DNA of 31,085 nt from IMG/VR virus record IMGVR_UViG_3300004369_000083, positions 1 through 31,085 of that record, one strand, 5' to 3'. This document shows positions 1-31,085 of the stretch, in pieces (within the stretch, counting starts at the first letter, position 1; each line of letters starts with the position of its first letter). Origin of the DNA: a virus. Made by a program: the position numbers and the translations under genes. The notes under the pieces are model-generated. The model was not told the DNA's origin. It saw nothing but the letters and a program-made list of their open reading frames with translations, and did not search any database.

Positions 1-99
1 CTGCTATAGCTTGCGCCAACATCCAAAGGAAAAACCAATGACCAAAGATCAACGCGGGTGTCCGCTGATAATCAAGGGGGTCAACGGTGACGAGGGCAT
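1..99. repeat. Terminal direct repeat, left copy (circular closure)
   Basis: Bases 1-99 match 30987-31085 exactly. The repeat covers the upstream region, ribosome site and first 62 bases of the prohead protease gene, so it is one locus sequenced twice and not a biological repeat with its own content. The simplest reading is an assembly overlap marking a circular or circularly permuted genome with a unit length of 30,986 bp. The odd length of 99 suits a k-mer overlap. A true 99-bp terminal redundancy is a less likely alternative. Confidence 0.93.
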
Positions 100-799
100 C
101 GTCGACGCTGTCGTCTCTGTGTTTAACAACGTCGACGTCGTCGGCGACCGCATCCTGCCGGGCGCGTTTGCCAAGTCCATCGAGCGCAAGGCGCCGAAAA
201 TTGTCTGGATGCACGACTGGGGCCTGCCGGTCGGCAAAACTATCGAAGCCCGCGAACTCAGCCCCGGCGATGCAGACCTGCCATACGAGATCGCAACACT
301 CGGGGGCCTGCGCCTAAAAATGCAGTTCAACCTTGAGACGCAACGTGGCCGCGAGGCCTTCTCGGATATCAAGGCCGGCATCATCGACGAGTTCTCCATC
401 GGTTTCTCAATCAACAAAGAACGCAATAACGCGGGTATCCGTGAGATCGAAGAGGTGACCCTCTATGAAGCCTCGCCGGTACTTTACGGGGCCAACCCAG
501 AAACGCGGCTCATCAGTGCAAAGTCTGGACTCAACGACCATATCGAGGCCATCGGGGAAGAGGTCACGGCTATGGTTACGAGGGTGAAAGAACGCGCTGC
601 CATCCGTGAGAAGGAAGGCCGGACCCTGTCGGGTAAAAACATCGAGACGCTGCGAGGCGTGGCGGATGCATTGCAGAGCGCATCTGAGACGATCTCGTCG
701 CTGCTCGACGCGGCCAGCCCACGTAAAGACATCGAAAAGGCAATGATCGAACGCGAACGACTCCGCGAATCATTACGAATCCAAGGACTAATCCAATGA
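38..799 (+). CDS. HK97-type prohead protease (peptidase S78 family)
   Basis: Predicted serine protease that matures the procapsid by cleaving the N-terminal delta/scaffold part of the capsid protein. The start chosen is ATG 38, with AAAGGA at 25-30; the frame also opens at TTG 11 without a ribosome site. The 253-residue product has family hallmarks: H59 in a WMHDW...PVGK block, S120 in DEFSIGFS, and an acidic residue in the LYEASPVLYGANPET segment (E144) as probable third catalytic residue. The tail from about 165 on is charged and helical. It lies between the portal and capsid genes, the standard place, and its stop overlaps the capsid start (ATGA). Catalytic assignment comes from family patterns, not structure. 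Confidence 0.9.
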   Translation: MTKDQRGCPLIIKGVNGDEGIVDAVVSVFNNVDVVGDRILPGAFAKSIERKAPKIVWMHDWGLPVGKTIEARELSPGDADLPYEIATLGGLRLKMQFNLETQRGREAFSDIKAGIIDEFSIGFSINKERNNAGIREIEEVTLYEASPVLYGANPETRLISAKSGLNDHIEAIGEEVTAMVTRVKERAAIREKEGRTLSGKNIETLRGVADALQSASETISSLLDAASPRKDIEKAMIERERLRESLRIQGLIQ

Positions 800-2109
800 C
801 CATCCAAACCATCAACGACGTCATCGTTGCTAAGGGTGCGGACCTCGACACGCTGTTGTCGAAGGCCGACCCGACGATGGACGACGTGCAGGCCATCAAG
901 GCCATCGGCGAGGAGCTGCAGACCCTCAAGTCGCAACTGAGCGACCTCGAGGCCGTCGAGGCTCTCCGCAAGTCGCACAATGCGACGAAGACAACCACAC
1001 AACCAGTAGCAACGAACGACGTCAAGGTATCCGTCAAGGGTCACCGCGCCGAATCGCTGCCAGCTGAGAAGAAGGCCCAGTTCATCGCTGGCCGTTTTAT
1101 TCAGGCCACGATGAAGGGCAGCGACGCTGCCAAGCAGGACCTGACGGATCTTGGCGTTGAGTACAAGACGCACGTCGAGAGCATCGATAGCGTGGGCGGT
1201 ATCCTCGTTCCTCAAGAGGTATCGACGTACATCATCGACCTCAAGGAGCAGTACGGCGCATTCCGTCGCAACGTTCGCGTCGAGAACATGACCAGCGACA
1301 CCAAGCTGGTGTATCGCATGGGCGATGACATCACCGCCTACTGGGGATCTGAGACCGGCACGCTGTCGCCGAGCGACATGACGTTTAACGGTGTAAACCT
1401 GAACGCCAAGAAGTTGTACGCTATGGCTGTCGTCTCCGACGAGCTGAACGCCGACGCGTCGATCGATCTTGGCGCTCGCTTCGCCGTTTCGGTGGCTCGC
1501 CAGTTCGCCAAGAAGGAAGACGAAGCCGGCTTTAACGGTGACGGAACGTCGACGTATGGCGGCATCACCGGCGTACGTACTGCGCTGACGAACCTCGACG
1601 GCACGGTCGCCAATATCGCCGGCCTGCAGGTCGGCTCTGGCAACCTGTACAGTGAGATCGTCCTCGCGGACTTCATCGCTACCAAGGGCAAGCTGCCCGG
1701 ATACGCCCGCGCCAACGCACGGTGGTATTTCAACAAGGCCGCCTTTGCCGCTACGGCTGAGAGCCTGACGTTGGCTGCCGGCGGTGTTCTCGCTTCCGAG
1801 ATCATCAACGGTTACACGCTGGATCGCTTCCTCGGCTTCCCTGTCGAACTGGTCGACGTGATGCCGGGCGTCGAGGCTAACTCGCAAGTATTTGCGCTGT
1901 TCGGTGATCTGTCGCTGGCCGCCACGATGGGCGACCGTCAGGCGGTAGGCATCCGCGCGGATCTGTCGGCTGGATTCACGACCGACACTATCTACATCAA
2001 GGCTACCGAGCGCGTGGACATCGTCGTCCATGACGTGGGCAACGCCTCCGGCACTGCAGCTAACCGGGTCGCCGGCCCGATCGTTGGACTTATCACGGCT
2101 GCAAGCTAA
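796..2109 (+). CDS. Major capsid protein, HK97 fold
   Basis: Main shell protein, 437 residues. About the first 110 residues are helical and charged, as expected for a delta (scaffolding) domain removed by the upstream protease. The shell domain starts near the SVGGILVPQEVS segment, which is typical of this family, and continues with AYWGSETGTLSPSD, KKLYAMAVVSDEL and the FNGDGTSTYGGITG stretch. The start ATG 796 overlaps the protease stop and has AAGGA at 783-787. There is no separate scaffold gene, which agrees with a fused delta domain. A long open frame on the opposite strand covers this gene but looks like a codon-bias shadow. Confidence 0.93.
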   Translation: MTIQTINDVIVAKGADLDTLLSKADPTMDDVQAIKAIGEELQTLKSQLSDLEAVEALRKSHNATKTTTQPVATNDVKVSVKGHRAESLPAEKKAQFIAGRFIQATMKGSDAAKQDLTDLGVEYKTHVESIDSVGGILVPQEVSTYIIDLKEQYGAFRRNVRVENMTSDTKLVYRMGDDITAYWGSETGTLSPSDMTFNGVNLNAKKLYAMAVVSDELNADASIDLGARFAVSVARQFAKKEDEAGFNGDGTSTYGGITGVRTALTNLDGTVANIAGLQVGSGNLYSEIVLADFIATKGKLPGYARANARWYFNKAAFAATAESLTLAAGGVLASEIINGYTLDRFLGFPVELVDVMPGVEANSQVFALFGDLSLAATMGDRQAVGIRADLSAGFTTDTIYIKATERVDIVVHDVGNASGTAANRVAGPIVGLITAAS

Positions 2110-2124
2110 GAAAGGACCGCAACC

Positions 2125-2586
2125 ATGAACTACCTCCAGCAATGCAAAGTCGTCAACGTAACGCCTCCGGGCGCTATCGTTGACAACGCATCGTTCACGA
2201 CGACGACCATCGACACGGCTGGTTACGACGCCGTGGCCATCTACTTCGCCCTCGGAGCTACCGACATCGCCATGACGGCGCTGAAGGTGCAAGAGTCGGA
2301 CGACTCCGGCATGTCCGGCGCTGCCGACATCACGGGCCTTGTCTATGGCACGTCGACGGATCCCGACACGGCAGCAACCTCGACGCTGCCATCGGCAACG
2401 GACGACGACAAGGTCTTCGGATTTTACATCGACCTGAAAGGCCGAAAGCGTTACCTCGACGTAACGGCTACGGCTGGCAATGGCTCGCTCGGTACTTACG
2501 GCGCATGTATCGCCGTGCTGTACAAGGCCGAGCAGGTTCCCGTCACGGCCACCGGCCGCGGCTTGGGCGCCAATCTTCTCGCGTAA
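2125..2586 (+). CDS. Small structural protein, possible capsid decoration protein
   Basis: A 153-residue protein not recognised as a specific family. It is rich in Thr, Ala, Asp and Gly, has alternating hydrophobic residues suggesting beta structure, and has no membrane segment. The start ATG 2125 has AAAGGA at 2111-2116. It sits directly after the capsid gene, where many siphoviruses encode cement, decoration or head-fiber proteins, so a virion role is inferred from position and composition only. About 68 non-coding bases follow before the next gene; they contain only a weak GGCC hairpin. Confidence 0.6.
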   Translation: MNYLQQCKVVNVTPPGAIVDNASFTTTTIDTAGYDAVAIYFALGATDIAMTALKVQESDDSGMSGAADITGLVYGTSTDPDTAATSTLPSATDDDKVFGFYIDLKGRKRYLDVTATAGNGSLGTYGACIAVLYKAEQVPVTATGRGLGANLLA

Positions 2587-2654
2587 CACGTGTGTTACCT
2601 ACGGGGCCTGCGGGCCTCGTGGGGAGCAGACGCTCAACCAATCAGGAGAACATC

Positions 2655-2960
2655 ATGGCCATAACAGGCTTCACAGGTCAGGCGCTCAACACGATGCAAA
2701 CCATCGAGAACGCCTCGACCGTTCAGACTATTACACCGCCGGCGGGTACGGACTTCGTGATCCTCGAGGCGCACCAACACCCGATCCGCGTACGGCTTGA
2801 CGGTGTAAATCCTACAACGACCGTCGGGTTCCTCGTTGCCAAAGACACCCCGGTAAAAATCGACATCGGCCAAGAGGTGACGCTTAAACTGATCGCTACG
2901 TCCGACGGTCCAGCTGTCTACTGGCAAGCCTTCAAAACCAAACGGGATAACGACGTATGA
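2655..2960 (+). CDS. Small beta-rich structural protein
   Basis: A 101-residue protein of unknown family. ATG 2655 has AGGAG at 2643-2647. An in-frame opening begins at 2505, inside the previous gene, but lacks a ribosome site and would overlap it by 80 bases. The sequence alternates hydrophobic and polar residues (for example PIRVRLDGVNPTTTVGFLVA and VKIDIGQEVTLKLIA), which suggests a compact beta-sandwich or spike-like domain. It ends in ATGA overlap with the fiber gene, so the two are probably translated together. A capsid decoration or fiber-anchor role is inferred from context. Confidence 0.6.
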   Translation: MAITGFTGQALNTMQTIENASTVQTITPPAGTDFVILEAHQHPIRVRLDGVNPTTTVGFLVAKDTPVKIDIGQEVTLKLIATSDGPAVYWQAFKTKRDNDV

Positions 2961-4141
2961 TCGAGCAATTATTTCCCGGCGGTGCTGGCGGTGGCACTGT
3001 GGACAGCATCCAAGCCGGAACGGGTATCAGCGTAGACGCAACAGATGCCGCCAACCCCATCGTATCCTCAACGGTGGTCGACACGAACGACGCAGCGAAG
3101 GTATCAGCCAACGACACAACGGCCGGCTATCTCAACGGCAAGCTGGTGGCGGGGTCGAACATTACGCTCACAGAGAACAACGACGGCAGCAATGAGACGT
3201 TAACGATCGACGCGGCAGCAGGAGGCCTGACTGCGTTCGTGGAGTCGCAGAACACGGCATCACCAAATAACTTTGTTAACGCTTCACGGTTATTAGTTGA
3301 TGCCGCAAGTGCCGACGCGGACGCGGTTTTGCAGCCAAAAGGTAACGGAGCTCTATTGGCGCAATTGCCAGACAACACGGCAAGCGGTGGGGCAAAACGC
3401 GGGAACCGTTCTGTTGATTTACAATTGCAGCGAAACTTCTCTTATCAAGTAGTTTCTGGTGCAAACTCTTTCGCAGCGGGCCAAGGCAATAGCGTAACCA
3501 ATTCTTGGAGTTATGCGTCTGGCCTTAACAACACAGTCACAGGCAGTCGCGCGTTTGCTCACGGCGAGTCTAATAATGTAAGCGGATACCAAAGCTGGGC
3601 CTTTGGCGCTTCCAATCAAGTTCAAGGATGGTATTCTTTAGCCGTTGGCGAAGCCAACCAGATAGGATCTTTTGCAAGAAATTCTTTGGCAATTGGCAAT
3701 TTTGCAAATCTGACGTCATTCGGACAGATAGCTCATTGTGTAGGGCAAACACAATCGAGTAAATACTTAGCGGAGACAACCACGAGCGGCGCGGTAACGG
3801 CTCAGCTCTTAGTGGGTGGGTTTAGTAAAGCATCCGGCGGAGCAATGGTTTTACCTAATTACCGGGCCTGTGCGTATACTGTTTTTGTTACCGCATGGGA
3901 CATAAATATCAATAATCGCTACGGAGCTTGGAAAATAGAAGGTGCAATACAACAACACGCCGGAACCGTCACACTATTAGGAACGCCAACGGTTACTCAA
4001 TTAGGCAATACCTTTGCTGGTGGTAGCGTGGCGGCTGTCGCCGATAACACGTACAAAGCACTTGATATACAAGTTACAGGCGTTGCGGGCGTTTCGATTG
4101 CCTGGAACGCATGTATTGAAATTGTTAGTTATAAATGGTAA
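2957..4141 (+). CDS. Fiber/adhesin with YadA-like head repeats, probable receptor-binding protein
   Basis: A 394-residue trimeric-fiber candidate. The N-terminal third has fiber-type segments, including LVAGSNITLTENNDGSNETL (about residues 64-83). Residues about 170-260 hold four to five imperfect repeats of roughly 14 residues with the pattern S.A.G..N.V.G, as in the left-handed beta-roll of YadA-type heads. The last 130 residues form a separate, beta-rich tip domain. The gene turns visibly more AT-rich from about 3240, unlike both flanks, which suggests exchange of the binding part. Its place among head genes, far from the tail tip genes, is unusual: it could be a tail fiber or a capsid-attached fiber. 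Confidence 0.75.
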   Translation: MIEQLFPGGAGGGTVDSIQAGTGISVDATDAANPIVSSTVVDTNDAAKVSANDTTAGYLNGKLVAGSNITLTENNDGSNETLTIDAAAGGLTAFVESQNTASPNNFVNASRLLVDAASADADAVLQPKGNGALLAQLPDNTASGGAKRGNRSVDLQLQRNFSYQVVSGANSFAAGQGNSVTNSWSYASGLNNTVTGSRAFAHGESNNVSGYQSWAFGASNQVQGWYSLAVGEANQIGSFARNSLAIGNFANLTSFGQIAHCVGQTQSSKYLAETTTSGAVTAQLLVGGFSKASGGAMVLPNYRACAYTVFVTAWDININNRYGAWKIEGAIQQHAGTVTLLGTPTVTQLGNTFAGGSVAAVADNTYKALDIQVTGVAGVSIAWNACIEIVSYKW

Positions 4142-4164
4142 ATAAGATATTAAAGGAAAAAAAA

Positions 4165-4407
4165 TTGCAAACAAATATACAACCAACCTTATTCTACAAG
4201 CCAGCAGTCAAAGCAAAGCTGGATTACGTAGCTGTTCAAATCACAGAAGAAAACTGGGGCCGTATTCGCGTTTTGTTTTTAGACGACGAAGATCGCGCCA
4301 TTGCTGCTGAAGATGTCCCCATGACTTTGGAGGAATCGGAAAGCTGGGCTGGGGACGACACCTACGTGCTTGCTCTGGCACTGCAAAAACTGGGCATTTC
4401 AAAATGA
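4165..4407 (+). CDS. Small acidic protein paired with the fiber; possible fiber assembly partner
   Basis: An 80-residue protein with no recognised family. I chose TTG 4165 because AAAGGA lies at 4152-4157 with ideal spacing; the in-frame ATG 4135, which overlaps the fiber stop, has no ribosome site. The protein is soluble, with a short beta-like middle (VAVQITEENWGRIRVLFLDD) and an acidic C-terminal helix. It shares the AT-rich composition of the fiber and was probably acquired with it. Small genes after fiber genes often encode assembly chaperones, but that role is only inferred. It ends in ATGA overlap with the next gene. Confidence 0.65.
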   Translation: MQTNIQPTLFYKPAVKAKLDYVAVQITEENWGRIRVLFLDDEDRAIAAEDVPMTLEESESWAGDDTYVLALALQKLGISK

Positions 4408-4598
4408 CCAACATCGACACACTCCAGATCGGCAGCGCGGCGACAAGCGTCGCAGCCGTGACGGCTTCTATCGTAACGCCTCACCCGCTGCAGATCGTCA
4501 GCTGGTCGGTGGCTATCATCGCGGCTTTGTACTCGATATATCGCGGCGTCCGTGCCGACTATTTACAAGAGCGCAAGGACGACGAACGTGCCGCTTGA
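4404..4598 (+). CDS. Small membrane protein, holin candidate
   Basis: A 64-residue protein with one clear membrane segment (LQIVSWSVAIIAALYSIYRG, about residues 29-48). A weakly hydrophobic Ala/Val/Ser stretch precedes it, and a highly charged tail ends in LQERKDDERAA. A short N-terminus, one or two membrane spans and a charged C-terminus are holin-like. It starts a block that runs to a cell-wall hydrolase, which supports a lysis role. Translation is coupled to the gene before (ATGA) and overlaps the gene after by 11 bases. A family assignment cannot be made by eye. Confidence 0.6.
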   Translation: MTNIDTLQIGSAATSVAAVTASIVTPHPLQIVSWSVAIIAALYSIYRGVRADYLQERKDDERAA

Positions 4599-5001
4599 CT
4601 ACACACAACAGCCGGTGATCGACCGAGTCCCGACGGAGTACGAGTGGCGCAAGATCCGCCGCGAGCTGGAGCTTGTCGAGGAGTACCATCCGGAGAGAGG
4701 TGCCGAGTTCCTGCCCGTGACGTATCGCTGGCAAGAGCCAACCTTTGGTGATCGTGTGGGGAAGATTTACAAGACCGTAAAACTTGCGGTGCGTCTTGTG
4801 CCGTACTTTGTTCAAATCATTATAGGTTCCAAGATGATCAAGAACTGGAAAACGACGGTGACCGGTATCGTCGGCGCTGTGGCCCTCGTTGCCAATAGCA
4901 TCTTTGGCGTGGTTGTTCCTCAGGAAGCAATTATCGCGACGGTCATGTTCGTGATCGGTTTGTTTGCTGCTGACGGAAAGAAAACCGAAGCCGGAGAGTA
5001 A
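4588..5001 (+). CDS. Membrane protein with holin-like C-terminal module
   Basis: A 137-residue protein from GTG 4588, with AAGGA at 4575-4579; GTG 4552 is an alternative in-frame start with less support. Residues 1-60 are soluble and charged. A hydrophobic segment (about 66-80, LAVRLVPYFVQIIIG) is followed by a module beginning MIKNWKTTVTGIVGAVALVA (from ATG 4834). This module resembles the common small phage membrane proteins that start with an NWKTT motif and have two membrane segments, often annotated as holins. The module could also be made on its own from ATG 4834 (55 residues). It lies between another small membrane protein and the phosphoesterase-endolysin pair, so a lysis role is plausible. 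Confidence 0.6.
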   Translation: MPLDYTQQPVIDRVPTEYEWRKIRRELELVEEYHPERGAEFLPVTYRWQEPTFGDRVGKIYKTVKLAVRLVPYFVQIIIGSKMIKNWKTTVTGIVGAVALVANSIFGVVVPQEAIIATVMFVIGLFAADGKKTEAGE

Positions 5002-5004
5002 TCT

Positions 5005-5961
5005 GTGAGCATGCGCCCACGGATAACCCCCGAGGAATACGAGGCGGTTCTGGCAATGCGCCAGAGCCGCCAGACGACGGCGGCGCATGACGACGCCCCA
5101 AAGCGTGGCCCGAGAGATGCGAGCCGAGGCGGTCATGTGGCGACCGCTTACAAGGCTCCGTCCGGTGGCCCCTTCGGCTCTGGCGATGTCGCGCCGTCAT
5201 CATCTGGCGGGCCGTTCGAGGCTGCCTACGACGAACGCGCCGAGGCGACGGTGATACATGCGAAGAACCTCGGAATCATCAACGACCTCCACGTACCGAT
5301 TCATGACACGCAAGCGTGCAACCTTGCCATCTCGCATTTGAAAGACGCGGGCATCGACACGCTGGTCATCAACGGCGATTTCGTAGACATGTACTCACTC
5401 ACACGCCACGGGCGAGACTCGCGGAAGTACGGCCTTCAGTATGAGCTGGCCACGGCACGCCGTGAGCTGGTGGGACTTCGTAAGTTCCTCGGCGAAAACG
5501 TCAAGATCTATTACGTCGAAGGTAATCACGAGAACTGGTGGAAACGTTACATGCGCAACGTAGCCCGTGAGCTGGACGAATACCAAGGCCTCGACGATAC
5601 GCTGATGCTGCGGGCGCTGGGGATCGAGTGGGTTGATCATGGCATGGGTCTCCGTGCTGGCAAGCTGCGCATCATCCACGGCCACGAGATCAGTGGCTCG
5701 GGCATCTACGTCGCCAAGCGGAAGCTCAACAAGGCCAAGACGAACATCATCTTCGGCCACCATCACACCAGCCAAGAGTGGACCGAGACGAACCTCGACG
5801 GCCACGAGATCGGCAGCTGGGCGATCGGCTGCCTATGCCAGCGGACGCCGGAGTGGAATCGCTTCAGCGGATACACCCTCGGTTTCGCCCGTGTGGAGTT
5901 CTCCGGCGGTGGCGACTTCGAAGTCCACAACAAACGAATCATCGACGGAGTAATTAGGTGA
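5005..5961 (+). CDS. Calcineurin-like metallophosphoesterase
   Basis: A 318-residue metal-dependent phosphoesterase. GTG 5005 has GGAG at 4993-4996; ATG 5011 is two codons on. Residues 1-80 look disordered (Gly, Ser, Pro, Arg rich). The catalytic domain then shows the ordered family motifs: D94-L-H96, GD125FVD128, GNH175E, HGH227E and GHH253H, so all expected metal ligands are present. The substrate may be a nucleic acid end, a nucleotide or a phosphoprotein and cannot be told from sequence. Its position between holin-like genes and the endolysin is odd; it may have a role in lysis or in modifying host or virion phosphates, or may simply be a cargo gene. Confidence 0.85.
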   Translation: MSMRPRITPEEYEAVLAMRQSRQTTAAHDDAPKRGPRDASRGGHVATAYKAPSGGPFGSGDVAPSSSGGPFEAAYDERAEATVIHAKNLGIINDLHVPIHDTQACNLAISHLKDAGIDTLVINGDFVDMYSLTRHGRDSRKYGLQYELATARRELVGLRKFLGENVKIYYVEGNHENWWKRYMRNVARELDEYQGLDDTLMLRALGIEWVDHGMGLRAGKLRIIHGHEISGSGIYVAKRKLNKAKTNIIFGHHHTSQEWTETNLDGHEIGSWAIGCLCQRTPEWNRFSGYTLGFARVEFSGGGDFEVHNKRIIDGVIR

Positions 5962-5965
5962 CGCA

Positions 5966-6559
5966 ATGGCTCGAACGATTAATAGCAAAAGTCCAAGGGC
6001 TGATCTGGGCGCTGGGGCAAGCGAAGCAAAAACTCGAGCGCAGGATTCCACGGTGGCCCAAGCTGTGACGACACAGCCGCACGATCTGGCGTTTTCGTGG
6101 ATGGCAATCGCCAACGACGAGATCGGCGTCAAGGAAGTACCCGGCCTGCGCCACAACCCGCGAATCGTCGAGTACCACCAGACGACGACGCTCAACGCTA
6201 CGACCGATGAAGTACCGTGGTGTTCGTCATTCGTCAACTGGGTAATGATGCAGGCCGGCTACACTGGCACGCGATCGGCTGCGGCTCGGTCGTGGGCCAA
6301 CTGGGGCATCGGCCTCGTCGACCCCGTCCCCGGCTGTATCGTCGTGATGACACGCGGCGAAGGCGGTCACGTAGGTTTCTACGTCCGCCACGATGCAGAC
6401 TATCTGTGGCTGCTCGGTGGTAATCAAAACAACGAAGTAAAAATTTCGATGTTCGACATGCGACGCCGTCGCCTCCTCGGTTACGTCCTGCCTAAACACA
6501 TGAACGACCACGACCGCGGGCTGTATGAAATGCACACACGTATCGGAGGGGTTATCTGA
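5966..6559 (+). CDS. Endolysin-type cysteine peptidase/amidase (CHAP/NlpC-like, TIGR02594-like)
   Basis: A 197-residue predicted peptidoglycan hydrolase. The first 40 residues are low-complexity. The catalytic domain carries C86 in a VPWCSSFVNWV block, H135 in GEGGHVGFYV, and an Asn at 153 in LLGGNQNN, the Cys-His-polar order seen in CHAP/NlpC-like phage enzymes. No signal peptide or separate cell-wall-binding domain is visible, so release through a holin is expected; the two small membrane proteins upstream fit that. A virion-associated lysin is an alternative because structural genes flank it. It ends at 6559, with TGATG overlap into the connector gene. Confidence 0.82.
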   Translation: MARTINSKSPRADLGAGASEAKTRAQDSTVAQAVTTQPHDLAFSWMAIANDEIGVKEVPGLRHNPRIVEYHQTTTLNATTDEVPWCSSFVNWVMMQAGYTGTRSAAARSWANWGIGLVDPVPGCIVVMTRGEGGHVGFYVRHDADYLWLLGGNQNNEVKISMFDMRRRRLLGYVLPKHMNDHDRGLYEMHTRIGGVI

Positions 6560-7131
6560 TGGCCATCACCACCGCCGCGGCGCTGCGGACAAACTACCTA
6601 TCTATCCCCGACGGCTCGCAAGACGCGATCCTGACGGCGCTCATCGGTCAAGCGCAGAGGATGATGCAATCGATTTGCATGCAGCCGCTGGAGCAGACGA
6701 CGATCGAGGAGACCTTCGAGGGCAACGGGGGCTACTACGTCACGCTGCCCTATACAGTCCCCGTGACTATCACGACCTTGCAGTCGCGTATTCTCCCCTC
6801 GGATGGCTGGACCACCGTGTCCGGGGCTGTCGTCTTCTCGTCGGACAAGCTCCAGAAGCTTTATTATGGCGATGGACTGACGAACAGATTTTACAAGGCC
6901 AGCCTCTCCGTTGGCTATCCGACTGGCTCGATGCCCGCCGATCTGGTGAACATTTGCAGTGAGATAACCCTCGAGCTGTTTGCGAATACCGACTTCGGCG
7001 GCGGCGAGAACCGCTTCGGGTTGGCGCAGCTGTCGGAGACGCAGGGGGGCATCGTGCAGACGACGGTATACAAAGACCTCATCCAACGCCACCGCGCCAA
7101 GCTGCGCCCGTACATGTTGAGGCTCTGGTGA
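6559..7131 (+). CDS. Head-tail adaptor, gp6-like
   Basis: A 190-residue protein with the layout of HK97 gp6-like adaptors: an N-terminal helical pair (LRTNYLSIPDGSQDAILTALIGQAQRMMQSIC), a beta-rich middle (TIEETFEGNGGYYVTLPY, VTITTLQSR) and C-terminal helices ending KLRPYMLRLW. Such proteins form the ring under the portal. GGAGGGG at 6545-6551 precedes ATG 6559. The next two genes are the usual tail-completion partners, which supports the call. I see no distinct head-closure (stopper) gene nearby, so one of these proteins may cover that role or the stopper is too diverged to see. Confidence 0.78.
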   Translation: MAITTAAALRTNYLSIPDGSQDAILTALIGQAQRMMQSICMQPLEQTTIEETFEGNGGYYVTLPYTVPVTITTLQSRILPSDGWTTVSGAVVFSSDKLQKLYYGDGLTNRFYKASLSVGYPTGSMPADLVNICSEITLELFANTDFGGGENRFGLAQLSETQGGIVQTTVYKDLIQRHRAKLRPYMLRLW

Positions 7132-7622
7132 CCATCGCCGAATATTTGAAGCAACTATCGGCCAAGCTGCCGGGGCTGATCCAGTCGCGCAAGGCGCAGA
7201 TCGTCGAGGAAATCGGCGCGCTCATCAGTGCCGACCACATGATCAACGCCGCAAACCGGTCGTGGCTATTGCTGCAATCCGGACGGGCGACGAAGTACAC
7301 ACCGCGGACCGATAACGACCCGCGCCTATATGTGAACTCCGGGCGCCTGCTCAAGGCCGCCAGCATCCCGAATGCCAACGGCAACGTCTCCGAGGTAAGA
7401 TACCAAGGCGGCAAGTTTGTGATCACCGTGGGCGTCGACCTCGAAGTCATCCCCTACGCTAGGATCCATGAGTTCGGCGGCTATGCAGGGCGCAACGGTA
7501 GCGTCTACCTGAAGCCGCGCCCGTATCTTGGCCCAGCGCTCGAGCAGTACTCCGCGCCGAACTCTCCGTTTACGGATTTGATCGAGGAAGTTATTGACGA
7601 TTTACAAAGGGCTGTCCAATGA
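7128..7622 (+). CDS. HK97 gp10-like tail completion/neck protein
   Basis: A 164-residue protein. The key evidence is the C-terminal half: PYARIHEFGGYAG followed by VYLKPRPYLGPAL, the pattern of the HK97 gp10-like neck/tail completion family (Y-A-x-I-x-E-F-G-G, then a PRP-Y-L-x-P-A block). It would join the tail to the head. GTG 7128 overlaps the preceding stop (GTGA) with a GAGG at 7119-7122. The last bases overlap the next gene by ATGA, so three connector genes are translated as a unit. Confidence 0.8.
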   Translation: MTIAEYLKQLSAKLPGLIQSRKAQIVEEIGALISADHMINAANRSWLLLQSGRATKYTPRTDNDPRLYVNSGRLLKAASIPNANGNVSEVRYQGGKFVITVGVDLEVIPYARIHEFGGYAGRNGSVYLKPRPYLGPALEQYSAPNSPFTDLIEEVIDDLQRAVQ

Positions 7623-8095
7623 GTACACGCGCCGTCCACGTTCTGAACACGCTCCGCAACAAGCTAGACGACGAGGGTACGTTCAACGTCGTCAAGGTCT
7701 ACGAGACCGAGAAGTACCGAGACGCGAACAAGATCCGGGTGTACGTCAACGTCATCAGCGACGACAAGACGAACGTCGGATCTGAGACGGCCACGCTGAT
7801 CGACAAGGGCGCGGTCACCTGCGGGATCTACGCCGATTGGATAATACCAAAGGACACGACGAAAGCCGGCACGGGTGCGAGTTCCTACGGCGACGCCGTC
7901 GAGAAGATCGAGGCCGCCATCGCCGAGCTGAACGAGCAGATCAGGTACGACGGCATCGCCGCGACGACGTCACGGTTCCGGACGACGATTTACAACATCG
8001 AGGCGCTGCGGGTCTCTGGCTTTGTCGATGATCTGGAGCAAGAGGGTCGCCTGTACTACGAAGTACGCGTCCACTATGTATCGGAGGCCTTGTGA
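7619..8095 (+). CDS. Tail terminator-like protein
   Basis: A 158-residue alpha/beta protein placed directly after the gp10-like gene and before the tail tube gene, where siphoviruses encode the tail terminator (lambda gpU-like). The N-terminal helix (RAVHVLNTLRNKL), central beta strands (IRVYVNVISDDKT) and the closing LYYEVRVHYVSEAL strand fit the general fold, but no sequence motif is decisive. The functional call therefore rests mainly on gene order. ATG 7619 overlaps the previous stop; the stop overlaps the next GTG. Confidence 0.62.
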   Translation: MSTRAVHVLNTLRNKLDDEGTFNVVKVYETEKYRDANKIRVYVNVISDDKTNVGSETATLIDKGAVTCGIYADWIIPKDTTKAGTGASSYGDAVEKIEAAIAELNEQIRYDGIAATTSRFRTTIYNIEALRVSGFVDDLEQEGRLYYEVRVHYVSEAL

Positions 8096-8328
8096 GGATC
8101 TCAGAGCTGATCGGTCACCTGCACAACATCCGCCGCGAATACGGCGACCTCGAGGTGCGCGTCGATGCGGATCTCTTCCGCGACACCGCCCCGCGTGACA
8201 TCACCAGCCTGTCGGTGGCGGCGTTCTACGTCAAGCCTGTCGCCGACGTCATGATCGGCCAGTACCCAAGCGAAGGCGTCCACCGCGTCGTGATGTACAT
8301 CGGCAATGAACCGAAGCTGAAATTGTGA
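8092..8328 (+). CDS. Small conserved-type phage protein of unknown function
   Basis: A 78-residue protein starting at GTG 8092 (GTGA overlap). It begins MRISELIGHLHNIRREYGDL, a pattern common in small phage and bacterial proteins in which a helix with an L...L..I...YGDLEV block precedes short beta strands. No catalytic residues or membrane segment are visible. It lies between the tail terminator-like gene and a glycosyltransferase. The function is unknown; the gene is supported by tight coupling on both sides. Confidence 0.6.
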   Translation: MRISELIGHLHNIRREYGDLEVRVDADLFRDTAPRDITSLSVAAFYVKPVADVMIGQYPSEGVHRVVMYIGNEPKLKL

Positions 8329-9119
8329 GCAATACGGGGGAAATGATGACTGAAAAAACGAACGCACCAGATGCGACCTCACCACAGGCGACCGCGGCCA
8401 CACCGTGGATCAACCTGTCCATCTGCATCATCGCCAGACCTGACGATGCCGGCTGGATGCCGGAGCTGATGAAATCTATCCCAGCAGGTGTGGAGATCTG
8501 CGTTCTGTGGAACAAGCCGGGCGAATGCGAGGAGTACGACGACGAGGGCGTGAGCAACCTACCCAACGGGACGACCATCCGATACCATCGGTGGACGTGG
8601 ACGGGAGCGTTCTCATTCTCCGAGGCGCGTAACCTTTGCATTAGCTCTGCAAGCCGCGGGTGGATTATGTGGCTCGATGCCGACGACCGGCTCTTGCCAC
8701 ACCAGCACGCCATCCTTGCGAACCTCGACGATACCTACGGCCCCGGCATCGGCGGTCTGTTGTGCGGCGTGACGGGTGTGAACCCGCCGTCGCCGGGAAA
8801 TCCGGAGGGTCAAGTCTATGGCGTACCGCAACCGCGCATATTCCGAAACGGTCACGGCTTCCGTTTTGCTGGTCGCTGCCACGAGCAGATCCGGCCAGCG
8901 ATAGAGAGCGCGGCGTTCCGCGTAATCCCTACGAACATCATGGTCCACCATGTGGGCTATGAAGTCGAGCAGGACGTCATGATCGAGAAGATGCTGCGCA
9001 ACACGAAGCTCCTCGCGCTTCAGCTGGCCAACGACGAGTACAACCTCGCGTTCACGGCCAAGCTGTTACATCGGGATCTTCAGAATTATCTATCATTAAC
9101 TAACGCAACCCCCATTTAG
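8325..9119 (+). CDS. Family 2-like glycosyltransferase (GT-A fold)
   Basis: A 264-residue predicted nucleotide-sugar glycosyltransferase. GTG 8325 overlaps the preceding stop; ATG 8346, six bases after a G-run at 8336-8340, is an alternative start that trims a disordered leader. Motifs in order: LSICIIARPDD strand at about 31-41, GAFSFSEARN at 94-103, the metal-binding DAD at 118-120 in WIMWLDADDRL, and FRFAGRCHEQI with the H-E pair of this GT2 branch. It has no membrane anchor, so it acts in the cytoplasm. Directly upstream of the major tail protein, with another glycosyltransferase on its far side, it most likely sugars a virion protein; a host surface target is the alternative. Confidence 0.82.
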   Translation: MSNTGEMMTEKTNAPDATSPQATAATPWINLSICIIARPDDAGWMPELMKSIPAGVEICVLWNKPGECEEYDDEGVSNLPNGTTIRYHRWTWTGAFSFSEARNLCISSASRGWIMWLDADDRLLPHQHAILANLDDTYGPGIGGLLCGVTGVNPPSPGNPEGQVYGVPQPRIFRNGHGFRFAGRCHEQIRPAIESAAFRVIPTNIMVHHVGYEVEQDVMIEKMLRNTKLLALQLANDEYNLAFTAKLLHRDLQNYLSLTNATPI

Positions 9120-9128
9120 GAGAACGCT

Positions 9129-9701
9129 ATGTCTTTAGCAAATCGCGTACTCGCGGGTGGTAACTGGGTCCGGGCTTTCTCGATCACCGACGGCGCAACG
9201 CCTACGTTGGCCGGTACGGCAGCCCTGAACATCTCGGCGAATATCCTGTCGACGACGGTAACCCGTCAGGACACCGGACAGTACGACGTCAGCGTCGAAC
9301 ACGTCGAGGATACGTCGACCCTCCAGACCTACCTCGAGAACTACATCAGTGTGACCACGTCGACCGCTATCGAGGAGCTGCTGTTCGAAGACGGCACGCG
9401 GGAAGCCGCTGCCACGTCGTCGAACCAGACGCAAGTACTCATCGTGCGCGGTGGTGCTGTCGGCGGCAACGCATCCGTAAACGGTCGCAAGCTGGGCGTA
9501 TTCAACGTCCGCCTGTCGAACACCTCGGGCGGCTGGTCGCAAGCCGGCGAGACGTACAACCGAGTAAGCCTTGAGTACGAGGGATACAAGTCTTCCGGCG
9601 CCTACACAGTTCCGGCTACGTACTTCAACTCGCTGGCTGTCACGCCTACGCAGGTAGTCGTTGGAACGTCCACACCGTACGGCGTGGTCGTCTACTACTA
9701 A
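9129..9701 (+). CDS. Major tail (tube) protein
   Basis: A 190-residue, mostly beta protein, with AGGAG at 9118-9122 before ATG 9129. It is rich in Thr, Ser, Gly and Val, begins with MSLANRVLAGGNWVRAFSI, and ends in beta-type segments (TQVVVGTSTPYGVVVYY). It is the best tube candidate because of its size, its strong ribosome site, and its position before the two chaperone-position ORFs and the tape measure, the standard siphovirus order. Its many Ser and Thr residues would be possible sites for the two neighbouring glycosyltransferases, which is inference. A structured terminator-like element follows the stop. Confidence 0.75.
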   Translation: MSLANRVLAGGNWVRAFSITDGATPTLAGTAALNISANILSTTVTRQDTGQYDVSVEHVEDTSTLQTYLENYISVTTSTAIEELLFEDGTREAAATSSNQTQVLIVRGGAVGGNASVNGRKLGVFNVRLSNTSGGWSQAGETYNRVSLEYEGYKSSGAYTVPATYFNSLAVTPTQVVVGTSTPYGVVVYY

Positions 9702-9708
9702 CCACTCC

Positions 9709-9772
9709 GACCGCATCCGGTCACGGGGTCATGTGCTGCCACCCCCTCAGCCATGGCCCCACCGGTGCGGTC
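9709..9772 (+). terminator. Nested hairpin after the major tail gene (terminator or attenuator-like)
   Basis: The 100-bp gap 9702-9801 contains an outer stem pairing GACCGCATCCGGT (9709-9721) with ACCGGTGCGGTC (9761-9772), with one bulged T. Inside it an inner stem pairs GGGGT (9725-9729) with ACCCC (9741-9745), and a GCCATGGC palindrome lies at 9750-9757. The following bases AGTATTTA are only weakly U-rich. This could be a leaky terminator that lowers expression after the abundant tail protein, or an mRNA-stabilising structure. Confidence 0.6.
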
Positions 9773-9801
9773 AGTATTTAGAAACCATAGGAACGCGCCA
9801 C

Positions 9802-10527
9802 ATGCAACCTACCCTCGCTATCATCGTGCCGACGCTCGACCGGCCCCATAGGGTCGAGCCGCTGGCCATCAGCCACATCGCCTCGGAGGTCCACATCGGC
9901 GCCGGGGCTACGCTGTATTTTGTCGTCGACCCCTTCGACGAGGCGCAGCTGCTGGAGATCGACCGCGTCGTGGATAAATACCCGTCGCACTGTGCTAAGA
10001 TACTCACCAAGCACGCCGGCCCGTCATCGTTTGCGCACAAGTGCAACCTTGCAGTACGGGAAACTACTGAAGACTGGCTCCTATTCGTCGGCGACGACGT
10101 GTCGTTCTCGCGCAACTGGTTTGCGAAGGCGACGAAGGTTTCTGAGGAGCACGACGCCCGGTTCATCAGCACGAATGATATGGCCAACCCCTACGTCATG
10201 AGCGGCGTCCACGCCGTCCATCCGCTGATCCGCAGAGACTACATCGACGAGGGCCTAACGTTCGACAAGACCCCAGGCGTGGTAGCTTGTGAGGAGTACG
10301 GCCACTGGTTCGTAGATAACGAGTGGACGCGCGTCGCCAAGGCCGACGGGGAGTTCGCCTTCGCCAAGTTCGCGGTCATCAGACACCACCACCCGATATT
10401 TGACTCTAGCACCAAGTACGACGACACGTACCGCAGGGGGCAAGCCAAGCAAATCGACGATTTGAAAACATGGGAGCGCCGACTGCAGGCGTTCCAATCA
10501 ATTCACACCATACCGGATGCGCAATGA
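9802..10527 (+). CDS. Second glycosyltransferase, family 2-like
   Basis: A 241-residue protein starting at ATG 9802 with AGGAA at 9789-9793; the frame opens further upstream, but that part crosses the hairpin region. It begins with a GT-A-type strand and loop (TLAIIVPTLDRPHR), carries a CNLAVRETTEDWLLFVGDDV block with the acidic metal-site motif GDD at 97-99, and later has an acceptor-side stretch EEYGHWFVDNEW. It differs clearly from the glycosyltransferase at 8325, so the two are not a recent duplication. It acts in the cytoplasm (no membrane segment). The pair brackets the tail tube gene, pointing to virion glycosylation. The stop overlaps the next gene by ATGA. Confidence 0.78.
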   Translation: MQPTLAIIVPTLDRPHRVEPLAISHIASEVHIGAGATLYFVVDPFDEAQLLEIDRVVDKYPSHCAKILTKHAGPSSFAHKCNLAVRETTEDWLLFVGDDVSFSRNWFAKATKVSEEHDARFISTNDMANPYVMSGVHAVHPLIRRDYIDEGLTFDKTPGVVACEEYGHWFVDNEWTRVAKADGEFAFAKFAVIRHHHPIFDSSTKYDDTYRRGQAKQIDDLKTWERRLQAFQSIHTIPDAQ

Positions 10528-11033
10528 AACTAACCTTTACATCGGGGACAAGGGAAGTTCCCACCAAGACGATGATCACGCGGAAGCTGCTAACAGCCGT
10601 TTCTCCGCACGTAGACGCATTACGTGAGGCTGGGCGAAACAAAGCCCTTCAGGAGGCTCTTATGGAGCAACCAGCGGCAGTATCGTACTTGACCGGCGAC
10701 TGGATCGCACAGAAGCGTCGCGAGTACGTGGAGGCCTACCCCAATGCAGATGCCAAGTTCGTCAACGAACAGGTCCAGAAGGCCCTCGCCGGAGCGCTGA
10801 CTGAAGAGTTCCCCGCGGTGTTCCGTGCAATGACCAACCCATCGACCGAGATCGAGTTCGACAACGAGGCAGCCGTCAACGCCGCCTGCGCCTTGTGCCG
10901 GGTGATCCTCGAGACGTCGACGATGACGACTGATGAACTGACGGAGCTGGATGCCGTGGGCTTCTGGGACGAGCAGGACCTCGAGGAGGTGGTCGCAGCT
11001 GTGAACGACTTTCGAACGAAGGCTAAACTCTGA
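10524..11033 (+). CDS. Tail assembly chaperone candidate (gpG position)
   Basis: A 169-residue soluble, acidic, mainly helical protein. ATG 10524 overlaps the glycosyltransferase stop; an earlier in-frame opening at 10470 lies inside that gene. The position, two genes before the tape measure and after the tail tube, is that of the lambda gpG-type chaperone that coats the tape measure during assembly. No conserved motif can be shown by eye. The following ORF is in the +1 frame, and no canonical -1 slippery heptamer is visible at the junction. Confidence 0.65.
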   Translation: MKLTFTSGTREVPTKTMITRKLLTAVSPHVDALREAGRNKALQEALMEQPAAVSYLTGDWIAQKRREYVEAYPNADAKFVNEQVQKALAGALTEEFPAVFRAMTNPSTEIEFDNEAAVNAACALCRVILETSTMTTDELTELDAVGFWDEQDLEEVVAAVNDFRTKAKL

Positions 11034-11034
11034 G

Positions 11035-11349
11035 ATGAGTCTTCTCCGCGACATACAGGAGGACTATAAGATCCTGTCGGCCCAGCCCCTCGACGACGAA
11101 GGGCAGCCCCTGCCCGAGCGGGAGACAGGCTTCGGGCTGATCCCACCGGCAGAGCATGACCGCCTCACAGCCATGACGATCGCCGAGGTGTGGAGGACCA
11201 CTCCCGAGGAACAGCTGGAGACTATCCCGGCCTCCGAGTTCCTGCGCCGGCTGGCGCTGGTGCGGGCTAAATCATGGTCGCAGCCCACACGTGAGCAGAT
11301 GCGGATGAATCGACTGGAGCGGCAGGAACGGAAGCGGATGCGGCGGTAG
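11035..11349 (+). CDS. Second tail assembly chaperone-position protein (gpT position)
   Basis: A 104-residue protein starting at ATG 11035, two bases after the previous stop (TGAGATG), so re-initiation is likely; there is no clear ribosome site of its own. It is charged and Arg-rich at the C-terminus (REQMRMNRLERQERKRMRR). In many siphoviruses this place holds the frameshift extension of the first chaperone. Here this frame is open upstream only back to 11005, so a +1 (or -2) shift within 11005-11033 could fuse the two, but nothing proves it. A separate protein is the default reading. Confidence 0.6.
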   Translation: MSLLRDIQEDYKILSAQPLDDEGQPLPERETGFGLIPPAEHDRLTAMTIAEVWRTTPEEQLETIPASEFLRRLALVRAKSWSQPTREQMRMNRLERQERKRMRR

Positions 11350-11355
11350 AAATCA

Positions 11356-11463
11356 GGTCAGGGGGAGGGGAGGGGGAGGGATAATTACTATAGAGCATAG
11401 AGATAGATCATAGTATATATAGGAAGTGCAAAAATCTAGTCACCTCTCCCCCACCCACCCCCA
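11356..11463 (+). repeat. Inverted-pair element, copy A: G-tract, AT-rich core, C-tract
   Basis: This fills most of the 143-bp gap before the tape measure gene. It begins with a G-quadruplex-type tract (11361-11380, four G-runs of 5, 4, 5 and 3 separated by single A). A core follows with TAATTACTATAGAG and TATATATAGGA, then GTGCAAAAA, and it ends with GTCACCTCTCCCCC and more C-runs. The reverse complement of 26164-26272 matches along its length: 11356-11395 is identical (40 bp), and 11439-11452 and the TATATATAGGA block match too. TTATCCCTC, matching six of nine bases of a DnaA box, lies on the minus strand at 11376-11384. The function is unknown; origin, terminus, recombination or regulatory roles are possible. 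Confidence 0.85.
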
Positions 11464-11492
11464 GCCTATGCAGATACTAAACAGGAGTAAAA

Positions 11493-14400
11493 ATGGCAAC
11501 GTTTACCAATGACCTAACCCTCGACGTCAAGCCGTTTCTCGAAGCCCTCAAGCGGGCCACCGCAGCCGCTGGCGGCGACGTTAAGAAGCTCGAGGCCGAG
11601 CTGCAGGGAATCGAGGCGGACATTAAGATTCAAGCCGATAGCAGTGCTGCTCAGTCGGCTATCGCTGCCGTGGCGGCAGAGGCGCGCGGAATAGCCGACG
11701 CACAGGTGACTGTGGACGTCGATACCGACGGCGCGGTCAACAACTTGAGATCGTTGGAAGGCAAAGCCAAGCAAGCCGCAGGCGGAGTAGAGGCGGCGTT
11801 TGCCGGCGTCGGCGAAAACCTAGCCGCGTCGATTGCTGGCGGCCTAGCTGGTGGCGGCATTGCAGCTCTCGCACAGTCGGGGATCGCTGCAATAACGGGG
11901 GCGTTTGGATCGGCAGTAGACTCGGGCCGCGAGTTTATCGCATCGCAAAAAGACCTCGCCGCGGCCACAGGTGCGACGGGCGAAGAGCTGGCGGGGTTGC
12001 AACAAGCCGCCAAGGACGCTTTCATCGGCGGCGTGGGAGAGTCGATAGGCGAAGCTACGAAGATCATTCAGCAATCTCGCAACCTGCTAGGCGACGTCTT
12101 CAACCCTGAACAGCTCGCGCAATTTTCAACGCAAGCCGCGGCTCTGGGTAACCTTTACGACAAAGACGTGAACGAGGTCATCCTCAAATCGTCGTCGTTC
12201 GTTAAACAGTTTGGCTTGGACTCCCAACGTGCAAGCGAGCTTGTGGCGTTGGGTCTACGAGATGCCGGCACAGCTCAGGACGATTTCCTTGATTCGATCG
12301 CCGAGTATAGCCAACTTGCAAAAGATGCCGGCTTCTCCGCTGAGGAGTTCGTTGGCTTGTTGACACGCGGCGGCGAGGAAGGCGTGTTTAACACGGACAA
12401 GATCGCCGACTCGCTCAAGGAAGCACAGATCCGACTGCAGGCCGGAGACATCACGAAGGCTATCACCGATCTAGGCGGCAAGGTCCCCGCCGCCCTTGGA
12501 AAGTCGATTTCCGAAATCGTAAAACTAGGCGAGCAGGGTCAGCTCTCGGTGAAGGAAGTTCTTGAGCAATCGGCGCAAGTTATAGAGACATCGTTCGCCG
12601 CCGGTGAGATAGGCCCCCAGCTACGCTCGCAACTACAGATTGCAATTGCGGGAACCCCCGCCGAGGATTTAGGCGCTGAGTTATACGGCAAGTTTTTTGG
12701 CGCCCCGATCGATACTGACCAGATCATCGCCAACGCACAGAGCGCAGGTCAAGCGGCTTCGCAGGCTGCGGGGCAATACCTAACATTCGACACCTTTATC
12801 AAGGAATTTCAACTCGCATTTGCGGAAGTCTCGGCGGTTATTCTCCAAATCGTCTCCGACGTCTTCCCGCGAATCAAGGCGGCATTTGAAACAGTCGTGA
12901 CCGCATTACGGCCGACCTTCGAACTGATCGCGACGATATTCGGCGGCGCTATTATGGTGGCGATCGACTTCATCATCGGAGCCGTAGCCGGATTAGGTCA
13001 AGGCCTCCTGATTTTGCAACCCATCATCCCGTTTTTGATTGCTGGCTTCGCCGCTTGGGCGGTGGCTACAAACGCTGCGGCGATAGCATCCGGAATAGCT
13101 ACAATCGCCACTGCGGCATTCAATGCCGTTTTGGCTGCTAACCCGATCGGACTCGCCGTCGTTGCCGTGGCCGCGTTGACCGCTGGTCTTGGTTTGCTGA
13201 TTGACGCTTTGGAGGATACCGCCGCCGAGCAGATGGAGGTAGCCGAGGCGCAAAAGGAAAGCCTCGAAACGCAAATAGAGAGCAACGAAGCGAACCAGAA
13301 AGCCGTTGAGGGAACGCAACAGTTAGCCAAGCGATTCGAAGAGCTGGCAAAGAAAACCAACCGAAGCAAGGAAGAAACCGACGAACTACGCAAGATTCAG
13401 AACCAACTTGAGAAACAATACCCTGACCTGATCGACCAAACAAAATCATTTGAGCAGAACCTCGAGGGCGTGAGTCAGGTTGGTAAGCGAGCCGCCACCG
13501 AACTCGATGGCCTCAAGGAAAGCGCTGTCGGTTTGGAGAAGTCTCTTGACGAAACAAACAAACGGATTATAGCGCTGCGCCGTGACATCGCTCTCGAGGA
13601 TTTACAAGAATCGTTCGGAGATTTCAACCTGTTCGGTCTTGGCGACGAAACTACATTTCGCGGCGAACTTCGTGACAGGGTGAACGCTTTTGAGAAAGCG
13701 CTAAAGTCGGCATCTGGTGAAGAGCAGATCCGGGCAGCGTCGCAAGCTCTAAACAGTTTTCTAAACAAGCAAGGCGAACGTCTTGACGATGCAAAACAAC
13801 TAAACGAAATTTACGGGCTGATTGCCAAGTCGGAACAGGCGGCAATCGCTGCGATACAAGCCCAGACGAAAGCGGCGAAAGAACGCAACGATGTTCCACC
13901 GCCAAAGCCACCGCCAAAGCCGCCACCACCGCCAGACGATAAAAAAACCAAGACGCAACTTGAGCTGGCTCTTGCCAGATACAAAGAAATCGAGGCGTCA
14001 CAGAAGTCGCTGCTTGATCAAGACTTAAAACGTCTCCAGTTACGAAAGGACTTGAGCGCTGAAGAAAAGAGCGCTGCGGAGCAACTCGCCAAGATAACAG
14101 TCTCGCGCAAACTTCAGCAGGAAGCACGCGAGGTTTTCAAGACAACAACGGACCAGTTCGGTCTCTTTGTTTCTACGAGCCTTCGCTTGGTAGGGACGGA
14201 AACCGAAGCGGAAATCCGCGACATCTTTACAAAGTTAGCAGTCAACGCGCCGCAGATCCCGCTTGTCGTTGATCCAACAAGCTCCGACAGAGCCTTCGCA
14301 ATATTGCAAGAGCTGCGACCAGCCATACCCATAACGTTAGAACCACCCAAGCCCGGAAGATTTGAGAAAAACTTTGAGAGTCTGGCGCAGCGTCTTGCCG

Positions 14401-15323
14401 AAGGTGTCGCAGGTGTTTTCAAAACAACGACGGATACCCAAGCCGCAGAACTTGACAAGCAAGAAGACAACCTCAAGGCGCAGCTGAAGCGCAACGAGAT
14501 CAGCTACCAAGAATACTCCGCCAAGCTGATCGAAATAGACGAAAAGAGAACCCAAAAAACAGCAGGGTTCGGTGCGCTGCTATCGGCGGCGCTTGGCGCG
14601 GTCGGTGCGAGTGCTGCGGAGCTGGCGGCGGCGTCGTTTGACAAGGTCGGCAAGTCGGCAGACGCTGCCTACAAAATAGCCACCGAAGGCGCAAGCCTTT
14701 CTCAAGACGAGTTCAACAAGCTCAAACAACAAACCCTCACCGTCGGCGACACCTTCGCCGAGCTGGGCCTGGCCGCTGGTGCAACCTTCGCCGGCATGGT
14801 TGCCGACGGTGCGAGCGCTACGGATGCGCTGGCCCAAACGCTAAAGCAAACACTCAAGGCGGCCGTGTCGGCGTTCATCCCGACGATCTTCGCCAACTTC
14901 CTTGCCTTCATCCCGCCACCGTTCAACGTGATAGCGGCTACGGCAGCCGTGGGGATCCTCAACGGACTAATCGACCGGTACCTCGCCTTCGAACAGGGCG
15001 GCCTTGTGCCGGGCGGTGAGCAGCTGATCAGGGTCAACGAGGCGGGCAACGAGTTCGTAATGAACGCCAAGTCGACGAAGAAATACCTCCCAGTGCTGGA
15101 GGCGATGAACTCCGGCCGTGACATCTCGATGGTCGGCTCCGACATGCTGGCAACCTTGGACACGCGCCTTGAGCGTGTCGAGAACGCCATCCGCGGGCTG
15201 GGGTCGGAGATCAACAGGCGGACACGCATCGAGGGCGAGCTGGTCTTCGCAGGCGGCGCCAATACCCTCGTCGGCACGTTCGACACCATCAGTACGTACA
15301 ACAAACGCCGGAGGCTGAAGTAA
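11493..15323 (+). CDS. Tape measure protein
   Basis: The largest gene: 1276 residues, setting tail length (at about 0.15 nm per residue, near 190 nm). GGAG at 11484-11487 precedes ATG 11493. The N-terminal part is Ala-rich and helical. Residues about 440-570 form a long hydrophobic stretch with several membrane-type segments, which suits DNA passage through the host membrane. A charged coiled-coil region follows (about 575-690). Residues about 801-813 are a Pro/Lys-rich linker. The C-terminal segment (about 1160-1200) has the family-typical FEQGGLVPGGEQLIRVNEAG pattern followed by EFVMNAKSTKKYLP. No lytic domain was seen. Confidence 0.93.
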   Translation: MATFTNDLTLDVKPFLEALKRATAAAGGDVKKLEAELQGIEADIKIQADSSAAQSAIAAVAAEARGIADAQVTVDVDTDGAVNNLRSLEGKAKQAAGGVEAAFAGVGENLAASIAGGLAGGGIAALAQSGIAAITGAFGSAVDSGREFIASQKDLAAATGATGEELAGLQQAAKDAFIGGVGESIGEATKIIQQSRNLLGDVFNPEQLAQFSTQAAALGNLYDKDVNEVILKSSSFVKQFGLDSQRASELVALGLRDAGTAQDDFLDSIAEYSQLAKDAGFSAEEFVGLLTRGGEEGVFNTDKIADSLKEAQIRLQAGDITKAITDLGGKVPAALGKSISEIVKLGEQGQLSVKEVLEQSAQVIETSFAAGEIGPQLRSQLQIAIAGTPAEDLGAELYGKFFGAPIDTDQIIANAQSAGQAASQAAGQYLTFDTFIKEFQLAFAEVSAVILQIVSDVFPRIKAAFETVVTALRPTFELIATIFGGAIMVAIDFIIGAVAGLGQGLLILQPIIPFLIAGFAAWAVATNAAAIASGIATIATAAFNAVLAANPIGLAVVAVAALTAGLGLLIDALEDTAAEQMEVAEAQKESLETQIESNEANQKAVEGTQQLAKRFEELAKKTNRSKEETDELRKIQNQLEKQYPDLIDQTKSFEQNLEGVSQVGKRAATELDGLKESAVGLEKSLDETNKRIIALRRDIALEDLQESFGDFNLFGLGDETTFRGELRDRVNAFEKALKSASGEEQIRAASQALNSFLNKQGERLDDAKQLNEIYGLIAKSEQAAIAAIQAQTKAAKERNDVPPPKPPPKPPPPPDDKKTKTQLELALARYKEIEASQKSLLDQDLKRLQLRKDLSAEEKSAAEQLAKITVSRKLQQEAREVFKTTTDQFGLFVSTSLRLVGTETEAEIRDIFTKLAVNAPQIPLVVDPTSSDRAFAILQELRPAIPITLEPPKPGRFEKNFESLAQRLAEGVAGVFKTTTDTQAAELDKQEDNLKAQLKRNEISYQEYSAKLIEIDEKRTQKTAGFGALLSAALGAVGASAAELAAASFDKVGKSADAAYKIATEGASLSQDEFNKLKQQTLTVGDTFAELGLAAGATFAGMVADGASATDALAQTLKQTLKAAVSAFIPTIFANFLAFIPPPFNVIAATAAVGILNGLIDRYLAFEQGGLVPGGEQLIRVNEAGNEFVMNAKSTKKYLPVLEAMNSGRDISMVGSDMLATLDTRLERVENAIRGLGSEINRRTRIEGELVFAGGANTLVGTFDTISTYNKRRRLK

Positions 15324-15790
15324 TGGCAAACGCAAACTGGACGGCGATCATCTACGGCGCTGACGAGGACACGGGGACGATCCCGTACGACTCCGTCTCG
15401 ACGTCAACGCTGGGGACGTACACCGGCGCGACGAATAAGACCGCCTACATCGTCGCACCGCAGCGGCAGTGGTCATTCGAGTTCTTAGAAGTCGAGACCG
15501 TCGGCGGGTGGAAATCATCACGCCAGCGCAGGCGGCCTATCTGGCAGATCGAGTTATACCCGGCGACGTGGACGGCTGGTGGCGATCAGGATCTCGGAGA
15601 CTTGGACGACATCACCGCGGTACTCGAGAAGCCGTATCTTTGGGTTCGCATCGTCACGCCTGATCGGTCGTATCCGTCGAGCGCAGGTACGGCCCACCCG
15701 GTCATCGTTACCGAGTGGAGCGAGCAGATCAACAGAGCCAGCGGTACGCGGACGATAACGATAGGGCTGCAACATCGGGGGATCAGCTGA
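15323..15790 (+). CDS. Minor tail protein of unknown family
   Basis: A 155-residue protein whose ATG overlaps the tape measure stop (TAATG). Aromatic and beta-type segments (WTAIIYGADED, AYIVAPQRQWSFEFLEV, PIWQIELYPATW) suggest a compact beta domain. Directly after the tape measure, siphoviruses encode the distal tail protein or small tip proteins, so a tail-tip role is inferred from order. No specific motif was recognised. Its stop overlaps the next start (TGATG). Confidence 0.62.
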   Translation: MANANWTAIIYGADEDTGTIPYDSVSTSTLGTYTGATNKTAYIVAPQRQWSFEFLEVETVGGWKSSRQRRRPIWQIELYPATWTAGGDQDLGDLDDITAVLEKPYLWVRIVTPDRSYPSSAGTAHPVIVTEWSEQINRASGTRTITIGLQHRGIS

Positions 15791-17547
15791 TGCCGAAATA
15801 CCGCCAGACGTGGACGGATAAGGTGACCGGACTCTCGTACCGGCTGGAGCTGCTTACGTACGACACCAACTACGACGCCGCGGCTACCGACCTCACAGGC
15901 CGCGAGATCATTGGCATCGGCACGATGACGCGTGAGTTCGACGAGCTGCCCGTGGGCCTGATGAAACCGCCGACGCTGACGGTGACGATGGACTTCGGGT
16001 CGTGTTCGTCGCCGCTGCAGACGTACCTGCGCAACGCCGAGAGCGGCGATTTGAAAAACCTATGGACGCTGTCGGTAAGCTATGACGGCGGGACGTCGTA
16101 CGAGATCGAATTTGCCGGCGTGCAGAGCCGAACGGAGTCGTCGCAGTACACGCTCACCACTGCCGGCCAGATGATCGTCGAGTACGAACTCGAGGATCTG
16201 TTCTGGTCGATGCTGTCACTCGACGGCGGAGCGGATCTGGCCGGGCTGCTCGATGGCAACACGACGCTGCCATTCGAGACGGAGGTCTACGACATCGACG
16301 TTTTCAGCCCGAAAAATGCTGCCGACTCCCTTTTCGCGCTCAAGCCCCCAGACCTCAAGGTACGCCCTCACCCGCTGGGCGATCTCATCGACAAGTACAA
16401 CGGCTGGCTGCGTCAGGTGTTGCCCTACAACTACCTCCACTATACTAACGGAGGCGACATCGGCGCGATCACCGTCGCCGGGCCGATCACGGCGTTCGGT
16501 GATGAGATCATCTCCGACGCTTGCACGTTCTTCCGTCAGGGGTCCGCAGGCTCAACGGGGACGCTCCCGCGCGTGACGGGAACGCAGATCGCCGCCGCCG
16601 ACCTACTCGTACCGGCGGAGGTCCACAACGACGACGGCATGATCGGCGGCTACGTCAGCGCCAACGACGAGCTGTCAGTTGCGCAATATCAGAGCGGGGC
16701 GGACTGGCTAAAGGATCTCTGCGAGACCTTCGCCGTCAAGATGCGCTGGCGTTATGAGATCGCAACCACCGGCGGCGGGCTGGACTATGTGAAGATCATC
16801 ACCGCCGTCGGTCCGGTGTTCGAGTCCCTCGAAACGGCAGCCGGCACGATCACGATCGGGACGGATGTCATCGCCGGCGACGTGACCGTTGAGGAGGGCG
16901 CGGGGGTCATCGCCAAGGCCGAGGCGGAATGGTCGGGCGGTGAAAAGGACATGGGTAACATGGTTACTACCAACCCCGGCACGCGAGCGCAGCGGACGTT
17001 CACAGTTAGGACGACGGTCCACAACAACCCCACCGTCAAGGCGTACCAGTTTTTGAAAGGCTTGTACACCGGCCCTTACGCGCAGTTCCAAGATTACATG
17101 ACATTTGGGCTGACGCAGACAAACTTATTAAGCTACGTTACTGACGTCGGCGCGTACGCCAAGGTCCACGAGACGGTCTACATCTACGACGGCATCTTGC
17201 AGACGGGCTATAGCAGCACGTTTTCGTCGGCGCCACCTGTGGAGGCTGGCAAGCTGTCGCTCGGCCTGTTTACGCTGTGGTGTCTGGATGTCCAAAGCGA
17301 CGGCGGCCTGCCGCTATCGCTGACGAAGTTCTACGCCGACCGCTTCGGCGATCGCAACCAAGCGCTCGTAACTCTAACGATGCCGCTGGCATCCATCGAG
17401 GGGACGGCCTATGATGTCGGCGGGGCGGTGTCGGTGTCGGGCCTTACCGGCTTGACGCATCTGAACACGTCGAACGGGCAGATCGTAAAACACGAGCGCG
17501 ACTACGAAGCCGGAACCATGACCCTCGGAGTACTACTATGCCCATAA
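15790..17547 (+). CDS. Large tail-tip/baseplate-like protein
   Basis: A 585-residue protein; ATG 15790 overlaps the preceding stop, whereas an earlier frame opening at 15715 lies inside the previous gene. It is mainly beta. The N-terminal third (TREFDELPVGLMKPPTLTV, DFGSCSSPLQTYLRN) resembles distal-tail-type domains. The middle has aromatic hub-like stretches (YNGWLRQVLPYNYLHY), and the C-terminal part is a set of Gly/Thr-rich strands. Size and place after the tape measure suit a tail tip, hub or baseplate protein, but I cannot assign a named family. The last 10 bases overlap the next gene. Confidence 0.62.
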   Translation: MPKYRQTWTDKVTGLSYRLELLTYDTNYDAAATDLTGREIIGIGTMTREFDELPVGLMKPPTLTVTMDFGSCSSPLQTYLRNAESGDLKNLWTLSVSYDGGTSYEIEFAGVQSRTESSQYTLTTAGQMIVEYELEDLFWSMLSLDGGADLAGLLDGNTTLPFETEVYDIDVFSPKNAADSLFALKPPDLKVRPHPLGDLIDKYNGWLRQVLPYNYLHYTNGGDIGAITVAGPITAFGDEIISDACTFFRQGSAGSTGTLPRVTGTQIAAADLLVPAEVHNDDGMIGGYVSANDELSVAQYQSGADWLKDLCETFAVKMRWRYEIATTGGGLDYVKIITAVGPVFESLETAAGTITIGTDVIAGDVTVEEGAGVIAKAEAEWSGGEKDMGNMVTTNPGTRAQRTFTVRTTVHNNPTVKAYQFLKGLYTGPYAQFQDYMTFGLTQTNLLSYVTDVGAYAKVHETVYIYDGILQTGYSSTFSSAPPVEAGKLSLGLFTLWCLDVQSDGGLPLSLTKFYADRFGDRNQALVTLTMPLASIEGTAYDVGGAVSVSGLTGLTHLNTSNGQIVKHERDYEAGTMTLGVLLCP

Positions 17548-18284
17548 GCGAACTAATCCGAGACCGCAAGATCACACCCGACCAGCTGGCGTTTCCGAAC
17601 CAGTTAAACGGCGGAGGAGCTGGCCGGGCGATCACTTACCAAGAACAGGTCAGCCAGTACAACACCGACATCGTGACGAACATCACGATCAACGAGGCGA
17701 CCGACCTCGTCCGCGGCGAGGTCAAGCACCGCAACGCCGCTGAGAAACGCGCCAAGGCGTCTGTCGGGTCGTGGCATGGGGCTTGGCGTTACGAGATCAT
17801 CGCTAGCATGACAATTAACTACGACGTCTGGACGCCGATCCCGTACAACACCGGCAACATCTACACATCGGGAGAGAAGACCTTTAGCCCTGCAGGTGCT
17901 GGTCATTACGCGTTCCAAGTCACAAGCGACAACGAGGGCGTCTGGCATCTGTCGGCGATGTTGGCGATCAGCCTGTCGCCGCTAACAGGTGCAACGGCTG
18001 CGCGGCTGGGCATCTTCAAAAACGGCGGCGTCTACTCCGTACTAGACATGGCCGACGATGACATGACCGACGGCATCGACTTCGTACTCAAGGGATCCGA
18101 CAACGTCGCGCTCCGTGCTGGCGATGTTGTACATTTCGCAGTGCTAGTCACCGTGGGAACGCCGGGGAGTGAAGCGGTCAACGCGCCGACGGCGCTGTAT
18201 GGCTACGCCAATGGCTCGCGCCAGAGCTGCGACCCTCGAGCGGTCGCGCCTAACTACGACGGCCAAGGATTTACTTTTGTCTAA
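17538..18284 (+). CDS. Distal tail protein with C1q-like jelly-roll, possible receptor binder
   Basis: A 248-residue protein. The first 80 residues are helical and charged (KHRNAAEKRAKASVG) and may attach to the tail tip. From about residue 90 a beta domain follows: YAFQVTSDNEGVWHLSAMLA, RLGIFKNGGVYSVLDMA, then AGDVVHFAVLVTV. This order resembles C1q/TNF-like jelly-rolls found in trimeric phage and bacterial surface proteins. It may be a second adhesin, besides the fiber at 2957. The domain call comes from pattern reading and needs structure prediction. Confidence 0.62.
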   Translation: MPISELIRDRKITPDQLAFPNQLNGGGAGRAITYQEQVSQYNTDIVTNITINEATDLVRGEVKHRNAAEKRAKASVGSWHGAWRYEIIASMTINYDVWTPIPYNTGNIYTSGEKTFSPAGAGHYAFQVTSDNEGVWHLSAMLAISLSPLTGATAARLGIFKNGGVYSVLDMADDDMTDGIDFVLKGSDNVALRAGDVVHFAVLVTVGTPGSEAVNAPTALYGYANGSRQSCDPRAVAPNYDGQGFTFV

Positions 18285-18305
18285 TCATTCCGAAAGACCC
18301 TATCC

Positions 18306-18839
18306 ATGTCCTGCCTACCCATGACCCCGACCTCCCACGTCGTCTACGACTCCGGATATGTAGCCGCTACCACGTCGATCGACACCACGGCGCTCACTGC
18401 TGGCGAAGCGCCATACGCCGAAGTATTCAGCCTGCCGATTGTGAACACGACGACGAGCCAGATGATCGAGCTGTTGCAGCTGCACATCCGCGAGACCGCC
18501 GCCTCCGGCACGGCTAAGAAGGCCGACCTGCAGGTATTGTTCTACGCCACGTCAGCGCCGACGACACCGACGGCGGGCAGCGCCTACAACGCCAGCGTGA
18601 CGAACCTCGTCGGCTCTGCGAAGGTCGTCGCCGCGGATTACTACCGTATCGCTGAAGGTGCGACGCCGATCTGGGAAGCGCGAGCGCAGCCGGCGGTATG
18701 GTACCAGACGGGAGCGACGACGTCGAACGTTACCTCTCTCTTCGCCGTCATCGTGGCCGCCGGTTCGGTGACCTACGCCGCTGGTGATACACACGCCGTG
18801 CGGATCATCACACGCCAACACGAACAGGTCACCGGATGA
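18306..18839 (+). CDS. Structural protein of unknown family
   Basis: A 177-residue Thr/Ala-rich, beta-type protein. It opens with SHVVYDSGYVAATTSIDTTA and has alternating strands (MIELLQLHIRE, KADLQVLFYATSAPTTPTAG, VTSLFAVIVAAG). No membrane helix or catalytic motif was seen. It is the last sizeable late gene before the terminator at 19072, so it is probably a tail-tip accessory or decoration protein. It ends in ATGA overlap with a 65-residue ORF. Confidence 0.58.
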   Translation: MSCLPMTPTSHVVYDSGYVAATTSIDTTALTAGEAPYAEVFSLPIVNTTTSQMIELLQLHIRETAASGTAKKADLQVLFYATSAPTTPTAGSAYNASVTNLVGSAKVVAADYYRIAEGATPIWEARAQPAVWYQTGATTSNVTSLFAVIVAAGSVTYAAGDTHAVRIITRQHEQVTG

Positions 18840-19033
18840 TATCCATAGCCAACGCACAACGCCAGCGGCTGCTGATGGTCCTCGATCAGGTCATCAACAC
18901 AACCGGCATGACGCCGGAGGAACTGGTCGCAATTCGCGCCCTCGCCGTGCTGCTCCGAGGCGGTGAGACGATCGAAAGCAAGCCGCAAACGGCTCCAGAG
19001 AAAAAAAATCTTCAGCGGTCGCGTAAGTCGTAA
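18836..19033 (+). CDS. Small basic protein, unknown
   Basis: A 65-residue protein coupled to the gene before by ATGA. It is helical (QRQRLLMVLDQVINTTG, EELVAIRALAVLLRGGE) and ends in a strongly basic tail (PEKKNLQRSRKS). No family was recognised. It is the last gene of the late block: a small inverted repeat, GTTAC at 19037-19041 with GTAAC at 19045-19049, and a strong terminator follow. Confidence 0.55.
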   Translation: MISIANAQRQRLLMVLDQVINTTGMTPEELVAIRALAVLLRGGETIESKPQTAPEKKNLQRSRKS

Positions 19034-19071
19034 GCCGTTACAATGTAACTATTTAGCGGGGCGCGGGGTCG

Positions 19072-19101
19072 TTTACTCAGCGCCCTGAGTAAATTTTTTT
19101 T
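19072..19101 (+). terminator. Strong rho-independent terminator ending the late block
   Basis: A perfect 9-bp stem TTTACTCAG (19072-19080) and CTGAGTAAA (19085-19093) with loop CGCC, followed by eight T (19094-19101). It separates structural genes from the early promoter only about ten bases downstream. The stem contains A residues before the T-run, so it may also work partly in the reverse direction. Confidence 0.93.
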
Positions 19102-19111
19102 GCTCGGGGTA

Positions 19112-19141
19112 TTGACACGTATATACGTATATACGTATGTT
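19112..19141 (+). promoter_or_regulatory. Probable early promoter (sigma70-like) with internal short repeats
   Basis: The -35 box is the perfect consensus TTGACA (19112-19117). The best -10 is TATGTT (19136-19141) with an 18-base spacer. The spacer holds two and a half copies of the 8-bp unit ACGTATAT (19117-19138), each containing the palindrome ATACGTAT; these could be binding sites for a regulator on the promoter face. It lies directly after the terminator and before the first small early gene. Transcription would start near 19148, inside the dyad described next. Confidence 0.78.
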
Positions 19142-19145
19142 GCAC

Positions 19146-19166
19146 CTGTGATCAAGGTGATCACAG
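19146..19166. promoter_or_regulatory. Perfect 21-bp dyad at the early start site, probable operator
   Basis: CTGTGATCA (19146-19154), spacer AGG, then TGATCACAG (19158-19166): nine bases each side, no mismatch. It overlaps the predicted start of transcription, the usual place for a repressor operator. The half-site resembles TGTGA, but the 9-base gap does not fit the CRP consensus. The likely binder is the ribbon-helix-helix protein encoded at 19381, by inference. As RNA it would also form a short 5-prime hairpin. Confidence 0.72.
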
Positions 19167-19193
19167 ACACTCATCACATTTCGGAGCAACACG

Positions 19194-19403
19194 ATGACAG
19201 ACACAACCACCACCCCAGCCGCCCTCAACCTACGCCAGCGCCGCGCCGGTTTTAGCGTTGACGCCAACGGCCACCTGATCTGGAACGGCTGGTACGCCGG
19301 AGCGGCTCGCCGTTTTGACCTGACGAACGCCAACAGTAATTTTCAGCAGAAGCTCATCGTAACATTTGCCAACCTCTCCGATGCCCAACCCCACACCGTC
19401 TAA
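19194..19403 (+). CDS. First early gene, small protein of unknown function
   Basis: A 69-residue protein with GGAG at 19182-19185 before ATG 19194. The N-terminus is Thr/Pro rich. The middle (AGFSVDANGHLIWNGWYAGAARRFDL) is aromatic and basic; no family was recognised. The last 23 bases overlap the next gene, which encodes a ribbon-helix-helix regulator. First-expressed small phage proteins often act on host functions, but nothing here shows which. Confidence 0.6.
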   Translation: MTDTTTTPAALNLRQRRAGFSVDANGHLIWNGWYAGAARRFDLTNANSNFQQKLIVTFANLSDAQPHTV

Positions 19404-19551
19404 CATCGACCCCTTGTACGTCAAGCTGCCGGCGGAGCTACACAAGCGCCTCCGCTCCAAAGCCCGCCGGCGCAAGACAACCAAGTCGACGATCGTCATA
19501 AACGCACTAATTCATTACCTTTTACTCATCGACCGATCCGAGGAGAACTAA
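19381..19551 (+). CDS. Ribbon-helix-helix (Arc/CopG-like) transcription regulator
   Basis: A 56-residue protein from ATG 19381; TTG 19366 is an in-frame alternative. After a Pro/Asn-rich arm the sequence reads YVKLPAELHKRLRSKARRRKT, a beta strand and first helix, then KSTIVINALIHYLLLID, the second helix. This is the compact RHH layout, with a basic strand entering the DNA major groove as a dimer. It is the only recognisable early regulator in the genome, and its promoter contains a perfect dyad and 8-bp repeats, so self-regulation of the early operon is a reasonable inference. Confidence 0.78.
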   Translation: MPNPTPSNIDPLYVKLPAELHKRLRSKARRRKTTKSTIVINALIHYLLLIDRSEEN

Positions 19552-19552
19552 C

Positions 19553-19969
19553 ATGGTCGCCAGAATCACACGAGACGGACTCACCCTGCCAGTCGCCGAT
19601 AGCGAGCGCCTGATCGAGATCCCCGACATTACTCTCCGCGATGGAGACGCCAGCTACGACGTCACGATCTGGGCCTACGTTACAAAGCGCGGAACGATCC
19701 ACATTTGCAACGAGGGTATCACGACGCTCGACGATCCCGAGTTTGGCGTCATTGCCATCGAGGACATGGACGCCGAGGATCCTCAGCGCTCCAACATCGT
19801 CCACCGCTTCGCCACGCGCGAGCTGATGAGTTACGTCCGCGGCTTTGTACTCGATGTAATCGACGATATGGAGTACGATGCACGCGATAGCCGCGACGAA
19901 AACGGCGCGTACGCTGTAGATATGGACGAGGCGGATTATTCGATCGTAAGATATCTGGAGGGCGTGTGA
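19553..19969 (+). CDS. Acidic early protein, unknown
   Basis: A 138-residue, very acidic protein, with GGAG at 19541-19544 before ATG 19553. The N-terminal half looks beta-rich (LIEIPDITLRDGDASYDVTI, WAYVTKRGTIHICNEG). The C-terminal half is rich in Asp and Glu (VLDVIDDMEYDARDSRDENG). Strong acidity is seen in some DNA-mimic phage proteins that block host nucleases or polymerases, but this alone is weak evidence. The stop overlaps the next GTG. Confidence 0.6.
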   Translation: MVARITRDGLTLPVADSERLIEIPDITLRDGDASYDVTIWAYVTKRGTIHICNEGITTLDDPEFGVIAIEDMDAEDPQRSNIVHRFATRELMSYVRGFVLDVIDDMEYDARDSRDENGAYAVDMDEADYSIVRYLEGV

Positions 19970-20139
19970 ACATCTATCTACGCACCCGCCCCGCCGAGCC
20001 ATGCGGCTATGAGCTGGCCCTCGGCTTCACGTTGGATCAAGAGCCGAACAAGTTCACCAAGGCCGTCATCGCCGCAGCCATCGCCGTCGGCGTATGGGTC
20101 GTGTTCAACGTATTCCTGATGGAGAACACACCGCTATGA
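19966..20139 (+). CDS. Tiny single-pass membrane protein
   Basis: A 57-residue ORF from GTG 19966 (GTGA overlap) to TGA at 20137. The N-terminal part is polar; residues about 32-52 (KAVIAAAIAVGVWVVFNVFL) form one clear membrane helix. The stop overlaps the next ATG (ATGA). The overlaps on both sides and the coherent helix support it as a real gene. Function unknown; it is one of three tiny membrane proteins in the early block. Confidence 0.6.
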   Translation: MNIYLRTRPAEPCGYELALGFTLDQEPNKFTKAVIAAAIAVGVWVVFNVFLMENTPL

Positions 20140-20291
20140 ACCGCAAGGTTAACCTCCACGACGCCCACTATGTTGTCGCCGGGCTGATACACTACGCCGG
20201 GCGTGCGCTGGAGATGGGATACCTTACCCGCGAGGAGTACGACGCCATTATCCGTTCGATCGTAAAATCTTACCCGTCACTAATTAACTAA
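20136..20291 (+). CDS. Tiny early protein, unknown
   Basis: A 51-residue soluble protein starting at ATG 20136 (ATGA overlap). It reads MNRKVNLHDAHYVVAGLIHY followed by an EMGYLTREEYDAIIRSIVKS helix. The compact two-helix layout suggests a small adaptor or inhibitor, but no family is recognised. The frame also extends upstream to 20094, without support. Coupling to its neighbour is the main evidence. Confidence 0.58.
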   Translation: MNRKVNLHDAHYVVAGLIHYAGRALEMGYLTREEYDAIIRSIVKSYPSLIN

Positions 20292-20302
20292 AGGGGTACA
20301 CA

Positions 20303-20443
20303 ATGCACACAAACGATAGGTTTACTCTTTACGCCCGCATCGCCGGGCGGATGGTCGGCTGGTCACTGCTGGGGCTTCTTGCCCTCGGCATCCTGACAGC
20401 TGCGTCCCTGCTTGTCGCCGGCATTGTCTGGAGCTGGCGATGA
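20303..20443 (+). CDS. Tiny membrane protein
   Basis: A 46-residue ORF, ATG 20303 with AAGGGG at 20291-20296, ending TGA 20441. After a short basic N-terminus (MHTNDRFTLYARIAGR) almost all the rest is one long hydrophobic helix (MVGWSLLGLLALGILTAASL and beyond), closing with WSWR. Its stop overlaps the nuclease start (ATGA). The strong ribosome site and overlap support the gene. Function unknown. Confidence 0.6.
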   Translation: MHTNDRFTLYARIAGRMVGWSLLGLLALGILTAASLLVAGIVWSWR

Positions 20444-21354
20444 ACAACATCATCGCCACCGAGTGGCGCAGCGTCGACCTGCTGCCGCCACCCAGCGTTT
20501 ACCGCTGGGATCAAGACGACACGCGATATTACGCCCGCGTGACCGGCAACGCCGAGCCAGGCCACACTGTCACCTGGTATCCGTCGGTTACGACGGTGAT
20601 CCGCGACACGTCGCCGATGCCGGCGCATTTGCTCAAATGGTACGCCGACAAGGGCCTTGCCGAGGCCACAGCAGTACGCGACGAGGCCGCCGAATACGGC
20701 ACGCTCTTCCACGAATACGCCGGTCACCTGATCACCGGCGGCAGCATCGAGGGTGATCATTTCGCCACGCTGCCGATCCGCCTTCAGAAGGACCTCGCCG
20801 CGCTCATCACGTGGGCGCAGGAATACAACGTCCGCCCGCTAGCCTCGGAGATGCTGCTCGTCTCCGAGTCGCTCCGCATGGCCGGAACAGTAGACCTTGT
20901 CTGCGAGATGGATCACGTTGAGAAGTCCGGCGATAGGACGCGCAAGATCGCCGTCGTCGATTACAAGACCTCGTCGGGGTTGTACTCGTCGCACGAGCTG
21001 CAGGTCAACATCTACCGTACGATGTGGAACGAGATCTACGACGCCTCGACAATTGGCGAGCATCGCAAGCATGCCAGCGCGGCCATCCTCTGGCGACCGA
21101 AGGACTGGCGCAAGTCGCCAACGTGGGAGATGAAGGACGTCGCCGGTCAGGATGCATTCCCAGAGATCAACGCGATGGCGAAGCTCTGGCACACGCGCAA
21201 CCCCGACTGGTCGCCGAAGACGCGCCAGACGATACAGTTCGGAGATTCTGACGGACCGTCAGGGGCTGCGGTCGGACTTAACTCCACGCCGACGCTTGCG
21301 TCGGTCGAGCCGGTGGAAGTCATAATCAACAAACACATCGAGGTAACACGATGA
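20440..21354 (+). CDS. PD-(D/E)XK nuclease, RecB/Cas4-like exonuclease
   Basis: A 304-residue DNA nuclease. The active-site order is clear: a helix with H91 (GTLFHEYAGH), E137 in ASEMLLVSE, D152 in GTVDLV, the D174-Y-K176 in AVVDYKTSSG, then Q188VNIY192, the QxxxY motif of RecB-family nucleases. It probably processes DNA ends for phage recombination and replication, or degrades host DNA. I saw no four-cysteine Fe-S cluster of full Cas4 type and no helicase domain. It is coupled at both ends by ATGA. Confidence 0.82.
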   Translation: MNNIIATEWRSVDLLPPPSVYRWDQDDTRYYARVTGNAEPGHTVTWYPSVTTVIRDTSPMPAHLLKWYADKGLAEATAVRDEAAEYGTLFHEYAGHLITGGSIEGDHFATLPIRLQKDLAALITWAQEYNVRPLASEMLLVSESLRMAGTVDLVCEMDHVEKSGDRTRKIAVVDYKTSSGLYSSHELQVNIYRTMWNEIYDASTIGEHRKHASAAILWRPKDWRKSPTWEMKDVAGQDAFPEINAMAKLWHTRNPDWSPKTRQTIQFGDSDGPSGAAVGLNSTPTLASVEPVEVIINKHIEVTR

Positions 21355-21701
21355 CACTCCGCCCCGACTGGTTCCTCACCATGACACCCGAGCGCATCCG
21401 CGCTCTGGAGACGCCCTACGAAGAGCTAAGCCACGAGGAGCGCCGCCTTCGCCGTAAGCTGCGCAACAACGCCTACAGCGCCCGCCGACAGGATATGCGA
21501 GCTATCGACGCCGCCAAGGCCGCAGCGATTGCCAAGTACGAAGAGCGCGAAGCCATCCGCGAGATGACGGGATCGTACCGCGCCGCCTGCGCCGACGTCG
21601 CCGGCGTTGCCGAGCGATACTCCAGAGCCAAAGACACGACCGGATACGTCAACGTTTACGGTGACTACATCGACTCATATTTCACAATTATTCACAAATA
21701 G
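21351..21701 (+). CDS. Basic helical early protein, unknown
   Basis: A 116-residue protein coupled to the nuclease by ATGA. The middle is strongly basic and helical (SHEERRLRRKLRNNAYSARR), the rest Ala/Glu helical, ending with a short aromatic segment (VYGDYIDSYFTIIHK). It may bind nucleic acid or the nuclease, but no family is recognised. A 139-bp gap with RNA-like structure follows. Confidence 0.55.
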   Translation: MTLRPDWFLTMTPERIRALETPYEELSHEERRLRRKLRNNAYSARRQDMRAIDAAKAAAIAKYEEREAIREMTGSYRAACADVAGVAERYSRAKDTTGYVNVYGDYIDSYFTIIHK

Positions 21702-21711
21702 GTTGTCCAAT

Positions 21712-21791
21712 GGCATAAGCCCCCCTCGCCCGTCAGGCTGATGTGTGAAACCTCGGGGCGGTGTGATGACCGCCCCAAGGTGGGAGATGCC
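21712..21791 (+). ncRNA. Possible structured RNA in the 139-bp gap before the methyltransferase
   Basis: The gap 21702-21840 holds no convincing gene. A perfect 8-bp GC stem, GGGGCGGT (21755-21762) with ACCGCCCC (21769-21776), extends past one mismatch by CCT/AGG. GGCAT (21712-21716) can pair with ATGCC (21787-21791) to close an 80-nt fold around it. No T-run follows, so it is not a typical terminator. Downstream are an orphan AAGGAGAT (21793-21800) with no start codon near it and two copies of AATAACCTC. It may be a leader element controlling the methyltransferase; no known riboswitch class was matched. Confidence 0.35.
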
Positions 21792-21840
21792 GAAGGAGAT
21801 AACCGCGAATAACCTCCAATAACCTCGAACAAGACTAACG

Positions 21841-23055
21841 ATGACAGAACCCTACGAACTGCACAACGGCGACTGCCTCGAAGTCCTGCGCACGATGCCG
21901 GACAATAGCATCGACGCGGTGGTGACCGACCCGCCCTACGGGCTGGCCTTCATGGGCAAGCGCTGGGATTACGACGTACCCAGCGAAGAGATCTGGCTCG
22001 AGTGTTTGCGCGTCCTGAAGCCCGGCGGTCATCTCTTGGCCTTTGCCGGCACACGGACGCAACACCGCATGGCGGTGCGCATCGAGGACGCGGGGTTTGA
22101 GATTCGCGATATGATCGCCTGGGTGTACGGCAGCGGGTTCCCGAAGTCGCTGGATGTGAGCAAGGCGATAGACAAGGCGGCTGGGGCCGATGGTGAATGG
22201 TATGAGCATCCGCAATACGCCAGCCGCAACGGGAACGGCACTAACAGCATTTACGGGCAAACTGACGGCAGGAATGGCAAGCGTCATTTATACGCCCCCG
22301 CCACCCCTGCCGCCCAGCAGTGGCACGGCTGGGGGACAGCCCTCAAGCCCGCGCTGGAGCCGATCACCGTGGCCCGCAAGCCGCTGATCGGCACGGTAGC
22401 GGAGAACGTGCTTGCGCATGGTACGGGCGGGATCAACGTGGGTGGGTGCAGGGTGGGGACTGATACAGTCGGCTGGGAAGGCAAAGGGCGCAACAGCGAC
22501 AGCGCAACGGCTGGAGCGTCACGCGGGGGCACTCAGGGAGGGTACAACTATACCGGTGGCGAAGCCAGGCCAGTGCAAGGCCGCTGGCCCGCCAACCTGA
22601 TCCACGACGGGAGCGAGGAGGTGGTGGGGGCGTTTCCGGAAACTCGGGCGCGCGGCAATGTCTTGCCAACAAAGAGACGACAAAGCGGCGGAGCGTGGGC
22701 GGCAAATGGTTCCGCGTTTGGGATCGGACCAGATGGTCTTATTGACAGCGGCGACTCCGGCTCCGCCGCCCGTTTCTTCTACTGTGCCAAAGCGAGCAAG
22801 GCCGACCGTGGGGACGGCAACAACCACCCCACCGTCAAGCCCACCGACCTAATGCGCTATCTCTGCCGTCTGGTAACGCCGCCGGGTGGCGTGGTGCTGG
22901 ATCCGTTCATGGGCAGCGGCAGCACGGGCAAAGCTGCAATGTTAGAGGGCTTCCGGTTTGTTGGCATCGAACGGGAGGCGGAGTATCTGCAGATAGCACG
23001 CGCGAGGATACAACACGCCGTAGATAACTTAGACAAACAACAGCGACTATTATGA
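21841..23055 (+). CDS. DNA methyltransferase, beta-class, N6-adenine or N4-cytosine type
   Basis: A 404-residue DNA methylase. The catalytic motif D30PPY33 lies near the N-terminus, and the S-adenosylmethionine motif DPFMGSGST (from about 354) near the C-terminus, followed by GFRFVGIEREAEYLQIA. This order is that of the beta class. The large middle section (about 120-330) would hold the target-recognition part; its specificity cannot be read. DPPY favours adenine-N6. No partner restriction enzyme is present, so it is an orphan methylase, probably protecting phage DNA or modifying host DNA. ATG 21841 has no good ribosome site; the stop overlaps the next ATG. Confidence 0.9.
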   Translation: MTEPYELHNGDCLEVLRTMPDNSIDAVVTDPPYGLAFMGKRWDYDVPSEEIWLECLRVLKPGGHLLAFAGTRTQHRMAVRIEDAGFEIRDMIAWVYGSGFPKSLDVSKAIDKAAGADGEWYEHPQYASRNGNGTNSIYGQTDGRNGKRHLYAPATPAAQQWHGWGTALKPALEPITVARKPLIGTVAENVLAHGTGGINVGGCRVGTDTVGWEGKGRNSDSATAGASRGGTQGGYNYTGGEARPVQGRWPANLIHDGSEEVVGAFPETRARGNVLPTKRRQSGGAWAANGSAFGIGPDGLIDSGDSGSAARFFYCAKASKADRGDGNNHPTVKPTDLMRYLCRLVTPPGGVVLDPFMGSGSTGKAAMLEGFRFVGIEREAEYLQIARARIQHAVDNLDKQQRLL

Positions 23056-23222
23056 TTCACAGACCAGAAGCCACACCCGAGGCGATGCACATGATCGCCA
23101 GCGTCGCCGAGCTGCTCATCAGGGCCGCCGACATCCTGCTCGACCTGATCATCATCACCGCCGGCGTAGGGTTGGCGATGCTGGTGTACGACTTCATCCA
23201 TAATAGGAACAACGCGGAATAA
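23052..23222 (+). CDS. Tiny membrane protein after the methyltransferase
   Basis: A 56-residue ORF coupled to the methyltransferase by ATGA. Residues about 19-47 form a hydrophobic helix (ADILLDLIIITAGVGLAMLV is its core) after a His/Glu-containing N-terminus. It is the third tiny membrane protein in this early block. No family is recognised. The 50-bp gap after it has a weak AACCG/CGGTT hairpin and the SSB ribosome site. Confidence 0.58.
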   Translation: MIHRPEATPEAMHMIASVAELLIRAADILLDLIIITAGVGLAMLVYDFIHNRNNAE

Positions 23223-23272
23223 TCCGCAACCGTGCCGGCGGTTCCGGTAATACCTAACACAAGGAGTAAGCT

Positions 23273-23947
23273 ATGGGATTCCATAGTTCACCAGCGGCCC
23301 CAGCCACAACGTGGGCCAAGTTCGCCGAAGGTAAGATCGTCTTATCATCGAAGACACCACGCGAGGGATACGTCTCCCGCGTAAACAAGGCCGGCAACAC
23401 GGTCTACGAGCAGGCCCACGACGCGTTCACCGGTTACCTGTCGGACATCACCATCTCGGAGTCGGAGTACGGCAAGCAGTTCGTCTTCCGATTCGAGTCG
23501 GAGCTGAGCTACTACAACATCACCGCCGAGTACTCCAGCCGATACGCCAAGACGATGCTCATCGCCATGGCAGCGCCGCAGTACAACCCAGCCGAAAAGG
23601 TGACGCTCGTACCGTATTCGTTCAAGAACGACAAGGACAAGTCCGTCGTCGGGGTCACGCTGCGCCAAGGTGGCGAGAAGATCCCCGCCGCCTACGACCG
23701 GACGACCTTGCCACCGCTCCGCGAGGTCAAGGTCAAGGGAAACACCATCTGGGACGATACCGAGGTGATGGACTTCCTCGTCGACAAGCTCAACAGCGTG
23801 ATCCGTCCCAAGATGGCAGGGGGCAGCGCACGCGTGCCAAGCATCACCCCTGATGTTGCCGGCGGTGCTACCGCCGACGCCCTGATGGCAGTCTTCGACG
23901 CAAAGCGAGTACCCAATGACGACGAGGTCGCCGAGCTGCCGTTCTAA
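23273..23947 (+). CDS. Single-stranded DNA-binding protein candidate
   Basis: A 224-residue protein with a strong ribosome site (AAGGAG at 23261-23266, ATG 23273), which suggests high expression. The body is beta-rich and aromatic (QFVFRFESELSYYNITAEYS). The strongest hint is the last residues, PNDDEVAELPF: an acidic end closing with L-P-F like the C-terminal peptide (DDDIPF type) that SSB proteins use to recruit partners. It precedes the primase-helicase, as expected. The main domain does not match E. coli SSB by eye, so this is a diverged phage type. Confidence 0.68.
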   Translation: MGFHSSPAAPATTWAKFAEGKIVLSSKTPREGYVSRVNKAGNTVYEQAHDAFTGYLSDITISESEYGKQFVFRFESELSYYNITAEYSSRYAKTMLIAMAAPQYNPAEKVTLVPYSFKNDKDKSVVGVTLRQGGEKIPAAYDRTTLPPLREVKVKGNTIWDDTEVMDFLVDKLNSVIRPKMAGGSARVPSITPDVAGGATADALMAVFDAKRVPNDDEVAELPF

Positions 23948-23964
23948 CCCGTTCGTATCTTCAT

Positions 23965-23989
23965 GGCCCCGGCGGTGTTCGTCGGGGCC
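23965..23989 (+). terminator. GC hairpin between SSB and primase-helicase (leaky terminator-like)
   Basis: GGCCCCG (23965-23971) pairs perfectly with CGGGGCC (23983-23989) across an 11-base loop, followed by TTACTT, a weak T-tract. It would cut transcription partly after the abundant SSB. Layout and wording resemble the hairpin leader before the gene at 9802: CATGGCCCC lies at 23962 here and at 9752 there, each about 50 bases before CGCCACATG. Confidence 0.6.
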
Positions 23990-24013
23990 TTACTTAACCA
24001 ACAAGCACGCCAC

Positions 24014-26161
24014 ATGCACACGATCAGATATTCAATTTCGCGCGACATCATCGACAAGGCCTCCCAGTCGGAGATGGCCATCCTCAACCACGCTCTCGAG
24101 CCGGTGACGACCACAGTCGAACAGCTGATGGAGCATCTTCAGAGCGGGCGCCCCATCTGCAACGCCTTCCTATCCGCTGACGAGAACGGGCTGGCGTCCA
24201 GATCCGAGGAATCGTTCATCGAAACGTGGATCGTCGGCGCCGACATCGACAACGCCGTCATCGACAAGGGCGGCGTCAAGAGGCGCAAGACCGCAGCCGA
24301 GGGTTACTATTCACTCGAGGACGCCAAGCGCGACGAGACCGTCCGCAGTCAAGCGGCGTTCCTATACACCACGCCCAGCCATCAGGACAACTGGCACAGG
24401 TTCCGGATCATCTGGATACTGCCAGAGCCGATCCGAGATCAGAACGAATACCGGCGTCTGGTGTCTTCGTTTATCGAACAGTTCGACTCCGACCGCGCCA
24501 CGTCATCGCCACGCCAGATCTTCTATGGCTCGTCGAAGGGAGAGTTCGTATGGTTCGGGAACGTCATGTCGTCGTATCAGCTGCGGATCCATCAAGAGCG
24601 CACCGAAGCCGTCGCCCGTGACCAGCGCGAGTTCGTCGTCAAGGCCACACGCGACCTGACAGAACGCGACGTCCGGGAGATGCTGGAGCGCATCCCCAAG
24701 AACCTCGACTATATCGACTGGGTCAAGATCATCTCGTCGGTCGTCGCCATCGTCGGTGAGTCGGCAGCAGAGCGGATCATCGAGGACTGGTCGCCCGGAT
24801 ACGACGGAGAGGTTCGCTATAAAATCGTGAACAAGCTCCAGAAGGTAGGCCCCGGGACGCTGATCTATTACGCCAAGCGCCACGGATGGACAGCCCCTCC
24901 GGGGATGTACTCCGAGAAAGCCAAGTCCAACAGCCCGGAAGTCGTCACGCGGTTCCTCGACTCGTTCTACGACTGGCGCAAGAACACCGTCACCGACGCA
25001 GTAGAGTTCAGCCTCAAGGCAACGAACGAATGGCAGGCGCTGCAGGATTACCATCTAAACAGCCTGCTCCTCGACATGCGCAACAGTGGCCTCAACATCA
25101 GCAAGGAGCGCCTCTACGAGACCCTAGACTCGTCCTTCTCCGAGCCGTACCATCCATTCCGCGAGTATTTCGACAACCTAGCCACGTGGGACGGTGAGGA
25201 TCGCTGGAGCGACCTTGTCGAATGCCTGAAGCCCGACCTGTCGGCCTATGATTCCGAGACGCAGTTCTACGACTTGGCGCGGCTGGTGTTCTCGACGTGG
25301 TTTCGCGGGGCGGTCTACGCCGCTACGAAGCACAAAGCCAACCACATTATGCCGATCCTTCAGGGTGGGCAGGGCATCGGCAAGACGCGGTTCCTGATGA
25401 GCTTATGTCCGCCGGAGCTGAAGGCCTACGAATACGTCGGCCCGATCAAGGACGACAAGGACTTCCGGATTCTGATGTCGCGGGCGATCATCGGCATCGA
25501 CGACGAGCTGGAGTCGATGAACCGGCGGGAGATGAACGCCATCAAGTCGCTGATCACCCAAGAGACCGCCAACGAGCGCGGGGCATACAAACGCACCCAC
25601 CAGAATTACGAACGCAAGATCTCGTTCATTGGATCGGTCAACCGTCGGACGTTCCTAAACGATGAGACCGGCAGCCGGCGTTTCCCGGTGCTGGCGCTGA
25701 CGACAATAGACATGGACGCCCGGATGGGGATCAGCACGGCGGCCCTGTGGGCGCAGGCCAAGGCCGAACTCGACGCCGGGATGCGTCACTACCTTAACGC
25801 CGACGACGTGGCGATCATCCAGAAGCTAAACGAAGAGTTCACCGTTGAAAATGACGCCGAGGCGCTGCTGCAGAAATTCTTTCGGCCAGCCCCCAAGACA
25901 GCCCCCGAGGGGTCGCTCGGTATCGAGGCGATGACCACCACGGCTCTCGCGATCGAGATCGCCAAGCGGATTTCGACCGGATCAGGGGGAGACGTCAAGA
26001 TTTCTGTCAACTCCAACCTGACCTATCAACTTGGCCGGGCATTAGCTCGCCTAAACTATCAACGAAAGCGCGTAAACGGTCAGAACTTATGGGTCTTACG
26101 CGATCTAACAAAGGTAAACGATGCGAGTAAATACGAGTTTCCGGATGCTCCGCAGTTCTAA
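24014..26161 (+). CDS. VapE-type primase-helicase (prim-pol domain plus virulence-associated E helicase)
   Basis: A 715-residue replication protein. I prefer ATG 24014 over ATG 23963 because the earlier start places a GC hairpin in the coding region. The N-terminal domain looks like an archaeo-eukaryotic primase: metal motif D77-I-D79 and SSPRQIFYGSSKG at 165-177. A central PriCT-like helical part follows. The C-terminal domain is a VapE-like helicase: Walker A GGQGIGKT at 451-458, Walker B IIGIDDEL at 492-499, and the family block SVNRRTFLNDETGSRRFPV. It would open and prime phage DNA. No DNA polymerase gene is present, so the host polymerase is probably used. Confidence 0.87.
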   Translation: MHTIRYSISRDIIDKASQSEMAILNHALEPVTTTVEQLMEHLQSGRPICNAFLSADENGLASRSEESFIETWIVGADIDNAVIDKGGVKRRKTAAEGYYSLEDAKRDETVRSQAAFLYTTPSHQDNWHRFRIIWILPEPIRDQNEYRRLVSSFIEQFDSDRATSSPRQIFYGSSKGEFVWFGNVMSSYQLRIHQERTEAVARDQREFVVKATRDLTERDVREMLERIPKNLDYIDWVKIISSVVAIVGESAAERIIEDWSPGYDGEVRYKIVNKLQKVGPGTLIYYAKRHGWTAPPGMYSEKAKSNSPEVVTRFLDSFYDWRKNTVTDAVEFSLKATNEWQALQDYHLNSLLLDMRNSGLNISKERLYETLDSSFSEPYHPFREYFDNLATWDGEDRWSDLVECLKPDLSAYDSETQFYDLARLVFSTWFRGAVYAATKHKANHIMPILQGGQGIGKTRFLMSLCPPELKAYEYVGPIKDDKDFRILMSRAIIGIDDELESMNRREMNAIKSLITQETANERGAYKRTHQNYERKISFIGSVNRRTFLNDETGSRRFPVLALTTIDMDARMGISTAALWAQAKAELDAGMRHYLNADDVAIIQKLNEEFTVENDAEALLQKFFRPAPKTAPEGSLGIEAMTTTALAIEIAKRISTGSGGDVKISVNSNLTYQLGRALARLNYQRKRVNGQNLWVLRDLTKVNDASKYEFPDAPQF

Positions 26162-26163
26162 GT

Positions 26164-26272
26164 TGGGGGATAGGAGGGGGAGAGGTGACCCCCTTTTTGC
26201 ACTTTCCTATATATATACATTCTCTCTCTCTCCTCTATAGTAATTATCCCTCCCCCTCCCCTCCCCCTGACC
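26164..26272 (-). repeat. Inverted-pair element, copy B
   Basis: This fills the 129-bp gap 26162-26290. Read on the minus strand it matches copy A (11356-11463): the 40 bases at 26233-26272 are identical. The AT core, TATATATAGGA, GTGCAAAAA and GTCACCTCTCCCCC are kept, while a (GA)n run replaces a CATAGAGATAGATC-type stretch. The C-tract at 26248-26267 is a G-quadruplex motif on the minus strand, and G-runs at 26165-26180 give a second G-rich arm on the plus strand. TTATCCCTC (26244-26252) resembles a DnaA box. Copy centres are about 14.8 kb apart on the 31.0-kb circle. Confidence 0.85.
26176..26198 (+). terminator. Rho-independent terminator after the primase-helicase, inside copy B
   Basis: GGGGG (26176-26180), loop AGAGGTGA, CCCCC (26189-26193), then TTTTT (26194-26198). 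It lies 15 bases after the primase-helicase stop and would end the early transcript. In copy A the matching arm is changed, so that copy no longer has this terminator on its own (minus) strand. Stem length is short but all G-C. Confidence 0.75.
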
Positions 26273-26290
26273 CTAACCGAAAGGAACCCG

Positions 26291-26779
26291 ATGCCGACGA
26301 ATTACCACGCGATGACGAAGCGCGAACTTGCCGAGCTGGCCGTATCCGGTGATGCACAGGCGGCGCTGCATCTGGAGTTGCGCAACCAAGACGACGCCAA
26401 AGCCGAGGCCAAAGCCAAGAGCGCACGCAAGGCGCTCTCCGAGTCTGCTGTCCAGAAGGCCATCGTCAAGGCTCTTGATGCTGCCGGCTGGATGGTGATC
26501 CGGATTAACTCCAGCGTCAACCAGACGGACGACGGTCGTTATCTGCGGGCGTACTACATCCAGCCGCTAGGGGCTGCCAAGGGCCACGCTGACCTCGTGG
26601 CCTACCGAAACGGTCGGGCTGTCTTTCTTGAGGTCAAGACCGCCACCGGGCGCCAGTCGGACAGCCAGAAGGCATTTGAGGGATGCTGCCGACGCTACGG
26701 AATGGAGTATTACATCGTAAGAACGCCGCAGGAGGCGTTGGACGCTCTAAGGGTAGGCAAGGCCACCCTCACGGTATAA
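26291..26779 (+). CDS. VRR-NUC domain nuclease
   Basis: A 162-residue protein with AAAGGA at 26279-26284 before ATG 26291. The N-terminal 55 residues are an Ala/Lys/Glu helix. The nuclease domain follows: ESAVQKAIVKALDAAGWMVI, then GHADLVAYRNGRAVFLEVKT with the D...E-V-K active site, and RQSDSQKAFEGCCRRYGMEY. This is the VRR-NUC branch of the PD-(D/E)XK superfamily, found in phages as a structure-specific or Holliday-junction-type nuclease. It may resolve replication intermediates before packaging. It stands directly beside element B. Confidence 0.85.
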   Translation: MPTNYHAMTKRELAELAVSGDAQAALHLELRNQDDAKAEAKAKSARKALSESAVQKAIVKALDAAGWMVIRINSSVNQTDDGRYLRAYYIQPLGAAKGHADLVAYRNGRAVFLEVKTATGRQSDSQKAFEGCCRRYGMEYYIVRTPQEALDALRVGKATLTV

Positions 26780-26811
26780 AAACCTCACCACGGCCACGGA
26801 AAGGGGCAAAT

Positions 26812-27201
26812 ATGAGTATCGTAGACACAAACACAGAAGAGCAAACCACCGAAGAGCGCCACATATCGGCGGTGAACATCCTCGCGGCCATCTGCGCAGC
26901 TGCAGACGTGTCACCATCGGACGTCGTCGGCCATAGCAAGCGGACCGAGCTGGTGATCCCCCGCCATCTGTTCGTCTGGATGCTCAGGCACCATATGGGG
27001 TGGACTGTTCGCCATACGGCGCGGGCGGTGATGAAGTCGCCGTCGACGATCTGGCAGTCGGCGCTGGAGGCCGAGCATCTGCTCAGGTTCGACAAGCACA
27101 TGATCCGCCTGTACTCCCGGACGCTTTCGATGCTGGGACAACCCCACGGATACCGAACCGCCCGCCAGCCACACTCCGAGTGGTGGAATAGGTTCGACTG
27201 A
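26812..27201 (+). CDS. Orphan DnaA domain IV-like DNA-binding protein
   Basis: A 129-residue protein; ATG 26812 has AAGGGG at 26801-26806. Residues about 22-90 resemble the C-terminal DNA-binding domain of DnaA: helix (ISAVNILAAICAAADVSPSD), VVGHSKRTELVIPRHLFVWM where DnaA has the SKxR...RQxAMYL block, and TVRHTARAVMKSPSTIWQSA in place of the DHTTV signature helix. There is no ATPase domain. The protein could bind DnaA-box-like sites at a phage origin or act as a transcription regulator. The element at 26164-26272, with TTATCCCTC, lies about 0.6 kb upstream. The assignment rests on pattern similarity. Confidence 0.7.
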   Translation: MSIVDTNTEEQTTEERHISAVNILAAICAAADVSPSDVVGHSKRTELVIPRHLFVWMLRHHMGWTVRHTARAVMKSPSTIWQSALEAEHLLRFDKHMIRLYSRTLSMLGQPHGYRTARQPHSEWWNRFD

Positions 27202-27202
27202 C

Positions 27203-27232
27203 TTGCATATGGACCACCACGTGCCGTATATT
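27203..27232 (+). promoter_or_regulatory. Probable late promoter upstream of the terminase genes
   Basis: TTGCAT (27203-27208) and TATATT (27227-27232) with an 18-base spacer match sigma70 boxes at four of six or better. It lies in the 159-bp gap 27202-27360, right after the DnaA-like gene. Transcription would begin near 27239 and meet the terminator-like hairpin at 27275, leaving a leader of about 70 nt before the packaging genes. Confidence 0.6.
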
Positions 27233-27274
27233 GCACCCTGAGAACATCGTGTGCCTTGTGGCCTCCCCACCCCG

Positions 27275-27312
27275 ACCCCGTCCGACTCCATGCCCGGGCG
27301 GGGTTGTTTGTT
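27275..27312 (+). terminator. Leader terminator-like hairpin before the late genes
   Basis: ACCCCG (27275-27280) pairs with CGGGGT (27299-27304) over an 18-base loop that itself contains GCCCGGGC, followed by the T-rich TGTTTGTT (27305-27312). Placed between promoter and terminase genes, it could stop transcripts unless an antiterminator or read-through acts, or it could end the transcript from the DnaA-like gene. Confidence 0.6.
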
Positions 27313-27326
27313 CGGTATGTGTTCGG
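27309..27326 (+). promoter_or_regulatory. Paired TGTTCGG direct repeats, site 1
   Basis: TGTTCGG occurs at 27309-27315 and 27320-27326, an 11-base period (one helical turn), and continues as GTTCGGTTTT. The same arrangement occurs at 30954-30971 upstream of the prohead protease. A spaced direct repeat on one face of DNA suggests a regulator or activator site for late transcription. No protein is assigned. Confidence 0.55.
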
Positions 27327-27360
27327 TTTTCGAATAGCCGCTATTGCGTATGTTCGCAGC

Positions 27361-27783
27361 ATGGCAATGGGACGCCCTACAAAGTACGACTGGGAAACGC
27401 TGAAGCCTTTACTTGATGAGGCTGAAGCTGCCGGTATGTATCGTGAGCAACTAGCCCACCATTTGGGCATAACCAAGCCAACCCTCGAGGATTGGATCGA
27501 GTTATACCCTGACTTTTCTTTTGCGGTGGATAAAGTCCGCATCGCCTGCGAGGCGCGTCTGGCTCAGATGCTCGACAACCTAGCCTCTGGAGCAGCGGAG
27601 AAGGGCAACGGCGGCGTCGCCGTGTTTATCGCCAAGAACGTCCTCGGCTGGAAAGACCGCCAAGAGGTCGTCAGCCACAACACCAACAACAACACCATGA
27701 CCGTCGAGGTCGTCATCGGAGGCGGGGCCGCCCCACAGCTGGAGCCGCCAGACGATGGGCAGTCACTTCCGCCTGCGCCTTGA
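27361..27783 (+). CDS. terS: Small terminase subunit
   Basis: A 140-residue protein that would recognise phage DNA and start packaging with the large subunit. ATG 27361 (or ATG 27367, giving MGRPTKYDW) is chosen because earlier in-frame codons run through the promoter and terminator region. The N-terminal part is a helix-turn-helix (LAHHLGITKPTLEDWIELYP) typical of small terminases, followed by helices (KVRIACEARLAQMLDNLASG, FIAKNVLGWKDRQEV) and a Pro-rich tail. It overlaps the large subunit gene by 29 bases. No strong ribosome site is visible. Confidence 0.85.
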   Translation: MAMGRPTKYDWETLKPLLDEAEAAGMYREQLAHHLGITKPTLEDWIELYPDFSFAVDKVRIACEARLAQMLDNLASGAAEKGNGGVAVFIAKNVLGWKDRQEVVSHNTNNNTMTVEVVIGGGAAPQLEPPDDGQSLPPAP

Positions 27784-28930
27784 GTTGCACCCCGAACAGG
27801 AGCGCATCTACCGCAACCGGCGACGGTTCAACGTCGTGCGGTGCGGGCGTCGTTTTGGCAAGACGGTCCTCGCTCAGGCTATCCTCGCCGAGGCTGCCGC
27901 GCATGGCAAGCCGGTCGCCTACATGGCGCCGACGTACAAGATGCTGATGGACTTCTGGCGCGACACGAAGCGAACGCTTGCCCCCATCATCGAGACAACG
28001 AACGAGCAAGAAAAGCGCATAGAACTAAAGACCGGCGGGGTCATGGACTTTTGGTCCCTCGACAACGCCGACGCGCTTCGTGGCCGTAAGTACGCCGAGG
28101 TGGCTGTCGACGAGGCGGCAGCCGTGCCGGATCTCGAGGAGGCTTGGAACATGGTGATCCGTCCGACGCTGATGGACTATCGCGGTGGTGCGACGTTCTA
28201 CTCGACACCCAAGGGGCGGAATTACTTCTGGGTTCTTGAGGAAAACGCCAAGCGCGACGAGACGTGGTCGTCGTGGCATATGCCCACGGATGCCAACCCT
28301 TACATACCCGCCGATGAGATCGAGGCCTTCCGGGTCTCGATGCCGTCGATTTCGTTCCGTCAGGAGATCCTCGCCGAATACGTAGACACTGCGGGCGCTC
28401 TGATGCGACGCGATTACCTGACGTATGCCGACCGGATTCCCGAGGGACTGAAAATCGGGATGGGCGTCGACCTTGCCATCAGCAAACGCGACGGGGCGGA
28501 TTACACCGCTATCGTCGTGATGGGACTCGAAGAGGTCACCGGCCACCGCTACGTCCTCGACGTCATCCGGGAGCGATGCACGTTCCATGAGATGCTGCGC
28601 CTGATCACGAAGACCGCCGAGAAATGGACGCCGAAAAAGATACTGATCGAGAACGTCCAGTTTCAAGCCTCGGTAATTCAGGAGCTGACGCGGACGACCT
28701 CCCTACCGATTAAGGGCCACAAGCCAGACAAGGACAAGACAACGCGCTTCTATCCGCTTCTGGCACGATATGAGCAAGGGCTGGTGTTCCACCGGCGGGG
28801 GTTGAACCCCGACTATGACAACGAGCTGCTGGCGTTTCCTGAGGGCGACCACGACGACATGGTCGACGCTGCAGTCTACGCACACGAGGCGTGTACGGCG
28901 AAGGCCAGCGCCGGCGTGGTAATGTTTTAA
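27755..28930 (+). CDS. terL: Large terminase subunit (ATPase and nuclease)
   Basis: The 391-residue packaging motor. ATPase domain: Walker A G31RRFGKT37, Walker B VAVDE at 116-120 with the catalytic Glu, and the coupling segment YSTPKGRN at 149-156. Nuclease domain: acidic metal ligands D239 (GVDLAISKRDGADYTAIVV), E299 (ILIENVQFQ) and the C-terminal GDHDDMVDAAVYA block (D367-D371). All motifs are intact, though the protein is at the short end for the family. It starts inside the small subunit gene (ATG 27755, GGAG at about 27740), and the portal follows 14 bases after its stop. Confidence 0.95.
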   Translation: MGSHFRLRLELHPEQERIYRNRRRFNVVRCGRRFGKTVLAQAILAEAAAHGKPVAYMAPTYKMLMDFWRDTKRTLAPIIETTNEQEKRIELKTGGVMDFWSLDNADALRGRKYAEVAVDEAAAVPDLEEAWNMVIRPTLMDYRGGATFYSTPKGRNYFWVLEENAKRDETWSSWHMPTDANPYIPADEIEAFRVSMPSISFRQEILAEYVDTAGALMRRDYLTYADRIPEGLKIGMGVDLAISKRDGADYTAIVVMGLEEVTGHRYVLDVIRERCTFHEMLRLITKTAEKWTPKKILIENVQFQASVIQELTRTTSLPIKGHKPDKDKTTRFYPLLARYEQGLVFHRRGLNPDYDNELLAFPEGDHDDMVDAAVYAHEACTAKASAGVVMF

Positions 28931-28944
28931 CCAAGGATATAACG

Positions 28945-30951
28945 ATGACCTTAGTACAACGCCTGCGCCAGATCTTCGGCGCGACAAATGAGAAGGCACT
29001 CGTACGGTACGAGGGCGAGCTGCCGGCGGAGCGGTGGACGCACTACGACCTATCGGTCGCCGACCAGTACAAGCAATGGGAGGCGATCTGGCGGATGAAC
29101 CCTATCGTTCAAGGCTGCATTGCGGCGTATGCCCTAACGATGCCGGAGGCCCCGTTGGCCGTCCGCGACGGTGAGAGCCTGACGCAAGAACACCCGCTGT
29201 TTGACGGCATCCTGAACGGGCCGCTGTCGCCGCAGTCCACACACAAGCTGTGGAACCTGACGTACACGGCCATCGGCCTCGGCGGCAACGCCTACTGGCA
29301 CAAGCGCCGCGAGGGTAACGTCGTGCGCGGTGTGCGCATCCTAACCGACGAGGTGATCACGCCGATCCCTGACGGTTACGGTGATATTGCCTACTATCAT
29401 TTCAAGTCGGGACTCAACGAGACCGATATTCCCGTCGACGATATCGTACAAATCTCCGGCTTCTGGGTGGACCCTGATATGCCATGGAAGGGCGCCTCCC
29501 CTGTTGCGCTGGCGTCGACGTCGGCGCAGAGTTACAACGAGGCGATGACGGCGGTCTACTCGATGCTGAAGAACGACGCAACACCGCGGACGCTGTTTCG
29601 CTATAAAGAGGAACTTAGCCCGGAACAGCAGGCGCTGCTTGCCGAGACGTTCAAGATTAAACACGGCGGCAAGAACCGCGGTTCGGCTGCGCACATGTGG
29701 GGCCTCGAGGGTGTCGACCGTCTGGGTCTGGATATGAACCAGCTGGCCGTCGAGCAGCTGACGACGTCGTTCGAGGCGAACATCTGCAGCGTTTATCGCG
29801 TGCATCCTATCGTCGCCATGACGGCGGCCGGTCTTAGCGCGTCAACGTATGCGAACTTCGAACAGGCGAGCCGTGACTTCACAAGCTACTCGCGCGTACC
29901 CCTCTGGGACATGATCGCCTCGCAGGTGGCGCGTGGGTTCGCCACCGAATACCCCGACCTCCAGCTGGAGTTCGACCTTACGTATGTGCAGAGTCTCCAG
30001 CCGGACCCAGACGAGACGCGTCAGCAGATCCTGACGGCCTACACTGCCGGCGTGGCTACCCAGAACGAGGCGCGGGTGGCCTTGGGTCTTGAGCCGCTTG
30101 CGGGTGGCGACGTGACGAGCCAGCCAGCCTCTGCGCCGGTGACGCTATCGCTACGTCAAAGTGAGCGCAAGGACGCACCAGTGGTGCAACTCTCCGACCT
30201 CGACGACGACGTATGGATCAAGGCCATCGACGACCTGACTGAGGACTACTCCGAACGGCTGGCGCGTGAATATGGCCGCGTCGTTCGTCGCCTCGAGGAT
30301 GAAGTCCTCGGCGTGCTGAAATCTAAACGCCACACCAAGACCGTCGGCGATGAGATCAACTGGGGCGAGTGGGAGGCTACATTCCTCGCGGCTACCGAGA
30401 CAACGCGAGAGACGATGGTCGCCGACCTGATCGCGCTGTCTCTCGATGATGTCAGCGCCACGCTGACGGATCTCGGCGACGACTACCAAGACACGCGGCA
30501 GGCGGGCGTCGACGAGTCGAGCGCCAAGATCCGCGAGTCTATCGGCACTATCCGCGACGACGTGCGACAGACGCTCCGCGAGACTGCAGGACAGTCAGAC
30601 GACGTAATTCGTGAGACGCTGCGCCGCAAGTTCGACGAATTAGCAAGCGCACGGGCTGCGATGGTGGCGCGGACGACGGCCACCGCCACGGCTGGCAAGA
30701 CTCAGTCTTCGACGTTCCAGAAGCTCAACGAACGCGAGCCTGATCCTGCTCGTAAGATCCGTCGCCGCTGGGTGGCTCTGCCCGGAGCGCGTGACACGCA
30801 CTCCCGAGCTGCCGGTACGTACGAGGATGACAACGGATACTTCACAGTCGGCGCAGAGCAGACGCCGTATCCCGCTGGTCCGGGACTGTCGGCTGCTAAC
30901 GCTGTTAACTGCCGGTGTTACACACGCGCGATCCGTGAGGGCCGTCGGTGA
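28945..30951 (+). CDS. Portal protein fused to a MuF-like (gp7-like) head domain
   Basis: A 668-residue protein, ATG 28945 with AAGGAT at 28933-28938. Residues 1 to about 400 are an HK97-type portal: IWRMNPIVQGCIAAYA, AYWHKRREGN, a basic stem and a crown ending SLQPDPDETRQQILTAYTAG. From about 430 a charged helical linker leads to a C-terminal domain (about 600-668) with RRRWVALPGARDTHSRAAGT, YFTVGAEQTPYPAGPG and the NCRC658 end. This is the Mu gpF/SPP1 gp7 pattern of minor head proteins, often a separate gene. Portal length and the intact frame indicate a true fusion. Confidence 0.9.
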   Translation: MTLVQRLRQIFGATNEKALVRYEGELPAERWTHYDLSVADQYKQWEAIWRMNPIVQGCIAAYALTMPEAPLAVRDGESLTQEHPLFDGILNGPLSPQSTHKLWNLTYTAIGLGGNAYWHKRREGNVVRGVRILTDEVITPIPDGYGDIAYYHFKSGLNETDIPVDDIVQISGFWVDPDMPWKGASPVALASTSAQSYNEAMTAVYSMLKNDATPRTLFRYKEELSPEQQALLAETFKIKHGGKNRGSAAHMWGLEGVDRLGLDMNQLAVEQLTTSFEANICSVYRVHPIVAMTAAGLSASTYANFEQASRDFTSYSRVPLWDMIASQVARGFATEYPDLQLEFDLTYVQSLQPDPDETRQQILTAYTAGVATQNEARVALGLEPLAGGDVTSQPASAPVTLSLRQSERKDAPVVQLSDLDDDVWIKAIDDLTEDYSERLAREYGRVVRRLEDEVLGVLKSKRHTKTVGDEINWGEWEATFLAATETTRETMVADLIALSLDDVSATLTDLGDDYQDTRQAGVDESSAKIRESIGTIRDDVRQTLRETAGQSDDVIRETLRRKFDELASARAAMVARTTATATAGKTQSSTFQKLNEREPDPARKIRRRWVALPGARDTHSRAAGTYEDDNGYFTVGAEQTPYPAGPGLSAANAVNCRCYTRAIREGRR

Positions 30952-30953
30952 TC

Positions 30954-30971
30954 TGTTCGGCAACTGTTCGG
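30954..30971 (+). promoter_or_regulatory. Paired TGTTCGG direct repeats, site 2
   Basis: TGTTCGG at 30954-30960 and 30965-30971, again with an 11-base period, between the portal stop and the prohead protease. It continues GTTTCCGTG and is followed by GCTATCTGC and TATAGC, possible weak -10 boxes. It matches site 1 (27309-27326) in motif, spacing and the following TTT. The gap from 30952 around the circle to 37 is about 72 bases and holds no other feature. Confidence 0.55.
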
Positions 30972-30986
30972 TTTCCGTGTGGCTAT

Positions 30987-31085
30987 CTGCTATAGCTTGC
31001 GCCAACATCCAAAGGAAAAACCAATGACCAAAGATCAACGCGGGTGTCCGCTGATAATCAAGGGGGTCAACGGTGACGAGGGCAT
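30987..31085. repeat. Terminal direct repeat, right copy (circular closure)
   Basis: Identical to 1-99. It restarts the prohead protease gene, so the sequence runs past its own beginning. See the left copy for interpretation. Confidence 0.93.
31024..31085 (+). CDS. Prohead protease, duplicated partial copy at the contig end
   Basis: The first 62 bases of the gene at 38-799, repeated because the contig overlaps itself. It is incomplete only because the contig ends; it is not a second gene or a broken one. Confidence 0.9.
   Translation, partial: MTKDQRGCPLIIKGVNGDEG

Follow-up and report, generated by a model that had tools for sequence, protein, structure and literature searches.

The window analysed here, i.e., the whole stretch of 31,085 bases, is an entire IMG/VR record of an uncultured tailed phage with a G+C content of 58.8%. 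Its late genes follow the order capsid, connector, Neck1, terminator, a 78-amino-acid gene, a first glycosyltransferase (GT1), tube, a second glycosyltransferase (GT2), two probable chaperones, and tape measure (Table 1). Family searches returned no match for the terminator, and the Pfam search returned none for the tape measure protein. Homologues of the 78-amino-acid gene (38-58% identity) occupy the same position in the relatives of the window clade, and the gene was not found between terminator and glycosyltransferase in the distant clades examined. The GTG start codon of GT1 lies in a 4-base overlap (GTGA) with the stop of the preceding gene, the tube gene is preceded by a strong ribosome site (TTTAGGAG), and GT2 starts with ATG and ends in an ATGA overlap with the chaperone start; a longer GT2 frame, starting with TTG at 9661, would run into the tube gene.

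Table 1. Features of the head-tail region of the window
Feature	Coordinates	Strand	Evidence and remarks
Capsid gene	796-2109		
Probable tail terminator, 158 aa	7619..8095	+	Between Neck1-like gene and GT1; syntenic homologues with 27-39% identity in relatives
Small conserved gene, 78 aa, role unassigned	8092..8328	+	Overlaps GT1 start by 4 bases
GT1, SunS/GmaR-type protein glycosyltransferase, 264 aa	8325..9119	+	PDB profile matches, TIGR04195, invariant motifs
Major tail tube protein, 190 aa, presumed GT1 substrate	9129..9701	+	AlphaFold2 fold, gene order
GT2, second GT-A glycosyltransferase, 241 aa	9802..10527	+	PF13641, phrog_14945; lineage-specific insertion
Probable tail assembly chaperone, 169 aa	10524..11033	+	Directly after tube in relatives, homologues 31-37%; function predicted from position
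Probable second tail assembly chaperone frame, 104 aa	11035..11349	+	Same-place homologues 42-49%; function predicted from position
Tape measure protein, 1276 aa	11493..15323	+	Length, position, partial homologues in relatives

Several other features were observed in the head-tail region. A 394-amino-acid protein (2957-4141) contains repeats resembling a YadA-head or ice-binding beta-roll (ANSFAAGQGNSVTNSWSYASGLNNTV...), with a weak match to PF21300; its N-terminus is 71% identical to that of its counterpart in locus L004 and the remainder is not, a pattern expected of a putative head fibre with an exchangeable tip. Inside the head-tail module, a metallophosphoesterase (phrog_221, E 9e-31) is followed by a CHAP/NlpC-like peptidoglycan hydrolase (5005-6559), and the pair is kept there in all clade relatives (34-75% and 43-68% identity, respectively). 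The 701-amino-acid open frame on the minus strand at 484-2589, antisense to the capsid gene, is probably no more than a shadow frame cast by coding sequence with a high GC3.

GT1 groups with protein glycosyltransferases

An earlier note on this DNA had assigned GT-A features to the genes at 8325 and 9802, and the acidic motifs were indeed found in both, within WIMWLDADDRL in GT1 and LLFVGDDVSF in GT2. The two enzymes had been called unrelated, which is correct in so far as they represent different subfamilies, but both belong to one GT-A superfamily; they align over only approximately 27 residues at the metal site (BLASTP E 0.03; profile-profile probability 0.6%).

Comparison of GT1 with Pfam yielded a weak match to PF00535 (E 0.006, below the cut-off), and its sole NCBIfam match was TIGR04195, the SunS peptide S-glycosyltransferase (E 4e-9), at 35.7 bits against an equivalog cut-off of 350 bits, which marks it as a relative rather than a member. 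A structure model of GT1 (AlphaFold, 7 sequences) was poor (pLDDT 51) and was replaced by a sequence profile, built from 15 relatives in three clades and searched against the PDB. The best matches were GmaR (1.8e-20), SunS (1.5e-17), and 7msk (8.6e-16), after which the E-value rose to 6e-5. The four best PDB sequences, i.e., GmaR, two SunS constructs, and a Glyco_trans_2-like protein, are all peptide or protein glycosyltransferases, and they outscored the next enzymes of the GT2 superfamily (the enzyme class, distinct from the gene GT2) by 11 orders of magnitude, with alignments running through DxD, G.HE, H.GY, and K..RN. This grouping places GT1 among enzymes acting on proteins, and by its sequence profile GT1 belongs to the protein-modifying branch of the GT-A/GT2-type glycosyltransferases, being closer to SunS and GmaR than to other GT2-superfamily enzymes.

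All 15 sequences share F98, R102-N103, W113, D118-A-D120, G183, H186-E187, H209-x-G-Y212, K222, and R225-N226. The metal-binding DxD and HE are retained down to approximately 20% identity, with DAD, DSD, and DTD variants over the wider set of sequences, and dN/dS values of 0.04-0.18 indicate strong purifying selection. A non-catalytic tail assembly factor with a retained glycosyltransferase fold would suit a small, stand-alone protein with a near-fixed place in the morphogenetic module, but the preservation of DxD, the HE pair, and other glycosyltransferase motifs across such low identity makes this role highly improbable. DNA glucosylation as in T4 was rejected as well, since the enzymes involved belong to other families and no gene of a hydroxymethyl-base pathway was recognised.

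The gene between the glycosyltransferases

The gene at 9129-9701 matched no family in Pfam or PHROG. It was modelled with AlphaFold2 using six relatives, at a middling confidence (pLDDT 71), and upon realignment with VIA-align 2 nearly all of the top 50 PDB rows were tail-tube or Hcp entries, or else further proteins of tail and neck, including Sf11 tail (Z 9.4, the best), JBD30 (9.3), lambda gpV (8.1), and SPP1 (7.3), as well as GTA and T6SS Hcp. Foldseek again retrieved tail tubes, with a best E of only 0.006. Moreover, the gene is located between the tail terminator and the chaperones and tape measure. Its assignment as the tail tube is therefore sound on the basis of gene order and predicted fold, with good rather than overwhelming support, and agrees with the earlier view that the sole gene between the two glycosyltransferases encodes this protein.

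The predicted tube protein has the highest Ser/Thr content (23.2%) of the 22 proteins tabulated and contains no Cys. Such richness is a weak argument for glycosylation, as Ser/Thr contents are hardly higher in tubes that are accompanied by a glycosyltransferase (18-25%) than in those that are not (17-21%). In a loose alignment, S18, T24, and T30 of the window tube were Ser or Thr in 11-13 of 13 glycosyltransferase-bearing tubes and were not in 3-4 of the 4 tubes lacking one; in the model they fall where the first strand ends and in the loop that follows. As a post hoc lead, these three may be regarded as candidate glycosylation positions.

Conservation of the GT1-tube pair

Scans of viral contigs were started from the tube rather than from the glycosyltransferase in order to avoid circularity, and were run with alignment queries, the single-sequence tube query having matched nothing. 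GT1 was located directly upstream of the tube, on the same strand, in all 42 informative contigs. Within the window clade, 25 contigs were retrieved, one of which begins within the tube and is uninformative, and the 24 with upstream DNA all carried a GT1 homologue (39-45% identical) directly upstream. The second clade (tube HMM E 1e-13) was found via GT1 and then re-scanned from its own tube, which gave 19 contigs, 18 of them informative; each of these 18 had a glycosyltransferase, 20-23% identical to GT1 of the window, directly upstream on the same strand. When the tubes were clustered at 95, 90, and 70% identity, 21 of 21, 16 of 16, and 7 of 7 clusters, respectively, had the upstream glycosyltransferase. 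Excluded from these counts was contig IMGVR_UViG_3300015375_000284 (L089/L238), in which a tube fragment (L089, 6685-6891) lies at the extreme end on the strand opposite to the glycosyltransferase, probably an assembly fold-back.

The same gene order was displayed by a third lineage (L054, 36% G+C), with 30% glycosyltransferase identity and an 11-base gene overlap; its tube was assigned by place only, being missed by a tube HMM from which it had been left out. A fourth lineage emerged when the tube profile was run over 395 genomes of a Bacteroidota-group phylum, which gave a single tube match with GT1 (E 5e-45) one base upstream. Among a further 391 genomes of the same class, four more distant tubes were detected, none of which had a glycosyltransferase, so that the pairing is a lineage trait rather than a rule of the tube fold, and the fold itself does not require glycosylation. 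In a weak tube tree, one branch (support 69/78) can have all glycosyltransferase-bearing tubes on the same side, and a single origin of the pairing is compatible with these sequence data. The adjacency of GT1 and tube is far beyond chance, and in each of four divergent phage lineages it is a fixed trait. The synteny survey proposed earlier thus had a divided outcome: GT1 keeps its place beside the tube, but the bracketing of the tube by GT2 on its other side was observed in no phage except this one.

Those relatives for which a placement was possible lie in Bacteroidota-group genomes, and nothing in the sequence supports an actinobacterial host. A collection of phages contained no relative of either tube clade, and no cultured phage with the GT1-tube arrangement was found; its glycosyltransferase matches were weak only, comprising YolJ/SunS of SPbeta and unannotated Listeria records. 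Wastewater contigs filed as "Listeria phage" match GT1 at 24-26% (e.g., OR848573.1, 1905-2480), and these may represent flagellar DNA of Listeria filed as phage, as GmaR is the best solved relative.

A fixed neighbour is not necessarily a substrate. The whole operon order is conserved, and the adjacency is hence partly passive, such that GT1 could modify capsid, fibre, or tape measure, or several virion proteins, from an inherited position; relatives of GT1 in phages adjoin major head genes, and known phage glycosyltransferases encoded at a distance from the tail genes have both capsid and tail tube as substrates (PMC11600133 and PMC12363180). Synteny by itself would also allow the tape measure, or some other tail protein, as the target. 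Nevertheless, across four lineages of little remaining similarity the glycosyltransferase stays directly before the tube and nowhere else in the virion module, and a target other than the tube is considered unlikely, though deserving of some weight. In addition, two relatives (L030 and L037) have adjacent GT1 genes that are 97% identical (dS 0.3) and tubes that are 84% identical (dS 1.0), which is recombination, as read from the sequences, that exchanged the tube beside an unchanged GT1; this exchange suggests that GT1 tolerates other tubes and is perhaps not strictly tube-specific.

GT2 and its homologues

GT2 matched PF13641 (E 1.6e-7; 32.0 bits against a curated cut-off of 27) and phrog_14945 (E 1.2e-5). 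The gap between tube and chaperone, which GT2 fills, measures 822 bases in the window versus 41-118 bases in 11 relatives. GT2 was absent from this gap in all relatives compared, and the whole records of 13 relatives, several of them exceeding 30 kb and possibly fragments, gave no match either; it was therefore rejected as a conserved partner of GT1. From the sequence comparison, GT2 is a later, lineage-specific insertion between tube and tail chaperone.

Homologues of GT2 are found in quite different phages, at 119 viral loci. Among 57 neighbours of such loci, counted as family matches to which a single protein may contribute more than once, 12 matched major head protein, 4 head protease, and 3 head-tail adaptor families, along with approximately 9 matches to methyltransferases, 6 to nucleotide-sugar epimerases, and approximately 11 to other glycosyltransferases. 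At L015 and L141-L143, the GT2 homologue lies between a glycosyltransferase and a methyltransferase, before the connector, and in Arthrobacter phage Mimi a 26% identical relative is grouped with two other glycosyltransferases, away from the tail genes. Judged by these settings, GT2 resembles a mobile component of cassettes for virion glycans.

The earlier note had proposed a two-step sugar chain on the tail tube or a nearby fibre; on this model, GT1 would attach an initial sugar to the tube, which GT2 would then extend. Both genes flank the tube in the same direction, GT2 is co-expressed with the tail genes because of its overlap with the chaperone start, and the company its homologues keep with glycosyltransferases and methyltransferases resembles chain-building cassettes. 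However, the absence of GT2 from the relatives implies that GT1 acts without it in at least those lineages, and GT2 homologues elsewhere adjoin head genes. With such different histories a two-step chain is unsupported and appears quite unlikely, although this one phage might have it. What stands of the proposal is the sugar on the tail: a protein-type GT1 with a near-fixed tube partner makes a glycosylated tail the best reading.

GT1 relatives in other settings

Other phage members of the GT1 family adjoin major head protein genes, and at least 20 of their 52 scanned neighbours matched head protein or head protease families, which suggests a link between the family as a whole and abundant subunits of the virion. 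At L010, L011, L013, and L101-L139, a GT1-like domain forms the end of proteins of approximately 950-1050 amino acids whose N-terminal part is GT4-like and whose genes come immediately after that of the major head protein; these constitute a candidate family of large two-domain virion glycosyltransferases tied to the capsid. Besides phages, Fibrobacterota and Ignavibacteria genomes (L056-L062) contain runs of 850-1130-amino-acid proteins bearing GT1-like domains, sometimes two in succession (L058, L059, and L062).

Glycosyltransferases of phages may also alter the host surface, in order to block superinfection or change a receptor. A gut-phage glycosyltransferase encoded between portal and capsid genes has been read as a host-capsule modifier (PMC8008677), and at one distant locus of the GT1 family (L095) the surrounding genes are metabolic. 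However, GT1 resides in a tail operon, the solved enzymes most closely related to it act on proteins, and none of the surface-sugar genes looked for (flippase, polymerase, acyltransferase) was seen around GT1 in any close relative; a location among host-surface genes, which had been put forward as evidence against virion decoration, was sought among the closest GT1 relatives without being found. A role at the host surface is consequently very unlikely. The suggested shielding from immune recognition is supported by nothing in the sequence, and shielding of the animal kind makes little sense for soil phages.

Discussion

This analysis confirmed the observation of two glycosyltransferases around a tail tube gene, although GT1 turned out to be in part more interesting than stated before, and GT2 less so. 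The sequence data argue that GT1 probably O-glycosylates the tail tube from within the tail operon, and that GT2 is a separate, recently inserted glycosyltransferase. From the sequences we infer the catalytic activity of GT1 and its substrate, linkage, donor, and benefit as follows. GT1 would act in the cytoplasm as a protein glycosyltransferase of the SunS/GmaR type, produced from the tail operon beside its substrate. Its donor would be a nucleotide-sugar of the host (probably UDP-GlcNAc or UDP-glucose), from which a single sugar would most likely pass to hydroxyl groups of Ser/Thr in freshly synthesised tube protein, either ahead of polymerisation or while it proceeds. An O-linkage is proposed because the tube has no Cys, which excludes S-glycosylation. 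The result would be a tail with a regular sugar coat, possibly to the benefit of tube stability, subunit solubility, or protection, and GT2 may extend the tube sugar or decorate another virion protein, e.g., of the head.

The closest known systems resemble the present one in part. The glycosyltransferase domain of GmaR adds N-acetylglucosamine to flagellin (PMC9638930). GmaR, the Listeria flagellin O-GlcNAc transferase (PDB 22ao), shares the DxD, HE, H.GY, and RN pattern with GT1, and its substrate is the subunit of an external tubular polymer, as is the tube that GT1 presumably modifies; in contrast to the stand-alone GT1 of a phage tail operon and its putative substrate, GmaR is chromosomal and carries extra TPR and antirepressor domains. 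In bacteriocin peptides, SunS glucosylates Cys, whereas ThuS modifies either Ser or Cys (PMC6405829). These enzymes (SPbeta prophage YolJ; PDB 7msn, 7msp, and 7msk) have the same glycosyltransferase core, and the SunS gene adjoins the gene of its peptide substrate, as GT1 adjoins its presumed one, but SunS forms S-glucosyl Cys in a secreted bacteriocin, whereas the window tube lacks Cys, and GT1 is approximately 160 residues shorter.

In the mycobacteriophages Che8, Corndog, and Myrna, phage-encoded glycosyltransferases glycosylate capsid and tail tube (Freeman et al. 2023, as cited in PMC11600133, PMC12363180, and PMC11256854). These genes are reported near the right end of the genome or between the portal and protease genes (PMC11256854 and PMC4351075), whereas GT1, a member of the GmaR/SunS branch, keeps a fixed place immediately before the tube gene across divergent phages. 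The glycosyltransferase/methyltransferase cassettes in the portal-protease interval of cluster O phages (PMC4351075) resemble the setting of the GT2 homologues at L015 and L141-L143; unlike these, GT2 of the window stands alone between tube and chaperone. No description of a glycosyltransferase fixed beside a tube was found in the literature searched, which included few subscription papers and makes this absence weak evidence; a fixed pair of a SunS/GmaR-type glycosyltransferase and a tube appears to be new, phage virion glycosylation as such being already known.

So far, virion glycosylation in phages has been regarded as an accessory feature that a few actinobacterial phages possess. A glycosyltransferase that is as fixed as terminator and chaperone, across lineages with hardly any similarity, points to modification as part of tail-making. 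We tentatively propose, as a possibility that still falls short of being probable, that tube glycosylation is a built-in step of tail assembly, for which a dedicated GmaR/SunS-type glycosyltransferase is needed to obtain a stable or functional tail, rather than an optional shield. The GT1 family provides compact, stand-alone glycosyltransferase domains with a natural, folded, self-assembling substrate, as presumed here, and glycosyltransferase and tube together form a two-gene unit small enough for work in E. coli. Finally, GT1 and its tube would link phage tails to flagellar filaments, as tubular polymers decorated by related enzymes.
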